Shown here: positions 1-64,000 of the stretch, piece after piece
Position numbering within the stretch: the first letter of the stretch is position 1
Layout: every line of letters starts with the position of its first letter
NCBI GenBank assembly: GCA_025060695.1
Contig: JANXBH010000007.1
Location: 1 to 64,000 of the forward strand
Direction: 5' to 3'
Length of the DNA stretch: 64,000 nt
Source: Caldifarciminota bacterium
GTDB lineage: Bacteria; Hydrothermota; Hydrothermia; LBFQ01; DSFT01
Program-made: the position numbers and the translations under genes
The notes under the pieces: model-generated
Seen by the model: only the letters and a program-made list of their open reading frames with translations
The model's database searches: none
What the model was told of the DNA's origin: nothing

Positions 1-215
1 CCTTTTTCTGTTATGTATGCAGTTAGATTTCCATTTCTCGTATAGAATATGACTTCCTTTGCCTCTTTTCCTTCATCCGTAGCTACTTGTCCCTTGTTCG
101 GTGTGAAGCCGTTATAGCTATACGGATATGAACTCATCCACTCCTTTACTACCTCAGGGTTATAGCCACTTATCTTTACGTTAGAAAGGGTTATTAAAAA
201 GCTCACCCCTACCAT
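1..215 (-). CDS. N-terminus of exported protein, SBBP/'NKGQ' family (partial, runs off window)
   Basis: Reading leftward from an ATG at 215 the frame stays open to base 1, giving about 71 residues. The visible protein has a short hydrophobic start, a charged helix-like stretch, then FTPNKGQV, a DEGKEAKEVIFYTRNG stretch and AYITEK. This order (F.PNKGQ, FY.R, then Y.T) resembles the N-terminus of large secreted proteins with SBBP repeats that carry a 'FIENKGQ' domain (DUF7948-like, recalled from memory). I infer an exported surface protein; the rest lies outside the window. It is divergent from the gene at 266 and has its own CTTTAAAATTT box 11 nt upstream of the ATG. Confidence 0.55.
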   Translation of the reverse strand, partial: MVGVSFLITLSNVKISGYNPEVVKEWMSSYPYSYNGFTPNKGQVATDEGKEAKEVIFYTRNGNLTAYITEK

Positions 216-226
216 AGCAATTATAA

Positions 227-259
227 ATTTTAAAGCAAAAACATTTTTAACTTTAAAAT
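227..259. promoter_or_regulatory. Divergent promoter pair, facing TAAAAT boxes
   Basis: The minus-strand box (ATTTTA at 227-232) lies 11 nt from the ATG at 215. The plus-strand box (TAAAAT at 254-259, within CTTTAAAATTT) lies 6 nt from the ATG at 266. The plus-strand spacing predicts a leaderless transcript. Confidence 0.6.
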
Positions 260-265
260 TTAAAA

Positions 266-517
266 ATGAACGACCCATTTGAAGGAATAATGAACTCAAT
301 TTTGGTTAGAAAGATAATAAACAAGCTTATAAAGTTAGAAAAACCCATAAGTCTTGAAATTAGAGAAGTGGTATCAATAGGACCTGACTATATTAAATAT
401 AACAAAGGAACAATTAAAGCTCTTCCAAGAAAGATAAACATAGAGATATTAAGAGGATACGCACTATATCTATTGAAGAATAAGGAGGAGATGAGGAGGG
501 TTATAGGTGATGTATAG
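266..517 (+). CDS. Small hypothetical protein upstream of fumarase
   Basis: An 83-residue protein, basic and rich in Ile and Lys, with no signal peptide or membrane segment. I do not recognise its family. It is probably real: it has a TAAAAT promoter box exactly 6 nt upstream of its ATG, and its last codons overlap the start of fumC, so the two are co-transcribed and probably translationally coupled. The size and charge would suit a small cytosolic or nucleic-acid-binding protein, but that is a guess. Confidence 0.6.
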   Translation: MNDPFEGIMNSILVRKIINKLIKLEKPISLEIREVVSIGPDYIKYNKGTIKALPRKINIEILRGYALYLLKNKEEMRRVIGDV

Positions 518-1895
518 GATAGAAAAGGATACTATAGGTGAAGTAAAAGTGCCAGAAAGTGCATATTGGGGAGCACAGACACAAAGAGCTTTAGAGAATT
601 TTCAAATAAGTAATATAAAAATGCCAATTAGCTTTATAAGGGCTCTGGCGTATGTAAAACTTGGATGTTTAGAGGTAAATTATGAACTTGGAAAGATAGA
701 AAAAGAATATTACGATGCAATAAAGAAAGCTATAAATGAAATAATAGAAGGAAAGTTTGATGACCAGTTTCCCTTAGATATTTTCCAAACAGGTTCAGCA
801 ACATCTACTAATATGAATATAAATGAAGTAATTTCAACAAGGGCAAATGAGATATTAACAGGAAAGAGAAATACGAAATCTCCTATTCATCCTAATGACC
901 ATGTTAATATGGGACAATCTTCAAATGACGTAATTCCAACTGCAATGAATGTTTCTACATATTACGAAACAAAATATAAACTTATTCCTGCAATAGAAGA
1001 GCTATATAATAGTATAGTCGAAAAAGCTGGCACTTTAAAGGATATAATAAAAACAGGAAGAACTCATTTAATGGATGCAATGCCTATAAGTTTTGAGCAA
1101 GAAATGAGCGGATGGGCAACGCAGATACTATACGCAAAACATAGAATAGAAGGAACTTTTGTAAGATTAAGAGAACTTGCAATAGGTGGAACAGCAGTTG
1201 GAACAGGCATTAATACCCACCCTAACTTTGGGAAAAAAGTAGCAGAGAAACTATCAAAGTATTTAAATTTAGACTTTATTGAAGCAAATAACCACTTTGA
1301 AGCACAATCAAGTAGAGATGCTATATTAGAATTATCAGGTGCTTTAAAAGTTTTAGCTTCAAGCTTAATTAAAATAACAAATGATATAAGACTAATGAAC
1401 AGTGGACCAATCGCAGGCTTTGGAGAAATAAGTTTATCAGAATTACAACCCGGTTCATCTATAATGCCTGGAAAGGTAAATCCAGTTGTCCCTGAAGCAG
1501 TAAGAATGGTAGGCATACAAGTAATAGCAAACGACCTTGCAATTTCCATTTGCAATAGCTCTGGAGAATTTCAGCTAAATGTCGCTTTACCAGTTATGAT
1601 ATATAATATTCTATATTCAATAGAAATACTTTCAAGAGCCTGCATATTACTATCAGAAAAATGCATAAGGGACTTCGTAGTAAATAAAGAGCACATTGAA
1701 GAATTAGTTTATAGAAATCCTATAATTGCAACTGTTTTAAATCCTATAATAGGATATGATAAAGCTGCGGAAGTCGTAAAAAGAGCACTAAAAGAAAAAA
1801 GAAGTGTAAAGGATATAGCAATTGAAATGGGATATATATCAAAGGAAGAAGCAGATAAAATTTTTGACCTAAAAAAATTAATAAAACCTGAATGA
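510..1895 (+). CDS. fumC: Class II fumarate hydratase
   Basis: A 461-residue enzyme interconverting fumarate and malate in the TCA cycle or its reductive branch, in the cytosol as a tetramer. The fumarase/aspartase signature GSSIMPGKVNP is present, as are the substrate-binding stretches SATSTNMNINE and HPNDHVNMGQSSND and the GRTHLMDAMP motif. Length matches FumC (about 460). I chose the ATG at 510 rather than the GTG at 507 because AGGAGG lies at 493-498, a good ribosome-site distance. It overlaps the small upstream gene by 8 bases and arsC by 4 (ATGA). Aspartase is the main alternative, but the sequence looks more like FumC. Confidence 0.93.
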   Translation: MYRIEKDTIGEVKVPESAYWGAQTQRALENFQISNIKMPISFIRALAYVKLGCLEVNYELGKIEKEYYDAIKKAINEIIEGKFDDQFPLDIFQTGSATSTNMNINEVISTRANEILTGKRNTKSPIHPNDHVNMGQSSNDVIPTAMNVSTYYETKYKLIPAIEELYNSIVEKAGTLKDIIKTGRTHLMDAMPISFEQEMSGWATQILYAKHRIEGTFVRLRELAIGGTAVGTGINTHPNFGKKVAEKLSKYLNLDFIEANNHFEAQSSRDAILELSGALKVLASSLIKITNDIRLMNSGPIAGFGEISLSELQPGSSIMPGKVNPVVPEAVRMVGIQVIANDLAISICNSSGEFQLNVALPVMIYNILYSIEILSRACILLSEKCIRDFVVNKEHIEELVYRNPIIATVLNPIIGYDKAAEVVKRALKEKRSVKDIAIEMGYISKEEADKIFDLKKLIKPE

Positions 1896-2278
1896 AAAAA
1901 ACAGTTTTATTTATCTGCACTCACAATTCAGCCCGTTCAATCATGGCAGAAGCTATATTAAGACATCTATATCCAAAACACTACGAAGTATATTCTTGTG
2001 GCACACAACCAAGTGGAATAAAAGAAAACACAAAAAAAGTCCTATCAGAAATAGGAATAGATACTTCGCAATTATATTCAAAACACTTAGATGAATTTAA
2101 AAATAAAAAATTTGACTACGTAATAACTGTATGCGACAGTGCAAAAGAAAACTGCCCCTTCTTTCCGGGAGGAAAACAATATATACACAAAGGATTTAAA
2201 GACCCAGAAACATTGGAAGATTTTAGAGAAGTTAGGGATGAAATATATGCTTGGATAGAAGAATTCTTTAAAGTATGA
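1892..2278 (+). CDS. arsC: Arsenate reductase, thioredoxin-coupled type
   Basis: A 128-residue low-molecular-weight-phosphatase-fold protein that reduces arsenate to arsenite in the cytosol. The phosphate-binding loop CTHNSARS gives nucleophile Cys9 and Arg15, and VCDSAKENCPFFPGG supplies Cys81 and Cys88. This three-cysteine relay is the signature of the Bacillus/Staphylococcus ArsC type that uses thioredoxin; plain tyrosine phosphatases of this fold lack the second and third cysteines. It sits in the fumC transcript with 4-base overlaps on both sides. No arsenite pump or ArsR is next to it, so a general redox or phosphatase role cannot be excluded. Confidence 0.88.
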   Translation: MKKTVLFICTHNSARSIMAEAILRHLYPKHYEVYSCGTQPSGIKENTKKVLSEIGIDTSQLYSKHLDEFKNKKFDYVITVCDSAKENCPFFPGGKQYIHKGFKDPETLEDFREVRDEIYAWIEEFFKV

Positions 2279-2622
2279 CTATACTAATGTTTTTACTAAC
2301 TGACACGAGCTTTTACTATAAATCTCCGAGTAAAGCAATAGCTTTCTCAGCTATTTTACCAGGTGGTGGTCAATTTTATAACGGAAGAAAAGTGAAAAGC
2401 TATATTATTGCTTTTTTAGATATTACAAGTTTTTCACTTTTTGCATATAATACTTATGAATATAAAAGAACAGGGTTTGAAGGCTATTATTGGTCGGGTA
2501 TTAGTTATTTTATTACATTTTTAGGAATAAAAATATTTTCAATGTTAGATGCATATATTGATGCGAAAATGGAGAATTCCACAAAAAGCAGAAATGAAAT
2601 AGAAAAAAGATTAAAACTATAA
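2275..2622 (+). CDS. Small membrane protein, DUF5683-like
   Basis: A 115-residue protein with an N-terminal hydrophobic segment, then SPSKAIAFSAILPGGGQFYNG, followed by two more hydrophobic stretches and a charged tail. The 'SP.KA..LS..LPG.GQ.YNG' pattern is typical of the DUF5683/TM2-like small membrane proteins seen in Bacteroidetes and relatives. The function is unknown. It starts inside the arsC stop (4-base overlap), so it belongs to the same transcript. Confidence 0.7.
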   Translation: MTILMFLLTDTSFYYKSPSKAIAFSAILPGGGQFYNGRKVKSYIIAFLDITSFSLFAYNTYEYKRTGFEGYYWSGISYFITFLGIKIFSMLDAYIDAKMENSTKSRNEIEKRLKL

Positions 2623-2625
2623 AAT
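2620..2625 (+). promoter_or_regulatory. TAAAAT box for MFS gene
   Basis: TATAAAATTT overlaps the stop codon of the preceding gene. The hexamer ends 7 nt before the TTG start at 2633, predicting a leaderless mRNA with a TTG start. Confidence 0.55.
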
Positions 2626-2632
2626 TTGCTCT

Positions 2633-3766
2633 TTGCAGTTAATTGTTCTTCTTGGTTTTATATCACTATTTGCGGATATTACTTATGAAGGTGCAAGAAG
2701 CATATTAGGACCTTATTTATTCGTATTAGGTGCATCTTCCGTATTTGTTGGATTTATTGCTGGTTTTGGTGAGTTTCTTGGATATTTTCTTAGAATATTC
2801 TTTGGATATCTTGCTGATAAGTTAAAAAACTACTGGTTATTCATATTTATTGGATATTTCTTAAATCTTCTTTCAGTACCACTTTTAGCTTTTGCAAATA
2901 ATTATATTTTTGCAGGTATTTTGATATTAACTGAAAGAATTGGTAAAGCTATTAGAACTCCATCAAGAGACACTATAATATCTTATATGGGAGCAAAGTA
3001 TGGACAGGGTTATGCTTTTGGGCTACACGAACTTATTGACCAATTTGGTGCATTTGCTGGTCCTACTCTAATATTTATCATTTTATTTTTTTCAAAAATT
3101 AACTATAAAGTTGCATTTTTAAGTTTATTAATTCCTGCCATTATCTCAATTCTTATACTAATTTACGTCTATCAAAAATTTAAATACATTACTATTGAAA
3201 ACAAGAAAGAAGCTAAATTTAAAAGCATATGGGAAGAAAAGAAGTTTTGGATTTATACAATAGCTATTAGTTTTGTAAGTTTTGGTTTTATAGACTTTGC
3301 TCTCATTTCTTATCACTATAAAAAATTTAATATTTTAAGCCCTGAAATTATTGCTATACTATATTCAGTTGCAATGATAGTAGACGCAATTTCATCATTT
3401 ATTCTTGGAAAACTTTTTGATAAACATGGAATAAGGGTTATAATCTTTTCCATTGCCTTGACTTCATTCTCAAGTATACTTCTATTTATTGGTAAAAGCA
3501 AAATATTTATTATTCTTGGAATTTTTCTTTGGGGTATATCTATTGGAAGTCAAGAATCAATTATGCGAGCTTATATTTCAAATATAATAAAAATGGAAGA
3601 AAGAGCTACTGCTTTTGGGATTTTTAATTCAATTTATGGTTTTTCTTGGTTCTTAGGTTCATTTTTACTTGGATACGTATATAAAATTTCTATAATTTTA
3701 TTTGTGCTTATATCTTTTGTTTTTCAAATTTTAGGACTATTAGTTTTAACAAAATTTATAAAATAG
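2633..3766 (+). CDS. MFS transporter
   Basis: A 377-residue, very hydrophobic protein with about 11-12 predicted membrane segments. The early motif FADITYEGARSILGPYL, the loop GYLADKLKNYW (motif A-like G..AD) and the RIGKAIRTPSRDTIISY stretch are typical of a subgroup of major facilitator proteins annotated as MFS or multidrug transporters in candidate phyla. Substrate unknown. The start is TTG at 2633, supported by the promoter box 7 nt upstream and by the fact that the conserved first helix begins immediately. It follows the arsC operon but could be transcribed from its own promoter. Confidence 0.82.
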   Translation: MQLIVLLGFISLFADITYEGARSILGPYLFVLGASSVFVGFIAGFGEFLGYFLRIFFGYLADKLKNYWLFIFIGYFLNLLSVPLLAFANNYIFAGILILTERIGKAIRTPSRDTIISYMGAKYGQGYAFGLHELIDQFGAFAGPTLIFIILFFSKINYKVAFLSLLIPAIISILILIYVYQKFKYITIENKKEAKFKSIWEEKKFWIYTIAISFVSFGFIDFALISYHYKKFNILSPEIIAILYSVAMIVDAISSFILGKLFDKHGIRVIIFSIALTSFSSILLFIGKSKIFIILGIFLWGISIGSQESIMRAYISNIIKMEERATAFGIFNSIYGFSWFLGSFLLGYVYKISIILFVLISFVFQILGLLVLTKFIK

Positions 3767-3772
3767 GGACTT

Positions 3773-3778
3773 TAAACT
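3773..3778 (+). promoter_or_regulatory. TAAACT promoter box
   Basis: Within ACTTTAAACTTTC, a one-base variant of the common motif. The hexamer ends 7 nt before the ATG at 3786. Confidence 0.45.
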
Positions 3779-3785
3779 TTCTCAT

Positions 3786-4844
3786 ATGATACTGATTTTT
3801 ATTATGTTAATTGCCTGCAATATAAAAAAACCTGAAACAGGACCAAGCTGGGACGCATACCCAAGATTTCCCATAGGAGACTCCATATCATCTGCATACG
3901 ATATAGCAAGAAAATCAGCAGGAAAGGACTCTATTAAAATTGTTAGGGTTGATAATATTTGGTTTTATTGGATAGAAGAAGATAGAAATTATTACGATAC
4001 AATAAATCTTCCAATTGATACAATAGTTTCACTTTTTCAAATAGACTTTGAAAGACCAAAATACATAATAAGGGGTCATAATAGTGTTTATATAAATGAT
4101 TGCAAGGCAAGAGTTATTCTTTACTTTAGAAACATTCTAAACGATACTATTAAAGGCTATTTAAATGTAAAAGTAGTTTATAAAGAAACAAATAATCAGG
4201 AAAATTACACAATAGCAGACATAAAAATTCCACCTGGGGACTATAGAACAAATCCATATGTTTATGAAAAAGATGGATTTAGAATAAAAGCGGAAACAAC
4301 ACTTGTTTATCTTGACTTTATAGCAAAATCATCAAATAATCCAAATTTAACCGCTATAATAGATAGTGGTATAGGACAGCTTTGGGTGCCTCCACACTTT
4401 GAAGCATACGATACAGTTATCGCATATAACTTAGCGGAATTTGAGCAAGAAGAGGCTATAAGTGCTGAAACCTTAGATATAAAAGTTAAAAAACTATGGA
4501 TAGAACTTTACACAAGGCACTCACTACCTATAAAGATCTTATCTCAAGTCTGGTTAAGAGATACAGTTTTAAACGACTCAATTTTCATTACTAATGAATA
4601 CTTTAAAAGTGCTCCTAAAGATATAAATACGGGCTATTCCACAGGATATATCTACGATACTATAATTATTACACTTGATACTAATCAAATTAAATACTAT
4701 AACGAAAGAAGAGGAAAACTCAAATTCTCTCTAAAGGGTATTGCTCCAATATATACAAATTACCCTGAGAAAGCTTATATAAAAAGCATTGATTCACTTC
4801 AAATTTGGGGCGATATCAAAGCTATAATAGGTATAAATCAATAA
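3786..4844 (+). CDS. Lipoprotein, uncharacterised
   Basis: A 352-residue protein beginning with a short lipoprotein signal (MILIFIMLIAC, lipobox LIAC with Cys11), so it should be lipid-anchored after Lgt and signal peptidase II processing. The rest is rich in beta-strand patterns and Tyr, Asn and Asp. I do not recognise the family. It lies 11 bases before the large OmpA-family gene, so the two are probably one transcript and the lipoprotein may act at the same outer-membrane site. Confidence 0.7.
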   Translation: MILIFIMLIACNIKKPETGPSWDAYPRFPIGDSISSAYDIARKSAGKDSIKIVRVDNIWFYWIEEDRNYYDTINLPIDTIVSLFQIDFERPKYIIRGHNSVYINDCKARVILYFRNILNDTIKGYLNVKVVYKETNNQENYTIADIKIPPGDYRTNPYVYEKDGFRIKAETTLVYLDFIAKSSNNPNLTAIIDSGIGQLWVPPHFEAYDTVIAYNLAEFEQEEAISAETLDIKVKKLWIELYTRHSLPIKILSQVWLRDTVLNDSIFITNEYFKSAPKDINTGYSTGYIYDTIIITLDTNQIKYYNERRGKLKFSLKGIAPIYTNYPEKAYIKSIDSLQIWGDIKAIIGINQ

Positions 4845-4855
4845 AGGAGACTACC

Positions 4856-7705
4856 ATGCTAAGCTTCATTATAAACTACTTTAATCCTGCATATCCTGGT
4901 CTTTTATACTATCCTAATTTCTATTTCTCTCTTCCCTACTTAAAAACAGGCATTATCAACAATTGGATAAATCTAAACATATACAATACTTATGTAAATA
5001 GCTTTATAACTGATGACGATAAAAACTATTTACTTTCGCAAATAGATGGAAGGAATTACTTTTTATGGTGGTTTGGAGATGCAAGTATATTTTTGAATTA
5101 TAAAGGTTTCTATTTTGGCATAGAAAACTCAGGTGGTTCTTATTTATCAACTAAGACTAATGACCCAATTGAATTTTTATTTAATGCTAATAGTAAAGTG
5201 GATAAAATTTATGACCTGTCAATTGAAAAAATACAAGCACTTAGTTATATTCAATATTTTCTAGGTTATGCATTTAGATATAGAGATTTTATATTTGGAC
5301 TAAGAATGAACTATTTACAAACCACGCCGTATATAGAAATCTCATCAAAAATAAACCTTGATAACCACAGACACTATATATCTAATATTGATACTATAAA
5401 TATCAAATATTTTGCAGGAGGTGATGGTTTTTCAGGAGATTTAGGCATTCTTTATGAGCCAAAAGGTAAAGGATGGTTTGCAGGATTTAACCTTAGAAAT
5501 TTAATCTCAAGCATAAACTTTTCCAATACTTGGAAATACCCATTTTATAAACCTGATTTTTCAGATAGTATATGGGTAATAAGGGGTTATTTCAGTAAAA
5601 CATCGGACACAACCGCAGATTTTGTTAAAACTGATAGTTTCCTACTTTATATATACCCTGAGGAAGCATTTGAACTAAGTCTTATAGGACATTTAGATGA
5701 GGTTAATGTTTTAAGACTCTTATTTTCAGATACTTCAAGAAGGTTCTTTATTACTAATTCAGTGTATAGAAGAAACATTACTCAAAGTTATAGATTACCA
5801 ACAATTTTATATATTGACTTTGGTTATAAGGACTTAACAGATAGATATGGTTTTAATTTTAGTTATATTCAAGGTTTTAATGAAACATTTATTTCCACAA
5901 GAAAACCAAAGTTTTTAGCAAGTGCATTTTATAAAGTTTTTAGATTTCTACCGCTTGGTTTTTCTATTTCCATTGGAGGAAGAGAGAAAATACAATTTGG
6001 ATTTAATGGAGGGCTTGATTTTAATTATTGGTTTTTAAATGCAGGATGGGATTGGTCAAGAGGATTTACTTATTCCGCTAAAGGTCATACACTATATTTA
6101 GAAAGTGGATTTAAGTCTCCAATTAGAGGAAAACTTGAAATAAGAATTATTGACTCTTTGACAAATAATGTTATAGCAAATGCGGAAGTTAATATTCTTA
6201 GAGGGACAAAACAATTATTAAAACAATTTACAAATTATGAAGGAAAAGTAATAAGCAACTTATCACCTGATAAATATAGAATTGAGGTTTCCGCAAGAAA
6301 TTACATTCCAAAAGTTGACTCAGTTGAAGTTATACCAAAAATCTTAAATACAAAAGTAATAAAATTATTACCTGCTGGAGGACTATTAAATATAGTAGTC
6401 TTAGACTCATTAAAAGGCGATACCTTAAAAAATGTTAGGGTCGTAGTAAATGATAGTGCATATGAATATAATGGAGGAATTTTAAAAGTTTTTGCCAAAG
6501 AAGGTGATGCACAAATTAAGGCATATAAAGATAGATATAAAGATTACTATAGTGTAGTAAGCGTAAAAATAGGAGATAGTATAAATAAAACTATACTAAT
6601 GTCTCCAAAATTTGCCAATTTAGTAGTAAAGGTATTTGACGAAAGGACAAAACAACCGTTAAGTGCAAGTATAAAACTTTTAAGAAATGACAGTATTATA
6701 AGAGATATAACAAGTGAAGTATTAAATGTTGAACTTGAGGATGGAAATTATAAATTACTTGTAAGCAAAGAAGGCTATTCGCAATACTCAGATGTACTTA
6801 CAATGAAAGGAGGAGTAGATTTAACAAAGGAAGTTTATCTAAGAAGTGATATAGGCTATTTACTGGTAGAAGTTATAGATAGAACAACAGGAGAACACTT
6901 AGCTAATGCCCAAGTTTCTATAGTTTCAGAAAAAGGTGATACACTTTCAAAAGCAATTACTGACAATAGTGGTAAATATGAGACATCACTTGGTAAAGGA
7001 CTATATAAAATTATAGCACAAAAAGAGGAATATTTACCAAACTCAGATTTTGTTCAAATACAAAAAGACTCAAGAAATAAAGTAGTAATACCACTAACAC
7101 CAAAGTTTGCTATAATCTATGGACTTGTTCTTGATGCAGAAAAAGGATTTAGAGTGAAAGCGAAGATTGATGTAAAGAGAGATAATAATATTATTACTAC
7201 CATAGAAGGAGATAGCTACTATCTTAAACTTGATGCGGGATATTATGTATTTGAAGTAAGGGCAAAAGACTATGCACCAAGAGTTGCTGACATTCAACTA
7301 AACAACGGAGAAAAATATAGAAGGGACTTTTTACTTACAAGAGTTGGACAAGTTTTCACATTTAGAAATATTTACTTTGATTTTAATAAAGCAACTATTA
7401 GAAGAGAATCCTATCCTGTTTTAGATTCCATATACGAGTTTCTTGCGGAAAATCCAACCATAGTAGTTGAAGTTGCAGGACATGCGGATGAAAGGGGAGG
7501 ATATGAATATAATATAAGATTAACACAAGCAAGAGCAAATGCTGTAGTAGATTACTTAGTAAGAAAAGGTATAAATCCAAATAGACTAATTCCGAAGGGA
7601 TATGGTTGGACACAACCTGTAGTAAAGGGAGCAAAAACTGAAAGGGAGCATCAACTAAATAGAAGAGTTGAATTTAGAATTATTAGAGAGTTAGAGGGGC
7701 AGTAG
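4856..7705 (+). CDS. Large OmpA-family outer-membrane protein with carboxypeptidase-regulatory-like repeats
   Basis: About 949 residues. Roughly residues 1-410 are a Tyr/Phe-rich beta-barrel-like region resembling PorP/SprF-type membrane proteins. Residues 420-830 hold several Ig-like carboxypeptidase-regulatory modules with repeated 'V.D..T...L.NA.V.I' patterns. The last 110 residues are an OmpA peptidoglycan-binding domain (FDFNKATIRRES, GHADERGGYEYN, LTQARANAVVDYL, NRRVEFRI). The architecture fits an outer-membrane protein anchored to peptidoglycan, perhaps part of a type IX secretion or gliding apparatus (inference). I chose ATG 4856 over the upstream ATG at 4805 because AAAGGAG at 4843-4849 fits it, and 4805 lies inside the previous gene. 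Confidence 0.82.
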   Translation: MLSFIINYFNPAYPGLLYYPNFYFSLPYLKTGIINNWINLNIYNTYVNSFITDDDKNYLLSQIDGRNYFLWWFGDASIFLNYKGFYFGIENSGGSYLSTKTNDPIEFLFNANSKVDKIYDLSIEKIQALSYIQYFLGYAFRYRDFIFGLRMNYLQTTPYIEISSKINLDNHRHYISNIDTINIKYFAGGDGFSGDLGILYEPKGKGWFAGFNLRNLISSINFSNTWKYPFYKPDFSDSIWVIRGYFSKTSDTTADFVKTDSFLLYIYPEEAFELSLIGHLDEVNVLRLLFSDTSRRFFITNSVYRRNITQSYRLPTILYIDFGYKDLTDRYGFNFSYIQGFNETFISTRKPKFLASAFYKVFRFLPLGFSISIGGREKIQFGFNGGLDFNYWFLNAGWDWSRGFTYSAKGHTLYLESGFKSPIRGKLEIRIIDSLTNNVIANAEVNILRGTKQLLKQFTNYEGKVISNLSPDKYRIEVSARNYIPKVDSVEVIPKILNTKVIKLLPAGGLLNIVVLDSLKGDTLKNVRVVVNDSAYEYNGGILKVFAKEGDAQIKAYKDRYKDYYSVVSVKIGDSINKTILMSPKFANLVVKVFDERTKQPLSASIKLLRNDSIIRDITSEVLNVELEDGNYKLLVSKEGYSQYSDVLTMKGGVDLTKEVYLRSDIGYLLVEVIDRTTGEHLANAQVSIVSEKGDTLSKAITDNSGKYETSLGKGLYKIIAQKEEYLPNSDFVQIQKDSRNKVVIPLTPKFAIIYGLVLDAEKGFRVKAKIDVKRDNNIITTIEGDSYYLKLDAGYYVFEVRAKDYAPRVADIQLNNGEKYRRDFLLTRVGQVFTFRNIYFDFNKATIRRESYPVLDSIYEFLAENPTIVVEVAGHADERGGYEYNIRLTQARANAVVDYLVRKGINPNRLIPKGYGWTQPVVKGAKTEREHQLNRRVEFRIIRELEGQ

Positions 7706-7713
7706 CCCTGCCC
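7697..7713 (+). terminator. Hairpin after OmpA-family gene
   Basis: GGGCAG (7697-7702) pairs with CTGCCC (7708-7713) across a 5-base loop containing the end of the stop codon. A short T-poor tail follows, and the TAAAAT box of the next gene begins at 7715, so terminator and promoter are back to back. Confidence 0.5.
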
Positions 7714-7714
7714 T

Positions 7715-7720
7715 TAAAAT
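7715..7720 (+). promoter_or_regulatory. TAAAAT box upstream of V-ATPase D gene
   Basis: CTTAAAATTTT; the hexamer ends 9 nt before the ATG at 7730. Confidence 0.5.
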
Positions 7721-7729
7721 TTTATTACT

Positions 7730-8365
7730 ATGCAACAAATTAGTCCAACAAGAATGAACTTATTGAATTTAAGAAGACAAATACAAATGGCCATACAAGG
7801 TGCAAACCTTCTAAAAAATAAAAGAGACGCACTAATGAATGAGTTTAGAAAATTAATAACTATTATAGTAAGAGAAAGAAAAGCATTAGATGAAGAACTA
7901 AGGAAAAGTATAAATATGCTAACTATTGCAATGAGTATAGACGGTAAAGAATCTCTTGAATCAGTTGCACTAAGTTCAGGGAAAAAATTAGAAATAGAAA
8001 TGATACCAAGAAAAGCATGGGGTGTAAAAGTTACTGAATTTAGATACGGAGATATAGTAAAAAGTGCTATAAATAGAGGTTTTTCTCCTGTTAGCATTAC
8101 TTCAAGAGTCCAACTTACAGCACAGTCTTTTGAAAAAAGTATAGATGCCATATTAAGAGTTGTTCCATTAGAGTACAAACTTAGAAAGTTTGGAGAAGAA
8201 ATAAGAAAAACCAATAGAAGAGTAAATGCATTAGAGCAAAAATTAATACCGGAGATGAGAGAACAATCCAAATTTATAAGACAAGTCTTAGAAGATAGAG
8301 AAAGAGAAGATAAATTCAGACTAAAAATTCTAAAGAAAAAAGCAGAAAAGAAAAAGTCTCAATGA
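7730..8365 (+). CDS. atpD: V-type ATP synthase subunit D, isolated
   Basis: A 211-residue protein with the hallmarks of V/A-type ATPase subunit D, the central rotor stalk. The N-terminal helix starts with SPTRMNLLNLRRQ and continues through LLKNKRDALMNEF, and the C-terminal helix has the NRRVNALEQKLIP motif. Length matches the family (about 200-215). The gene normally sits in an operon with subunits A and B, but here no other ATPase subunit is nearby: upstream is the OmpA-family gene and downstream an overlapping lipoprotein gene. The other subunits must be elsewhere, or this copy has been separated from them. Confidence 0.88.
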   Translation: MQQISPTRMNLLNLRRQIQMAIQGANLLKNKRDALMNEFRKLITIIVRERKALDEELRKSINMLTIAMSIDGKESLESVALSSGKKLEIEMIPRKAWGVKVTEFRYGDIVKSAINRGFSPVSITSRVQLTAQSFEKSIDAILRVVPLEYKLRKFGEEIRKTNRRVNALEQKLIPEMREQSKFIRQVLEDREREDKFRLKILKKKAEKKKSQ

Positions 8366-9186
8366 AAAGGATTTTTATAATTTTAACTTTAATATCTTGT
8401 TCAAAAAAGACTACAACACCTGAAATTCCGCAAAATCCATACGATGCTTTCAACTTCTGGAATTTTAAACCATTTACAAAATTCACATATGAATATAGAG
8501 ACTCCACAATATATAAATACAGCTTCTATATAACTATTTTAAACCCGCCAAATGCTGATACATTAGTTAGAAACTTTTTAGATACTTCGAACTTATCAAT
8601 AAAACTAAAGGACTCTATATGGTCAATAGTAAATCCAGCAAAAGTAACTTATGATACTATTAAACTTAATCAAAACTCAGTAATTTTTAAACACCTTGCA
8701 TATGACATAAAAAAGGAAAAACACACTTATAAGAATTATCCATATCCTTTAATTCAAAGTTTTAAACCAATTCAGCAAACGTCGATATTACTAAATGATA
8801 CGCTAAAAATAGGTAATTTTATGTGGAGTTGTTCACTAATAGTATTCATAGATACTCTATATATAGATAGTTCAAGGGCAACTTCAAATAAAATAAACGA
8901 CACATTCTATATAAAAGAGGAGGTATTCTCAAGAATAAAGTATAGGTATAAATTTGATAGAATAGTTTTGAATGAAGGATTAAAATGTGATGCGAGTGAT
9001 ACACTCATAAAAGAAAACTATGGTTATAAATACACTTTTGATAGTACAAAACTTGTTGCATACAAAGGTATTAAATTTAGAGCATACTTTGACACAACAT
9101 ATGCATACATTAAGCATCATACAAATGCAGATGCAAGTTTTCAAATTTCAAAAAATATAAAGTGGTTTTTTATAAAGAATGAATGA
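8362..9186 (+). CDS. Lipoprotein, uncharacterised
   Basis: A 274-residue protein starting with a signal peptide and lipobox (MKRIFIILTLISC, Cys13), followed by a Lys/Thr/Pro linker and a Tyr/Asp-rich beta-type domain. Family not recognised. It overlaps the V-ATPase D gene by 4 bases (ATGA) and the next gene by 8, so it is expressed from the same transcript. Its conserved 'YDTI' and 'DTLYID' style resembles the lipoprotein at 3786, but I see no clear homology. Confidence 0.7.
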   Translation: MKRIFIILTLISCSKKTTTPEIPQNPYDAFNFWNFKPFTKFTYEYRDSTIYKYSFYITILNPPNADTLVRNFLDTSNLSIKLKDSIWSIVNPAKVTYDTIKLNQNSVIFKHLAYDIKKEKHTYKNYPYPLIQSFKPIQQTSILLNDTLKIGNFMWSCSLIVFIDTLYIDSSRATSNKINDTFYIKEEVFSRIKYRYKFDRIVLNEGLKCDASDTLIKENYGYKYTFDSTKLVAYKGIKFRAYFDTTYAYIKHHTNADASFQISKNIKWFFIKNE

Positions 9187-9976
9187 AATTACTATTACAA
9201 GAAGATTCTACTTTTGTTCAAGTCATAGGTATTATTTAGAAAATTTAAGCTTTGACGAGAACTTAAGGTTATTCGGAAAAACAATATACGAACATGGGCA
9301 TAACTATACACTTTTTGTATCTATTAGAGGAAATATAAATAAGACTACCAACATGGTAATGAATATTTCAGAAATAAAAAACATAGTGAACGAAATAATA
9401 GAAAAATACTATGACCACAAAAACTTAAACTTAGATAATCCATTTTTTAAAAACAGACTACCTACAACTGAAAATATTGCTCTATCGTTTTGGCACTTTT
9501 TAAGTGAAAAATTGAATTTATACAAAATTTTAGTTTATGAAGGAGATGAAATTTTTAGTGAGTACAAAGGAGAAAAAAACATGCTTTTTGGAAGAGTATA
9601 TAAATTCTCCGCAGGTCATAGACTATATAATGAAAATTTAAGTGATGAGGAGAATAATAAACTATATGGAAAGTGCGCAAATAAAAATGGTCATGGACAT
9701 GATTATAAACTTGAAATATACATAGAGGGAAAAGTTGATAAGGAAACAGGATTTATAGTAAATATAAATGAATTAGACAAAATAGTAAATGAAGTTTTAG
9801 AAAAAATTGATCACAAGTTTTTAAATTACGATGTTGAGTTTTTTAGGGAAAATTTACCTACTACTGAAAATATCTTAATTTTTTTAAAAATGAGACTTTC
9901 TTCTAAAATAAAAGGACTAAAAAAACTTAGGATATATGAAACCGAAAATAATATTTTTGAAATTGAATGCGTATAG
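9179..9976 (+). CDS. Tandem 6-pyruvoyl-tetrahydropterin synthase / QueD-like protein
   Basis: A 265-residue protein containing two copies of the 6-pyruvoyl-tetrahydropterin synthase (QueD) fold, roughly residues 1-130 and 135-265. Each has the zinc-binding pattern: SSHRYY then EHGHNYTL in copy one, AGHRLY then GHGHDYKL in copy two. Each also has a PTTENI motif. Only the second copy keeps the catalytic cysteine before the HGH motif (GKCANKNGHGHDY); in the first the equivalent stretch is GKTIYEHGHNY. Family members make 6-carboxy-tetrahydropterin for queuosine or act in biopterin/folate synthesis. The first copy may be structural. It overlaps its neighbours by 8 and 10 bases. Confidence 0.85.
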   Translation: MNEITITRRFYFCSSHRYYLENLSFDENLRLFGKTIYEHGHNYTLFVSIRGNINKTTNMVMNISEIKNIVNEIIEKYYDHKNLNLDNPFFKNRLPTTENIALSFWHFLSEKLNLYKILVYEGDEIFSEYKGEKNMLFGRVYKFSAGHRLYNENLSDEENNKLYGKCANKNGHGHDYKLEIYIEGKVDKETGFIVNINELDKIVNEVLEKIDHKFLNYDVEFFRENLPTTENILIFLKMRLSSKIKGLKKLRIYETENNIFEIECV

Positions 9977-10431
9977 TGGCTTTTGATATATCTATTAGAA
10001 ATCTTGGCGTTGCTATTACAGAAGATTTAAACTATATCTTTAGCACCAATATTAAGACTTTAAAAGTAAAGAAGAATAGACTTTTATACATTTATGAAAA
10101 ATCCGAAGAAATAGTAAGGGAGTTTCAGCCAAAAATTGCAGTAATTGAAGACGTTATATATCACAAAAATATAAAGACAGTGATATTACTTGGAAGTGTA
10201 AAAGGAATTATTCAACTACTATTAGAAAAGAATGACATAGGTATAGTTGAAATAAATCCAAAATCTTTAAAACTTTCTATATCAGGCTATGGAGCTTCAA
10301 AAAAGCATCAAATTCAATATATGGTAAAGAATGTATTTAAAATAGAAAAGGAGCTAAGTGATCATGAAAGTGATGCACTCGCTTTAATTTGGACTTACAT
10401 ATCCAAGTATGGTTTGGGGACTAAGAGGTAA
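9967..10431 (+). CDS. ruvC: Holliday-junction resolvase RuvC
   Basis: A 154-residue RNase-H-fold nuclease that cuts Holliday junctions during recombination repair. The acidic active site is visible as Asp7 (AFDISIRNLG), Glu61 (VIEDV) and His133/Asp136 (SDHESDALAL); the His/Asp pair resembles Thermus RuvC rather than E. coli. Length is typical. It overlaps ruvA by 23 bases and the pterin-synthase gene by 10, so ruvC and ruvA form one operon. ruvB is not in the window. Confidence 0.9.
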   Translation: MRIVAFDISIRNLGVAITEDLNYIFSTNIKTLKVKKNRLLYIYEKSEEIVREFQPKIAVIEDVIYHKNIKTVILLGSVKGIIQLLLEKNDIGIVEINPKSLKLSISGYGASKKHQIQYMVKNVFKIEKELSDHESDALALIWTYISKYGLGTKR

Positions 10432-10981
10432 AGTTCATAAAGTTCTTGGAAATAAACTAATTCTAAATGTAGGTGATATTTACTTTGAAATAATAGTTCC
10501 ATTTAAGCATAAGTTTGAGGTAAATTCGGAGATTTTTATACATATTCAAACAATATATAATGAAAATGGTTTTTTTCTATATGGATTTTTAGATGAGAAC
10601 GAAAAAGTTTGGTTTAATGAGTTAATCAAAATTCCAGGTATTGGTCCAAACCTTGCAATTAACATAATTTCTCAACTAAACCTTTCCGAATTTAAGGAAA
10701 TTGTAATAAAAGAGGATATAACTACTTTTTCAAAGCTAAAAGGGATAGGCAAGAAAATTGCACAGAAAATTATAAATGAAATGAAAGAAAAAGCACAAAT
10801 ATTACCATCGGATGAATCAAAATTTACACAAGATTTTATAGATGCTCTAAATATTCTATTGAGCTTAGGTGTAGACTATAAAACTGCAAAAAACTCCCTT
10901 ATTTCAATAATAAAAGAAAAGGGTAATTTAGGAATTGAAGAATTAGTTAAATCAACTTTAAGTAAAATCAAGTCGCTTTAA
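10409..10981 (+). CDS. ruvA: Holliday-junction branch-migration protein RuvA
   Basis: A 190-residue protein that binds four-way junctions and loads the RuvB motor. The OB-fold N-terminus starts with the usual LRGKV motif. Two helix-hairpin-helix motifs follow (IPGIGPNLAINII and LKGIGKKIAQKII), and the C-terminal RuvB-binding helical domain is present (FIDALNILLSLGVD). The start at 10409 is inside ruvC and places LRGKV at the expected residue 5. Confidence 0.92.
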   Translation: MVWGLRGKVHKVLGNKLILNVGDIYFEIIVPFKHKFEVNSEIFIHIQTIYNENGFFLYGFLDENEKVWFNELIKIPGIGPNLAINIISQLNLSEFKEIVIKEDITTFSKLKGIGKKIAQKIINEMKEKAQILPSDESKFTQDFIDALNILLSLGVDYKTAKNSLISIIKEKGNLGIEELVKSTLSKIKSL

Positions 10982-10984
10982 AAT
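10979..10984 (+). promoter_or_regulatory. TAAAAT box overlapping ruvA stop
   Basis: The ruvA stop codon is part of CTTTAAAATTT. The hexamer ends 7 nt before the ATG at 10992. Confidence 0.55.
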
Positions 10985-10991
10985 TTAGCAC

Positions 10992-12512
10992 ATGCTTATT
11001 TTAATTAATCTATCACCAGAAGAAGCTTTTAACAGAGCAAATACACTTGTAAGTGAAAATAAAAGTGATTCAGTTGGATACTATTTAAGTATAGCTTATA
11101 AAAAATATCCTTACGAAGTTGAAAATGTAATTTATTTAAAGTATCTACAAGATAGTATTATAGGCGGTAAAATAGCAGTGGAGTTTTTAAAATATAACAA
11201 AACTTCACAAAAAATTTCTACAATAGCCCTTAATGAAATGATAAGAAGTAAGAACTACTTAAGTATTCCGGAACTATTAGAATTTCATTCTGATACAACA
11301 ACTATTGGAAAAATTTCTAAATTTTATAGCTTTTTGTTAAGTAATAACTATGAAGATGCTATAAAAGTAGGTGATGAGATTTTAGATAACTTTATTAATC
11401 AAAGGCACTTTAAATTATTATTTGATGAGGATGAACCTTTAAATAAACTAATAAATAATTTCCATGCTGACTTTGTAGAATTTTCTTGCTCGCATTTTTT
11501 CATGGAATCCTGCATAAAACATGTTAACTTTCTGAGTGAAAATGCTGCAAGAAATAAGGCATTGAACTTAATAATATACTACGGATATTTTAGACTAATA
11601 AGTGATAGTAAGAACTTTAATGAAAGCATTAGTAATTTAGAGAAATTTGCAAAAGTTTTAATACTAAATGAATGCAAAGACTACAATAAACTAACAACTA
11701 TATTCTCCTCTGTATATTTTGAAACAGAAGCTTCATATGAATATGAAAAATTTCTATCCATTTTGGATACACTAAGTAAATACTGTGGAAATTTTCTTGA
11801 TAAAAAAATAAAAGTTTTAAAAGCCTTTGCTTTAAGAGGACTTGATAGAAACAAAGAAGCAATTGATATTCTAATTTCACTAAAAGACAGTTTAATAGAA
11901 CCTCATAGAAGATATCTTGTCTTAAGTCTCGTTGATTATGGAAATATGGAATTAGCTAAGAAGTTATATAATGAGTTTAAACTAAACGACGTTTCAATAA
12001 TAAAAATAAGACATTGTGAAACACTATATAGTCAAGGCAAATATAAAGAAGTTTTAAAAGAATGTGATGAAATGGATGCGGAAAGAGCATATGTATATTT
12101 TATGCAGTCTAAAAATAATTTAGCAAAAGAAATTATAGATAATTTACTAAATGACATTGAAAATTCTAATAAAAACTACACATACTATTGGAATAAGGGA
12201 TGGTTTATGCTTCTACTTGGAAAAATAGATAGTAGTTATTATTATACAAAAATGGCATTAGATATGAAACCAAACAATTCATTTCTCATAATGAACTTAG
12301 GAAGTATATATCTATCTAATTCTCAAATTGATAGTGCCATTTACTACTACAAGAAAGCCTATGAAACTAACAAAAAATATGGAAACTACTATGAAAAATT
12401 ATTCTTCAATACACTCAAAAATGATATTGAACTTATTGCAAATATCTATAAGATACCAAAATCAAAGATAAGGGAACTAAGAAATAATTTAAAAAGTTTG
12501 AATATACAATAA
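10992..12512 (+). CDS. TPR-repeat protein
   Basis: A 506-residue alpha-helical protein with a hydrophobic first segment and tetratricopeptide-like repeats. The clearest are near the C-terminus: YYWNKGWFMLLLGKIDSSYY followed by a second unit beginning LIMNLGSIYLSNSQIDSAIY. Such repeats mediate protein contacts; no enzyme domain is visible. It has its own promoter box and is followed 13 bases later by the secreted peptidase gene. Confidence 0.75.
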   Translation: MLILINLSPEEAFNRANTLVSENKSDSVGYYLSIAYKKYPYEVENVIYLKYLQDSIIGGKIAVEFLKYNKTSQKISTIALNEMIRSKNYLSIPELLEFHSDTTTIGKISKFYSFLLSNNYEDAIKVGDEILDNFINQRHFKLLFDEDEPLNKLINNFHADFVEFSCSHFFMESCIKHVNFLSENAARNKALNLIIYYGYFRLISDSKNFNESISNLEKFAKVLILNECKDYNKLTTIFSSVYFETEASYEYEKFLSILDTLSKYCGNFLDKKIKVLKAFALRGLDRNKEAIDILISLKDSLIEPHRRYLVLSLVDYGNMELAKKLYNEFKLNDVSIIKIRHCETLYSQGKYKEVLKECDEMDAERAYVYFMQSKNNLAKEIIDNLLNDIENSNKNYTYYWNKGWFMLLLGKIDSSYYYTKMALDMKPNNSFLIMNLGSIYLSNSQIDSAIYYYKKAYETNKKYGNYYEKLFFNTLKNDIELIANIYKIPKSKIRELRNNLKSLNIQ

Positions 12513-12525
12513 AAGTGGGGGAGTT

Positions 12526-14700
12526 ATGCTAATTACCTTACTGCTTATATCAAACTTTGATGAAAAGATGGTTGTGAGATTTTACATAAAAAGCAAAAGT
12601 GATATAGAAAATATCATGAATATGGGAATGACTGATATTACATCGGTAAACCTTAAAAAAGGATATGCGGATTTTGTAATAAATAAGTTTCAATACGAAA
12701 AAGTAAAAAATCTATATTCTCACGAAGTTCTATTTGATGGTTCTGAGATGAAAACTTTAATAAACTTTGGGCCATACTATACGTATAGTGAAGCCATGAA
12801 TGAGATAAATAAGTTTCATTTAAACTATCCAAACTTAGTATCCCAACCCTTTATAGTGGGCTTAAGTTGGGAAAACAGGCAGATTAAGGGAATTAAAGTT
12901 AGTGCAAATAATAATATAAAACCTGCTATATGGTTTAATAGTGCTATACATGCAAGAGAGCCAGGAGGTGTTTCTGCACTTTTAGGTTTTACTTACTATC
13001 TTTTAAAAAACTATTACAAAAACTCTGAAATAAACTACCTTTTAAATAATAGAGATATCTATGTAATACCTGTTACAAACCCTGACGGATATGTCTTTAA
13101 TGAAAGTTATGCAAGTGGTCTTTGGAGAAAAAACAAAAGGGATAATAATAACAATGGAGTATTTGAGACTAATTACGACGGAGTCGACCTAAATAGAAAT
13201 TTTGGATATATGTGGGGATGTTGCAATGGTTCAAGCCCAAATCCTTCAAGTGAAACCTATAGAGGACCATCTCCATTTTCAGAGCCAGAAACTCAATCTT
13301 ATAGAAATTTCTTTAATCAAGTAAAACCGGTTATAGCAAATGATATTCATACCTATTCAAACTTAATAATATGGCCGTGGGGTTATACATCCACACCTAC
13401 ACCAGATGACAGTGCTTTTAGAGCGCTTGCTTGGAGAATGTTTAGATATAATGCATATAATTCATTTCAGGCGTATTATCTTTACGTAACTGATGGGACT
13501 AGTGATGACTGGATATATGGTGCAACTAACGAACATCCAAAATCGCTTGGTTTTACCTTTGAAATCGGTGAGAGTTTTTATCAGCCTGACACTAACATTA
13601 TTTTAGAACAAGTTGGAGAAAACATTTTTCCCTTTTTATATCTTGTAAAAGCGGGAGGTCCATTTATAGAAATAAGTAATTTTTCATATATTTTTAGTGG
13701 AGATACTGTAAAAATTTCAATTTCAGGTATAAATCTTGGATTTAATAGTCCTATAAGTGGTCTTTATGCAAAGTTAGAAATTCTTGATAATGTAAATGCA
13801 ATAGGAATAGATACCATTGTATATATTGGCAATTTAGGAAGTCTTGGTTATGGGTTTTTTAATATACCAAATGCATTTAAATTTATATCGTTGAATAACT
13901 GCAAGAACTATAAAGTTAGAATTATATTTTATAATAACTCTGGTTTTATACAACCTGTAGAAAAATTCATTGCAGGTCAAAAAGTTATAGTTCTTGAGGA
14001 TGATTTCAATAATAATTCAAATTGGCAAGTAAATGGAGGAACTTGGGTATTCTCAAACGGATATCTAAGAACAAATCAACAGGGAACTTTATATAACAAT
14101 AACTTAAATACGGATGTAAGATTGTTAAATCCACTAAATACAAGTAGTTACGACTATTTAGAGGCAATTATTATACACAGATGGAGATTAGAGGGAAACT
14201 ACAATGTTTTAAATGACGTTTATGATTTTGCAAGTTTAGACTTTTCAGACGACAATAGACTATTTATTCCTGTAAAGAGGTTTTGGGGTAATAATATAAA
14301 CTTTCGTTCAGATACTTTTGATATTACTCATTTAAAGACAAGTAGTTTATACATGAGATTTAAGTTCTATTCAGATGGAGCAGATAGAGATAGTGGATGG
14401 GTTATTGATAAAATACAAATTCTCGGTGCAAATTCATGTAATATCTCTAAGAGAGAGGAGTATCTATTTTCGGACTTTTCTAAAATTAATTTTCATGTTA
14501 GTAAAGGAAAAGTTATATTGAATATTCCATATAAGTCAAGTGTTAAAGTAAGAATATATACTATTGATGGAAAGGTTATTTTTGATAGTGATTTCTTGAA
14601 TAGGGAGAGAATTTATATAGACTTAAATAAAAAGGGTGTTTTCGTGTTATATGTAAAAACACAGAAAGAAACAATTAGGGAAAGGATATTAGTATTTTAA
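12526..14700 (+). CDS. Secreted M14 zinc carboxypeptidase with C-terminal sorting domain
   Basis: A 724-residue exported peptidase. After a signal-like N-terminus and a propeptide region, the M14 catalytic domain spans about residues 80-370. Zinc ligands are His142 and Glu145 (IHAREPGG) and His275 (DIHTY); the DLNRNF substrate motif and the catalytic Glu346 (TFEIGESF) are present. The C-terminal 70 residues resemble a type IX secretion sorting domain (VRIYTIDGKVIFDS, KGVFVLYVKT). A strong Shine-Dalgarno (GTGGGGGAG) precedes the ATG. It probably degrades external peptides for nutrition (inference). Confidence 0.88.
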   Translation: MLITLLLISNFDEKMVVRFYIKSKSDIENIMNMGMTDITSVNLKKGYADFVINKFQYEKVKNLYSHEVLFDGSEMKTLINFGPYYTYSEAMNEINKFHLNYPNLVSQPFIVGLSWENRQIKGIKVSANNNIKPAIWFNSAIHAREPGGVSALLGFTYYLLKNYYKNSEINYLLNNRDIYVIPVTNPDGYVFNESYASGLWRKNKRDNNNNGVFETNYDGVDLNRNFGYMWGCCNGSSPNPSSETYRGPSPFSEPETQSYRNFFNQVKPVIANDIHTYSNLIIWPWGYTSTPTPDDSAFRALAWRMFRYNAYNSFQAYYLYVTDGTSDDWIYGATNEHPKSLGFTFEIGESFYQPDTNIILEQVGENIFPFLYLVKAGGPFIEISNFSYIFSGDTVKISISGINLGFNSPISGLYAKLEILDNVNAIGIDTIVYIGNLGSLGYGFFNIPNAFKFISLNNCKNYKVRIIFYNNSGFIQPVEKFIAGQKVIVLEDDFNNNSNWQVNGGTWVFSNGYLRTNQQGTLYNNNLNTDVRLLNPLNTSSYDYLEAIIIHRWRLEGNYNVLNDVYDFASLDFSDDNRLFIPVKRFWGNNINFRSDTFDITHLKTSSLYMRFKFYSDGADRDSGWVIDKIQILGANSCNISKREEYLFSDFSKINFHVSKGKVILNIPYKSSVKVRIYTIDGKVIFDSDFLNRERIYIDLNKKGVFVLYVKTQKETIRERILVF

Positions 14701-14715
14701 TTAAACGAAATGCTT

Positions 14716-14733
14716 TAAAATTTTCATAGGAGG
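14716..14733 (+). promoter_or_regulatory. TAAAAT box followed directly by Shine-Dalgarno
   Basis: TAAAAT at 14716-14721, then AGGAGG at 14728-14733, then the ATG at 14740. With a transcription start 6-7 nt after the box, the mRNA would begin at or next to the AGGAGG, giving a leader of only about 12 nt. Confidence 0.55.
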
Positions 14734-14739
14734 TAAAAT

Positions 14740-16548
14740 ATGATGTGGTTGTTTGGATATTTTCTATCTAACTACCAAAATTTACCAACAACTCAAGGTC
14801 AAGGCGGACCTGATGCATATGGATATAGATGGAAGGACCAAACTGATGCACCACAGTATAATTGGATAGACCCAGTTGCTAATAACCATCAACTTGTAAA
14901 CGGCTTATCCGACGATAACTCGGTAGGACCATTACTTCTAAACTTTAAGTTTAAATTCTACTGGTACTCTACAAATAAAATATGGATACACTCCAATGGT
15001 GCTATAAGTTTTTCACAACCAAGCGCTCATTATCATCCTCAAAATTCTGGGACTAATTTCCCTTCACCTGCTTCGCCTAATGACATAGCAGTATTTATGG
15101 GAGCAGACTTGGATTTTTCTGTTGCAGGAAGTAAGGCATACTTTTGGACAAATAACAAAGATAGTGCAATTATTACGTTTTTAGATGTTAGAGAGTGGTG
15201 TCCTACACAAAATAATAATACTTCTCACACTGCACAGGTTATTTTATGGAATCAAATTGTAGGAAATGATACAAATAGTCATATAACTATACAGTATGGT
15301 AATCAGGTAGGGGGATTTACTAACTGTGGACAAAGTCAAGGATTACTTGGGGTTGGTATTGAAGCTATAACAGGTAATGTAGGTCTAACTTATACTACTC
15401 AACCTTCACAACTAACAAATGGTCTAGTTGTTCTATTTGAAAGACCCGTGTCCTCAAACTATCAATTTAAGGATTTAGCACTATCTCAAATATTGGATGG
15501 ATATGGAATATTTTTACACAAAAATGTAAGTCCAACCTATAATCCATACATAGTAGTATATAATCAGGGAACTCAAAACATTGACACATTTAGAGCAATA
15601 ATAATTATGAGAAATAGGAATAATCAGATAGTATATGCGGACACCTTCTTTTATAAAACCTCATTCGGTCCTATATTACCATTAAATTCATATACAGTTA
15701 ACTTTTCAAAACCTATAAATGTAAGTTCATTACAAAATGGATACTATTCACTAAACTCTAATATTTTTGTTCCAGGAGACCAGTTAACCTTAAATAACAC
15801 ATTTAACAACTTTGAAGTAAGAATTATAGATAATTCTACTACTTATTTAGCTTGGGATACTGCTACTGTTTCAAATCCTAATGCAGGTTTTACGTGGTGG
15901 ATTGGTGGCTCTAATGGAAATGCAGGATTTGGAAATAGATTTTTCCTAAGCTTTCCATATAAATTAGATTCAGTTAGAGCACTCGTTGGCTCACAAAAAT
16001 CAGGGGGAGGTCAAATAAGAATAGCTCTTTTAGATGCTCAATTTAATCCTATAGTTACGTCCAATATAATAAATGTTCCTTATAATCAACTTACCTGGGT
16101 TTCACTTCCAATTAACCAAACATTCAATGCTAATACCACTTTATATGCTGCGGTATATCAATGGACTGATTCAACAGGTGTAGCAGTTGACAACGCAGTA
16201 CCTTTCTCATATAATGCGTTTGAATATACAGGTTCTTGGGTTCAATATAGAGATGCAGGAAGTGCAGACTTCTACATTAGGCTATATGGTTCTCCACAAG
16301 TTTCAGTTTCTGAAAATCAATTACGAAACCAATTTAAAGTTATCTCAATAGTAAAAGGTAATTTGAGTATCATTTCTAATGCCAAAATAAATAGTAAAAT
16401 AGAAGTTTTTGATATATCTGGAAAAGTTATATTTTCAAGGAATGTGGAATTAAAGGAAGGATTAAATACTATAAAATTAGGCAAAGTGCCAAAAGGCATT
16501 TATCTAATCAAAATAGGAGACAATATTAGTAAAGTAATAGGAAACTAA
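14740..16548 (+). CDS. Secreted surface protein with C-terminal sorting domain
   Basis: A 602-residue protein with a short hydrophobic start, a long Asn/Gln/Tyr-rich beta-type body and a C-terminal 75-residue domain typical of type IX secretion cargo (IEVFDISGKVIFSRNV, then KGIYLIKIGD). The N-terminal region (FKFKFYWYSTNKIWIHSNG, then ADLDFSVAG) looks like the nidogen-like or lectin-type sheet found in surface proteins of this lineage. No catalytic motif seen. It follows the M14 peptidase and has its own promoter and AGGAGG. Its stop codon overlaps that of lpxB on the other strand. Confidence 0.75.
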   Translation: MMWLFGYFLSNYQNLPTTQGQGGPDAYGYRWKDQTDAPQYNWIDPVANNHQLVNGLSDDNSVGPLLLNFKFKFYWYSTNKIWIHSNGAISFSQPSAHYHPQNSGTNFPSPASPNDIAVFMGADLDFSVAGSKAYFWTNNKDSAIITFLDVREWCPTQNNNTSHTAQVILWNQIVGNDTNSHITIQYGNQVGGFTNCGQSQGLLGVGIEAITGNVGLTYTTQPSQLTNGLVVLFERPVSSNYQFKDLALSQILDGYGIFLHKNVSPTYNPYIVVYNQGTQNIDTFRAIIIMRNRNNQIVYADTFFYKTSFGPILPLNSYTVNFSKPINVSSLQNGYYSLNSNIFVPGDQLTLNNTFNNFEVRIIDNSTTYLAWDTATVSNPNAGFTWWIGGSNGNAGFGNRFFLSFPYKLDSVRALVGSQKSGGGQIRIALLDAQFNPIVTSNIINVPYNQLTWVSLPINQTFNANTTLYAAVYQWTDSTGVAVDNAVPFSYNAFEYTGSWVQYRDAGSADFYIRLYGSPQVSVSENQLRNQFKVISIVKGNLSIISNAKINSKIEVFDISGKVIFSRNVELKEGLNTIKLGKVPKGIYLIKIGDNISKVIGN

Positions 16549-17618
16549 GGGGTCGTCTTGACCCCTTCTAAAATATCTATAGCTATTTTATCTGTAGGAT
16601 TATCAATACCAAGTAGCTCTTCTATCCTTTGAACTTTATTTATAATTCTATCTGGATTTTCAAGTACTTCAGTCATTTTTTTTACTATTTCTTTCGGTTT
16701 TATATGTTGTATAAACTCAGGATATACCATTTCATTTAGTATTAAATTAGTTAAACTAATGTATGGAACTTTAACAATTAGTTTTCCTATAAGCCAAGTT
16801 ATTTCACTTGTTGCATAAACAACAATGGCAGGTTTTTTAAGAATTGCGGCTTCAAGACTTGCAGTGCCAGACGCTACTATAAGTATATCAGATGAGTTAA
16901 TTATTTCCAAAGATTTTCCTCTAAATATTCTTAAATTTTCTTCATCACTTATAGGATAATCTTTTAAGAGCGAAAGTAAAAAAGTTGCATCTTTATATAC
17001 TTTTTCAATTTCTTTTTTTATTTTCAAGAATCTTGGGACAAGTCTTCTAATCTCGTCCTTTCTTGAACCTGCTAAGAGTCCAACTATAGGAAAACCACTT
17101 ACTTCAATCTTACCAATGCTTTTTTTTAAAATACTCTTCAGCGGATGACCAAAAAACTTTACATTTATTCCTAATTTCTTGAAAAATTCAAATTCGAAAG
17201 GTAGAATGGAATAAAGATATTTTATTTTCCTCAAAGTTTCAATCCTAAATAAACCCCATGCCCAAACTTGAGGAAGTATATAATAGTAAATATTTTTTTT
17301 ATTTGCTCTTAATAAGTCATTAGCTAACTTTAAATGAAAGCCCGGATAGTCTACGAGAATTACTACATCACTATTTATTGCATTTCTGTATATGGTTCTA
17401 TAAACATTAAAGATATTTCTTATTTGAATAATAGCCTCTTGAATGCCTAAGATTGAATTATCCTTAAAATCATATATAATGTTTACACCTTCGCTTCTTA
17501 AATAATCACTACCCATTCCATAAAATTCAATATCACTCTTGTACTTTTTCAAAGAACTTACAAGTTCGCTAGCTCTAATATCTCCTGAAGTTTCACCTGC
17601 GGATATAAAAACTTTCAC
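16545..17618 (-). CDS. lpxB: Lipid-A-disaccharide synthase
   Basis: A 357-residue GT19 glycosyltransferase that joins UDP-2,3-diacylglucosamine and lipid X at the inner-membrane face in lipid A synthesis. The family start [15 protein letters not shown] is present, as are [19 protein letters not shown] and the nucleotide-sugar-binding region from [10 protein letters not shown] to the following KKPAIVVY. Length is near the usual 370-390. It overlaps the fusA stop by 4 bases, so the two are co-transcribed. No other lpx gene is nearby. Its presence implies an LPS-bearing outer membrane. Confidence 0.9.
16547..16567. terminator. Bidirectional hairpin between surface-protein gene and lpxB
   Basis: AAGGGGTC (16547-16554) pairs with GACCCCTT (16560-16567) around a 5-base loop. 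It begins at the stop codon of the plus-strand gene and lies within the last codons of lpxB, so it could end transcription from either side. Confidence 0.65.
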
Positions 17619-19708
17619 TTACCAATTTTTGCTAATTTCTCTTGTCTTTCTTTTATAATCTTTTCAGAAATACTTGTTGGGACAATATCATACCTTTCAA
17701 AAATCATGCTATAGTATGCCCTACCTTGTGTTAAAGATCTTAAAGTAGTTGCGTAATTTAGCATTTCTGAAAGCGGGACAAGTGCTATTATAACTTTTGA
17801 ATTACTTCTATCTTCAATAGCTGTAATATGTCCTCTTCTACTATTTAGATCACCAATTACTTCACCCATATACTCAGGTGGAGTAACTACTTCCACTTTC
17901 ATTATTGGTTCTAATAAAACTGGTTTTGCATTTTTCATAGCGTCCTTAAAAGCTTGACTAGCTGCTATTTGAAATGCAATATCAGATGAGTCAACCTCGT
18001 GAAATGAACCATCAAATAGCTTAACCCTTACATCTACAACAGGATAACCTGCTAATATACCTTTCTTCATTGCTTCTTTAACACCTTTCTCAACTGACGG
18101 TATAAATTCTTTTGGTATTCTTCCACCTACTATTAGATTTACAAATTCAAAACCCTTACCTCTTTCAATTGGCTCTATTTCTATCCATACATGACCGTAT
18201 TGACCTCTTCCACCTGTTTGCCTAATATATTTTCCTTCTTGCTTTGCAACAGCTGTTATTGTTTCCTTATATGCAACTTGAGGCAAGCCAACTTGGACAT
18301 CTATCTTATGCTCTCTTTTCATTCTATCTACAATTATCTCCAAGTGTAATTCTCCCATACCCGCTATTATGGTATCCCCTGTTTCCTCATCTGTCCAAGC
18401 TCTAAAAGAAGGGTCTTCTTCCATAAATTTAGATAAAGCGTGCGCTAATTTTTCCCTCTCTTCTTTAGTTTTAACAAATATAGCCTGTGCTATTACAGGG
18501 TCAGGAACTTGTAATGACTCTAATATTATTGGATCGTTCTCATCACATATACTATCTCCTGTGGTAGCACTCCTTAGACCAATAATAGCACCAATATCAC
18601 CAGCACTCAATTCTTCTATATCTTCTTTTTTATTTGCATGCATTCTAACTATCCTTGAAACCCTTTCCTTAATACCTTTAGTTGCATTATAAACATATGT
18701 CCCTGCATTAATTTTCCCACTATAAACTCTTACATAAGTTAGCTTTCCAAGGTACGGATCAGTCATTATTTTAAATGCAAGAGCTGTTAATGGTTGATTT
18801 TCATCACTTTTTCTAAGTTCTTCAAGGTTAGTATTTGGATTTATACCCTTAATAGGAGGAAGGTCAATCGGAGATGGCAAAAAGTCAACAACAGCATCAA
18901 GCAATGGTTGAATACCTTTATTTTTAAAAGAAGAACCACAGATAACAGGAACAACTTCAAATGCTAATGTAGATTTTCTTATTGCTCTTAAAATCTCACT
19001 TTCAGTAATTTCATGACCCTCAATGTATTTAATCATAATATCCTCATTAAATTCAGCAAGTATTTCTATCATTTTTTCTCTATAGTCCTTCGCCTGCTCT
19101 AATAAATCCTCTGGAATATCTAAAATTTCATACTTTGCACCAAGGGTTTCTTCAAGCCAAATAATCGCTTTCATCCTTATTAAATCAACCACCCCTCTAA
19201 ATGAACTTTCTGAACCTATTGGAATTTGTATAGGAAGTGGTATAGCGGATAATCTTTCTTCCATCATTTCTATTACGTTAAAGAAGTTTGCACCAATCTT
19301 ATCCATTTTATTTACATAAGCTATTCTTGGAACTTTATATTTATCAGCTTGTCTCCACACAGTTTCACTTTGTGGCTCTACACCTGCTTCCGCATCAAAT
19401 ATTATAACAGCACCATCTAATACCCTCAATGCCCTTTCAACTTCTATAGTAAAATCAACATGTCCAGGAGTATCAATAATATTTATCATACAATCTTTCC
19501 AAAATACACTTGTAGAAGCTGCAGTAATAGTTATACCTCTTTCCCTTTCTTGCTCCATCCAATCCATTTCTGCCTGACCTTCATGAACCTCACCTATTTT
19601 ATGCTTTCTACCAGTATAAAATAATATCCTCTCCGTAGTGGTAGTCTTACCCGCATCAATGTGTGCAATTATACCTATATTTCTTAATTTTTCTATTGGA
19701 TACTTCAT
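17615..19708 (-). CDS. fusA: Translation elongation factor G
   Basis: A 697-residue ribosomal translocase of full length. The GTPase motifs are [15 protein letters not shown] (P-loop), [10 protein letters not shown] (switch I), DTPGHVDF (switch II) and [10 protein letters not shown] (NKxD). The later domains carry [14 protein letters not shown] and [14 protein letters not shown]-like stretches and end in the [12 protein letters not shown] region. No rpsL or rpsG is adjacent; here the gene heads a fusA-lpxB transcript. The ATG at 19708 has a TAAAAT box 11 nt upstream, a slightly longer spacing than most. Confidence 0.96.
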
Positions 19709-19719
19709 AAATTACCATA

Positions 19720-19725
19720 ATTTTA
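19720..19725 (-). promoter_or_regulatory. TAAAAT box upstream of fusA
   Basis: CTTTAAAATTA read on the minus strand; the hexamer ends 11 nt before the fusA ATG. Confidence 0.45.
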
Positions 19726-19733
19726 AAGCCTTT

Positions 19734-20405
19734 CTAAATATAGCTTTTTGAAATAATAACCACAAACTCACCCTTTTGCTTAATTTTATCTAATATATCG
19801 CTAATATTTCCATAAATGTATTCCTCATGAATTTTAGTCATTTCCCTTGCTACAAATACTTTCCTATTGCCAAAAATTTCATATATTTCATTCAATATAT
19901 CATTTATTTTATGAACAGAAACAAATATTACTATTGAACCCTCAAAATCTTTGTATTTCTCTAATTCTCTCACTCTTTTACCTTTGATTCTTGGTAAAAA
20001 CCCTAAAAATATGAATTTGTCAGTTTCAATACCACTTACACTTAAAGCACTAATAAGTGCGGATGGACCCGGAATTGGTATAACCTCGATACCTTCATCC
20101 CTACAAGCTTTTACTAATTTATATCCTGGGTCGGAAATAAGAGGTGTGCCTGCATCTGAAACAAGAGCTAAGTTTATACCCTTATTTAAAAGTTCAAGCA
20201 CTTGCTTTATTCTCTTTGTTTCATTTCCCTCAAAGTATGAAATAAATTTTTTCCCTTTTATGTTATAATAATTTAGAAGATTTTTTGTTCTTCTTGTATC
20301 TTCGCATAAGATTATACTCACTTCATTTAATATCTCTAATGCCCTCAGTGTAATATCCTTTAGATTACCTATTGGAGTTGCAACCACATATAGCTTTCCT
20401 TTCAA
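19734..20405 (-). CDS. rsmI: 16S rRNA 2'-O-methyltransferase RsmI
   Basis: A 223-residue tetrapyrrole-methylase-fold enzyme that methylates C1402 of 16S rRNA. The conserved stretches are LYVVATPIGNLKDITLRAL, CEDTRRTKNLL, LVSDAGTPLISDPGY, IPIPGPSALISALSVSG and the following F.FLGFLPR. Length is at the lower end for the family (about 220-290), and the C-terminal helical domain is short. The start is TTG at 20405, supported by a TAAAAT box 7 nt upstream and by the conserved region starting at once. Confidence 0.93.
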   Translation of the reverse strand: MKGKLYVVATPIGNLKDITLRALEILNEVSIILCEDTRRTKNLLNYYNIKGKKFISYFEGNETKRIKQVLELLNKGINLALVSDAGTPLISDPGYKLVKACRDEGIEVIPIPGPSALISALSVSGIETDKFIFLGFLPRIKGKRVRELEKYKDFEGSIVIFVSVHKINDILNEIYEIFGNRKVFVAREMTKIHEEYIYGNISDILDKIKQKGEFVVIISKSYI

Positions 20406-20412
20406 TTGAGAA

Positions 20413-20439
20413 ATTTTATAGGTGAAAGTGCTTTAAAAT
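20413..20439. promoter_or_regulatory. Divergent promoter pair, rsmI / surface-protein genes
   Basis: Minus box ATTTTA at 20413-20418 is 7 nt from the TTG at 20405; plus box TAAAAT at 20434-20439 is 6 nt from the ATG at 20446. Start codons are 40 bp apart. Confidence 0.6.
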
Positions 20440-20445
20440 TTAGTT

Positions 20446-20943
20446 ATGTTTGTTTTTATTACTTTACAACAAACTTTAATGAGTCCATCTATAACAATAA
20501 AAGATGCTCCTAAAAATAAATGGATATATAACAAAGATTACATAGCATCTCCTATTAACTGGTCATACTCTCAGAGCACGAATGAAAAAGTATTCGGAAG
20601 TCCATATTTCTTTAAGGGCAACTGCCAGTCAGCAAGTGAAAAGACTATTACAAATGAAATATGCGAATTCTACTATGCATCGGATATTTACGAATTATCA
20701 GAAAACCATCTTAAGTTTTATATAAAAGGTAAGGGTAAGTTTAGAATTAGTGTCAATTCATCAAAAGGTCATATCTCACAGGAGGTTAACTTAAATGATG
20801 AGTGGCAAGAAATAATCATTGATCTATCAAAATCTGTTCATATTACTCAACATGGAAGTAAGTTTAAACCTAATTTAAAGGTTGTATTTTCACCCCTTAC
20901 TCAAAATTTTGAGATATATATTTCGTCATTTATCTTAGAATAG
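20446..20943 (+). CDS. Exported beta-sandwich protein, uncharacterised
   Basis: A 165-residue protein with a weak hydrophobic N-terminus and two cysteines near the middle (KGNCQSASE, NEICEFYY). The second half, with LKFYIKGKGKFRISVNSSKG and then DEWQEIIIDLSK, has the strand pattern of carbohydrate-binding or CIA30-like galactose-binding sandwiches. I infer a secreted sugar- or surface-binding protein. It lies 12 bases before the Asp-box protein, so the two are probably one operon. Confidence 0.6.
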   Translation: MFVFITLQQTLMSPSITIKDAPKNKWIYNKDYIASPINWSYSQSTNEKVFGSPYFFKGNCQSASEKTITNEICEFYYASDIYELSENHLKFYIKGKGKFRISVNSSKGHISQEVNLNDEWQEIIIDLSKSVHITQHGSKFKPNLKVVFSPLTQNFEIYISSFILE

Positions 20944-20955
20944 GAGGTAATAAAA

Positions 20956-22422
20956 ATGCTAACATATATATTCTTAGATGCTCCCTTTACAGCAGAGGTA
21001 AAACTAAATACTTGGAATGCCACAAATTGTAGTCAAAATTCAGAAACTGATATTAAAAAAGTAGGAAATACTGTTTTAGCTACGTGGATTAGGAGTGATG
21101 GTGTTTTAAATGTTGATGGAAACTATCTGAGAATGAGTTTTGATGGTGGCAATACATGGTCCGCACCTTTAAATTACTCCTCAAATAACCCTCAGTGTTG
21201 GATAGGCGACCCTGCTATAGCAATACAACCTGATAATCCCAATGTCATGCTTTTTGCTGGAATGATATACTGTCAAGGTCAAAATCCTAACGATGTAAGA
21301 GGAGAGGTTTACTTTTGTAGATGTACAGCAGGGACAGGGTGTACCAATGCTGGTAATTGGAGTTGTGGTATATTAGGTCCAAATGATAATTGGGCATATT
21401 TTAAAGATAAACCTTGGTTATTAGCTATTGGAAATAATACAGTTTTGGCAAATTATACAACTGATAAATATGGAAATCCTTCACTGGTAATTTACAGAAG
21501 TACAAACAATGGTGCAAATTGGACAGAAATAGGTCGCACTAATTGGCCCGCAACAGTTGGATATTGGACAAAAGATGGAAATACGATATATATGTCATAT
21601 AATGATTTTACGAATGTGAACAATGGTCAGATTGGTGTTGGATTTTTAAGGAGCACTAATAATGGTAATAGTTTCCAGGATGTAGCTTGGACATTTTTCA
21701 ATTTTGGTCAAAGTACGTCCTGCCCAAACTATCAAAGACCTGCAAAGATTCACGACAATATTACTGCAAGCAATAATAAAGTCGCAATTGCTTTTGTAGA
21801 TGGAAATTGCAAAGCTAGAATTGGGGTATGGACAGGAAGTGGCAATAATTTAAATGTATACCAAATTGCTCCAACTGGAGGTGGTTCTCAACAGGTTCTA
21901 CCAATGGTAGCAAGTTCAGGAAATAAAATTTTTGCACAATGGCAAGGTAGAATAAGTAGTTATGGTTCATGTGGCAACTTCAATGTTGGTACTTGGTCAA
22001 CTTATTGGGCAGTTTCTAATGATTGGGGGCAAACTTGGTCAAGTCCACAAAGAGTAAGCTCATCTGATCATCCATTTACTGAAAACCCACTGGGACATGA
22101 CTATAACGGTTGGATTATTGAAGGTGGAAGGATATATACAACGTGGTCAAACGACTATAGGGGTTCCCAAGCAGGTACAAACGTCTACTATAGCTATACA
22201 TCAACTACTTCACTTGAAGAAGTAGCATTTAAAAAGAAACCATTTAGTATAAGTTATAAAGAAGGTTTTGTAATAATAAACGCATTTAAACCATTTAGCA
22301 TTTACAGTATAGATGGAAAAGTAGTTAACTCATATGGTAGTGGAATTTACAAGCTCAAAAACAAGCAAGGACTATATTTTATAGTATCAGAAGGATATAA
22401 AGAAAAAGTTATATTTAAGTAG
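20956..22422 (+). CDS. Secreted sialidase-like Asp-box (BNR) protein with sorting domain
   Basis: A 488-residue exported protein. Four Asp-box/BNR repeats are visible (SFDGGNTWSAP, STNNGANWTEIG, STNNGNSFQDV, SNDWGQTWSSP), which mark a beta-propeller of the sialidase type. Eight or more cysteines suggest disulfides outside the cell. The C-terminus has a type IX sorting-like domain (FSIYSIDGKVVNSYGSG, then KNKQGLYFIVSEG). The catalytic Arg triad of true sialidases could not be assigned, so glycan binding is as likely as hydrolysis. The start is fixed by AGGAGG at 20943-20948, which overlaps the previous stop. Confidence 0.8.
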   Translation: MLTYIFLDAPFTAEVKLNTWNATNCSQNSETDIKKVGNTVLATWIRSDGVLNVDGNYLRMSFDGGNTWSAPLNYSSNNPQCWIGDPAIAIQPDNPNVMLFAGMIYCQGQNPNDVRGEVYFCRCTAGTGCTNAGNWSCGILGPNDNWAYFKDKPWLLAIGNNTVLANYTTDKYGNPSLVIYRSTNNGANWTEIGRTNWPATVGYWTKDGNTIYMSYNDFTNVNNGQIGVGFLRSTNNGNSFQDVAWTFFNFGQSTSCPNYQRPAKIHDNITASNNKVAIAFVDGNCKARIGVWTGSGNNLNVYQIAPTGGGSQQVLPMVASSGNKIFAQWQGRISSYGSCGNFNVGTWSTYWAVSNDWGQTWSSPQRVSSSDHPFTENPLGHDYNGWIIEGGRIYTTWSNDYRGSQAGTNVYYSYTSTTSLEEVAFKKKPFSISYKEGFVIINAFKPFSIYSIDGKVVNSYGSGIYKLKNKQGLYFIVSEGYKEKVIFK

Positions 22423-22424
22423 TT

Positions 22425-22772
22425 ATGCTTTGGTTGATAAATTTTCAATCCATTGATGTAGAATGGCTAAACAAATACATAAACAACAGCAAAGGGAAAG
22501 CCATTATCATAGACGTAAGGACAGAGCAGGAACACAAAGCTGGATATATTCCAAAGACAAAATACAATATACCCCATGACCAAATAGCAGATAGAATAGG
22601 AAAACTCAAGATTGATTCTGAAAAAGATACAATCATAGTTTACTGCCGTTCTGGGAATAGGTCTAAAATAGCCGCAACAATTTTAGAAAATAAGGGGTAT
22701 AAAAATGTGTTAAATTTAGATGGAGGAATAAAGGCTTGGACATTAAAAGGATATAAACTTGAAACTAAATAG
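22425..22772 (+). CDS. Single-domain rhodanese
   Basis: A 115-residue sulfurtransferase domain. The active loop is YCRSGNRS with catalytic Cys74; IIDVRTEQEHKAGYIP and LDGGIKAWTLKGYKLE are the usual flanking signatures. Such proteins move sulfane sulfur, for example in thiosulfate or persulfide metabolism. It has no signal peptide and no obvious ribosome site, and starts 2 bases after the Asp-box gene, so it depends on that transcript. Pairing with surface-protein genes looks accidental. Confidence 0.88.
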   Translation: MLWLINFQSIDVEWLNKYINNSKGKAIIIDVRTEQEHKAGYIPKTKYNIPHDQIADRIGKLKIDSEKDTIIVYCRSGNRSKIAATILENKGYKNVLNLDGGIKAWTLKGYKLETK

Positions 22773-22776
22773 GACT

Positions 22777-23082
22777 ATGAGAAAGTTTGTAACTATCTTA
22801 ACCTTGATATTTGTGCTTGATGGGTGCTCCACTATTGTAGTTTCTGGAAATGCGGAACTCGCTCCAAAAACGGCTAAATGCTCCAAGACTACGGAGAAAA
22901 GGGTATTCTATGCACTATGGGGACTTGTTCCAATAACGGACAATACTCTTGATAATGATATTCCACAGGGTAAAAAAATAAGGGTAGAGACGAAATATAC
23001 GTTTATTGACTATCTCATAAACTTGATACTGTCTAATATAACCATAGTATCAAAAAGTGCTGAAATATACACCTGTGAATAG
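22777..23082 (+). CDS. Small lipoprotein, Bor-like
   Basis: About 101 residues if it starts at the ATG at 22777, which gives a compact lipoprotein signal (MRKFVTILTLIFVLDGC, lipobox LDGC). The earlier in-frame ATG at 22759 lies inside the rhodanese gene. The pattern 'TEKR..YALWGLVPITDN' resembles the Bor/Iss small lipoprotein family, which has a similar W-G-L-V-P-turn. Function unknown. It ends at the hairpin at 23082. Confidence 0.62.
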   Translation: MRKFVTILTLIFVLDGCSTIVVSGNAELAPKTAKCSKTTEKRVFYALWGLVPITDNTLDNDIPQGKKIRVETKYTFIDYLINLILSNITIVSKSAEIYTCE

Positions 23083-23097
23083 GGACCTTAGGGTCCC
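23082..23097. terminator. Hairpin between convergent genes
   Basis: GGGACC (23082-23087) pairs with GGTCCC (23092-23097) around TTAG; the flanking bases (A on the left, TTA on the right) allow slight extension. It lies between the end of the small lipoprotein gene and the end of the glycosyltransferase gene, and works on both strands. Confidence 0.7.
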
Positions 23098-24206
23098 TTA
23101 ATTAAATATCCTTTCAAAATCACTTTTTATTTTTGAAGGATGAAAGTTTTTTATAGCAAATAATTTTGCATTTTCAGATATCTTGGTCCTTAGTTCTTTG
23201 TTTTTTAATAGTAAAATAATGGCTTCTTTTAATTGCTTTAGATTTCCTGGTTCTATTAATATACCATTTTCGTAGTTTTTTATTATGTCTCTATTTGCAC
23301 CAACAGGAGTAGTAATAATTGCAAGACCACTAACCATAGCTTCTAAAATAGATAAAGAAAATCCCTCAGAATAACTTGGTAAAACAAAAATATCAGAAAT
23401 TTCAAAAATTCTTAGTTTATCCTCATCATATACACTTCCTATGTATTTAACCCTTGGATGTTCTAACTTAATAAATGGTTCTTCTTTTATCTTTTCACCA
23501 GTTAACTGATTATAGAATACATTGGTCTCTCTTTCCATTCTCTCTCCTACTATGATAAATTCAATATTTTCAAATTCCTCCAAGATTTCGCTTGCTACTT
23601 TTATTAGGTCATTATAACCTTTTGCATAAGTTAGAAGTCCCAAAAATAGTATCTTATTTCCTTCTCTTCTTGGTTTAATATTTAAAAACGCTTCATCAAA
23701 TGGATTTGCTAAAACTTCAATTTTTTCTTTATCTACTATAAAATCAAATTGTTTTTTTAAACTCTCGCTTTGAACAATAATCTTATATGCTTTTTTTAAG
23801 GAGAAGTCTATTAAATTTTTAAAAATTTTAGAATTTAGATTTTCATAAAATATTCTAAAATGACCTCCTCTCATATGAAGAACGACTTTCTTCCTTAAAA
23901 ATATAGCAGGAAAAATTATAAGAAAATCCCTTATCCACCCGAGCTTAGTAGCAGTTATGCAGTGATATACAAAATTGGGATTGAAAAGAAAGATTGAAAT
24001 TGTATATTTTAAATACACTTTTATAAACTTTAGAAATGCACTTAAAGTAAATTGTCCCCTTTTGAGTTTACTTTGCTTTACGCTAATGTTTATAATTAAT
24101 ACCTTTAAACTATTAAAAGGAGATGAAAATAGTATTTTACTTGATATTTCTGGACCTGAGTATGGAGGAGGAAGAGGAATGAGAGCTAATAGTTTTTTTT
24201 ATTCAT
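23098..24206 (-). CDS. GT4 glycosyltransferase interrupted by a frameshift in an A8 run
   Basis: A standard gene call would start at GTG 24018 (306 aa), but that lacks the start of the fold. The same minus-strand frame is open from 24198 down and encodes IPLPPPPYSGPEISSKI, then LIINISVKQSKLKRGQFTLS, the classic GT4 N-terminus. A perfect leaderless start lies just beyond: TAAAAT box, 6 nt, ATG at 24206, AAT, then eight A's (24200-24193 on minus). With 8 A's the frame hits a stop at codon 7; with 9 it joins the long frame, giving about 369 residues. The C-terminal domain is normal (VGERMERETN, SYSEGFSLSILEAMVSGLA, TPVGANRDI). Either transcriptional slippage, phase variation, decay or a sequencing error. 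Confidence 0.8.
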
Positions 24207-24212
24207 TAGTAA

Positions 24213-24218
24213 ATTTTA
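24213..24218 (-). promoter_or_regulatory. TAAAAT box for the frameshifted glycosyltransferase
   Basis: CTTTAAAATTT on the minus strand, hexamer 6 nt upstream of the ATG at 24206. This supports 24206, not 24018, as the true start. Confidence 0.6.
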
Positions 24219-24223
24219 AAGAA

Positions 24224-24241
24224 GGGGGAGGAAACCCCCCC
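24224..24241 (-). terminator. G/C-run hairpin after pstS
   Basis: On the minus strand a run of seven G's (24241-24235), TTTCCT, then five C's (24228-24224), then TTCTTT. The stem starts inside the pstS stop codon, and the glycosyltransferase promoter box follows within 6 nt. Confidence 0.7.
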
Positions 24242-25248
24242 TATTTTAAAATATATTCATTCCAATAAGAACTAACCAATTCCTTAGTTTCCTTTGGAAG
24301 CGGGACGTAGTCAAGACTAATAGCTGTGCTATCACCCTTTTCAAAACTCCACTTATAAAATTCTATAACATCTTTGTTTTTCTCCTTCTTTTCCCTTGGG
24401 ACTAACACAAATACTGCACCAGTAATGGGATATGCACTATCACCTTCCGCATAAGTTATAACTTCATAGAAGTGATTCTCTTTGACCCAATTAGCATACT
24501 TGCTTGCTTCCTGAAATGTTTTTAAACTTGGTTCTAAAAATATACCTTTTTTACTTGGAAGTAATACGTATACTAAGTTATTCTCTTTTGCATATGCATA
24601 TTCTACATATCCTATTGTCCCTTCATTTTGTTTTACATAATTGCTAACCCCTTCATTCCCCTTTGCTCCTATTCCAACGGGCCAATTTACGCTCGTGCCA
24701 AAACCAACTTTCTCCTTCCATTCATTACAAGCCTTAGATAGATAATTAGTAAATAGAAATGTAGTTCCTGAACCATCTGACCTTCTTACAATAGTTATTT
24801 TAGTATTTGGTAATTTTAGATTTGGATTAAGTTTTCTAATTCTTTCGTCATTCCAATTTTGAATTTTTCCAAGGAATATATCGCATAGGGTTTTTTCGTC
24901 TAACTTCATTTCGCCCGATTTTACATTAGGAAGATTAACAACAACTGCAACTCCTCCAATTACAACAGGAAATTGAAATAGGCCTGCACTATCAAGTTCT
25001 TTGACATCCAATGGTCTATCTGTAGCTCCAAAATCTACAGTTCTTTCAGTAACCTGCTTTATTCCACCACCTGAACCTATAGACTGATAGTTTATCTGAT
25101 TCTTAGTTTCATTATGGTAATTGTATGACCACTTTGAAAGTAAGGGATATATGAATGTTGAACCTGCACCATTTATTACAACAGGCTTCTTTTCTTCTAC
25201 TTTTTGACAGGCAAGAATAAATAATGGTAAAATCATCAACCACTTCAT
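24241..25248 (-). CDS. pstS: Phosphate-binding lipoprotein PstS
   Basis: A 335-residue substrate-binding protein of the phosphate ABC transporter, anchored by a lipobox (LPLFILAC, Cys14). Phosphate-contacting motifs are INGAGSTFIYPLLSKW, SIGSGGGIKQV, DFGATDRPL and RSDGSGTTFLFTNYL. A strong AGGAGGTG ribosome site precedes the ATG. It lies 11 bases after a porin gene, forming a phosphate-uptake pair (porin in the outer membrane, binding protein inside). The pstC, pstA and pstB genes are not in the window. Confidence 0.94.
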   Translation of the reverse strand: MKWLMILPLFILACQKVEEKKPVVINGAGSTFIYPLLSKWSYNYHNETKNQINYQSIGSGGGIKQVTERTVDFGATDRPLDVKELDSAGLFQFPVVIGGVAVVVNLPNVKSGEMKLDEKTLCDIFLGKIQNWNDERIRKLNPNLKLPNTKITIVRRSDGSGTTFLFTNYLSKACNEWKEKVGFGTSVNWPVGIGAKGNEGVSNYVKQNEGTIGYVEYAYAKENNLVYVLLPSKKGIFLEPSLKTFQEASKYANWVKENHFYEVITYAEGDSAYPITGAVFVLVPREKKEKNKDVIEFYKWSFEKGDSTAISLDYVPLPKETKELVSSYWNEYILK

Positions 25249-25259
25249 AGCCCACCTCC

Positions 25260-26216
25260 TTAGAATTTAACTTCAGTTTGCAAGTTTAGTGTGCCTGTTT
25301 CTTTCAATTGCTTATAATTTAGAGATAGTCTAAAGTCTTTAACAAGTTTTAGCACAAATCCTCCTAAAATGAAATTATCCTGTTCCTTATATCTATCAAA
25401 TCTTGCAAATAATTCTAACATATTAATGGGTTTTATTACAACAAATCCAGAAATTAAGTTTGAACTAATAGTATCTCCGCTTGTAAGTGTTGAACCCTTA
25501 AATTGAGAGTATTCAACACCTAATCTAAAGTACTTTTGATTAATTGAAATTGCACCAATACCTCTTATCTTATCTTCCTCATTTTTATATTTACCGAAGT
25601 GTCCATATCCATGAATTCCTATTTCTAAATCTTCGTTATTTATTGGGTATATTGAAAGAACTGCCTCAAAATCTTTAAATTTGTTGTCTTCTACTTTATT
25701 ATATCCTTCACCATTGAAAACACCTAAGTTTAGTCTAAAGAGTTTAGAACTATACTCAAAAGCAATACCTAAATCTGCAGATGAAATTACAGAAAAGTAG
25801 TCATTAGAGGTTTTCTCTATAAATCTATAATCCCATATTCTATCCATAGTTCTTATCCAAAAATTATAAGTTTGACCAAAGTAGAGCTTGTAGTTCCTAT
25901 ATGTCGCCTCTAAAAACGCATATTTTGAGAATACATAGTATGCACCCACAATAGATGACTTAGGAACCTCTATAGTACTATCTTTACCTTCTTTGTATCT
26001 CCCTGCTTTTCCTACATCCCTTATTTGACCTATGTCTGGAGTGAACCTGAAGCTAAGTTTAAAAACATCCGTCTTGAAGATATCTCCTTTGAAGTTTACA
26101 TACATTCTATCTATATGAAAGGTATTATATAGTGTACTATCAAGTGTGATGGAGTATCTAAGATACGAAAGGGCATCAACTTTAAGGTCCGATACAATTA
26201 AATTTAGCATTAACAT
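25260..26216 (-). CDS. Outer-membrane porin, phosphate-selective-like
   Basis: A 318-residue protein of alternating Tyr/Phe-rich strands ending in a terminal Phe (TEVKF), as expected for an outer-membrane beta-barrel. Patterns such as SFRFTPDIGQIRDVG, YFGQTYNFWIRT and FRLNLGVFNGEGYN match the OprO/OprP phosphate-porin style, and the operon with pstS supports phosphate uptake. The signal peptide is weak (MLMLNLIVSDLKVDA). The first ATG at 26216 is favoured by a promoter box 8 nt upstream. Confidence 0.78.
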   Translation of the reverse strand: MLMLNLIVSDLKVDALSYLRYSITLDSTLYNTFHIDRMYVNFKGDIFKTDVFKLSFRFTPDIGQIRDVGKAGRYKEGKDSTIEVPKSSIVGAYYVFSKYAFLEATYRNYKLYFGQTYNFWIRTMDRIWDYRFIEKTSNDYFSVISSADLGIAFEYSSKLFRLNLGVFNGEGYNKVEDNKFKDFEAVLSIYPINNEDLEIGIHGYGHFGKYKNEEDKIRGIGAISINQKYFRLGVEYSQFKGSTLTSGDTISSNLISGFVVIKPINMLELFARFDRYKEQDNFILGGFVLKLVKDFRLSLNYKQLKETGTLNLQTEVKF

Positions 26217-26224
26217 AGTTGAAA

Positions 26225-26230
26225 AGTTTA
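26225..26230 (-). promoter_or_regulatory. TAAACT box upstream of porin-pstS operon
   Basis: TAAACT on the minus strand, 8 nt from the porin ATG. A TAAAAT box directly before it (26233-26238) is 16 nt from the ATG and could be used instead. No clear PhoB-type repeat was found. Confidence 0.4.
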
Positions 26231-26304
26231 AAATTTTAAAAAAATTTGTTAGTAAAGCCTAAAATTTACCTTTTCTTTATTACTTTAAAATTTAAGTTTT
26301 TCAG

Positions 26305-27201
26305 TCATTTTCTTCTATTCTCTTCATAATAAACCAATAGTTCTGCGATAAAACCCATTGATATTAATAAAAGTCCTGAAAGTATTAATAAAATCACCAA
26401 ATACACAAGAGGTCTATAACCCATATCAAAATAAAATCTCAATATAACAGCGACAATACCTATAATTATACCTAAAAATAGAAACAAAAAACCTATAGTT
26501 CCAAAAAGAAGTAAGGGCTTTTCTTTAAATGTTAGTAAAAACTTCACACTTAGTAAATCAAAAAGCCCAACCAATATTCTAAGTTTTCCTCTATACTTGC
26601 TCTGACCTGCTCTTCTTGGATAGAGCTTTACAGGAATTTCGGTAATTTTAAATTTATAATGGTGTGCTATAGGAATAATGTATCTATGCCATTCTTTTAG
26701 TAGTGGAATAATTTCTAAAACTTCTCTTCGCATTCCTTTTAGTGCATTCATATCTCTCACTTTTACTCCAAAGAAAACTCTTGCTAGAAAATTGTATATA
26801 TAAGAAACTAATTTTTTTTCATATTTCCCAACTTTATATCCAGCAACCAGATCCCATCCTTCCTCAATTTTTTTTACTATATTAAGACAGTCTTCAAACG
26901 AAAACTGCAAATCAGCATCAAAAATTATAATAATCTTACCACTTGAATATTTCAACCCTTCCTTTATAGCATGAGTTTTTCCTTTATTATAAATAAGCCT
27001 TATAACTTTTATATCTCGCCTATCCTTTGCATACTCTATAGAAACTAAATAAGTTTTATCAATGCTTCCATCATCTACTATAATAAGCTCCCAGTCATCT
27101 ATATTATACAAATTTTTAAACTTATCAAACTCTTCGACTAAATAAGGTATATTCTCCTCTTCATTGTATGCTGGAGAAATTACTGAAACTTTTACGTTCA
27201 T
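26305..27201 (-). CDS. GT2 glycosyltransferase with two C-terminal membrane segments
   Basis: A 298-residue protein of the dolichol/undecaprenyl-phosphate mannosyl- or glucosyltransferase type. The GT2 catalytic domain has SPAYNEEENI, IIVDDGSIDKT and the metal-binding FDADLQ. Two long hydrophobic segments (about residues 225-250 and 262-290) anchor it in the membrane. Such enzymes charge a lipid carrier with one sugar for glycan or protein decoration. The start overlaps the folP stop by 4 bases, so it ends the ribosomal/sec-derived transcript. Confidence 0.87.
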   Translation of the reverse strand: MNVKVSVISPAYNEEENIPYLVEEFDKFKNLYNIDDWELIIVDDGSIDKTYLVSIEYAKDRRDIKVIRLIYNKGKTHAIKEGLKYSSGKIIIIFDADLQFSFEDCLNIVKKIEEGWDLVAGYKVGKYEKKLVSYIYNFLARVFFGVKVRDMNALKGMRREVLEIIPLLKEWHRYIIPIAHHYKFKITEIPVKLYPRRAGQSKYRGKLRILVGLFDLLSVKFLLTFKEKPLLLFGTIGFLFLFLGIIIGIVAVILRFYFDMGYRPLVYLVILLILSGLLLISMGFIAELLVYYEENRRK

Positions 27202-28052
27202 AAATATTCTTCAGGATAAATGATAGAATAAATCATATCTACTACTTGCTTTGTTTCCTTAACGTCGTGAGTTCTAATGATATTTATACCTTTTAGGCTT
27301 AAATATGCACTAACCGCAAGTGAACCAAATAGCCTATCATCAGGATTCTCTAACTTTAATACTTTTCCAATAAATGATTTTCTTGAATGACCAATTAAAA
27401 CGGGATAACCCATTTCCATAAATTCGTCTATGTATTTTAGTATTAAGAGATTATCATAAACTCTTTTTCCAAATCCTATACCAGGGTCAATCACTATTTG
27501 CTCACTTTTTATTCCTTTTGACCTTGCATACTCTATCCTTTGGAAAAGTTCTCTCTTTATTTCATTTATAGTATCATTATAATATGGATTTTCTTGCATA
27601 TTTTTTGGCTTTCCTCTTATATGCATTATTACTATACCGCAACCATAGTCCCTAATTAATTCTACCATATTTTCATCAAACATTAAGCCAGATATATCAT
27701 TTACTATATGAGCACCACTTTCAAGAGCAAGCCTCGCTACTTTTGACCTATATGTATCAATTGATATATAAACATCTTTTGGAATCTCCTTTGATAATAC
27801 ACTAATTACAGGAATAACCCTATTTATCTCTTCTTCTTCAGAAATTTCATCTGAAAATGGTCTTGTAGATTGCCCCCCAATATCGATAATCTTTGCTCCA
27901 TATTCTATAAATTCTAATGCTTTATCTATTGCGGACTTTATATCCATAAACCTACTTTTCTCATAAAATGAGTCAGGAGTAATATTTAAAATACCCATTA
28001 TTATTGGTTTATCACTAAGCTCAATGTTATTGTCCTTTATCTTCCAATTCAT
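27198..28052 (-). CDS. folP: Dihydropteroate synthase
   Basis: A 284-residue folate-pathway TIM barrel joining 4-aminobenzoate to the pterin pyrophosphate. The signatures are MGILNITPDSFYEKSRF, DIGGQSTRPFSDEI, HIVNDISGLMFD, IDPGIGFGKRVYDNL and VLIGHSRKSFIGK. Length matches the family. It overlaps the GT2 gene by 4 bases and follows the YggT-family gene by one base. Confidence 0.95.
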   Translation of the reverse strand: MNWKIKDNNIELSDKPIIMGILNITPDSFYEKSRFMDIKSAIDKALEFIEYGAKIIDIGGQSTRPFSDEISEEEEINRVIPVISVLSKEIPKDVYISIDTYRSKVARLALESGAHIVNDISGLMFDENMVELIRDYGCGIVIMHIRGKPKNMQENPYYNDTINEIKRELFQRIEYARSKGIKSEQIVIDPGIGFGKRVYDNLLILKYIDEFMEMGYPVLIGHSRKSFIGKVLKLENPDDRLFGSLAVSAYLSLKGINIIRTHDVKETKQVVDMIYSIIYPEEYL

Positions 28053-28053
28053 G

Positions 28054-28305
28054 TTATGATAATCTTATAATTGAACTTAGAATTTGAAGAAGAATAATGG
28101 CAATAATCGGAGAAATATCAATGGGTAAGCTCCAATTCAATTTTTCAAAAATTAGTTTTCTTATTGGATTTAAAATAATATCCGCAAGGTCATTTATTGT
28201 TTTTACAACTTTATTAGTTCTATCTACTTCAAACCAACTTAAAATTGCACTAACAAGTATAACAAATGAATACAGGTCTATAAAAAAAACTAGGATGTTC
28301 TCCAT
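28054..28305 (-). CDS. YggT-family membrane protein
   Basis: An 83-residue protein with two hydrophobic helices and the family pattern 'I.LY.FVILVSAILSW' plus 'DLADIILNPIRKLI' and 'IDISPIIAIILLQIL'. YggT/CCB3-type proteins are linked to cofactor assembly or osmotic growth in some bacteria and have no firm general function. Its start overlaps the last codons of secY by 16 bases. Confidence 0.85.
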   Translation of the reverse strand: MENILVFFIDLYSFVILVSAILSWFEVDRTNKVVKTINDLADIILNPIRKLIFEKLNWSLPIDISPIIAIILLQILSSIIRLS

Positions 28306-29606
28306 CCCCTAATTTTGCCTTTTTTGATTAGAGCATCGTACTGCTTCATAAGAAGGTAAGAATTTATTTGATTTACTAAATCAAGAATAACTCCGACAAT
28401 TATCAAAATTCTTGTCCCACCAAAGTAAAATGGAACATTCAAAAGCTTTGATACATGATATGGAACTATTGCTATGAATATAAAAATTATTGACGCAGGT
28501 AATAGTATTCTTGACATTACACTATCTATATACTGTGCTGTTGCATCGCCGGGCCTAATTCCAGGAATAAATCCACCATTTCTTTGCAAATTGTCAGCAA
28601 TATCCTTAGGATTTAGAACTATAGATGTATAGAAGTATGCAAAGAAAAGTATTAAAAGAGCAAATAGAGTGTCATATAACCATGTCCCTGGCTGAAAATA
28701 AGTTTGAAAAATACTTTGAATTTGTGGGGATGGAGCAATAGTAGATAGTGTCTGAGGGAAAATTAAAACACTTTGAGCAAATATAATAGGAATTACACCT
28801 GCTACATTTACTGTTAGAGGTAAGTACGTGGTTTGACCACCTACTACCGCTTTTCCAACTACTCTCTTAGCATAATGTATTGGTATTCTTCTTTGAACTT
28901 CAGTTATTATAACAACTATGGAAGTAACTAAGACAAAGAACACAAAAAATACGAGTACATTTAACCAAGTTATTGTACCAGAAGATATTAAGTTAGCTAT
29001 TGCTCTTGCCTCGGCAGGGAAAGTATCCAAAGAACCAATAAGAATTAACATAGATGAGCCTCTACCAATACCTCTTTCATCAATTTGCTCACCAAGCCAC
29101 ATTACAAAAATAGCACCGCCAACAAGTGTTATTACCGTTGTTATTGTAAATAAAATTCCAGGATTTGGCACAACCGCTATACCCGTTTGAGTTTTCAATG
29201 TTTGCAAAAATGAAGTTATACCAAATGCTTGAACTGTTGCAATGAGTATAGTAAGTAGTCTTGCATATTGATTTATAATTCTCCTACCATGTTCTCCTTC
29301 TCTTTGTAGTCTTTGCAAATTTGGAAGTGTATTGGAAAGCAATTGCATAATAATAGATGCAGAAATATATGGCATTATACCAAGAGAGAAAATAGATGCC
29401 CTTGAAAGAGCACCCCCTACAAATATGTCGTATATACCAAAAACCGTGCCTCTTAGTGTTTCAAAGAACTGAGCGAGTGCGGACGCATCTATTCCTGGAA
29501 CAGGAATATGAGTTCCTATTCTAAAAACCAATATTATAAAAATCGTAAATAAAATTTTTTCCCTTAGCTCCTGTATTCTAAAGATATTAGTAATAGAGGA
29601 CCACAT
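28290..29606 (-). CDS. secY: Protein translocase channel subunit SecY
   Basis: A 438-residue integral membrane protein with ten hydrophobic helices forming the SecYEG pore. Recognisable motifs are GTHIPVPGIDASAL, GIMPYISASIIMQLL with NLQRLQREGEHGRR, the YAKRVVGKAVVGGQTTYLPL loop region and NLQRNGGFIPGIRPG. Length is typical. It follows rplO by 2 bases in the usual order of the spc operon; adk, map and infA, which normally come after secY, are replaced by yggT and folP. Confidence 0.96.
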   Translation of the reverse strand: MWSSITNIFRIQELREKILFTIFIILVFRIGTHIPVPGIDASALAQFFETLRGTVFGIYDIFVGGALSRASIFSLGIMPYISASIIMQLLSNTLPNLQRLQREGEHGRRIINQYARLLTILIATVQAFGITSFLQTLKTQTGIAVVPNPGILFTITTVITLVGGAIFVMWLGEQIDERGIGRGSSMLILIGSLDTFPAEARAIANLISSGTITWLNVLVFFVFFVLVTSIVVIITEVQRRIPIHYAKRVVGKAVVGGQTTYLPLTVNVAGVIPIIFAQSVLIFPQTLSTIAPSPQIQSIFQTYFQPGTWLYDTLFALLILFFAYFYTSIVLNPKDIADNLQRNGGFIPGIRPGDATAQYIDSVMSRILLPASIIFIFIAIVPYHVSKLLNVPFYFGGTRILIIVGVILDLVNQINSYLLMKQYDALIKKGKIRGWRTS

Positions 29607-29608
29607 AG

Positions 29609-30055
29609 TTATACCTTAATTTCTGAACCTGACAAATTTATTAATTCTATAGCCTTCTTAGAAAACTTATCTATACCTTCAAAAACCAGTTTTTTACTAA
29701 GATTCCCTTTAGCTAATATCTTAACGGGTTTTCTTAAACTTCTTATTAATTTCCTTTCATATAGTGTTTGCTTATTTACTACTTCTCCGTCATTAAATTT
29801 TTCATTTATTCTATTTAAGTTAACCTCTTGATATCTAATAGAAAAAGGATTATTAAAACCTCTTTTTGGAAGTCTTCTATATATAGGAGTTTGACCACCC
29901 TCAAACCAAGGCTCTTTTGGGTCTCCCTCTCTCGATTTTTGACCCTTTTGACCTCTACCCGCAGTCTTACCTAAACCTGAACCTATACCCCTTCCTACCC
30001 TTGTCTTTTTAGTATTCGCACCCCTTTTTGGTTTTAAATTACTTAAAGTTATCAT
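29609..30055 (-). CDS. rplO: 50S ribosomal protein L15
   Basis: A 148-residue ribosomal protein. The Gly/Arg/Lys-rich N-terminus (KPKRGANTKKTRVGRGIGSG, then GKTAGRGQKGQKSREG) and PIYRRLPKRGF are the L15 hallmarks, and the C-terminal half is the usual alpha/beta domain. It overlaps rpmD by 4 bases and precedes secY by 2, as in the spc operon. Confidence 0.96.
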   Translation of the reverse strand: MITLSNLKPKRGANTKKTRVGRGIGSGLGKTAGRGQKGQKSREGDPKEPWFEGGQTPIYRRLPKRGFNNPFSIRYQEVNLNRINEKFNDGEVVNKQTLYERKLIRSLRKPVKILAKGNLSKKLVFEGIDKFSKKAIELINLSGSEIKV

Positions 30056-30237
30056 GACACCACTTCCTCCACTTTTATATATTGTCTTATTTTTTCAATC
30101 ATCCCTCTTATTGCAGGATTATCAGTTTTTATTACTGCTTGATTTATTTTCCTTAAACCCAAACTTTTTATAATTTCCTTATTTTTTCCATGAACACCTA
30201 TAAGACTTCTTGTAAGGGTAATTTTTAACTTTTTCAT
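30052..30237 (-). CDS. rpmD: 50S ribosomal protein L30
   Basis: A 61-residue protein with the L30 pattern KKLKITLTRSLIGV, then KNKEIIKSLGLRKINQAVI. It is the first gene of this transcript: the TAAAAT box lies 8 nt before the ATG at 30237. rpsE and other spc genes, usually upstream of L30, are absent, so the operon has been broken just before rpmD. Confidence 0.94.
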   Translation of the reverse strand: MKKLKITLTRSLIGVHGKNKEIIKSLGLRKINQAVIKTDNPAIRGMIEKIRQYIKVEEVVS

Positions 30238-30243
30238 AACTGA

Positions 30244-30272
30244 AAATTTTAAAGCAAAATGCTTTAAAATTT
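30244..30272. promoter_or_regulatory. Perfect inverted-repeat divergent promoter, rpmD / Rrf2 gene
   Basis: AAATTTTAAAGC (30244-30255), AAAAT, GCTTTAAAATTT (30261-30272): 12-base perfect arms. Boxes lie 8 nt from the rpmD ATG (30237) and 7 nt from the Rrf2-family ATG (30278). Confidence 0.65.
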
Positions 30273-30277
30273 ATTTT

Positions 30278-30688
30278 ATGTTTAGACTGAGTAGTAAAGT
30301 AGAATATGGAATAAGATCTCTTATTAGACTATATCTCAATGGTCCTCTAACAACGAAAGAATTGTCAAGAATTGAATTAATACCGGAGGCATTTTTAGAA
30401 AGGATTATGTCAGAATTAAAATATGCAGGTATTATAGAGGGTAAAAGAGGTCCTCAAGGAGGATATGAGTTAGTAAAAGACATAGAAGAAATTAGGATAA
30501 TAGAAATAATTCAAGCACTTGAAGGAAAACCTTCAATTGTAAAGTGTGTAGAAAATGAAAATAGCTGTAGCTTTGTATCATTATGTTTAATGAAAGCATT
30601 CTGGAAAAAAGCTAATTTAGAATTTCAGGAATTCCTTTCAAGAATATCATTAAAAGACATTATTGATGAATTAGAAAGAAGTTCATAG
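30278..30688 (+). CDS. Rrf2-family transcriptional regulator
   Basis: A 136-residue winged-helix regulator. The N-terminus (LSSKVEYGIRSLIRLYLNG) and wing (GKRGPQGGYEL) are typical of Rrf2/IscR/NsrR. Three cysteines in CVENENSCSFVSLC can bind an iron-sulfur cluster, so it may sense iron, oxygen or nitric oxide. Targets are unknown; it is divergent from rpmD and shares a compact promoter, which could let it act there (speculative). Its last 64 bases are antisense to the end of the next gene. Confidence 0.9.
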   Translation: MFRLSSKVEYGIRSLIRLYLNGPLTTKELSRIELIPEAFLERIMSELKYAGIIEGKRGPQGGYELVKDIEEIRIIEIIQALEGKPSIVKCVENENSCSFVSLCLMKAFWKKANLEFQEFLSRISLKDIIDELERSS

Positions 30689-31797
30689 TAATAGTTTTCA
30701 ATTTTCTTTGAAACAACTTCCCAGCTATATTTTTCTAAAACTTCAATATATGCTTTCTCCACTACTCTATTTACAAGTGTTCTATTTTTTAAAACCATAA
30801 TAATCTTATTTGCTAAGTCTTTATAATTTTTATTTTCAAAGAGAAAACCATTTATCTCATCCTTTATAACTTGTCTATATCCTTCAATATTAGATGCAAT
30901 AACCGGGATTTTAGAAGCCATAGCTTCAAGTAATACTATACCAAAACTTTCCTTTTCAGTTGCAGGAGAAACAAATACATCGCAACTTGCGTAATACTTA
31001 GGAAGCTCTTCATAACCGACCCTACCTACAAAAATTACCTTGTCCTTTATATCTTTGCTTATATATTGCTTATATAAAGCCTTAAACGGGCTATCACCTA
31101 CAATAACAAGCTTTACATTAGGAATAAATTTAATTACCTCATTTAATGCTAATATTAGATACTTAAGTCCTTTGCGAGGTTCTATTCTTCCTACAAAAAG
31201 TATTTTCTTAGAATCATCATTAGCTAAAAAACTAATTTTTTGATTATGTAGATTAAATCTTTGAACATCTATTCCATTAGGAATAATCCTATAATTACTA
31301 TCAAAATATCTGCTAATACTCCTTTTTGCAAGTTCTGAAACCGCTATTTTTCCATGAAGTTTTTCAAAATACATTTTAATATAGCCTTTAAAAATTTTAT
31401 ACAATAACATCTCTTCATGAGCGGAATGAAAAGTGGCAACATTTATTGATCTTGAATATAAAAGTGCTAAGGACGGAAGACCAACAGCAATAGGTCCATG
31501 AACATGAACAATATGAAAATGATTATTTGACATAAACTTCTTTACAAGCTTATTTAGTCTAATAGAAACTGTTATAGAACCTAAGGACTTATTTATTGGA
31601 ATTTTAATTGACCTTCCCATCCTTATTACATAATCTGGATCATTATATTCAATACCCGATTTAAAATTTGCAGTTAGAATGAATGTTTCATGCCCCCTTT
31701 TTCTTAAGAACCTTGCTAAATTATCAATATGCTCACTAACACCACCGGGATAAGGATAGAATATATCAGAAACATATAAAATTCTTAAAGGTTTCAT
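30625..31797 (-). CDS. GT4 glycosyltransferase
   Basis: A 390-residue sugar transferase of the GT-B fold. The N-domain has LYVSDIFYPYPGGVSEHI and HVHGPIAVG; the C-domain has LFVGRIEPRKGLKYLI, ATEKESFGIVLLEAMASKIP (catalytic Glu region E-x7-E) and ASNIEGYRQV. It probably acts on a membrane glycolipid or polysaccharide. It overlaps lgt by 4 bases. The last 21 codons (IMSFNDILERNS end) run across the end of the Rrf2 gene and look like non-conserved read-through. Confidence 0.9.
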   Translation of the reverse strand: MKPLRILYVSDIFYPYPGGVSEHIDNLARFLRKRGHETFILTANFKSGIEYNDPDYVIRMGRSIKIPINKSLGSITVSIRLNKLVKKFMSNNHFHIVHVHGPIAVGLPSLALLYSRSINVATFHSAHEEMLLYKIFKGYIKMYFEKLHGKIAVSELAKRSISRYFDSNYRIIPNGIDVQRFNLHNQKISFLANDDSKKILFVGRIEPRKGLKYLILALNEVIKFIPNVKLVIVGDSPFKALYKQYISKDIKDKVIFVGRVGYEELPKYYASCDVFVSPATEKESFGIVLLEAMASKIPVIASNIEGYRQVIKDEINGFLFENKNYKDLANKIIMVLKNRTLVNRVVEKAYIEVLEKYSWEVVSKKIENYYYELLSNSSIMSFNDILERNS

Positions 31798-32633
31798 TTT
31801 TTTCTACTAAATACAACAAGTCCTAAAATACCAAGAAAAATAGCAACAATTGAAAATATATGTGCAAATTTTATACCAAATACAACATCTGTATCAATTC
31901 TTTGAAACTCCATAAAAAATCTGATAATACCGTAGTTTAGAATATAAATACTTAAAACTTGCCCACTATTTGTATAAAACTTAGAGTTTCTAAAATAAAT
32001 TAAAAATACAAAATTTAAATAATTTAAAATACTTTCATACCAAAATGTAGGATGAAAATATTCATAATTTTCAAAACTTCTTATTCTATTTTCAGGTGGT
32101 ATATAAATAGCCCAAAACACGTCAGTTGGAGGACCATATGCTTCTTTATTAAAAAAGTTTCCCCATCTTCCTATTGCTTGACCAAGTGCAAGATAAGGTA
32201 TTGTTATATCTGCCATTTTTAGAAAATTCCAATTTTTTATTCTTGAAATAATATAACCTCCAATTAAGCCTCCAATAATTCCACCATATATAGCAAGACC
32301 ACCGTGCCACACAGCAATAATTTCAAATGGATTTTTTGAATAGTAATCCCAATTGGGAATAACATGGTATATCCTCGCACCTAATATACCTGATATCACT
32401 ACCCAAAATATAGCATTTTCAAGTTCCTTATAACTAACATTTAATTTAAATCTTTCAATGTCCCTTTTTATAAAAAATAATGCAAGAGCAATAGCTACTA
32501 TGTACATTAGTCCATAGTATCTAATCTGAAAATCACCAATTCTAACTATAGCAGGGTCAATGCTTAAATCCTTTAATGTAAAATATAAAACAAACTCAAG
32601 AACAAGCCCTACAACTAAAATTAATATATACAA
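31794..32633 (-). CDS. lgt: Prolipoprotein diacylglyceryl transferase
   Basis: A 279-residue polytopic membrane enzyme that adds diacylglycerol to the lipobox cysteine of prolipoproteins. Seven hydrophobic segments are seen, with the Lgt signature GRWGNFFNKEAYG and the earlier motifs IRYYGLMYI, LGARIYHVI and WHGGLAIYGGIIGG. It is needed for the several lipoproteins in this window. The start is TTG at 32633, supported by a TAAAAT box 7 nt upstream; the box overlaps that of the divergent pgeF. Confidence 0.93.
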   Translation of the reverse strand: MYILILVVGLVLEFVLYFTLKDLSIDPAIVRIGDFQIRYYGLMYIVAIALALFFIKRDIERFKLNVSYKELENAIFWVVISGILGARIYHVIPNWDYYSKNPFEIIAVWHGGLAIYGGIIGGLIGGYIISRIKNWNFLKMADITIPYLALGQAIGRWGNFFNKEAYGPPTDVFWAIYIPPENRIRSFENYEYFHPTFWYESILNYLNFVFLIYFRNSKFYTNSGQVLSIYILNYGIIRFFMEFQRIDTDVVFGIKFAHIFSIVAIFLGILGLVVFSRKK

Positions 32634-32636
32634 CTT

Positions 32637-32646
32637 TAAAATTTTA
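32637..32646. promoter_or_regulatory. Overlapping divergent -10 boxes, lgt / pgeF
   Basis: TTAAAATTTTAA is a perfect palindrome. The plus box TAAAAT (32637-32642) is 8 nt from ATG 32651; the minus box (32641-32646) is 7 nt from TTG 32633. The two hexamers share 2 bp, so both cannot be melted by polymerase at once. Confidence 0.6.
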
Positions 32647-32650
32647 AGGG

Positions 32651-33280
32651 ATGTGGCTTTTTAAGGACGGTTTTTACGAGCTAAATATAGAAAATTTTAA
32701 AATAAAAGTTTCTACAAAACATTCAAATGATAAAGATATTACCTATGATGCTTGGCTAAATCAAATTCATTCTAACATTATTTACATAGTAAAAGATAAA
32801 GATAAATTGCCAAAAGGTGAAATAAACGGAGACGGAATTATATTGAGTGTAAAAAATGTAAAAGCAAGAGTAAAAACAGCTGACTGCTACCCTGTGGTTT
32901 TAATAGATGTTAAAAATCAAATAGGTGCCATTTTACACATTGGTTGGAGAGGTTCATATTTAAGAATTTTAGAAAGGTGTATAAAAATACTTATGAATGA
33001 ATTTAATTCTAAAAATATATTGGCGGTTTTTGGTCCAGGGATATGTAAAAATTGCTATGAAGTAAAAGAGAATCTATTTAATTATTTTCCAAGAGAATAC
33101 TTTGAATTTAAAAATAATAGGTTGTTTCTTGATATACTTTCATTTAATTTGGATATCCTAAAAAAGTATGGAATAAGTGATATTATATTACCAAATTCAT
33201 GTACTTATGAAAGCGATATACTTTATTCACATAGAAAGGGTGAAAAAAGTAGAATATACACTATACTTGAGATACTTTAA
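32651..33280 (+). CDS. pgeF: Peptidoglycan-editing / multicopper-oxidase-like protein PgeF
   Basis: A 209-residue protein of the YfiH/PgeF (DUF152) family, which removes mis-incorporated serine from peptidoglycan precursors or acts on purine nucleosides. Zinc and active-site motifs are NQIHSNI, VKTADCYPVV, HIGWRGSY, FGPGICKNCYEV and YSHRKGEKSR. Length is a little below the usual 240. It has its own promoter overlapping lgt's. Its stop codon is part of the tRNA-Gln promoter box. Confidence 0.9.
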   Translation: MWLFKDGFYELNIENFKIKVSTKHSNDKDITYDAWLNQIHSNIIYIVKDKDKLPKGEINGDGIILSVKNVKARVKTADCYPVVLIDVKNQIGAILHIGWRGSYLRILERCIKILMNEFNSKNILAVFGPGICKNCYEVKENLFNYFPREYFEFKNNRLFLDILSFNLDILKKYGISDIILPNSCTYESDILYSHRKGEKSRIYTILEIL

Positions 33281-33283
33281 AAT
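33278..33283 (+). promoter_or_regulatory. TAAAAT box for tRNA-Gln
   Basis: CTTTAAAATTT overlaps the pgeF stop. The hexamer ends 8 nt before the first base of the mature tRNA. Because tRNA needs no start codon, this identifies the motif as a transcription signal. Confidence 0.7.
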
Positions 33284-33291
33284 TTAGTATT

Positions 33292-33362
33292 TGCGGGGTC
33301 GTCTAATGGTAGGACGGCAGACTCTGGATCTGCTTGTGGGGGTTCAAGTCCCTCCCCCGCAG
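33292..33362 (+). tRNA. tRNA-Gln (anticodon CTG)
   Basis: A complete cloverleaf. Acceptor TGCGGGG pairs with CCCCGCA, giving the U1-A72 pair usual in tRNA-Gln, with discriminator G at 33362. D arm is GTCT/GGAC, anticodon arm GCAGA-CTCTGGA-TCTGC, T arm GGGGG-TTCAAGT-CCCTC (one G-U). CCA is not encoded. Anticodon CUG reads CAG. The next start codon is only 7 nt after the tRNA end. Confidence 0.97.
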
Positions 33363-33369
33363 TTCTAAA

Positions 33370-33735
33370 ATGGTTTTATTTATATATCTTCAAATTTTTT
33401 CAGATAGTATAAGAAGTAATAATTTTGAATACGATAAAATCATAAATAAAATTTACTTTTCAGGACTAAAAAGTTATAGAATCAGTGAGGATAGTCTTGA
33501 GAAAACCAAGTTGAATGGTATAGTAAAAGGATATAAATTTAAAGTGTATAAGTTTGAGAATATAGTTGAAACATTTAAAAGTAGCACGTTAGATGGGAAA
33601 ACCATAATAGAACACTCCGACCCAAAGGATGTTGAAATTTACGAATTTTACGAAGATAAAAAATTCATATTTTACATAGTGAAAGAGGTTTACTTAGGCA
33701 TAAATAGAAGAGTATATATTAATATGTATAAATAA
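33370..33735 (+). CDS. Small hypothetical protein after tRNA-Gln
   Basis: A 121-residue protein with a short hydrophobic N-terminus (MVLFIYLQIF), possibly a weak signal peptide, then a charged beta-type sequence (VEIYEFYEDKKFIFYIV). The lengths and strand pattern loosely recall small periplasmic LolA-like carriers, but I do not recognise a family. I start it at ATG 33370; the longer frame from 33334 would require translating the tRNA. It depends on read-through of the tRNA-Gln transcript and overlaps hisC by 17 bases tail to tail. Confidence 0.55.
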   Translation: MVLFIYLQIFSDSIRSNNFEYDKIINKIYFSGLKSYRISEDSLEKTKLNGIVKGYKFKVYKFENIVETFKSSTLDGKTIIEHSDPKDVEIYEFYEDKKFIFYIVKEVYLGINRRVYINMYK

Positions 33736-34756
33736 TATCTTGCAATGCTCTTATAAATAGTTCATTTTCCTCAGGTTTTCCAACAGTTACTCTCAAATAA
33801 CTTTCAAGACCCTTCATATAGGATATATTTCTTATTCTTATGCCTTTTTCTAAGAGTTTGTCATAAACAAGGTTTGGGTCATTTACCTTGAATAATATAA
33901 AATTCGCATAGGACTTAACGTATTCTATGTTTAACTTATCAAATGCCATATAGATTTTTTCTTTTTCATTATTTACCATAATTATAGAACTTTCATATAT
34001 ATCCTTAAATAAATGAAAGTTCCTTAAAATTACTAATTGCAAAATACTTATGTGATAAGGCGTTGTTAAAACTTCCTCGCATAAATTTACAATTTCTTCG
34101 TCTGCAATAACCAAACCTATTCTTATACCCGCAAGCAAACTTTTAGATAAGCTTCTAATAATATAAAGATTTCTAAAGTCGTATATTAGGTCCTTATATG
34201 TAATACCAGAGAAAGGATAATATGCTTCATCTATCACTATTAGGGCATTACATTCAAGTGCTTTATATATAATCTCTTTGTTTTGCAAATTACCCGTTGG
34301 ATTATTCGGATTTACTATAGTAATAATGTTATGATTTTTAAAAGTATTAGGATCTATTTCATATTTTACACCAAGGTTTACTATATTTAAATTTGTCTGA
34401 GTAATCTTTCCTGCATGTTTAAAGATAGGATATGTAGGCTCATAGATTACAGCACTTTTGTCTTTACCACCTGCTATAAAGAAAGAAAGCCATATAGCTT
34501 GATCAGCTCCGACTGTAATTAAGAAGTTTTTTGGATTAATATCTATATAGGATGAAAATATTTCCTTTGTCTCATAGTAAAACTTAGGTTGTGGATATCT
34601 ATTAAATTCTACTTTTTTAAACTCTTCAAATATTGCTTCTTTTATATTAAAAGGAATGTCAATAGGGCTTTCATTTTGGTCAAGCTTTGCAATAAATTTA
34701 ATTTCAGAAACTGGCATTGCAGACTTAATAGGAATATCATTTCTCAATATACCCAT
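33719..34756 (-). CDS. hisC: Histidinol-phosphate aminotransferase family enzyme
   Basis: A 345-residue fold-type I PLP enzyme. The opening KLDQNESPIDIPF, the FLITVGADQAI region, TIVNPNNPTGN, the VIDEAYYPF aspartate and the PLP-binding lysine in RSLSKSLLAGIRIGL all fit HisC. It makes histidinol phosphate, but family members also serve aromatic amino acids or cobalamin side chains. No other his genes are nearby; it follows speD with no gap. Specificity is therefore uncertain. Confidence 0.88.
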   Translation of the reverse strand: MGILRNDIPIKSAMPVSEIKFIAKLDQNESPIDIPFNIKEAIFEEFKKVEFNRYPQPKFYYETKEIFSSYIDINPKNFLITVGADQAIWLSFFIAGGKDKSAVIYEPTYPIFKHAGKITQTNLNIVNLGVKYEIDPNTFKNHNIITIVNPNNPTGNLQNKEIIYKALECNALIVIDEAYYPFSGITYKDLIYDFRNLYIIRSLSKSLLAGIRIGLVIADEEIVNLCEEVLTTPYHISILQLVILRNFHLFKDIYESSIIMVNNEKEKIYMAFDKLNIEYVKSYANFILFKVNDPNLVYDKLLEKGIRIRNISYMKGLESYLRVTVGKPEENELFIRALQDIIYTY

Positions 34757-35173
34757 TTATATTCCTTTACCTTCCTCCCAACTAATTATACTATGATAAA
34801 AAATCTTATCTCCGTCATCCAATCCTCTTGTGATTTCAGTTATATGAACATGTTTTGCCTTGAACTTTTCTACTGCATATTTTACAGCTTTTTCTGGCTC
34901 AGTATTTTCACCACAAGTGTATATATCCATTGCAACATAGCCGAATTCCGGCCACGTATGAACTGAAAGATGTGATTCAGAAATTACTATAACTCCACTT
35001 ACTCCATTTGGGGGGAATCTATTGAATGAGACTGACCATATTTCTACATTTGCTTCTTTTGCAGCATTAACCAAGATTTCCTGCATTAGATTTATATTAC
35101 CTATAATTTCAGGATCACAGCCCGAGGCTTCTACTATATAGTGTTCACCTCTTGTTGCATGAAATTTTTCCAA
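34757..35173 (-). CDS. speD: S-adenosylmethionine decarboxylase proenzyme
   Basis: A 138-residue pyruvoyl enzyme that makes decarboxylated SAM for spermidine or long polyamines. The self-cleavage site is SESHLSVHTWPE (cut before the Ser of HLS, making the pyruvoyl group), with YTCGENTEPEKAV following. It is the small prokaryotic class-1B type. It starts at TTG 35173 behind AAGGAGGTG. speE is not in the window. Long polyamines are common in thermophiles. Confidence 0.93.
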   Translation of the reverse strand: MEKFHATRGEHYIVEASGCDPEIIGNINLMQEILVNAAKEANVEIWSVSFNRFPPNGVSGVIVISESHLSVHTWPEFGYVAMDIYTCGENTEPEKAVKYAVEKFKAKHVHITEITRGLDDGDKIFYHSIISWEEGKGI

Positions 35174-35189
35174 TTCTCACCTCCTTCAT

Positions 35190-36074
35190 CTATACTCCCC
35201 TTGTTTGTAAAAGCTCCTCTTCTTTTAGTTTACCTATATCTATACCCTTCATAGGCTCTCCCAAACTCATTGAAATCCTTGCTAATACTTTTGGATTATC
35301 ATAATATGCAACCGCTTCAACTATTGCACTTGCGTACTTTTCAGGATTAGAAGATTTAAATATACCACTTCCTACAAATACTGACTCTGCACCGAGTTGC
35401 ATCATAAGCGCTGCATCAGCAGGAGTTGCAATACCTCCAGCTGCAAAATTAGGAACTGGTAGCTTACCATTCTCCCAAATATATCTTACTAAGTTATAAT
35501 CTACTTGTAATTCCTTTGCTTTTCTAAATAGTTCATCTTCTCTTAAACTCGCAATTTGAGATATCTCTCTTTGAATAAGTCTCATATGCCTCACCGCTTC
35601 TACTACATTCCCTGTCCCTGCCTCTCCTTTTGTCCTAATAAGTGCTGCACCTTCATTGATTCTTCTTAATGCCTCCGATAGATTTCTCGCACCGCATACG
35701 AATGGCACTTTAAATTTGTGCTTGTCTATATGATGCTCTTCATCTGCAGGCGTTAAAACTTCACTTTCATCAATAAAGTCTATTCCAATTTCTTCTAATA
35801 TTTGAGCTTCTACAAAATGACCAATTCTTACTTTTGCCATTACAGGAATACTTACAGCATCCATTATTCTTAATATTATCTCAGGGTCTGCCATTCTTGC
35901 TACCCCTCCCTCTTTTCTTATATCTGCGGGAACTTTCTCTAAAGCCATTACAGCTACAGCACCTGCTTTTTCAGCTATTTTTGCTTGCTCAGGATTAGTA
36001 ACGTCCATAATTACTCCACCTCTTAACATTTTGGCAAGACCTACTTTTATTTCCCAATTTTCATTAAAAAACAT
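35190..36074 (-). CDS. pdxS: Pyridoxal 5'-phosphate synthase lyase subunit
   Basis: A 294-residue TIM-barrel enzyme that builds PLP from ribose 5-phosphate, glyceraldehyde 3-phosphate and ammonia. Catalytic lysines lie in MAKVRIGHF and [31 protein letters not shown] and [17 protein letters not shown] bind phosphate. The glutaminase partner pdxT is not adjacent, which is unusual. Its promoter box is 7 nt from the ATG at 36074. Confidence 0.97.
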
Positions 36075-36081
36075 AATGAAA

Positions 36082-36087
36082 ATTTTA
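36082..36087 (-). promoter_or_regulatory. TAAAAT box upstream of pdxS
   Basis: CTTTAAAATTTT on the minus strand, hexamer 7 nt from the pdxS ATG and next to the galE stop. Confidence 0.6.
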
Positions 36088-36091
36088 AAGT

Positions 36092-37072
36092 TTATTGAAT
36101 ACCGCTGTTTATTCTATAAACTTCCCAGTTATATGCGGTCTTTAGTATAAGTTCTAAATCGTCATACTTAGGTTCAAATTTTAATATACTTTTGATTTTT
36201 CTATTATCGCATATAAGTACTTCTGGGTCTCCTAATCTTCTTTCTGTAAACTCGTATTTAAATGGTTTCAAAATCTTATTTGCAAGTTCTACAACTTCAA
36301 GAACACTATAGCCCTTACCATAACCTAAATTAAATATATTACTCTGCTTTGTTTCTAATAGGTATTCAAGTGCTAATCTATGCAATCTTGCTAAATCAAG
36401 TATGTGAATATAGTCTCTAATTGCAGTACCATCCTTCGTGCTGTAGTCTTTGCCGTATATATATAGTTTTTCGTAAAAACCTAAAATAGTCCTAACTATT
36501 CTTGAAATTAAATGAGTTGGCTGTTTTTTATATTGACCCAACTTACTATCTAAGCTTGCACCTGCTGCGTTAAAGTATCTTAAAATTACATACTCAAAAT
36601 TGTATTTATTTTTTAAATCCATGATTGCTCTCTCAAAGAAAAACTTTGACCAACCATATGGATTTAGTGGTTCTATGGGATGATTTTCATCAACCGGAAT
36701 AATCTTAGGATTACCATATACAGCTGCAGTTGAGGAGAATATAAAGAACTTTAGATTTCTGTCTAAGAAGAACTTTAGCATTTTTAGAGCTTTGTAAAAG
36801 TTATTTTCATAATATTTAAAGGGATTTTCAACAGACTCAGGTGCAACTATATATGCAGCGCAGTGAATAATTATATCAGGTTTAAAGTTTTCGTAAATAT
36901 CGTAAAGAATCTTTTCATTAGCAATATCACCTACTACTAACTTATGATTTCCAACTGCCCACTTATGACCTTCTTCAAGTGAATCAAGAACAAGCAATTC
37001 ATAGTCTTTAGATAATTCATTTAGAATAAAACTACCAACATAACCTGCACCACCAGTAATAAGGACTTTCAT
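36092..37072 (-). CDS. galE: UDP-glucose 4-epimerase
   Basis: A 326-residue short-chain dehydrogenase-fold enzyme. The NAD-binding [23 protein letters not shown], active-site SSTAAVYGN and YGWSK (Tyr-x3-Lys), and the YFNAAGA motif all match GalE. It supplies UDP-galactose for surface glycans, fitting the several glycosyltransferases nearby. Its start overlaps the aminotransferase stop by 4 bases. Confidence 0.93.
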
Positions 37073-37893
37073 AAAATTCTTTCTTTAAATACTCTATAAA
37101 TTTTCAGTGTCCTTTCACCAACTTTATAGTTAAAATTATCTATTGACTTTACTGGCAAAATCTCCGTAGTCGTACCAGTAATAAAGCACTCTTCTATCCT
37201 TTCCAATTCATAAACATATATAGGTCTTTCAATAACTTCAAAGTTTAAGGATTTTGCTATGTTTAATACCTCATTTCTTGTTATACCAGCTAAAATTTCA
37301 TTTGTCAAGGGATGAGTAATGAGCTTATCGTCAATAAATGCAAAAAATGAACTAGAGGCACATTCTGTGATTTTTGAATTTTTTATAAAAAGAGCTTCAA
37401 ATCCACCTTTCCTTTTTGAGTATTCCTTCGCTAATACGTTAGGCAATAGATTTAAACTCTTAATATCGCACCTTTCCCATCTAATATCAGGGTAAGTAAA
37501 GAGTTTAACACCATTAAATCTAATACTTTCTTCAATAGGTTTAAATAGTCTAAATATAATAAAAAAATTAGACTCAACTTCATTTGGTGGAAATTCGTGC
37601 ATCCTTTCATATGAACCTCTAGAAACTTGGACATAAATTTTCACGTAGTCAATATTTAAAATCCTAATACCTTCATAAACAATATTTTCTATTTCCTCCT
37701 TACTATATGGAATTTTTAGGAAGATATTACTTGCACTATAAAATAGTCTGTTTAAGTGTTCATCCAATTTAAAAGGTTTATTATAATACGATAAGACTAC
37801 TTCATAAACACCATCTCCAAAATTAACTGCCCTTTCCTCTATTGGTAAATATGCGTCTTTACAAAACTTATCTTTAAAAAAATATAAATACAC
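37069..37893 (-). CDS. Fold-type IV aminotransferase (D-amino-acid or branched-chain type)
   Basis: A 274-residue PLP enzyme. The N-terminus FGDGVYEVVLSYYNKPF, then YVQVSRGSYERMHEFPPN, and KSLNLLPNVLAKEYSKRKGG with the later EILAGITRNEVLNIA match fold-type IV enzymes. The RGSYERMHEFP pattern is closest to D-alanine aminotransferase, so a D-amino-acid role (peptidoglycan precursors) is likely, with IlvE-like activity as the alternative. The start is GTG 37893, with a TAAAAT box 8 nt upstream. Its first nine codons are inside the 74-bp repeat. Confidence 0.85.
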   Translation of the reverse strand: MYLYFFKDKFCKDAYLPIEERAVNFGDGVYEVVLSYYNKPFKLDEHLNRLFYSASNIFLKIPYSKEEIENIVYEGIRILNIDYVKIYVQVSRGSYERMHEFPPNEVESNFFIIFRLFKPIEESIRFNGVKLFTYPDIRWERCDIKSLNLLPNVLAKEYSKRKGGFEALFIKNSKITECASSSFFAFIDDKLITHPLTNEILAGITRNEVLNIAKSLNFEVIERPIYVYELERIEECFITGTTTEILPVKSIDNFNYKVGERTLKIYRVFKERIL

Positions 37894-37941
37894 GATTGAA
37901 AATTTTAAAGTAAGTGCTTTAAAATTCTAAAAATTAAAAAG
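37868..37941. repeat. 74-bp direct repeat, left copy flanking the R-M cassette
   Basis: Identical to 40380-40453 except at three positions (37889, 37927, 37931). It contains the first codons of the aminotransferase gene and both facing promoter boxes. Confidence 0.95.
37902..37925. promoter_or_regulatory. Divergent promoter pair, aminotransferase / R-M operon
   Basis: Minus box ATTTTA at 37902-37907, 8 nt from GTG 37893. Plus box TAAAAT at 37920-37925; the DNA methylase ATG is at 37949, so its leader would be about 17 nt with no Shine-Dalgarno. TTGAAA at 37896-37901 could be a -35 for the plus box. Confidence 0.55.
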
Positions 37942-37948
37942 TTTTAAA

Positions 37949-39385
37949 ATGACTCAATTTATTGGGTCTAAACGCCAGCGTGCTTTTGGTGAATATCTAA
38001 CTCCTACTACCTTACTTCAAGAATATATATTGCCCGAAATTACTCCTCTGCTTACAAAGTACATCTGGGTGGATTTGTTTGCTGGTGAAGGAAACTTGAT
38101 TTTACCTTTGCTTGAACTTTTCCCACTTCCTGAAAGAAAAGACTTTTTTGAAAAACACATTTTCTTGTATGACATTCAACCTGAAATGGTTGAAAAGAGT
38201 ATCCAGCGTGCTATCAAGATGGGCATTCCTGAAGCACTAGCACGTCAAAACATCAAATGTCAAGACACACTTGCTAACTATCCTATAGAAATATTTAAAA
38301 GCCATTTACCTGTATTCCATATTACAAATCCGCCCTACCTCTATATTGGCTACATCGTAAAGCATCTTGATACACACTACTATCTTGAGTATTTCAAAGG
38401 TGATAATGAAGGCTACCAAGATCTTTACCAAATAGCGCTTATGAACGACCTAAGACATAACATTCCACGTATGGTTTATATAATTCCCACAAACTTCCTG
38501 TTTGGTTTTTCCAACTCAAATAAGATACGCGATGACTTTTTAAAGTTTTACAGAATTGAAAAAGCGGTTATTTTTGAAAAAGAACTTTTCAAGCATACTG
38601 GAGTTCATGTAGCAATCTGCTTTTTTAATCGCAAAGAGTTTCCCGCCATTGAAGTGCAAGAGTTTGAAGGCTTGAAGATTAACTACACAGTTCAAAAGCG
38701 ATTTTATCGCCTATTGCCTAAACTTCACTATAGAGCTGGTACCGAGTTTGAGGAATTTACAGCAAGATTTCGTGCTCCTAATCCGCTCAAGGTTAAGTAC
38801 TATCTAAACCTATTTACTTTGGAAAACCATAAAGGTAGCTATTCACTCCGTCTCGTTAACGCAAATAAATACGCGAGCAACAAATATCACAAATTTATAG
38901 CACAAGTTAGCGAAGAGCTATATAGGCTTGTAAAAGCTAATCCGCTGTTCTTGCGAACGCTAGATACAGGAAACCATAGTGGGCGTGCTGGGCTATATTT
39001 AATTCCTGAAGAGTTTAATGCAGACGGGATTGTAGTAACTAAGTCGCCCTATCGCACTCATCCAATTCAGGTCTTTTTAGAACCTTCCTTACCCCACGAA
39101 GACATTTTGCTCTTGAAAGATTACTTTAACTTACTACTGGAGCACTTTCGTAAGCTTACGGACAGCGAATTTATGACTACTTACAAGTATTCAAATAGTA
39201 AGTACACTCGCAAGTATCTTGGCTTAACTCAGGCAAAAGCACTCATTGAAACCTTTCCCTATAAAAACATTTCAGAAGCACAGCGCGAAGAACTAAGGGA
39301 ATTAGTCCGAAGCAAGGATACTAATGGTATTTTGCGCTTTCTTGAATCCATTCGTACAGGAGGCAGATTAAATTATGGGGCTTAA
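37949..39385 (+). CDS. DNA adenine-N6 methyltransferase of a type II restriction-modification system
   Basis: A 478-residue methylase. Motif I (WVDLFAGEGNLILP) binds SAM, motif IV is NPPYLY at residues 127-132, and the opening QRAFGEYLTP is typical of the Eco57I/TaqI-like gamma class. The rest is probably the target-recognition domain. Codon use differs sharply from its neighbours: CGC and CGT arginine codons are frequent here while surrounding genes use AGA/AGG, and base composition is less AT-rich. With the 74-bp flanking repeats this marks the cassette as recently acquired. It overlaps the next gene by 11 bases. Confidence 0.88.
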   Translation: MTQFIGSKRQRAFGEYLTPTTLLQEYILPEITPLLTKYIWVDLFAGEGNLILPLLELFPLPERKDFFEKHIFLYDIQPEMVEKSIQRAIKMGIPEALARQNIKCQDTLANYPIEIFKSHLPVFHITNPPYLYIGYIVKHLDTHYYLEYFKGDNEGYQDLYQIALMNDLRHNIPRMVYIIPTNFLFGFSNSNKIRDDFLKFYRIEKAVIFEKELFKHTGVHVAICFFNRKEFPAIEVQEFEGLKINYTVQKRFYRLLPKLHYRAGTEFEEFTARFRAPNPLKVKYYLNLFTLENHKGSYSLRLVNANKYASNKYHKFIAQVSEELYRLVKANPLFLRTLDTGNHSGRAGLYLIPEEFNADGIVVTKSPYRTHPIQVFLEPSLPHEDILLLKDYFNLLLEHFRKLTDSEFMTTYKYSNSKYTRKYLGLTQAKALIETFPYKNISEAQREELRELVRSKDTNGILRFLESIRTGGRLNYGA

Positions 39386-40013
39386 AAAAAACATAGAGTA
39401 CTGGAACATATCTTTGCAACATCCGGAGTTAATCGGCGAAGAATTTTACAAGCGTGATGAGATTATTATTGAAGATAATTCGTACCTTGACGATGTAGCT
39501 CGTCTACGCGAATTAATTATTGCTTATTGTACTTTGAAAGAGATGGAGTTAAACTATGATGTATATAATCATATCATCGTTAGTATAGACGATATATTGA
39601 GAAATAGAGAAAATATTCAATACACTGAGTTCGTTGCCTACTGGAAATGTCTAGATATGACTTTTAGTGTTTACAATGCAATTCAGGAAGATAGATTGCG
39701 GCTTCAGATACTTACTGAAGCTTTAAATGAATACTGTCTGCAACGACGTAAGTTATATGACAGATTGGGATATAGCCATATAGTACAACAAGCGCTTTAT
39801 GACAATTCTAGCTCTCGCTCGCAAGGTACATCTGGAATGAATAAACTCCAAGCAATTCTCTATGAGGCAACAGGACAGAAAATTCCAGAAGTGAGTAAAA
39901 TTAATGAATTTCATGCTTTACCTATCTGCCAAATAATTCCCAAAAAAGGCTCGTTTAAAGAGTTAATGCAAAGCCTCAAAGCGAATTATAGTTTTGGGGA
40001 GAACCGACAGTGA
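39375..40013 (+). CDS. Probable restriction endonuclease, N-terminal part
   Basis: A 212-residue, largely helical protein with no motif I can name (YLDDVARLRELIIAYCTLKE, then WKCLDMTFSVYNAIQED). Its place directly after the methylase, with an 11-base overlap and the same foreign codon use, suggests the cognate endonuclease. It ends just before an ORF that contains an ExK-type nuclease core, so the two may be two subunits or one gene split by a frameshift around 39992-40013. Function rests on context. Confidence 0.55.
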   Translation: MGLKKNIEYWNISLQHPELIGEEFYKRDEIIIEDNSYLDDVARLRELIIAYCTLKEMELNYDVYNHIIVSIDDILRNRENIQYTEFVAYWKCLDMTFSVYNAIQEDRLRLQILTEALNEYCLQRRKLYDRLGYSHIVQQALYDNSSSRSQGTSGMNKLQAILYEATGQKIPEVSKINEFHALPICQIIPKKGSFKELMQSLKANYSFGENRQ

Positions 40014-40315
40014 TTGAAGCAAAACACATTAAAGAGTCAGGTGGAAGTCAAGACAAACAGCTTAATGAATTAATCGCTTATATCAGTTATCAAGAACAGC
40101 AAAACTCACCTGTGAGGTATGTAGCATTTCTTGATGGTTTTTACTTTCATCTAATGGCATCAGCAACACAGGGAACTAAGCCCTACAGGCAACGTAGAGA
40201 CATAGAGAATGCGCTAAAACAAAATCCTCGCAACTATTTTGTCAACACAAGAGGTTTACGCGAATTACTGAGCGATGCTTATGAATATGCAACAAAAGTT
40301 AACCCAAAGCTTTAA
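40010..40315 (+). CDS. Probable restriction endonuclease, nuclease-core part
   Basis: A 101-residue protein starting at GTG 40010 within the upstream stop (GTGA overlap). Its start, IEAKHIKESGGSQDKQLNEL, has the E-x-K half of a PD-(D/E)XK nuclease site followed by the Gly/Gln pattern seen in some type II restriction enzymes. The matching acidic residue should lie upstream, so the piece is unlikely to cut DNA alone. The same frame is open upstream back to 39992, consistent with either coupling or a frameshift. It closes the cassette. Confidence 0.55.
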   Translation: MIEAKHIKESGGSQDKQLNELIAYISYQEQQNSPVRYVAFLDGFYFHLMASATQGTKPYRQRRDIENALKQNPRNYFVNTRGLRELLSDAYEYATKVNPKL

Positions 40316-40375
40316 TAGACAAAAACCCAGTGTGAAAGTTTTAGAAACAGCAAAAATAAAAACTTAAAGGAAACT

Positions 40376-40405
40376 TCATTTATCTTTAAAAAAATATAAA
40401 CACAC
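40376..40405 (-). pseudogene. Nine-codon remnant of the aminotransferase gene
   Basis: On the minus strand GTG at 40405 starts MCLYFFKDK and then stops at TGA. The intact gene starts MYLYFFKDK. This is the duplicated 5' end of the gene at 37069-37893, carried in the right copy of the repeat. Confidence 0.9.
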
Positions 40406-40453
40406 GATTGAAAATTTTAAAGTAAGTGCTTTAAAATTTTAAGAATTAAAAAG
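40380..40453. repeat. 74-bp direct repeat, right copy flanking the R-M cassette
   Basis: Matches 37868-37941 at 71 of 74 positions with no gaps; offset 2512 bp. It supplies the promoter for the surface-protein gene at 40464. Confidence 0.95.
40432..40437 (+). promoter_or_regulatory. TAAAAT box in right repeat, upstream of surface-protein gene
   Basis: GCTTTAAAATTTT; the ATG at 40464 is 26 nt further on and has an AAAAAGGGGG ribosome site, so this transcript carries a short leader. Confidence 0.5.
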
Positions 40454-40463
40454 GGGGTTAAAG

Positions 40464-42278
40464 ATGGTGTGGGTAATGCTTTATATTAGTGAAATGAAAT
40501 ACTTAGAGAAATCAGGAGGTGAATGGGTATACATCTCATCTTCAGATAGTGGTATATTAAAAAAGGTTCATAACTACACTCATCCATATCCAATTGTAGA
40601 GAAAAAAGTAAACCCCTATCAAAATAAAGTATACAGAAAACCTGTAAGTACCAATCATATATCCGATAGTTTGTCGCAAGAATTTCAAATAACTTACTCA
40701 GGGACAGTAAGGGACGTAAAAGCAGCATATTCAAGAAGAATAGGTAGAGTAGTATATACTTGGAGTGAACAAGATCCAAGCTGCAACAATACATATTGTC
40801 TTCATGTCTGGAGAGAAGGTTATCCATATATTTACGTATTTGCATGGCCCGGTACATCAGATCCTGATATAGCTATTGGTGATACAAATAGATGGGCACT
40901 TATAAGTTTTAACGATGCGGCTGATGATAGCTTGTATTGGATATACTACGACCTTATAGCAGATACATTTTCTTATTACTACTGGGCATATGAACCATTA
41001 GATATTAGAATTGGAAATACCTGTGAACATTGGGAGAGCTTCTCTGTATTTCAAGAACCATTACCAAATGGTAATTATGCAACATTCTTTAGTGAAGTTT
41101 CAAGATGGTGGAATACTAATAATCAGTGCAACTATTCACCAGGTCAAGATATAGACTCATCTGGAGCATATATAGGAAGTTTTCTATTTGGAGGAAGGCC
41201 CCAAGTAGGCTTAATATCTGGAAGCTATAGGAATATTTTAGGATTTATGCACTTCTATGAAAATCCTTCTAGTGATAGAGCAAGGAGAATTTCTATTAAC
41301 TTTGGTAGGGATTATCTCTATCATCCAATTGCTAAAAATAATAACAATATTTACTTTATTGCCTATGAGCTTCAAGTTTGGAGACCTCCAAGAAATGTAG
41401 TAAATAAACAGCAATGGATAGATTTTGTAGTAATAAATCAAAATAGAGATACAATAAACACAGGAAGGGTCGCAAATAGACTAATATCAGGAGCAAGCAA
41501 TTATATATCTATGTCAGAAGATACATTTCCTGCAAAGCATCCTGATATTGCAAGCAACGGAAATACTTTCACAGTTGCATTTACAAGAGTCTATACAAAT
41601 TTAAATAATTGGGATGTATCTACGGGTGATTATGACATTGGAAGAAGATTTGTAGCTTTTGGAACTAATGGCTGTAATACTAATAGATGGTGTGTTTATG
41701 GTGGAAACTATGCAGCAAGAAGTTCAAGAAGAGAATATCATCCAAGAATAGAATTTGATAGACAGAATTACATTTTAGCGTATGGGGATTCTATGTTTTC
41801 TTTACCGTCATCAAAACTTAGATGGAGAGAAGTTAGCAACATAGATGGAAGCTATTCTGATACCACAGGAAGAGCAGTCACAAACAATCTATTTAGATAT
41901 AGTTGGGGAACAATTACAAGTTCATTTGATTTAGTTCCTACTCTTGATACTGTAAGGTGTCAGGATAATACTTGGAGAAGGGTAATGAGATTTGTATACA
42001 TAAAAACAACAAATGGAACAAATAGGGATGTATATTATAGAAGAATGCTATTTACAGGATGTATAACACCTGTTAATATTGTTGAAGCTGAAAACAAACC
42101 ATTTTATTTTGATTATAACACTAAGAACATTATATTAAATAGAGACGAACCTTTAAAGATTTACGACGTTTCAGGAAAACTAATTATGGTTATAAGCAAA
42201 AGGGGAAAATATGAACTAAATCATCTTAATAAGGGGATTTACTTTATAAACAGAAACTACAAGATAGTTATAAATTAG
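40464..42278 (+). CDS. Secreted surface protein with C-terminal sorting domain
   Basis: A 604-residue exported protein, Trp/Tyr/Arg-rich with repeated beta-propeller-like strands (KAAYSRRIGRVVYTW, SDPDIAIGDTNRWALISF, KHPDIASNGNTFTVAF). Several cysteines are present. The last 60 residues form a type IX sorting-like domain (LKIYDVSGKLIMVI, NKGIYFINR). No enzyme motif seen; the body resembles sialidase-type or exo-alpha propellers without clear Asp boxes. The ancestral layout probably had this gene directly divergent from the aminotransferase gene before the R-M insertion. Its end overlaps tadA by 11 bases. Confidence 0.75.
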   Translation: MVWVMLYISEMKYLEKSGGEWVYISSSDSGILKKVHNYTHPYPIVEKKVNPYQNKVYRKPVSTNHISDSLSQEFQITYSGTVRDVKAAYSRRIGRVVYTWSEQDPSCNNTYCLHVWREGYPYIYVFAWPGTSDPDIAIGDTNRWALISFNDAADDSLYWIYYDLIADTFSYYYWAYEPLDIRIGNTCEHWESFSVFQEPLPNGNYATFFSEVSRWWNTNNQCNYSPGQDIDSSGAYIGSFLFGGRPQVGLISGSYRNILGFMHFYENPSSDRARRISINFGRDYLYHPIAKNNNNIYFIAYELQVWRPPRNVVNKQQWIDFVVINQNRDTINTGRVANRLISGASNYISMSEDTFPAKHPDIASNGNTFTVAFTRVYTNLNNWDVSTGDYDIGRRFVAFGTNGCNTNRWCVYGGNYAARSSRREYHPRIEFDRQNYILAYGDSMFSLPSSKLRWREVSNIDGSYSDTTGRAVTNNLFRYSWGTITSSFDLVPTLDTVRCQDNTWRRVMRFVYIKTTNGTNRDVYYRRMLFTGCITPVNIVEAENKPFYFDYNTKNIILNRDEPLKIYDVSGKLIMVISKRGKYELNHLNKGIYFINRNYKIVIN

Positions 42279-42720
42279 AATTTTTAAAGAATTTTCTTAA
42301 GAGTTCTTTAAATTCTTCTTCAAAGTAGGAGGCTTTTCTTACAATAATTCTATGATTTAGCCTTATGTCAATTGGAATTTGATATAAGCTATAAACACCT
42401 CCAAACTTTTGATCTCTTAAAACATATACTATTTCAGATATTCGAGAAAGAACACATGCAAAAGCACACATTATACAAGGTTCTAAATTCACATAAATTT
42501 TGCAATTATAGAGATATCTACTTTTCAACTTTTTAGCAGCTTTTTTTATAGCTCTAATTTCCGCATGACCAAGTACATCCATTTTAGTTCTATTTATAGC
42601 CTTTGAAACTATAGAATTATTCTCATCCACTACTATTGCACATACAGGAATTTCATTTTGTTCTATTGCTTTTTTACAACCTGTCAAAATAGTTTTAAAG
42701 ATTTGTTCTTCAGTTAGCAC
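42268..42720 (-). CDS. tadA: tRNA adenosine-34 deaminase
   Basis: A 150-residue zinc deaminase making inosine at the wobble position of tRNA-Arg(ACG). Motifs HAEIRAI and EPCIMCAFAC (HAE, PCxxC) bind zinc. It starts at GTG 42720 inside the rimO end. A cytosine or guanine deaminase is possible, but the spacing and neighbouring sequence fit TadA. Confidence 0.87.
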   Translation of the reverse strand: MLTEEQIFKTILTGCKKAIEQNEIPVCAIVVDENNSIVSKAINRTKMDVLGHAEIRAIKKAAKKLKSRYLYNCKIYVNLEPCIMCAFACVLSRISEIVYVLRDQKFGGVYSLYQIPIDIRLNHRIIVRKASYFEEEFKELLRKFFKNSNL

Positions 42721-44009
42721 ACTAAATCACCTAATTCGTTCACTGAAGTTATATTTACTTTGTAAATTTCCCCGGGTTTATATACTCCTTTTAAAACAAC
42801 ACTTCCATCAACATTGGGTGCATCGTACACACTTCTACCATAAAAATAACCTTTTTCGTAATATTCTACAAGAACATCTAATTCCCTTCCAACAAGACTA
42901 TTTTGAAATTCTAAAAACTTCCTAAAAGCAATTTCTCTTGCTATTTCGTACCTTTCATTTTTAGTCTCTTCATCAAGTTGTTCATCAATATAATAAGAAC
43001 TCGTTCCTTCTTCTCTATAGTATGGAAAAACTCCTATTCTTGAAAACAGACTATTTTCAATAAAATCCATTAGTTCTTCAAACTCACTATTTGTTTCAGA
43101 TGGAAAACCTACTATAATTTCAGTCCTCAAAGTATAATCTTTAAAGTACTTGTCTATAATCTCAAGCGCCTTTAAGATAGCTCTTTTTCCTCCACTTCTA
43201 TTCATAAGTTTTAAAATTCTATCATTTATATGCTGAATTGGTAGTTCAAGATATGGAACAAACTTAGAATTAGCTAAATTTTTAACGATTTCTTCATTTT
43301 TTGAAATTCCATATGGATGAACGTAAAGCAGTCTAAACCAACTAATATTGTCAATTTTATTTATCTCTTCAATAAGCTCTAAAAGTGAAAATTTTCCATA
43401 TAAGTCATAACCATATAGTGTAATATCTTGCGCAACTAATACAACTTCCTTTATATTCAATCTGGCTAATTCCTTTATTTCACTTACTATATCCTCTATT
43501 GGTCTTGAACGAAAATTACCTCTAATTGATGGAATGACACAAAACGAGCACCTCCTTGAACAACCTTCTCCAATCTTTACATATGCATAGTAATTAGTAG
43601 TTATTGCTCTTGGCAATTTTGAACTTGGAATATACCTTGGGTTTTCAAATATTCTTGGTTTTAATCTTCCTTCTATTAAATCTACTATATTTGGTATATC
43701 GTCATGTCCGATAAACAAGTCTACATCCTTTAATTCTTGTAATATTTCATTCTTCTTTCTTTGAACTAAACAACCAGCCACAACTACCTTTTCAACTTTG
43801 CCTTTTTTCTTTTTTTCTAAATAACTCAATATCTCCGCTTTACTCTCCTCTATTGCACTACTAAGAAACCCACAAGTATTTATTATAACTATTTGTGGAT
43901 TTTCTGAAAATTTATAATTAGCACCTTCCATTAAGCCCATAATAATCTCGCTATCTACTAAATTCTTTGGACAACCAAGATTTACTATTTTATACGTTTT
44001 TTTAGGCAC
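42714..44009 (-). CDS. rimO: Ribosomal protein S12 methylthiotransferase RimO
   Basis: A 431-residue radical-SAM enzyme that methylthiolates Asp of S12. The N-terminal domain begins NLGCPKNLVDSE, the radical-SAM cluster is CSRRCSFCVIP, and the SIRGNFRSRP and LRTEIIVGFPSET stretches are typical. The TRAM domain ends the protein. Starts at GTG 44009 with a TAAAAT box 7 nt upstream. The GCPKNLVDSE motif separates it from MiaB. Confidence 0.94.
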   Translation of the reverse strand: MPKKTYKIVNLGCPKNLVDSEIIMGLMEGANYKFSENPQIVIINTCGFLSSAIEESKAEILSYLEKKKKGKVEKVVVAGCLVQRKKNEILQELKDVDLFIGHDDIPNIVDLIEGRLKPRIFENPRYIPSSKLPRAITTNYYAYVKIGEGCSRRCSFCVIPSIRGNFRSRPIEDIVSEIKELARLNIKEVVLVAQDITLYGYDLYGKFSLLELIEEINKIDNISWFRLLYVHPYGISKNEEIVKNLANSKFVPYLELPIQHINDRILKLMNRSGGKRAILKALEIIDKYFKDYTLRTEIIVGFPSETNSEFEELMDFIENSLFSRIGVFPYYREEGTSSYYIDEQLDEETKNERYEIAREIAFRKFLEFQNSLVGRELDVLVEYYEKGYFYGRSVYDAPNVDGSVVLKGVYKPGEIYKVNITSVNELGDLVC

Positions 44010-44016
44010 TCAGTAA

Positions 44017-44044
44017 ATTTTAAAGTTTTAAGAAGCTTTAAAAT
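44017..44044. promoter_or_regulatory. Divergent promoter pair, rimO / split HPr-kinase genes
   Basis: Minus box ATTTTA 44017-44022, 7 nt from GTG 44009. Plus box TAAAAT 44039-44044, 6 nt from ATG 44051. AAATTTTAAAG and GCTTTAAAATTT form an inverted pair. Confidence 0.6.
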
Positions 44045-44050
44045 TTTTAT

Positions 44051-44791
44051 ATGAAAGAATTTTTAAAAGAAATTAAAGAAAATCTATCTCAGGATAGTAT
44101 AAAATCTAAGATAATTGAAATCGCAAAAAAAAGAAATATAAATGTAAGTTTTAAGACATCAATTCACTTACATTCTGCAGCAGATTTAATATCAGATGGT
44201 AAATTAGAATTTTTTAAGGGAGAAAAGGGTGTTATATTAAACAAATTAGAAAAGGGTTATTTGTTGAAGTTTGATTTGGTTGTAAAACTAAATGCCTTAT
44301 TGGTTTCAATTATTTTAGAAGAAGAGTTTTCTTATGACTACTTAGACCCTTATGACATGATATTTAGAATTACAGATAGAAATATAAATTACTTAGACCA
44401 GATTTCTGCCTTAGGAAGTTTACTAAATGTTATTTCCTTAGGAAATATTGCCCTATATAGAGGAGAAAGCGTTATTTTTGAGGACAATCTAAGTGAAGTA
44501 AATTATAACCTAAATAGTATTGCTATAGGAGAAGAAGTAGAGAGAACGATAAAAGATACAAGTGGAAAAATTATTCCAGTTATTATGTCAAATATAGGGG
44601 TAGTATTTAGATACAGTTCAATTCCAATAATTTATGTAGATGAAGAGCTTTTAAAGTTTTCAACGGAAAGCCCTATAACAGGGCTTTTAAATATAAACTC
44701 TGAAATAAATAAATTCTTGCATAAAACCCAGAATGCAAAAACTCTTCCTGTTACTATTGAAGCACAGTTTCACAGCATTATATTAGATTGA
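44051..44791 (+). CDS. HPr kinase N-terminal partner (divergent)
   Basis: A 246-residue soluble protein. It stops where the kinase domain of the next ORF begins (TGATG overlap), which is the domain boundary of HPr kinase/phosphorylase. Yet it is longer than a normal N-domain (about 130 residues). The stretch YDMIFRITDRNINYLDQISA recalls the C-terminal part of a PTS EIIA domain but lacks its phosphorylated His, and SIPIIYVDEELLKF with TGLLNINSEINKFL could be the HprK N-domain. I therefore suggest a degenerate EIIA-like plus HprK-N module; confidence is low. Confidence 0.45.
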   Translation: MKEFLKEIKENLSQDSIKSKIIEIAKKRNINVSFKTSIHLHSAADLISDGKLEFFKGEKGVILNKLEKGYLLKFDLVVKLNALLVSIILEEEFSYDYLDPYDMIFRITDRNINYLDQISALGSLLNVISLGNIALYRGESVIFEDNLSEVNYNLNSIAIGEEVERTIKDTSGKIIPVIMSNIGVVFRYSSIPIIYVDEELLKFSTESPITGLLNINSEINKFLHKTQNAKTLPVTIEAQFHSIILD

Positions 44792-45222
44792 TGATTGGTT
44801 TGCATGGAAGTTTTGTAGAAGTTTTTGGTATTGGAGTATTTATAAAAGGAAAGAGTAAAATTGGTAAAACGACTTTACTACTAAAACTTTTAAATAGAGA
44901 ACATTTTTTTGTTTCAGATGACTTAGTGATATTTAAAAAAGATAATTTCTCAAGAGTTATTGCATTTAATAATGGTAAATATATTGCACACTTAAGAGAA
45001 TTTGGATTTATAGATATTATAAGAACTTTTGGCATTGAAAAAGTTAAGGAAAGCTCTATTTTGAACTTAATATTAGAATTAAAAGATGAAGATTTTTCAA
45101 TTTCTAATGAAGAAGTACTGGGACTTGAGTTTAGAAAGTATATAATCAATCCTAATATAGATATTGACATTTTAGAAAACCATATTAGAATTTATAAATC
45201 TGAAATTTACAGTAAGACTTAA
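44791..45222 (+). CDS. hprK: HPr kinase/phosphorylase catalytic domain, encoded alone
   Basis: A 143-residue P-loop protein matching the C-terminal half of HprK. It has GLHGSFVEVFGIGVFIKG, the nucleotide loop GKSKIGKTT, SDDLVIF (the paired Asp) and HLREFGFIDIIRTFGIEKV, which aligns with the HprK signature 'EIRGLGI..V..LFG'. The usual GxSGxGKS is altered. HprK phosphorylates HPr or related proteins on serine. Here it is split from its N-domain, coupled through a TGATG overlap. The in-frame TTG at 44788 is an alternative start. The end overlaps the helicase gene by 4 bases. Confidence 0.7.
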   Translation: MIGLHGSFVEVFGIGVFIKGKSKIGKTTLLLKLLNREHFFVSDDLVIFKKDNFSRVIAFNNGKYIAHLREFGFIDIIRTFGIEKVKESSILNLILELKDEDFSISNEEVLGLEFRKYIINPNIDIDILENHIRIYKSEIYSKT

Positions 45223-46751
45223 CTTTCTTTGTATTCTTGATATAGCTCTTCTATTGGCAGTTTTAAGGCACTTTCTTTATCTAATTTAAAGAGTGATAAA
45301 CCCCTTAAAATCCTCTCATCAATCAATAATTTTTCAGAATTAGCTTTTAATATATTCATTATTGAATTTAACTCTCTTGTTATATTTTCTTTATAAATGA
45401 ATCTAATAGACAAGGCTTCAGCCAATGCTTTTTCACTTATTAAGTCCAAAATATCCTTTACGCGATTTTCAAAATTAAGACTTTTCGTTTTTTTCTCTAA
45501 TAAAAGTGCAATTTTTATTGCATTTGCTCTCATATGTCCTATACCTTCAATTGAGCCAAGAGGAGAAAATTTATAGTCTAAACCATACCTTAATCCATGT
45601 GCTATCCTTAAAACATCCTCATTTGGAATAACTAAGTGTGTAATTTTAAATAAGGCTTTGCAAAGATGAAATATTTCATTATTAAAATATAGTTCTGATG
45701 GAGGATTGTGTATGTTTGGGATTTTAAATAAACCACCTTCTGTAAAGAAAACTAGCTCATGAGAACCATCTTCCGGCTGACCAAATGGTATAAGATAACT
45801 TGTCATTTTGTAAAACTTTGCCAAGTCTTGCTCGCCTAAAAACGACTTTAAACAATCTCTTATTTTCTTTGTATATATCAATGGTCTTACCTTTACGAAA
45901 ATATTACCTTCAACCTTTGACCTTCTTAAGAATTCTTCATACGCGGTAGGAGGAATACCTGTGCTTATACAAAAGTCCGCCTTATCTGTAATCTTCCCAT
46001 TAATAATATAACGTTTATTTTCAAGAAAGCCCAAAATATCATTCAGTTTCTTAATATCTCTGAAATCCTTAAAGGTGTAAGTTTTATTGAAAAACTCTAA
46101 TATATTACCTTTAGATATCTTATATGCTGAAAGTATAAACGAAGATAGGATAGCACTTTCTCCAAGATAGTTTTCAAGGAGATTAGAATTCGCCATATTT
46201 TCTAAAAGCTCAACTTGTTTATTGTTAAATGTTTGATCGTAGATTTTATCATAAGTACCCTCAGAAAGTCTATAAAGCAATTTATTTACGTATCCTACCT
46301 CCTTTATGCCAAACCTACCTGCTCTACCTTCCATTTGAACAATATCGGTAATTGAAGGAGTAGTTTTATATTTTTTCTTCTCCCTGTCATAGAATGAAGT
46401 AATAAGAATTATAACTCTATCCGCTGGTAAATTTATACCATATGCTAAAGTTTGCGTTGCAACAAGACACTTTAGAGTTCCGTTTCTAAACGCATTTTCT
46501 ATTTCTTCCTTTTCTTCATACGGAATATCAGCATTATGAAAACCTATATCATAGTTTTCTATTTTTTCTCTATATTCTAACTTAAAGGGCAAAGTTTTGT
46601 TTATAATTTTATAATTTTTTTCGTAAGCCTTTTTTATAATTTCCCATCCTAATTCTTTTTTATATACAAATATTATAGTGCTTTCATTTTCATTTGAAAG
46701 TTCTTCGTATTTTTCTAATAGTAGTTCAGCTAATTTTTCTATATTTCTCAA
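45219..46751 (-). CDS. C-terminal half of a Ski2/Hel308-type helicase, starting at the tRNA-Pro end
   Basis: A 510-residue protein that begins at the second RecA domain: STIIFVYKKELG, VATQTLAYGINLPADRVII (motif V) and QMEGRAGRFG (motif VI) are present. A winged-helix/ratchet region follows, with an HhH-like LGSIEGIGHMRANAIKI. Walker A and DEAH motifs, which lie in the first RecA domain, are missing and are not found upstream. The start codon is TTG 46751, the base directly after the tRNA-Pro discriminator. It is either one half of a split helicase whose other half is elsewhere or a truncated remnant. The long intact frame argues against simple decay. Confidence 0.75.
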   Translation of the reverse strand: MRNIEKLAELLLEKYEELSNENESTIIFVYKKELGWEIIKKAYEKNYKIINKTLPFKLEYREKIENYDIGFHNADIPYEEKEEIENAFRNGTLKCLVATQTLAYGINLPADRVIILITSFYDREKKKYKTTPSITDIVQMEGRAGRFGIKEVGYVNKLLYRLSEGTYDKIYDQTFNNKQVELLENMANSNLLENYLGESAILSSFILSAYKISKGNILEFFNKTYTFKDFRDIKKLNDILGFLENKRYIINGKITDKADFCISTGIPPTAYEEFLRRSKVEGNIFVKVRPLIYTKKIRDCLKSFLGEQDLAKFYKMTSYLIPFGQPEDGSHELVFFTEGGLFKIPNIHNPPSELYFNNEIFHLCKALFKITHLVIPNEDVLRIAHGLRYGLDYKFSPLGSIEGIGHMRANAIKIALLLEKKTKSLNFENRVKDILDLISEKALAEALSIRFIYKENITRELNSIMNILKANSEKLLIDERILRGLSLFKLDKESALKLPIEELYQEYKES

Positions 46752-46823
46752 TCGGGGTAACCGGACTCGAACCGGTAACCTTTCGGTCCCGAACCGAACG
46801 CTCTACCTTTGAGCTATACCCCG
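46752..46823 (-). tRNA. tRNA-Pro (anticodon CGG)
   Basis: Minus-strand cloverleaf of 72 bases. Acceptor CGGGGTA/TACCCCG, discriminator A at 46752. D arm GCTC/GAGC, anticodon arm TTCGG-TTCGGGA-CCGAA, T arm ACCGG-TTCGAGT-CCGGT. No encoded CCA. Anticodon CGG reads CCG. Upstream, CAAAAT ends 6 nt before the tRNA and may be a weak -10. Confidence 0.97.
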
Positions 46824-46875
46824 AACCACATTTTGAAAGTTAAAAATTATAAAGCTTTTATGTATCAGTAAAGCT

Positions 46876-47637
46876 CTAAATCCAATGTCTTTTCTTAAAA
46901 TATATAATTGATGAAACTATAAAAACAATAGTAAAGAGCCAAAAGAAGAAATAACTATATTTCCATTTTAACTCAGGAAAATGTTCAAAGTTCATACCAT
47001 ATACTCCTGCTAAAAACGTAAGTGGTATAAAGATTGTTGCTATTACAGTTAAAAACTTCATAATATCGTTGCTTATAGTTCCGATCATCTCAAGATATAC
47101 ACTAATCAATGTATTTACTGATTGAGAAAGTTTCTCAAGTGCAGTTCTAATTCTTCTAACTTGAAATAAGACTCTCTTATCTACTATATAGTCTTCTATT
47201 AGATCCTCCTGTAAAAAGTAGTATCTACTTAAATTATCAACGACTTTTTTAAAATTGTATAGCTTTTTTATAACTTCTCTATTGAACTTCATTTTTTCCA
47301 TTTCACTAAATACTAATTCTTCAACTTTAGTTAGCTCATTCCTTAGTTCATCTAACTCATTAGAACCAATGTCTTGAAAAACCTTAAATATTGTTTCGTT
47401 TATGTCCTTAGAAATGTAGTTTTCAATATCAAAACCAAAACTCCTATAAATTACTTGTCCTTTATTCATTAAAACAATAAACACTTTATCCATTGATACC
47501 ACAAGTTTAAATAAAAGTACATTTTCAAACTTTTCAAACTTTACCCTTGGATTTCCATTTAGAAATTCCTGACTAAATAATTCTTTTAGCTTTAAATCTT
47601 CTAAGTCTTTCTCAGTTTTTATAACTTTAATAACCAA
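46876..47637 (-). CDS. corA: CorA-family magnesium/metal channel
   Basis: A 253-residue inner-membrane protein with a cytosolic helical N-domain and two C-terminal membrane helices. The selectivity motif is GMN in [13 protein letters not shown], preceded by a pore helix ([15 protein letters not shown]). It is shorter than typical CorA (about 315), mainly in the N-domain. It starts at TTG 47637 within the last codons of dnaJ, so the two share a transcript. Confidence 0.9.
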
Positions 47638-48721
47638 TTTTCTTCAGTTCTTCAAATAACTTTCTTGCTTTATCGTCCAATTTCTTTGGAATATCAATTA
47701 TAACTTTTATTTTTAAATTACCTCTTTTTCCATAACTATTCGGCATACCTTTATTTTTTTCCTCTATAATCTCGCCCGATTTTATACCTTGTGGTATTTT
47801 TACCTTAAACTTCTCTCCAAGTATATCCTCAACTTCTATCTCTCCACCAAGAACAGCTGTTGAAATTTTTATCTCTTTTTCCATAATTAAATCATCACCA
47901 ACTCTTTTAAATACTTTATGTGGTTTTTCAACGATTTCTACATAAAGATCGCCATAAGTCCCACCTCTTCTTCCCGCATCTCCCTTCCCCTTTAATATTA
48001 TCCTTTGACCATTTTGAACCCCTTTAGGAATATCTATTTTAGTTCTTTCTTGCTTCTTTACAATACCAGTACCATCGCAAAACCTACACTTGTCAAATAT
48101 TTCATAACCTGTCCCCTGACAATTACTACAAGTTGACCGAGTTTGAAATATAATTCCAAAAGTTCTAACATCTTTATATACTTCACCAACTCCATTACAC
48201 ATTGTACATTTTCTTTGCTTTCCCCCAACACCTTCACAATGCTCGCACTTTACATATCTGTTATAAACTATTTCTTTAATTGCGCCTTTTGCTATTTCTT
48301 CAAGAGAAAGTTCAAGTCTATAGAGTATATTGCTTCCCTTTTCCTTATATTCTCTTTTTGACTTAGTAGTTTGAGCAAAGAAGTTTTCAAATATGTCCGA
48401 AAAGAAATCACCGAATAAATCTCTTAAATCGTCATAGTGTCTTGTATAGAAATCTTGAAAGTTAAAATCATAGTTTGAATAATCTGAAAAGTCCGAAGTT
48501 CCATATGTATCATAATTCCTTCTTTTTTCGGGATCAGATAAAACCTCGTATGCTTCAGATATTTCTTTAAACTTTTCTTCAGCTTCCTTTTTTTTCTCGG
48601 GAGGAACCTTATCTGGATGATATTTTAAAACAAGTTTTCTATATGCATCTTTTATTTCCTCTTGAGTTGCATTTCTACTTACACCTAAAATTTCATAATA
48701 ATCTCTTTTTTTTGTTGCCAT
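47627..48721 (-). CDS. dnaJ: Chaperone DnaJ
   Basis: A 364-residue co-chaperone of DnaK. The J domain has [20 protein letters not shown] and the HPD tripeptide in KYHPDKVP. The Gly/Phe linker is Asp/Tyr-rich. Four zinc-binding CxxCxGxG repeats are visible ([32 protein letters not shown]), followed by the substrate-binding domain. dnaK and grpE are not in the window. Its start is ATG 48721. Confidence 0.95.
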
Positions 48722-48737
48722 AAAAGTTTAGTATAAA

Positions 48738-48760
48738 ATTTTAAAGCTTTACTTTAAAAT
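48738..48760. promoter_or_regulatory. Divergent promoter pair, dnaJ / membrane-protein gene
   Basis: AAATTTTAAAGCTTTACTTTAAAATTT-type inverted pair. The plus box (48755-48760) is 8 nt from ATG 48769. The minus box (48738-48743) is 16 nt from the dnaJ ATG, so dnaJ would have a leader of about 9 nt; a TAAACT at 48725-48730 is too close to the ATG to be its box. Confidence 0.5.
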
Positions 48761-48768
48761 TTTTAGTT

Positions 48769-49485
48769 ATGAACTTTACAATCTTTGTAATTATTATCAG
48801 TATTCTGATTTGGTTTATGTTAGGTTTTTACTACTTGTTTCTAAATCCATATAATGAAATATATTCACTTACCATTCCCTCTGTATTATTTACCATTTTC
48901 TTCCTTGTCTCGGTAAGAAGAGCTTTTATCACTATTGGAATAAACACAGCAAGAGGAAAACTAACTTTACTTCTTGGTATAGGCGGCTTTCTATTAGCCA
49001 TAGGTTTCTTCCTTTTTCAGTTTGAGGCTAAAGACTACATAGTATATCCATTACTATATATTGGTCATTTATCTCTTGTTTCATCTGTTGTGTATATGTT
49101 TATTACTCTTCTTAGAAGTGGATATAGTCTTACTTTAGAGGAAAGCTTACAGGTTATTGGAATATTCATAATACTATTGATTGTTGGCTATTCATTGCTT
49201 GTAAATAATTACAAGTTTGATGAGAGATTTATTTATAATTTAGTTTTGATAATTTTGGGTTATATACTTGCTATTTTTGCTATTATAGATTTGAGAATAT
49301 TTTGGGGTAGTGATTTAGGTAAAAGGTGGATAGTTGGCTCAATTTCAGGAATAATATTTTTACTTGCAGACATATTTTTTGTAGTATATCTTTCGAATGG
49401 AAGACCTGAATTCATTCATGCATCGTCTTTGCTCTGGGGTATAAGCGGTATTTTGATGAATTCAATATTTTCTCTACCTGATTAA
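48769..49485 (+). CDS. Seven-helix membrane protein, uncharacterised
   Basis: A 238-residue protein consisting almost entirely of hydrophobic helices, about seven, with short loops (ITIGINTARGKLTLL, FEAKDYIVYPLLYIG). No family motif recognised; the layout recalls the seven-TM sensor or histidine-kinase N-terminal modules. The stop overlaps the next ATG by one base (TAATG), so the two are coupled. Confidence 0.65.
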   Translation: MNFTIFVIIISILIWFMLGFYYLFLNPYNEIYSLTIPSVLFTIFFLVSVRRAFITIGINTARGKLTLLLGIGGFLLAIGFFLFQFEAKDYIVYPLLYIGHLSLVSSVVYMFITLLRSGYSLTLEESLQVIGIFIILLIVGYSLLVNNYKFDERFIYNLVLIILGYILAIFAIIDLRIFWGSDLGKRWIVGSISGIIFLLADIFFVVYLSNGRPEFIHASSLLWGISGILMNSIFSLPD

Positions 49486-50120
49486 TGAAACTAATATTTA
49501 TTCATGGTGCAGGTGGTTCACACTTAAATTGGCTACTTATTACAAGAGAACTAAAACAGTTTCACGTTATAAATTTTGATTTTCCTACATTAGAAAGTAT
49601 TGAAGAATATGAAAATTTTTATGGTAAATTTATAGACCAAGAAAGTATTATCATTGCTCATTCTATGGGCGGAGCAATTGGTTATTATCTGAGTATAGTA
49701 AATAATTATATTAAGTCTTTAGTTCTTGTAAATAGCGCAATATTTGAAAAGTTCAATGTGGAATTAGAAAAGGAGAAAATATGCGAAAGACTATACTTCT
49801 CTAAGGAGCTTGTAGAAGACTGCAAGAAAAGAAATTATCTTATTTTTAAAAATTTTCAGACATTACAAAAACATATTGAAATTTTAAATAAATTTGATGC
49901 ATTTTTTTATTTAGAAAAGTTTAGAGAAAGAAAAATTCCTGCATTTCATATAATTGGAAAAAGTGATAAGGTTGTCTCATTTGAAGTATTAAAGAAAACA
50001 AGTAATTTGTTAAGTGTTAAGAAAAACTATATAATTGAAAATTGTGGACATATGCCTCATATTGAAAAACCAAAGGAATTTTTACATGCCCTCAAAGATA
50101 TCCTTATAAATCTCACTTAG
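49485..50120 (+). CDS. Alpha/beta hydrolase
   Basis: A 211-residue hydrolase-fold protein. The oxyanion-hole motif is FIHGAGGSHLNW, the nucleophile elbow AHSMGGA (Ser), the acid is probably the Asp in GKSDKVVSFE, and the histidine is in NCGHMPHIEKP. The substrate is unknown; small esterases or lactonases are similar. Its last 39 bases are antisense to the 3' end of radA. Confidence 0.87.
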   Translation: MKLIFIHGAGGSHLNWLLITRELKQFHVINFDFPTLESIEEYENFYGKFIDQESIIIAHSMGGAIGYYLSIVNNYIKSLVLVNSAIFEKFNVELEKEKICERLYFSKELVEDCKKRNYLIFKNFQTLQKHIEILNKFDAFFYLEKFRERKIPAFHIIGKSDKVVSFEVLKKTSNLLSVKKNYIIENCGHMPHIEKPKEFLHALKDILINLT

Positions 50121-51335
50121 TGTCTTTTTATTTTCGTATACTTCAAAGCCTAATCTCCTTGCTTCATTTTTTCTTATCTCAGGTAAATATACCCTATATA
50201 TATCTCCTGTTAAACCAATTTCTCCAATAAATACAAGTTTTGGATCTAGTGGAAAGTTCTTATAGCTTGAAATAATAGAAAGTGCAACCGCTAAGTCTAT
50301 AGACTGGTCAAAAACCTTAATACCACCTACTATATTTAATTGAATATCATAGTTTCTGAGTTTGATATTTAGATATTTTTCAATTACTACAAGTATCATA
50401 TTTAATCTTCTAATGTCATATCCTGTTGAATTTCTTATTGGTGTTGGATAGTAAGTTTTACTAATTAGACTCTGAACTTCTATTATTAATGGTCTTAAAC
50501 CTTCTAAAACTATACTTCTTGCAATAGATGGCTTTGCATAATTTATATCGGAAATGAAGTAGTTTTCGGGCTTATTTACCTCAATCAATCCTGCTTCTGT
50601 CATCTCAAATATACCAATTTCATTAGTAGGACCAAATCTATTTTTATAACTTCTTAAAATTCTTAAATTTGTCTCATTCGTTTCCATATATAAAACAACA
50701 TCTACTATATGTTCTAATGACTTTGGACCAGAGATTTCGCCCTCTTTTGTAATTTGTGCTATAATTATAATAGAAATGCTATTTTCTTTTGCTAATTTAA
50801 GTAATTTATATGAGCAAGTTCTAATTTGGGATAATGTGCCTGCAAGTGATGGAATTTCACTTGAGTAAATTGTTTGTATTGAATCAACTACTATAAGGTC
50901 AAAGTTATCGTTCATACTATTTAAAACACTATCTAAATTACTTTCTGAAACTACATATAAATCTTTTGAATTTATACCTATCCTTTTTGCCCTGCTTATA
51001 ATTTGATTTAAAGTTTCCTCTGAACTAATGTATAGAGATTTAAAATTACTTGCTATTTTTAGTGCTAATGTAGATTTTCCTACACCAGGATCTCCTCCAA
51101 TCAGTATAACACTTCCTTTCATAATACCTCCGCCAACTACTCTATCAAATTCACTTATACCTGTCTTTAGTCTTTCCTCTTTTATAAGTTTTACCTCGTC
51201 AAATCTCTTTATTTCTACTTTTTTATAACCCCTATCAGACAGTTCTTCTTTTGAAAATGTATCCCATTCATTACAATTTGGACACTTTCCAAGCCACTTT
51301 AATGACTTATAGCCACAACTTAAACATATGTACAT
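50082..51335 (-). CDS. radA: DNA repair protein RadA
   Basis: A 417-residue RecA-like ATPase helping branch migration in recombination repair. An N-terminal zinc finger (CLSCGYKSLKWLGKCPNC) precedes Walker A GGDPGVGKST, the KNRFGPTNEIGIFEM RadA motif and a C-terminal Lon-like domain (NIVGGIKVFDQSIDLAVALS). Length a little under the usual 450. Its promoter box is 9 nt from the ATG. Confidence 0.94.
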   Translation of the reverse strand: MYICLSCGYKSLKWLGKCPNCNEWDTFSKEELSDRGYKKVEIKRFDEVKLIKEERLKTGISEFDRVVGGGIMKGSVILIGGDPGVGKSTLALKIASNFKSLYISSEETLNQIISRAKRIGINSKDLYVVSESNLDSVLNSMNDNFDLIVVDSIQTIYSSEIPSLAGTLSQIRTCSYKLLKLAKENSISIIIIAQITKEGEISGPKSLEHIVDVVLYMETNETNLRILRSYKNRFGPTNEIGIFEMTEAGLIEVNKPENYFISDINYAKPSIARSIVLEGLRPLIIEVQSLISKTYYPTPIRNSTGYDIRRLNMILVVIEKYLNIKLRNYDIQLNIVGGIKVFDQSIDLAVALSIISSYKNFPLDPKLVFIGEIGLTGDIYRVYLPEIRKNEARRLGFEVYENKKTLSEIYKDIFEGM

Positions 51336-51344
51336 ATTTATTAA

Positions 51345-51350
51345 ATTTTA
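51345..51350 (-). promoter_or_regulatory. TAAAAT box upstream of radA
   Basis: CTTTAAAATTT on the minus strand, hexamer 9 nt from the radA ATG at 51335; it lies just after the end of the glycosyltransferase gene. Confidence 0.5.
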
Positions 51351-51363
51351 AAGAGAAGATTTT

Positions 51364-52416
51364 TCACAAAATAGAAGAAAACTTTTCTACCCATATCTCA
51401 GGCGTTGCTTTACTAAAAACTAAATTTTTTGAATACTTTACAAGCTCGTTTCTTAAATTTTCATCCCTTAGCCTTTGCAGTTTTTCTCTTAAGGCACGTA
51501 TATCTCCAACTTTAAAGTGAAAATCTTCTCTTATAAAGTCCTTTGCACCAACTTGAGCTGAAACCACGGGAACAACAGATGACATAATAGCTTCTAATAC
51601 TACATAACCAAACGTTTCACTTTCTGATGAGAGAATAAGAGCATCGTAGTTTTTGTAAATTTGAGGCATTTGGTCATAATCTACATTATTCAAAAAATTT
51701 ACATTCAGTTTTCTTTTTTCACTATAGCTCCTTAACTTACTATAAAGTTCCCCCTCTCCAATGATATCAAGCCTATAGTTATCTAAATTCTCAACAGCTT
51801 TTAAAATATCAAATATCCTCTTCATTTTTATAAGTCTTCCTACATATACTAAGTTCAAAAAACTTCCCTTGTGTTCTTTATCATATTGAAACTTGTAAAT
51901 ATTAAAAGTTGTATAGTTTAAAACAATGTTTTTTCCTCCAAGCCTTCTTGCATGATTAAGTGACATAGAATTTCCACAAACAACAATGCTTGCATTTGAT
52001 ATAAGGAATTTTCTAAAAATATATCTTAAAGGAGCAAAAATAATATTCCCTTCTTTTAAATTAAAACTCTCCATCCAAATAATATAGGGTATTCCTAACT
52101 TTAGTAATTTCCTTGCTATTTTAATTTCTAAAAGATTTAAGTTTCCACTAATTATTACTTTTTTAAACTTTTGAAAGTTAGGTAATTTCTTCGGAATAAC
52201 TATAGAACCAACATCCTTAGAGAACTTATTTTCTATTACTTTACTTTCAATTACTTCATATGGAAAGTCAATGTCTTTTATGTATTTTTGCCAAGTGCTT
52301 CTTTTTGAAGATACTAAGTGAGAAAATATAAAGACTATGTCTTTTCTTTTTTCGTATAGTAATTTAAATAAATAATTTTTTTGCGGTGTTGGTATATTTG
52401 TTATGAAAGCTATCAA
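51364..52416 (-). CDS. GT4 glycosyltransferase
   Basis: A 350-residue GT-B enzyme. The first lines carry FITNIPTPQKNYLFKLL, a start typical of exopolysaccharide or O-antigen transferases. The second domain has NLVYVGRLIKMKRIFDIL, LSSESETFGYVVLEAIMSSV (E-x7-E region) and VSAQVGAKDFI. It starts at TTG 52416, 3 bases after the nrdJ stop, and is therefore in an odd pairing with a ribonucleotide reductase. Donor and acceptor unknown. Confidence 0.88.
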   Translation of the reverse strand: MIAFITNIPTPQKNYLFKLLYEKRKDIVFIFSHLVSSKRSTWQKYIKDIDFPYEVIESKVIENKFSKDVGSIVIPKKLPNFQKFKKVIISGNLNLLEIKIARKLLKLGIPYIIWMESFNLKEGNIIFAPLRYIFRKFLISNASIVVCGNSMSLNHARRLGGKNIVLNYTTFNIYKFQYDKEHKGSFLNLVYVGRLIKMKRIFDILKAVENLDNYRLDIIGEGELYSKLRSYSEKRKLNVNFLNNVDYDQMPQIYKNYDALILSSESETFGYVVLEAIMSSVVPVVSAQVGAKDFIREDFHFKVGDIRALREKLQRLRDENLRNELVKYSKNLVFSKATPEIWVEKFSSIL

Positions 52417-52419
52417 AAT

Positions 52420-55002
52420 TTAATCACATTTTGAAAATCCACAATTTAAGCAATATTGAGAACAATCCGCAAACTTCTTTGCATACGAACCTTTTAATAA
52501 TGTTTTATTTGAACAGTTAGGACAAAATTCCGCATTCTGAAATATTTCAGTTTCTATCTCAGATTTTATATTTCCCTCCTCATCAATAGTTGTTAATGTT
52601 GGACTTGTAATCTCTCCTCTTGCGTCTAACTGGCCGTTTCTTACCCCTTCTAAGAATAGTCTTAGTGCAAGACCTAAAACCGCAGGCTCAGATGGCAAAT
52701 AAAAGCCCTTATACACATAGCCCTGACCCTGTATTTCCTTTACTTTAAACAGGTTCTCTACTATAAACTTTGGGTCGTCATTTTCTGAGAGCTTCCTTAA
52801 GACTGCTGAAATCATCATAGATAGTGCAGTGCTCCACTCAAGCCCAACCATATCTGAACTATGTGCAAATATTTCAATTGGCATATTTTTCTCGTCAGCA
52901 TTAACAGTTACATACCATTTTCTTCCTTTATACTTAATTTTATACGTAACACCACTTACTGCAAATGGTCTAGCTTTTTTCTCAGACCTTAGTTGATTGT
53001 CCAATTTATTAGCTATAGGCTTACTTTCTTCAGTAATCAAAACACCTTCCCTACTACCCTCTCTATATATTGTAATACCCTTACAACCTTCTTTCCATGC
53101 TAAAAAGTATAGTTTCTTAACAGTTTCTACATCCGTATCGTGCGGTAAGTTTATTGTAGAGCTAATCGCGCTATCTACATATTTTTGAATTAATCCCTGC
53201 AGTTTTACTCTATATTCCCAATTTATCTGATGTGCAGTTATAAAGTAATCAGGAAGATTTCTTAAATCCTCATCTGTAATCTCTTCATCTTTCTTATTTA
53301 AATATTTCTTTACAAGTGGATGATATACATAGTAAAATTTTCCAAGTGAATATCTTGTATATTTAAGGGAAAATATGGGTTCAATACCTGAAGAAACATT
53401 TCCAGCAAGTATTGAGATAGAGCCCGTTGGTGCGATTGATAGTATTTCTGAATTTCTTATGCCATATAGTTTTATCTCTTCAAGTATTTCTTTTGGCAAC
53501 CTTTGAACAAATTCGCTTTTTGACCATTTTTCAAAATCAAACATCTCAAAAGAGCCTTTTTCTTTTGCAAGCTCTATGCTTGATTTATAACTTGTATCTC
53601 TAATAAATCTCATTAGATTTTCTACTTTCTTAAGTGCCTCGTCTGAATCATATCTTACTTTCATCATAGCAAGTGCATCTCCAAGACCAAGAATTCCAAG
53701 ACCAAGTCTTCTTGCTTGTTTACTTGCATTTTCTTGTTCCTTTAGTGGATATTTTGATACATCAATTACATTATCTAAAAATCTAACTGCAATCGGAATT
53801 ACTTCAGCAAGTAGTTCATAGTTCCAATCATTATCTTTTACAAACTTTGTAAGATTTAAAGAGCCCAAATCACAATTTCCATAGCTTGGTAGGGGCTTTT
53901 CTGAACAAGGGTTAGTTGATAGAACTGGCTGAAAATATTGTGGATTGTGATTCTTTATAATAGTATCCCAAAATATTAAACCCGGCTCAGCGGAAGACCA
54001 AGCAGATTTTACAATTTTATCCCAAAGTTCTCTTGCTCTAACTAATTTATAAACTCTCTTCCTTCTAAGTTCAAATCTTCTGTTTTTATATTCAATTTCT
54101 CCACTTCTTGATTCAAACAGCATATATTCATCTTTGTATAGGTTTATATCATAAGGGCTTAATACTCTATCATAAACAATTGCACAATTTCCACTTAACA
54201 TTTCTTCTAATTCGCTTTCTGATATTTTTGGGTTTCTTACTATGTCAGGATACCAAAGTTCCCAAATATCATCATTTTCAACAGCTCTCATAAAGTTATC
54301 TCTTATTTTTATAGATACATTTGCGAACTTTACCTGTTGTCTAACTAATATCTCCTCAATAATTTTTAGTTGTTCTTCACTATATCTATGTGAGTTTTGC
54401 TTTATTACTTCCATAGTAAAGAAGTCAGGCTTAGATTTTGCATCTACAAATAGTTCTACGTCGGGATGAGATACATCTATTGTTATCATTAATGCTCCTC
54501 TTCTACCTTCCTGTCCAATTAGTCCTGTTGTTAGTGAAAAAAGATGCATGAACGATACTGCACCTGTTGAATATTTTGCACTATTTAGAACATGTGAATT
54601 AGTTGGTCTTAGTATTGATATGTCAGTACCACAACCTCCTCCCCAAGAATATGTTCTTGCCATCTCCTTTGCACAATCGTATATGCCTTCAATTGAATCC
54701 TCTTTAATTGGAATTACATAGCAGTTTAATAGAGTATTTTTTGGAATTATATGGTTTCCTGCACCGAAAAGTATTCTACCTGCCGGGACAAACTTAAAGT
54801 CATTTAATATATAGTAGAATTTTTCCTCCCAATATTCTTTATCCTTCTCCATAGTAGCTATAGCTTTTGCTATTCTTCTGAAGAATTCCTGAGGTGTCTT
54901 TTCAAGAAGATTCCCCTTTTGATCCTTTAGAGCATACTTTTTTATAAACACATCTGCCCTTAGAGTATCATTATCAAAATAAGTCAAGATTTTTTCTTCC
55001 AT
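52420..55002 (-). CDS. nrdJ: Adenosylcobalamin-dependent ribonucleotide reductase, class II
   Basis: An 860-residue enzyme that makes deoxyribonucleotides with B12 chemistry, so it works with or without oxygen. Active-site motifs are LLNCYVIP, TYSWGGGCGTDIS, STNPCSEKPLPSYGNCDLGS and APTGSISILAG. The C-terminus ends in a zinc-finger-like cysteine set (CPNCSNKT, CSQYCLNCGFSKC). The length agrees with the longer NrdJ subgroup. It starts at ATG 55002. No cobalamin riboswitch was identified in the upstream gap. Confidence 0.95.
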   Translation of the reverse strand: MEEKILTYFDNDTLRADVFIKKYALKDQKGNLLEKTPQEFFRRIAKAIATMEKDKEYWEEKFYYILNDFKFVPAGRILFGAGNHIIPKNTLLNCYVIPIKEDSIEGIYDCAKEMARTYSWGGGCGTDISILRPTNSHVLNSAKYSTGAVSFMHLFSLTTGLIGQEGRRGALMITIDVSHPDVELFVDAKSKPDFFTMEVIKQNSHRYSEEQLKIIEEILVRQQVKFANVSIKIRDNFMRAVENDDIWELWYPDIVRNPKISESELEEMLSGNCAIVYDRVLSPYDINLYKDEYMLFESRSGEIEYKNRRFELRRKRVYKLVRARELWDKIVKSAWSSAEPGLIFWDTIIKNHNPQYFQPVLSTNPCSEKPLPSYGNCDLGSLNLTKFVKDNDWNYELLAEVIPIAVRFLDNVIDVSKYPLKEQENASKQARRLGLGILGLGDALAMMKVRYDSDEALKKVENLMRFIRDTSYKSSIELAKEKGSFEMFDFEKWSKSEFVQRLPKEILEEIKLYGIRNSEILSIAPTGSISILAGNVSSGIEPIFSLKYTRYSLGKFYYVYHPLVKKYLNKKDEEITDEDLRNLPDYFITAHQINWEYRVKLQGLIQKYVDSAISSTINLPHDTDVETVKKLYFLAWKEGCKGITIYREGSREGVLITEESKPIANKLDNQLRSEKKARPFAVSGVTYKIKYKGRKWYVTVNADEKNMPIEIFAHSSDMVGLEWSTALSMMISAVLRKLSENDDPKFIVENLFKVKEIQGQGYVYKGFYLPSEPAVLGLALRLFLEGVRNGQLDARGEITSPTLTTIDEEGNIKSEIETEIFQNAEFCPNCSNKTLLKGSYAKKFADCSQYCLNCGFSKCD

Positions 55003-55238
55003 AGTTTGGAAATGTTAAGGTAAACTAATTTGTTATATTTAAATTCCCTATAAATAAGAATAAGCATATTTACTTACAACAAATTATCAAAATGGCATTT
55101 TAAAGCAAATTTTAAAAAGCGAGTATTTAGGAAGAATAAATATATTTGTCAGATTAAAAAATTCCACCTTATTAAAAATTTTTCTAAAATTAAAAAAAAA
55201 TTCACACATCGCTAAATGAATTCTCTACAAAAGTCCCT
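55003..55238. other. AT-rich gap between nrdJ and the E1-alpha gene
   Basis: No gene is seen here. A minus-strand TAAAAT box (ATTTTA at 55099-55104) could start the nrdJ transcript with a leader of about 90 nt, the longest in the window. Runs of A and T dominate. I found no B12-box or other riboswitch pattern. Confidence 0.5.
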
Positions 55239-55244
55239 TATAAT
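55239..55244 (+). promoter_or_regulatory. TATAAT box of E1-alpha gene
   Basis: A consensus TATAAT whose last base is 7 nt before ATG 55252, inside the longer reading frame starting at 55216. It argues that translation begins at 55252. Confidence 0.5.
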
Positions 55245-55251
55245 TATCAAT

Positions 55252-56370
55252 ATGACAGAAAAAACTTTAAATCATATAAGACCATTTACAGATGAACCTA
55301 TAAGGTTTATTGGAAGTGAAGGAGAACCACTTTTTGATTTCAAACCAGAAGACTTATCACTTAATGAAGAAGACTTAAAAACATTATATTACTACATGAA
55401 ACTAACAAGAGCATTTGATAGAAAGGGTATGTTTCTTACAAGGTCAGGAAAAGCACTATTTTATGTAGAGGTTGCAGGTCAGGAAGCATCAACTGTAGCG
55501 AGTGGATATGCAATACCTGAAAATGATTGGATATTCCCAGCACATAGGGAACATGGGGTTTTAATAGTAAGAGGTTATCCTCTAACTGAAATGTTTGCAC
55601 AAATTATGGGAAGGATGGAGGTAAATAAAGCAAGACAAATGCCAGTGCATTGGGGAATGAGAAAACTTAGAATTTTAACAATCTCAAGTCCTGTTGGAAA
55701 TCAGCTGCCACAAGCGGTAGGCATAGGTATGGCTATAAACTATTTAAAAAAGGATGAAGCTATAATAGTATATACAGGTGATGGAGGTTCATCTACGGGA
55801 GATTTTCATAGTGCTTTAACTTTTGCAAGTGTTTTTAAAACTCCTGTAATATTCTTTGTTCAAAATAACCACTGGTCAATATCTGTGCCAATAAAAAGAC
55901 AATATGGCTCAAAAAATATAGCAATAAAAGCTACTGCCTACGGTATGGAAGGATATTATATAGATGGAAATGATTTTTTAGCAGTTTATGCAACTACAAA
56001 ATTAGCATTTGAAAAGGCTCACAACAAAGAGCCAGTTCTTATTGAAGCATTAACTTATAGATATGGCTCTCATTCAACTGCGGACCAAGCGGATAGATAC
56101 AGAGATATTAAGGAACTTGAATACTGGCAAAAAACTTGGGATCCAATTAAGAGAGCAAAATTGTATTTACAAGGGCTTGGTATTTGGAATGAAAATTGGG
56201 AGAAAGAGCTTGACGAACAAATTGAACATGAGTTAAATGAAGCTATAGATGAAGCAGAAAAAAGACCTGAGCCACCACCTGAGACTACACTTGAAGATGT
56301 ATATGCACAAATGCCTTGGCATATAGAGGAACAAATGAGAGAGCTATTAGATGAAATAAAGGGCGCGTAG
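55252..56370 (+). CDS. 2-oxoacid dehydrogenase E1 component, alpha subunit
   Basis: A thiamine-diphosphate enzyme (372 residues from ATG 55252; the frame is open from 55216, but the TATAAT box 7 nt before 55252 favours the shorter form). The ThDP motif is GDGGSSTGDFHSALTFA ending near VQNNHWSIS; the loop YGSHSTADQADRYRD is typical of the branched-chain 2-oxoacid and pyruvate dehydrogenase alpha subunits. The beta subunit, E2 and E3 are absent here. The last codons and stop lie inside tRNA-Val by 10 bases. Confidence 0.9.
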   Translation: MTEKTLNHIRPFTDEPIRFIGSEGEPLFDFKPEDLSLNEEDLKTLYYYMKLTRAFDRKGMFLTRSGKALFYVEVAGQEASTVASGYAIPENDWIFPAHREHGVLIVRGYPLTEMFAQIMGRMEVNKARQMPVHWGMRKLRILTISSPVGNQLPQAVGIGMAINYLKKDEAIIVYTGDGGSSTGDFHSALTFASVFKTPVIFFVQNNHWSISVPIKRQYGSKNIAIKATAYGMEGYYIDGNDFLAVYATTKLAFEKAHNKEPVLIEALTYRYGSHSTADQADRYRDIKELEYWQKTWDPIKRAKLYLQGLGIWNENWEKELDEQIEHELNEAIDEAEKRPEPPPETTLEDVYAQMPWHIEEQMRELLDEIKGA

Positions 56371-56434
56371 CTCAGTTGGTTAGAGCGCCATCCTCACACG
56401 ATGGAGGTCCCCTGTTCGAATCAGGGCGCGCCCA
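56361..56434 (+). tRNA. tRNA-Val (anticodon CAC)
   Basis: Cloverleaf: acceptor GGGCGCG/CGCGCCC, discriminator A at 56434, D arm GCTC/GAGC, anticodon arm CCATC-CTCACAC-GATGG, T arm CCCTG-TTCGAAT-CAGGG. No CCA encoded. Anticodon CAC reads GTG. Its first 10 bases contain the stop codon of the upstream gene, and the base after its 3' end is the first of a TTG start codon. No separate promoter is apparent. Confidence 0.97.
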
Positions 56435-57337
56435 TTGATAGATAGTTTAAGTGCGTATGAAAGAATAAAAAAATACATAAGAAAAACGCCTGTTATTGAA
56501 TATGAAAACTTTCTATTTAAGTTAGAAAACTTACAAAAATCAGGTTCATTTAAACCAAGAGGAGCATATAATAAAATTCTAAAAAATTTAAATAGTGCAA
56601 ATGGTGTAGTCTGTGCATCAAGTGGAAATCATGCACAAGCGGTAGCAAAAGTATGCTCAGATTTAAATATAAAAAATGTAAAAATTGTAGTTCCAAATAA
56701 CACACCATTAATTAAAATTAACAAAATAAAAAACTACGGATATGAACCAATATTTTATGGTAATCATTTAAATGAAAGCTTAAATTATGCAAGAGAAATT
56801 GCTAAAATGGAAAACTTTCTTTTTGTTCATCCATACGACGATGAGGACATTATTGAGGGACAAGGAACAATAGCAGTAGAAATATCTAACTACGAATTTG
56901 AATATCTTTTTATACCTATTGGAGGAGGAGGATTGGCAAGCGGAATATCGCTATACATAAAGAAAGTAAAACCAAACACAAAAATCTTTGGAGTAGTTTC
57001 AGAAAATGCACCTAGTTTTTATTATTCATTTAAGCAAAATAAAATAGTTGAAATTGAGCCAAAATATACTTTGGCTGATGGTATAAGACTAAAATATCCA
57101 AGTAAATTAACCTTTTCTATTTTGAAGGAACTTCTTGAAGATGTAATACTTGTAAGTGAAGATGAAATAAAATATAGCATAAAGTGGGCTTATTACTATT
57201 TAAACCAAATAGTGGAAGGAGCAGGAGCAATCACTTTGGCAGTGTTTTTATTTAATAAGGTCAAAATAGAAGGAAAGGCTATGTTTATAATAAGTGGTGG
57301 AAATATAGATGAAAGCATTTTAGATAATATACTTTAA
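56435..57337 (+). CDS. Threonine dehydratase / serine racemase family enzyme
   Basis: A 300-residue fold-type II PLP enzyme. The PLP lysine is in KSGSFKPRGAYNKI, the phosphate-binding loop is IGGGGLASG, and VCASSGNHAQAVA is the Asn-containing motif. It lacks the C-terminal ACT domain, so it is closer to catabolic threonine dehydratase or serine racemase than to biosynthetic IlvA. Start codon TTG 56435 is the first base after tRNA-Val; the conserved AYERIKKYIRKTPV begins only seven residues later, so no internal start is credible. Confidence 0.88.
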   Translation: MIDSLSAYERIKKYIRKTPVIEYENFLFKLENLQKSGSFKPRGAYNKILKNLNSANGVVCASSGNHAQAVAKVCSDLNIKNVKIVVPNNTPLIKINKIKNYGYEPIFYGNHLNESLNYAREIAKMENFLFVHPYDDEDIIEGQGTIAVEISNYEFEYLFIPIGGGGLASGISLYIKKVKPNTKIFGVVSENAPSFYYSFKQNKIVEIEPKYTLADGIRLKYPSKLTFSILKELLEDVILVSEDEIKYSIKWAYYYLNQIVEGAGAITLAVFLFNKVKIEGKAMFIISGGNIDESILDNIL

Positions 57338-57340
57338 ACT
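57335..57340 (+). promoter_or_regulatory. TAAACT box upstream of gltX
   Basis: ACTTTAAACTTTT overlaps the preceding stop codon. The hexamer is 7 nt from TTG 57348, against 1 nt for the other in-frame TTG at 57342. Confidence 0.45.
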
Positions 57341-57347
57341 TTTGCTC

Positions 57348-58748
57348 TTGGTAAGAGTTAGATTTGCACCATCCCCAACAGGAGAGTTACATGTAGGAGG
57401 TGCAAGAACCGCTCTATATAACTATTTATTTGCAAGACATAATAAAGGAAAGTTCCTTTTGAGAATTGAAGATACTGATAGAGAAAGAAGTAAAGAAGAA
57501 TTTGTAGTTAGTATAAAGGAAGGTTTAAAGTGGCTAAAAATAGACTGGGATGAGGATATAGTATATCAGTCAGAAAGACTGCAATTATATAAACAATATG
57601 CATATTCGTTGCTTGAAAAAAATAAGGCATATGTTGACTACTACTATCCTGAAGAATGGGAGGAAATAGTAAAGAAATACATACCTGAGCATCTTCCAAT
57701 AGATAAAAAAAAACATATTGAAAGAAGTTTAATATTAGAACCACCAAATGGATATAAACATGTTAAACAAAGAGCAAAAGGAGCAATTAGACTATTCGTG
57801 GAAGATAACATTAATATTTCTTTTGTAGATAAAATTAGAGGAAAGATAGAGATTTTAAGTAATAACATAAATGATATTGTTTTACTTAGGACGGATGAAA
57901 CACCTACTTATAACTTTGCGGTCGTAATTGATGATTACTTAATGGAAATTACTCACATTATAAGAGGAGACGACCACATTTCAAATACACCAAAGCAAAT
58001 ATTAATTTATAATGCTTTTAATTGGAATATCCCTGAGTTTGCACATCTTCCGATGATACTCGGACCAGATAAGAAAAAGCTTTCTAAAAGACATGGTTCT
58101 CTTAGTGTTATTGAATATAAAAAAATGGGAATATTAAGCGATGCTCTATTTAACTTCTTAGCACTACTTGGATGGTCCCCAAAGGACAATAGAGAAATTA
58201 TTTCAAGAGAGGAAATGATTAGGATTTTTAAAATAGAAGAAGTAAATAGTTCTCCCGCAGTTTTTGATATAAATAAACTGCTTTGGATGAATTCGGAATA
58301 TATTAAGACGAAAGAAAATAGGGAAATTTTAGAATTAGTGAAAGAAATATCAAGTGATAAATATGATGAGAGGAAACTTTTAACTTGTATAGAACTATTA
58401 AAGACAAGAACTAAGACATTAAGGGATTTTCTTGAGTTCGGTGATTACTTTTTAACTGAGGACTATAAATTTGAAAAAGAGGCAATAGAAAAGATAAATG
58501 AAAAGTCATTGGAGTATTTAAAACTACTGCATGATAAATATCTTAAAGTAGAAGAATGGAATAAGAAAAATTTAGAGGAGATACTTAGGGATTTATCAAA
58601 TAAGCTTGGTATTAAGGCCTCAGAAATAATACATCCCCTTAGGGCAATTGTTAGTGGAAAGACTGTTGGTCCAGGACTTTTTGAGATTTTAGAGGCATTA
58701 GGTAAAGAAGTAGTAATAAGGAGATTAGGAAAATTTATATTTAGATAA
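57348..58748 (+). CDS. gltX: Glutamyl-tRNA synthetase
   Basis: A 466-residue class I synthetase. The HIGH-type motif is FAPSPTGELHVGGARTALYN and the KMSKS-type motif KKKLSKRHGSLSV; RIEDTDRERS is also conserved. I prefer TTG 57348 (start MVRVRFAPSPTG, the usual N-terminus) to TTG 57342, because the promoter box is 7 nt upstream of 57348. It could be discriminating or also charge tRNA-Gln; a tRNA-Gln is in this window, but no gat genes are. The end overlaps plsX by 24 bases. Confidence 0.95.
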   Translation: MVRVRFAPSPTGELHVGGARTALYNYLFARHNKGKFLLRIEDTDRERSKEEFVVSIKEGLKWLKIDWDEDIVYQSERLQLYKQYAYSLLEKNKAYVDYYYPEEWEEIVKKYIPEHLPIDKKKHIERSLILEPPNGYKHVKQRAKGAIRLFVEDNINISFVDKIRGKIEILSNNINDIVLLRTDETPTYNFAVVIDDYLMEITHIIRGDDHISNTPKQILIYNAFNWNIPEFAHLPMILGPDKKKLSKRHGSLSVIEYKKMGILSDALFNFLALLGWSPKDNREIISREEMIRIFKIEEVNSSPAVFDINKLLWMNSEYIKTKENREILELVKEISSDKYDERKLLTCIELLKTRTKTLRDFLEFGDYFLTEDYKFEKEAIEKINEKSLEYLKLLHDKYLKVEEWNKKNLEEILRDLSNKLGIKASEIIHPLRAIVSGKTVGPGLFEILEALGKEVVIRRLGKFIFR

Positions 58749-59738
58749 CTTTTCTAATATTTTTTCAGTAAGTCTATTTTCATATAGTTTTCTTGAAACA
58801 TTTATAGCATTATAAATTGCTCTATGTGAAGACCTTCCATGACAAATAATAACATTTCCATTTACACCAAGAAGTGGTGCACCACCATATTCCTCAAAGT
58901 CAGCGTGTTTTTTAACATTTTCAAAAGCGCCTTTCATAAAATATGCACCAAGCAAATATAAAAAGTTCTTCTTTACCTCATTTTTTATCATATTCACAAG
59001 TGAAAAAAACACACTCTCTCCAAACTTCAATAGTGTATTTCCTACAAAACCATCCATTACTATTACATCAGCTTTATTCGAAAGTATTTCATGCCCCTCT
59101 ACAAAACCAATAAAATTTAAATCACTGCTTTCAAATAGTTTTCTTGCATCAATTACTACCTGATTTCCCTTCACTTCCTCTTCTCCAATTGATAGTATTC
59201 CTACTTTAGGTCTTGGATTATTAAAGAGTATTGAATAAAATACACTACCAAGAATACCAAATTGAAATAAAACTTGTGGAGAAATATCCACATTAGCACC
59301 TACATCAAGAACTAAATTATTACCTTCAGTTGTAGGAAAAAGAGCACCAATTGCAGGCCGCTTTACATTCTGAATTCTACCTATGGTAAATATAGAAAAT
59401 GCCATTATTGCACCTGTATGACCTGCAGAAATAAATGAGTTTACTATCCCTTCTTTATGTAAGTTTAAACCAACTGAAATGCTTGAATCTTTTTTGTACT
59501 TTAGAGCATCCGATGGTTTTTCATTTGTTTTTACGACTTCCTTTGCATCTACTATGTGCAAATTTTCCACTTTTGTATTACTATACATCCTCTTAATTTC
59601 AGATTCTAATAAATCCTTCTGACCTACTAAGTATATCTCTACATTTTTGTTATTTTTTAAATATTCAATAGAGCCCTTAATTTCAGGTATAGGGGCATTA
59701 TCTGAGCCCATTGCATCAACAGCTACTTTGAATATCAT
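58725..59738 (-). CDS. plsX: Phosphate acyltransferase PlsX
   Basis: A 337-residue enzyme making acyl-phosphate from acyl-ACP for phospholipid synthesis. The N-terminus VAVDAMGSDNAPIPEIKG, the SAGHTGAIMAFS motif, RPAIGALFPT and VMDGFVGNTLLK are characteristic. Its start overlaps the rpmF stop by 4 bases, the common rpmF-plsX arrangement. The partner acyltransferase PlsY is also in this cluster. Confidence 0.95.
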   Translation of the reverse strand: MIFKVAVDAMGSDNAPIPEIKGSIEYLKNNKNVEIYLVGQKDLLESEIKRMYSNTKVENLHIVDAKEVVKTNEKPSDALKYKKDSSISVGLNLHKEGIVNSFISAGHTGAIMAFSIFTIGRIQNVKRPAIGALFPTTEGNNLVLDVGANVDISPQVLFQFGILGSVFYSILFNNPRPKVGILSIGEEEVKGNQVVIDARKLFESSDLNFIGFVEGHEILSNKADVIVMDGFVGNTLLKFGESVFFSLVNMIKNEVKKNFLYLLGAYFMKGAFENVKKHADFEEYGGAPLLGVNGNVIICHGRSSHRAIYNAINVSRKLYENRLTEKILEKLSKYKFS

Positions 59739-59944
59739 TTAGACATTTCTTTTTCTAATTCTTTCTCCTCTTTTGTAATTATTAATTTCTTCCCTTTATA
59801 GTATCCACAATTTTGACAAACACTGTGAGCAAGAATAGGTTCATTACATCTTGGACAAAATGTCCATGTTGCTATAAACGGCTTCCAGTGGCTTCTCCTT
59901 GCTCTTCGCCCACTTCTTGCAGTTTTCCTTTTTGGAACAGGCAT
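59735..59944 (-). CDS. rpmF: 50S ribosomal protein L32
   Basis: A 69-residue protein with the L32 start MPVPKRKTARSGRRARRSHW and a zinc-binding CPRCNEP then CQNCGYYKGK. The C-terminal acidic tail is a little longer than usual. A GGAGGTATAGCC ribosome site precedes the ATG. The cysteines show the zinc-containing form of L32. Confidence 0.96.
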   Translation of the reverse strand: MPVPKRKTARSGRRARRSHWKPFIATWTFCPRCNEPILAHSVCQNCGYYKGKKLIITKEEKELEKEMSK

Positions 59945-59946
59945 GG

Positions 59947-60594
59947 CTATACCTCCACAGACTTTAGAACATAATTTAAAAAGTGCTCATCAGGTAAGGC
60001 TCCCTCAAAGTTAATTTTTTCATTTATTACAATTTTTGGAACTGCATGAACGAAGTAGCTATCTGCTAAATCTGGAAACTCAATAGCTTCTATCATATCA
60101 GATATTATGTTTGGATTTTCAAGTGCAAATTTGTGTGCAGTTCTTACCGCCCTTGGACAATATGGACATGTCGGAGTAACAAAAACCAAAATATGAACTT
60201 TTTGATTTATTTCTGAAAGTCTTTCCCTTATACTTTGAGATAAACCTGAATCCTTATTTGAAACCATAATTATATCTTCTATTAAAGAAGAAAATTCATA
60301 ACCTGCAGGAATTCCAAAATACCTAACACCTCTAATACTTTCATCTTCATCAGTCAAAATAATAGCAGGTACCTTTGAAACATCCCATTTTTTAGCAACC
60401 TCTTCATCGCTTATTAAATTATACTTTTCCAATTTTATCTTTTCAGATAGTTCTGATATTTCATTTAATAGCCTTTCAGTATCATAGCAATATTCACAAT
60501 TTAGATTTTGCATAAAGAAAATAATCTTTACATTATCCTTTAGTTTTTCATCAAAGAGCTTTTTTATAGTTTTCTTATCCTCTTCTCTTATCAT
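59947..60594 (-). CDS. Protein disulfide oxidoreductase, two thioredoxin folds
   Basis: A 215-residue protein with two thioredoxin-like halves, each with a CxxC active site: NLNCEYCYD in the first and TPTCPYCPR in the second. Each half has a cis-proline motif (KVPAIIL and AVPKIVI). Such two-domain proteins (glutaredoxin-like PDO) are characteristic of thermophiles and help keep disulfides in the cytosol. AAAGGAGG is well placed for ATG 60594. Confidence 0.92.
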   Translation of the reverse strand: MIREEDKKTIKKLFDEKLKDNVKIIFFMQNLNCEYCYDTERLLNEISELSEKIKLEKYNLISDEEVAKKWDVSKVPAIILTDEDESIRGVRYFGIPAGYEFSSLIEDIIMVSNKDSGLSQSIRERLSEINQKVHILVFVTPTCPYCPRAVRTAHKFALENPNIISDMIEAIEFPDLADSYFVHAVPKIVINEKINFEGALPDEHFLNYVLKSVEV

Positions 60595-60599
60595 ATTCT

Positions 60600-61190
60600 T
60601 TACCTCCTTTCAAAAAAATAAAACTTAGGTTCTTGACCCTTCATAATCCTTTCTATATTTGACCTGTGCCTTATAACTATCAAAATAGCTAATATACCCG
60701 CTACTATCTTAATTAAAAGACTTTTTTGAAGTAGTAAAACTAATGCAAAAACACTTATTGCTGAAATTATAGATGCAATAGCCATAATTTTAGTAATATA
60801 TAGAACTAAGAACCATACTAAAAATCCTAAAAGTGTTTCAATCGGAATTAAAGCTAAACTAATACCAAGTCCTGTAGCAACACCCTTCCCACCTTTAAAT
60901 TTCATAAAAATACTAAAACTATGCCCCAATACCGCAAACAAACCCGCAACTACACCATGTTCTATACCATATAATGTCTTAAATATCATAGCAGGAACAA
61001 AACCTTTAAGTGCATCTAAGAATAGAACTATAAAGAAGTATTTCTTTCCCAAATATCTACCCACATTGGTCGCACCAATGTTTCCACTTCCAAGCTTAGT
61101 AATATCTATACCTTTTAACTTTGAAATGATATAACCAAATGGTATTGAACCTAAAACATAACTAAAGAACGCACTAATAAAAAAATTCAT
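60600..61190 (-). CDS. plsY: Glycerol-3-phosphate acyltransferase PlsY
   Basis: A 196-residue membrane enzyme transferring acyl from acyl-phosphate to glycerol 3-phosphate. Motifs are LGSIPFGYIISKLKGIDI, SGNIGATNVGR, FKGGKGVATGLG and RHRSNIERIMKGQEP. Five membrane segments are visible. It precedes the disulfide oxidoreductase, L32 and PlsX genes, so both phospholipid acyltransferases sit in one gene run. Confidence 0.94.
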   Translation of the reverse strand: MNFFISAFFSYVLGSIPFGYIISKLKGIDITKLGSGNIGATNVGRYLGKKYFFIVLFLDALKGFVPAMIFKTLYGIEHGVVAGLFAVLGHSFSIFMKFKGGKGVATGLGISLALIPIETLLGFLVWFLVLYITKIMAIASIISAISVFALVLLLQKSLLIKIVAGILAILIVIRHRSNIERIMKGQEPKFYFFERR

Positions 61191-61201
61191 ACAGTCTCAA
61201 A

Positions 61202-61207
61202 ATTTTA
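61202..61207 (-). promoter_or_regulatory. TAAAAT box upstream of plsY
   Basis: CCTTAAAATTTTG on the minus strand, overlapping the end of the previous gene; 11 nt from the plsY ATG. Confidence 0.4.
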
Positions 61208-62104
61208 AGGCTTTATAATATATACATTTTTATCCTTATCTAAACCTCCACTTACAATATAACTATTAGTACACAAAAGCCACTGAGTATTAAGTTTTAA
61301 TTTACCCAACGTAATTCCCTTATAGTCAATCTTTACTAAGTTCTCACCATCAAGCAAGATAATATAGTCCTTTAAAAGACATGCGGTATTATCTCCCTCC
61401 ATATAGCTCATACCCTTTTTAAATACTATCTCAAAGTTATTTAAATCTAAAAGATTAATATATCCCCCTTCTTTAAAGTTATAGTGGGCAAAAAGTAAAT
61501 ATCTATTGTCAATTGCCAAAAGTGAAATATATTCCCAGTTTTTATTATATATCCTTTTTATCTCATTTCCATTAGCATCAAAAATTATAACTTTATTTGA
61601 AAGGTCAGAAAATACACAATAGCTATTATTACATAAAAATTTTGCCATACCAAGTTCTGAAATATCCCTAATTCTTTTTTCTTCCTTGTTGTTATTTAAG
61701 TTATATACAAAAACAGTCCCATTTACGAATATATATGCTTTATCTTTTACAATACCAAAGTCTACAATATCACCACCAAGTGAAATTTTATTATCATTTA
61801 GTTTTACCTCATATCCTTCCCTCTCACAACCTACAATAAATCCTATTTTTTTATAGTCATATGAAAGTTTTGCAATTGAGATACAATCTTCATTAGCTCC
61901 ACCCTGAAACTCATATAGTGCATCCTTGTATACAATTGTCCAATTTAAATTGTTCTTTAGAATCTTTCCATCCTTGTTTAGAAAAATACTTCCTCCATTT
62001 CTAAAATTTATGATTATAGTATCTTTATAGATAAAATTATGAGCGGTAAGCTCACTTGTTAATGTGGTTTTTTTTAATATAGTAAAAGAAAATAGAAATA
62101 TCAT
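61205..62104 (-). CDS. Exported beta-propeller-like protein
   Basis: A 299-residue protein with a signal-like start (MIFLFSFTILKKTTLTS) and several 'L......DGN.I..' blade-like repeats (FDANGNEIKRIYNKNWEY, LLDGENLVKIDYKGITLG, SGGLDKDKNVYIIKP). No family assigned; WD40/PQQ-type propellers look similar. The start overlaps the mazG stop by 4 bases (ATGA). Confidence 0.6.
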   Translation of the reverse strand: MIFLFSFTILKKTTLTSELTAHNFIYKDTIIINFRNGGSIFLNKDGKILKNNLNWTIVYKDALYEFQGGANEDCISIAKLSYDYKKIGFIVGCEREGYEVKLNDNKISLGGDIVDFGIVKDKAYIFVNGTVFVYNLNNNKEEKRIRDISELGMAKFLCNNSYCVFSDLSNKVIIFDANGNEIKRIYNKNWEYISLLAIDNRYLLFAHYNFKEGGYINLLDLNNFEIVFKKGMSYMEGDNTACLLKDYIILLDGENLVKIDYKGITLGKLKLNTQWLLCTNSYIVSGGLDKDKNVYIIKP

Positions 62105-62826
62105 TTTACTTTTTCCCAGATTTCATCAAGTTCCTTTAGTGTTAAATTCTCTAAATTTAACCCATTTTCTTTTATGTATTCTAAGGTTCTATTTAACCTG
62201 TCCATAAATTTCATGGTTGCTTTCCTTAGTGCATCCTCAGGATTTATGTCATAGTGCCTTGAAAGATTTACAATAGTAAATAAAATATCTCCAATTTCTT
62301 CAAGTGCTTCCTCTTTACTTTTAGAACTTTTTAACTCCTTTATTTCTTCATCTAATTTGTCAAATACATCTTCTTTATTTTCCCAGTCAAAACCAATCTT
62401 TTGTGCCTTTTGAGTAATTCTATATGCTAAATATAGTGCAGGCATTGAAAAGTTAATATTTCTAAATAGTTCTTCTCCTTTAGATTTTTCCCAGTATTCC
62501 AATACTTCATTAGCACTACTTAATTTTTTATCTGAAAATACATGTGGATGTCTTTTTATTAACTTTTCAATTAATAAGTCTATTACCTCTTCTAAGCTTG
62601 TAATTTTATAATCTTGTGCAATCCTGATATGCATTAAAGCTACAAGAAGTATATCTCCTACTTCTATTTTAAAATCATCCCAGTTTTTCTTGTCAATAGC
62701 ATTCACTACTTCATAACTCTCCTCAATTAGTTTATATTTTAAACTTTCATTAGTCTGTTCTCTATCCCAAGGACACTTCTCTCTTAAGATATTAATTACT
62801 TTCCAAAGTTCTTCAAATTTTTGCAT
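62101..62826 (-). CDS. mazG: Nucleoside triphosphate pyrophosphohydrolase MazG
   Basis: A 241-residue enzyme that removes non-canonical nucleoside triphosphates. The opening LREKCPWDREQTNESL, EESYEVVNAI, EVGDILLVALMHIRIA and EEIGDILFTIVNLSRH show two MazG repeats. The first motif set has the metal-binding EExxE-like acidic residues. It begins at ATG 62826 with a TAAAAT box 9 nt upstream. Confidence 0.94.
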   Translation of the reverse strand: MQKFEELWKVINILREKCPWDREQTNESLKYKLIEESYEVVNAIDKKNWDDFKIEVGDILLVALMHIRIAQDYKITSLEEVIDLLIEKLIKRHPHVFSDKKLSSANEVLEYWEKSKGEELFRNINFSMPALYLAYRITQKAQKIGFDWENKEDVFDKLDEEIKELKSSKSKEEALEEIGDILFTIVNLSRHYDINPEDALRKATMKFMDRLNRTLEYIKENGLNLENLTLKELDEIWEKVK

Positions 62827-62835
62827 GGGTGTAAA

Positions 62836-62873
62836 ATTTTAAAGTTTATAAATTACAGAAAATGCTTTAAAAT
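62836..62873. promoter_or_regulatory. Divergent promoter pair, mazG / sppA
   Basis: Minus box ATTTTA 62836-62841 is 9 nt from the mazG ATG; plus box TAAAAT 62868-62873 is 9 nt from ATG 62883. Confidence 0.55.
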
Positions 62874-62882
62874 TTCAAAACG

Positions 62883-64000
62883 ATGTTAAAAAATAAATTT
62901 GGAGTTTTTCTTTCTATAGTAATTTTTATATTTTTTGTTGCCATTCTACTTTACTTTATAAAACTTCAAAATGAAAAAAAACCATATTACATTGAACTTG
63001 AATTAAATAATATAAAAGAAGAGAGAGTAAGAATAAAGAATTTGCCCATACAAATATTAAGTACTAATAATGAAACTTTTCCTACACTTCTTTTGAAATT
63101 ATACAAGATAAAGGACGATGAAAAGTTCAAGCTACTGATATTGAATTTAAATGATTACAACTTAAACTGGGAGCAAACTTATGAGCTTAGAAAATTGTTA
63201 AAGATTCTGAAGAAAAAGAGAGAAATTATTTGCTATGCGGATAAATATAGTCAAAGTGCATATTACTTAGCTACTGCTTGTTCAAAAATATATAGTGCAA
63301 ATGGAAGCATTGTAGAAATTCCGGGATTTTATAGCGAAATACTATTTTATAAGGAACTTTTAGATAGTTTAAACATTGATATTTACGCTGTTCAATTTGA
63401 GGAATATAAGGGAACATTGGAACCACTCACTCAAAGAGAACCAACCAAATACTATATAGAACAAAGAGAAAAAATACTAAATACTCAATATAATGAATTG
63501 TTAAATGCATTGAAGGAGCGAGGAATTTCTCATGCGGAAAGCTTAATAAATATTGGATACTTTTATATTAAAGACGCAATAAAAAATAAACTTGTAGATG
63601 GCATAAAGTATTTGGATGAAATAAAGAAGGAGATTAAATATAAAAAAGGAAATCTCGGAAAGTTGAAAGAAGGTGGAGGTAAAAAGATTGTTGTAATTTC
63701 CGCAGAAGGAACAATAATAGATAGGGATTTATTTGACCCAGTAAACAGAACGACCACTATTGGAAAAGGATTTGCGGAGATTATTGAAAAGATAAGGAAA
63801 GATAAAAGTGTAGTTGGTGTTCTAATTAGGATAAATAGTCCTGGTGGTTCATCTTTAATTAGTGATATCATATCTAGGGAAATAAAGTTGTTAAGTAAAG
63901 AAAAAGAAGTTGTAGTTTCTATGGGAAGAGTTTGTGCAAGTGGTTGCTACTATATTAGTGCTTATGCGGATAAAATATTTTCAGAACCACTTACTATTAC
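62883..64000 (+). CDS. sppA: Signal peptide peptidase SppA-like protease (partial, runs off window)
   Basis: At least 372 residues, open to the window end. An N-terminal membrane anchor (FGVFLSIVIFIFFVAILLYF) precedes two S49 repeats. The first contains the general-base Lys region in FEEYKGTLEPLTQRE, the second has INSPGGSSLIS and the nucleophile Ser in CASGCYYIS (usually ASGGYYIA; here a Cys replaces one Gly). This is the long SppA type with both domains. It degrades leftover signal peptides at the membrane. The C-terminus is outside the window. Confidence 0.87.
   Translation, partial: MLKNKFGVFLSIVIFIFFVAILLYFIKLQNEKKPYYIELELNNIKEERVRIKNLPIQILSTNNETFPTLLLKLYKIKDDEKFKLLILNLNDYNLNWEQTYELRKLLKILKKKREIICYADKYSQSAYYLATACSKIYSANGSIVEIPGFYSEILFYKELLDSLNIDIYAVQFEEYKGTLEPLTQREPTKYYIEQREKILNTQYNELLNALKERGISHAESLINIGYFYIKDAIKNKLVDGIKYLDEIKKEIKYKKGNLGKLKEGGGKKIVVISAEGTIIDRDLFDPVNRTTTIGKGFAEIIEKIRKDKSVVGVLIRINSPGGSSLISDIISREIKLLSKEKEVVVSMGRVCASGCYYISAYADKIFSEPLTI

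What the first reader, a model, noticed from the sequence alone, without database searches (positions are those of the whole stretch)
37868..40453. R-M cassette flanked by 74-bp direct repeats that duplicate a promoter and a gene start
37868-37941 and 40380-40453 match at 71 of 74 positions, 2512 bp apart, and enclose only three genes with foreign codon use. The repeat is the host's divergent promoter plus the first nine codons of the aminotransferase gene; the right copy retains the useless gene start (MCLYFFKDK then stop). So the cassette entered between two divergent genes and duplicated their shared promoter, giving itself one copy and leaving one for the surface-protein gene. No transposase is present. 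Insertion with a long target duplication has been described for other R-M genes; here it captures a promoter. A crossover between the repeats would excise the cassette cleanly.
Basis: partly seen in the sequence, partly recalled or inferred. Interest (0 to 1): 0.8.

Follow-up and report, generated by a model that had tools for sequence, protein, structure and literature searches.

The report
R-M insertion that duplicated a promoter
A foreign DNA-methylating and DNA-cutting gene pair (the cutter is now broken) sits between two near-identical copies of the host's own two-way promoter, as if its insertion copied that promoter so that both it and the neighbouring host genes could be expressed; a sister species carries a related gene pair in the same kind of arrangement at a different site.

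Summary
The 74-bp repeats match at 71 of 74 positions, the full unit occurs only twice in the genome, and the pair scores 121 bits against at most 34.6 in 439 control placements. Only the central ~27 bp is a common genome motif, a divergent near-leaderless promoter. The enclosed genes are clearly foreign. Corrections: there are two genes, not three, and the restriction gene is broken (about 46 bp with the catalytic PD missing, frame shifted).

The aminotransferase end of the repeat is native to that gene, the other end to the surface-protein gene, so a single copy once lay between them. No empty site was found; the sister species is rearranged here.

The sister species has a related R-M pair between 29-bp exact repeats at another site. 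The left copy gives the methylase its start; the right copy is the native promoter and start of a B12-binding gene. A distant bacterium has the same R-M type between 114-bp repeats. The other 30 relatives show no convincing flanking repeat.

[quoted passage not shown] The insertion mechanism is unproven.

The parts
37069..37893 (-). Aminotransferase class IV gene; its GTG start and first nine codons lie in the left repeat copy
   Evidence: PF01063 E 1.9e-49; 72% identical ortholog in G001 with a similar start MKLYFIDNKW
37868..37941 (.). Left copy of the 74-bp direct repeat (aminotransferase start, divergent promoter)
   Evidence: 71/74 identical to the right copy; full unit only twice in the genome
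37902..37925 (.). Divergent promoter palindrome ATTTTAAAG-TAAGTG-CTTTAAAAT, left copy: 8 nt before the aminotransferase start, 23 nt before the methylase ATG
   Evidence: Genome-wide motif: 199 of 434 CTTTAAAAT lie 6-10 nt before an ATG; 36 divergent pairs, 0 convergent
37949..39385 (+). DNA adenine methylase (NPPY motif), open, foreign codon use
   Evidence: PF02384; 45-68% identical relatives in many thermophiles; codon percentile 0.1
39375..40013 (+). Restriction nuclease gene, N-terminal part (broken)
   Evidence: Aligns with the first two thirds of one ORF in relatives; weak Tsp45I family match of a relative
40010..40315 (+). Restriction nuclease gene, C-terminal part with the EAK of the active site; about 46 bp with the PD are missing just before it and the frame is shifted
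   Evidence: Single ORF in 14 of 16 relatives that hold the gene
40376..40405 (-). Fossil aminotransferase start, VCLYFFKDK then stop
   Evidence: Translation
40380..40453 (.). Right copy of the 74-bp direct repeat, native promoter of the surface gene
   Evidence: G001 ortholog has GCTTTAAAATTT ... GGTTAAA before its ATG
40464..42278 (+). Surface-protein gene with a T9SS-type sorting tail
   Evidence: TIGR04183 E 1.5e-4, just under cut-off; 72% identical in G001

Best explanation
A foreign type II R-M pair (methylase plus a nuclease distantly related to Tsp45I; 2438 bp with almost no flanking DNA) entered the intergenic region between a divergent aminotransferase gene and a surface-protein gene, and the 74-bp target was duplicated. 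The left copy keeps the aminotransferase start and puts a host promoter just upstream of the methylase. The right copy keeps the surface gene's promoter. Shown: the repeat, its uniqueness, which end is native to which gene, the foreignness of the insert, loss of the nuclease active site, and a related arrangement at another site in the sister species. Inferred: that one event made both the insertion and the duplication, that the left copy drives the methylase, and that later decay removed the nuclease while the methylase stayed open. The molecular cause of the duplication (staggered break, template switching, or something linked to the R-M enzymes) is unknown.
For: Repeat pair far beyond chance and unique. 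Each end of the repeat is native on its own side. Insert strongly foreign and of a family scattered over unrelated thermophiles. No terminal inverted repeats and no transposase. Same layout with a related R-M pair in G001 at a different site, where the repeat is the native promoter and start of the B12-binding gene, and a 114-bp repeat around the same R-M type in L038. Insertion with long target duplication is described for R-M systems (PMC3874152, PMC3031569, PMC1643837).
Against: No empty site found; the aminotransferase and surface gene are not neighbours in G001. Only 3 of 33 relatives show a clear flanking repeat. In G001 part of the 29-bp likeness may be shared promoter consensus or microhomology at the MNK start, and that site is rearranged as well. 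The methylase has no clear ribosome site.
Confidence: 0.68

Rival explanations
1. Integration of a circle: an R-M circle carrying one 74-bp copy (from an earlier excision in a related strain) recombined into the single chromosomal copy, giving flanking repeats without a new target duplication in this cell. The three differences would then be strain differences.
For: A 37-bp identical core could support recombination; foreign insert bounded exactly by the repeats.
Against: It only moves the question back: the first joining of R-M to the promoter still needs an insertion. No circle was seen; the related G001 case is at another site.
Confidence: 0.12
2. Tandem duplication first: the aminotransferase start, promoter and surface gene were duplicated in tandem and the R-M pair later replaced the first surface-gene copy.
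For: The surface gene is present as two tandem copies in the G001 assembly, and a second long-repeat locus in G000 looks like a decayed duplication.
Against: Needs two events. No trace of a first surface gene is left, and the 64 bp after the nuclease have no significant match downstream of the surface gene. It does not explain the G001 R-M locus.
Confidence: 0.1
3. Assembly artefact: the 37-bp identical core joined pieces that are not neighbours, for example an empty site and a separate R-M molecule.
For: Draft genome in 77 contigs; the identical core is a possible branch point.
Against: Both copies carry their own variants outside the core; a related layout occurs in an independently assembled genome at another site.
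Confidence: 0.05

Closest known systems
Insertion with long target duplication of R-M systems (Nobusato et al. 2000, Helicobacter pylori; described in PMC3874152, PMC3031569, PMC1643837)
   Same: R-M genes between direct repeats of tens to about 100 bp, no transposase, repeat taken from the target.
   Different: Here the duplicated target is a divergent promoter plus a gene start, and the inserted methylase lies directly behind one copy. The empty site was not seen. Whether promoters were duplicated in the published cases could not be read (the 2010 genome comparison is not held).
R-M genes flanked by direct insertion-sequence repeats (composite-transposon-like; PMC3031569)
   Same: Direct repeats on both sides would allow loss or amplification by recombination.
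   Different: The repeats here are host promoter and gene start, not insertion sequences.
Tsp45I-type R-M systems (Pfam PF06300 nuclease)
   Same: The methylase family is shared with the G001 locus, whose nuclease is a clear Tsp45I-family member; a relative of the window's nuclease matches the family weakly.
   Different: The window's nuclease itself has no Pfam match and lacks its PD motif; its recognition site is unknown.

Membership tests
R-M insertion with long target duplication | R-M genes enclosed by direct repeats much longer than a transposon's target duplication | tested here: met
   74 bp, 71 identical, 121 bits against at most 34.6 in controls
R-M insertion with long target duplication | Repeat is target sequence: one copy native on each side | tested here: met
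   Aminotransferase start conserved in G001; surface-gene promoter conserved in G001
[quoted passage not shown]
   G001 rearranged, G002 and G003 without a match
R-M insertion with long target duplication | No transposase or integrase and no terminal inverted repeats | tested here: met
   Only the R-M ORFs lie inside; longest inverted match of the ends is 6 nt, as in random pairs
Functional type II R-M system | Intact methylase with catalytic motif | tested here: met
   Open ORF with NPPY, aligned over its length with relatives
Functional type II R-M system | Intact nuclease with PD-(D/E)XK site | tested here: not met
   PD segment missing and frame shifted
Functional type II R-M system | Methylation of, and protection at, a defined site | not testable with these tools
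   No reads or methylome held
Tsp45I family (nuclease) | Match above the Pfam cut-off | tested here: not met
   No match for the window's two ORFs; no PF06300 match in G000

The most novel reading that the evidence does not exclude
This R-M type inserts by a transposase-free route that tends to duplicate a host promoter or translation start, so that the incoming genes are expressed from a host signal while both neighbours stay intact: a recurrent promoter-copying insertion.
Probability: 0.25. Interest if true: 0.75.

Novelty: new variant of a known kind. Interest (0 to 1): 0.52.

Why it matters
R-M systems spread widely without obvious transposases, and how they insert and become expressed in a new host is open. 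Two related insertions in one genus, at different sites, both with a copied host promoter or gene start, give concrete junctions on which to test models of insertion with target duplication. They also suggest why such insertions survive: both neighbours stay intact and the incoming methylase has a ready promoter.

Tried and rejected
Chance repeat: rejected by 439 control placements and genome-wide searches. Transposon or integrase unit: no such ORF, no terminal inverted repeats. Phage carriage: one scan of viral contigs found no relative. Solved-structure search of the methylase: no match. PADLOC and NCBIfam scans added nothing beyond weak methylase matches. Empty-site search in same-family genomes: none, loci rearranged. 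Flanking repeats in G009, G025, G069 and G006: none convincing. Site avoidance as evidence for this cassette: GTNAC is strongly avoided in G000, but also in relatives where the methylase search found none, so it is a lineage feature and not evidence for this insertion. The 2010 R-M genome comparison (PMC2853133) is not held.

Full report
What was checked. The two 74-bp stretches at 37868-37941 and 40380-40453 match at 71 positions. The whole unit occurs nowhere else in the genome; the other hits are short pieces centred on AATTTTAAAG-N6-CTTTAAAATT. That core is a genome-wide promoter: CTTTAAAAT lies 6-10 nt before an ATG at 199 of 434 sites, and 36 divergent pairs occur against no convergent pair. 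Control placements of a 2.4-kb cassette reached at most 34.6 bits; the real pair scores 121.

Which copy is native where. The aminotransferase start in the left copy (VYLYFFKDKFC) resembles the start of its 72% identical ortholog in the same-genus genome G001 (MKLYFIDNKW). The right copy has the same start followed by a stop, so its coding part is the useless one. On the other side, the G001 ortholog of the surface gene has GCTTTAAAATTT, a ribosome site and GGTTAAA before its ATG, as the right copy and its downstream bases do. Each end thus belongs to its own neighbour, which implies that one 74-bp copy once lay between the two genes.

The insert. It is 2438 bp. The methylase (37949-39385) is open, keeps a native-length start compared with relatives, and is strongly foreign: codon-use percentile 0.1 and 20 of 28 Arg codons CGN. 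The next two ORFs are one restriction gene in 14 of 16 relatives that hold it. Here the segment with the PD of the PD-(D/E)XK site (GKEPDLVLKSGKHFFI in L010) is missing and the frame is shifted, so the nuclease should be dead. Two relatives (L067, L069) are also broken in this gene. The insert's ends have no inverted repeat beyond chance.

Related loci. Of 33 loci of this methylase family with usable flanks, three have clear flanking repeats: the window (121 bits), L038 (113) and L074 (54.5); two are marginal at 39.2. L074 is in G001. There a related methylase (57% identical, with a stop codon inside) and a true Tsp45I-family nuclease lie between 29-bp exact repeats. The right repeat is the native promoter and first codons of a B12-binding gene: G000's own B12 gene has nearly the same sequence and no R-M. 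The left repeat gives the methylase its start (ATGAATAAG), and the right repeat's TAA ends the nuclease, which has lost roughly nine C-terminal codons compared with G025. RmlD, the gene to the left, also ends inside the repeat, whereas its G000 ortholog ends earlier and is followed by tRNA genes, so this site was rearranged too. Promoter-like sequences elsewhere in G001 match the repeat at 27 of 31 positions at best. The flanking pair is therefore the best in that genome, but part of the likeness may be shared consensus or microhomology at the start codons. L038, from a distant bacterium, has a 114-bp, 82% repeat found only twice in its genome, ending 7 bp before a nucleotidyltransferase gene.

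What could not be shown. No empty site was found. In G001 the aminotransferase has other genes upstream, and the surface gene lies beside mutS as two tandem copies on another contig. No reads are held, so excision, the assembly junctions and expression are untested.

Reading. Insertion with long target duplication is described for R-M systems (PMC3874152, PMC3031569, PMC1643837). This locus fits it, with the empty site outstanding. What may be new is that the duplicated target is a promoter or gene start used by the incoming genes, seen at two different sites in one genus and possibly in a third, distant case. Survivorship is a simple explanation: insertions that spare both neighbours and arrive behind a promoter are the ones that last. 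That would make the pattern a filter rather than a targeting mechanism, and three cases cannot tell these apart.

Site avoidance. GTNAC is the most avoided word of its kind in G000, but relatives in which the methylase search found none avoid it too. It is reported only in passing.

Noticed in passing
Genome G000 (1.32 Mb examined), e.g. window 30247, 37903, 40415, 44018, 48739: Genome-wide promoter motif CTTTAAAAT, usually 6-10 nt before an ATG (near-leaderless genes); divergent genes share palindromic overlapping copies (36 divergent, 0 convergent).
   Followed up: partly
Genomes G000, G001, G002, G003, G005, G006, G008, G009: GTNAC is strongly avoided (G000: GTSAC 0.19 and GTWAC 0.24 of expected), also in relatives where this methylase was not found; G012 and G025, which hold Tsp45I-family nucleases, show little or none.
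   Followed up: partly
L122:1945-4183 (G000 C11 21945-24183): Second long direct-repeat locus: a decayed copy of the 5' part of an outer-membrane-like gene and the intact gene flank two small genes (148 and 242 aa); looks like an older duplication or insertion.
   Followed up: partly
L073:102-4116 (G001 C187): The surface-protein gene is present as two tandem, near-identical copies next to mutS; a real duplication or an assembly effect.
   Followed up: no
L074:7054-8469 (G001 C94): The methylase there has an internal TAA while its Tsp45I-family nuclease is nearly complete; either the nuclease is inactive or the stop is a sequencing error.
   Followed up: partly
G000 C2, C4, C14 contig ends and C75 67098-67945: Arrays of regularly spaced repeats of about 30 bp that look like CRISPR arrays.
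   Followed up: no
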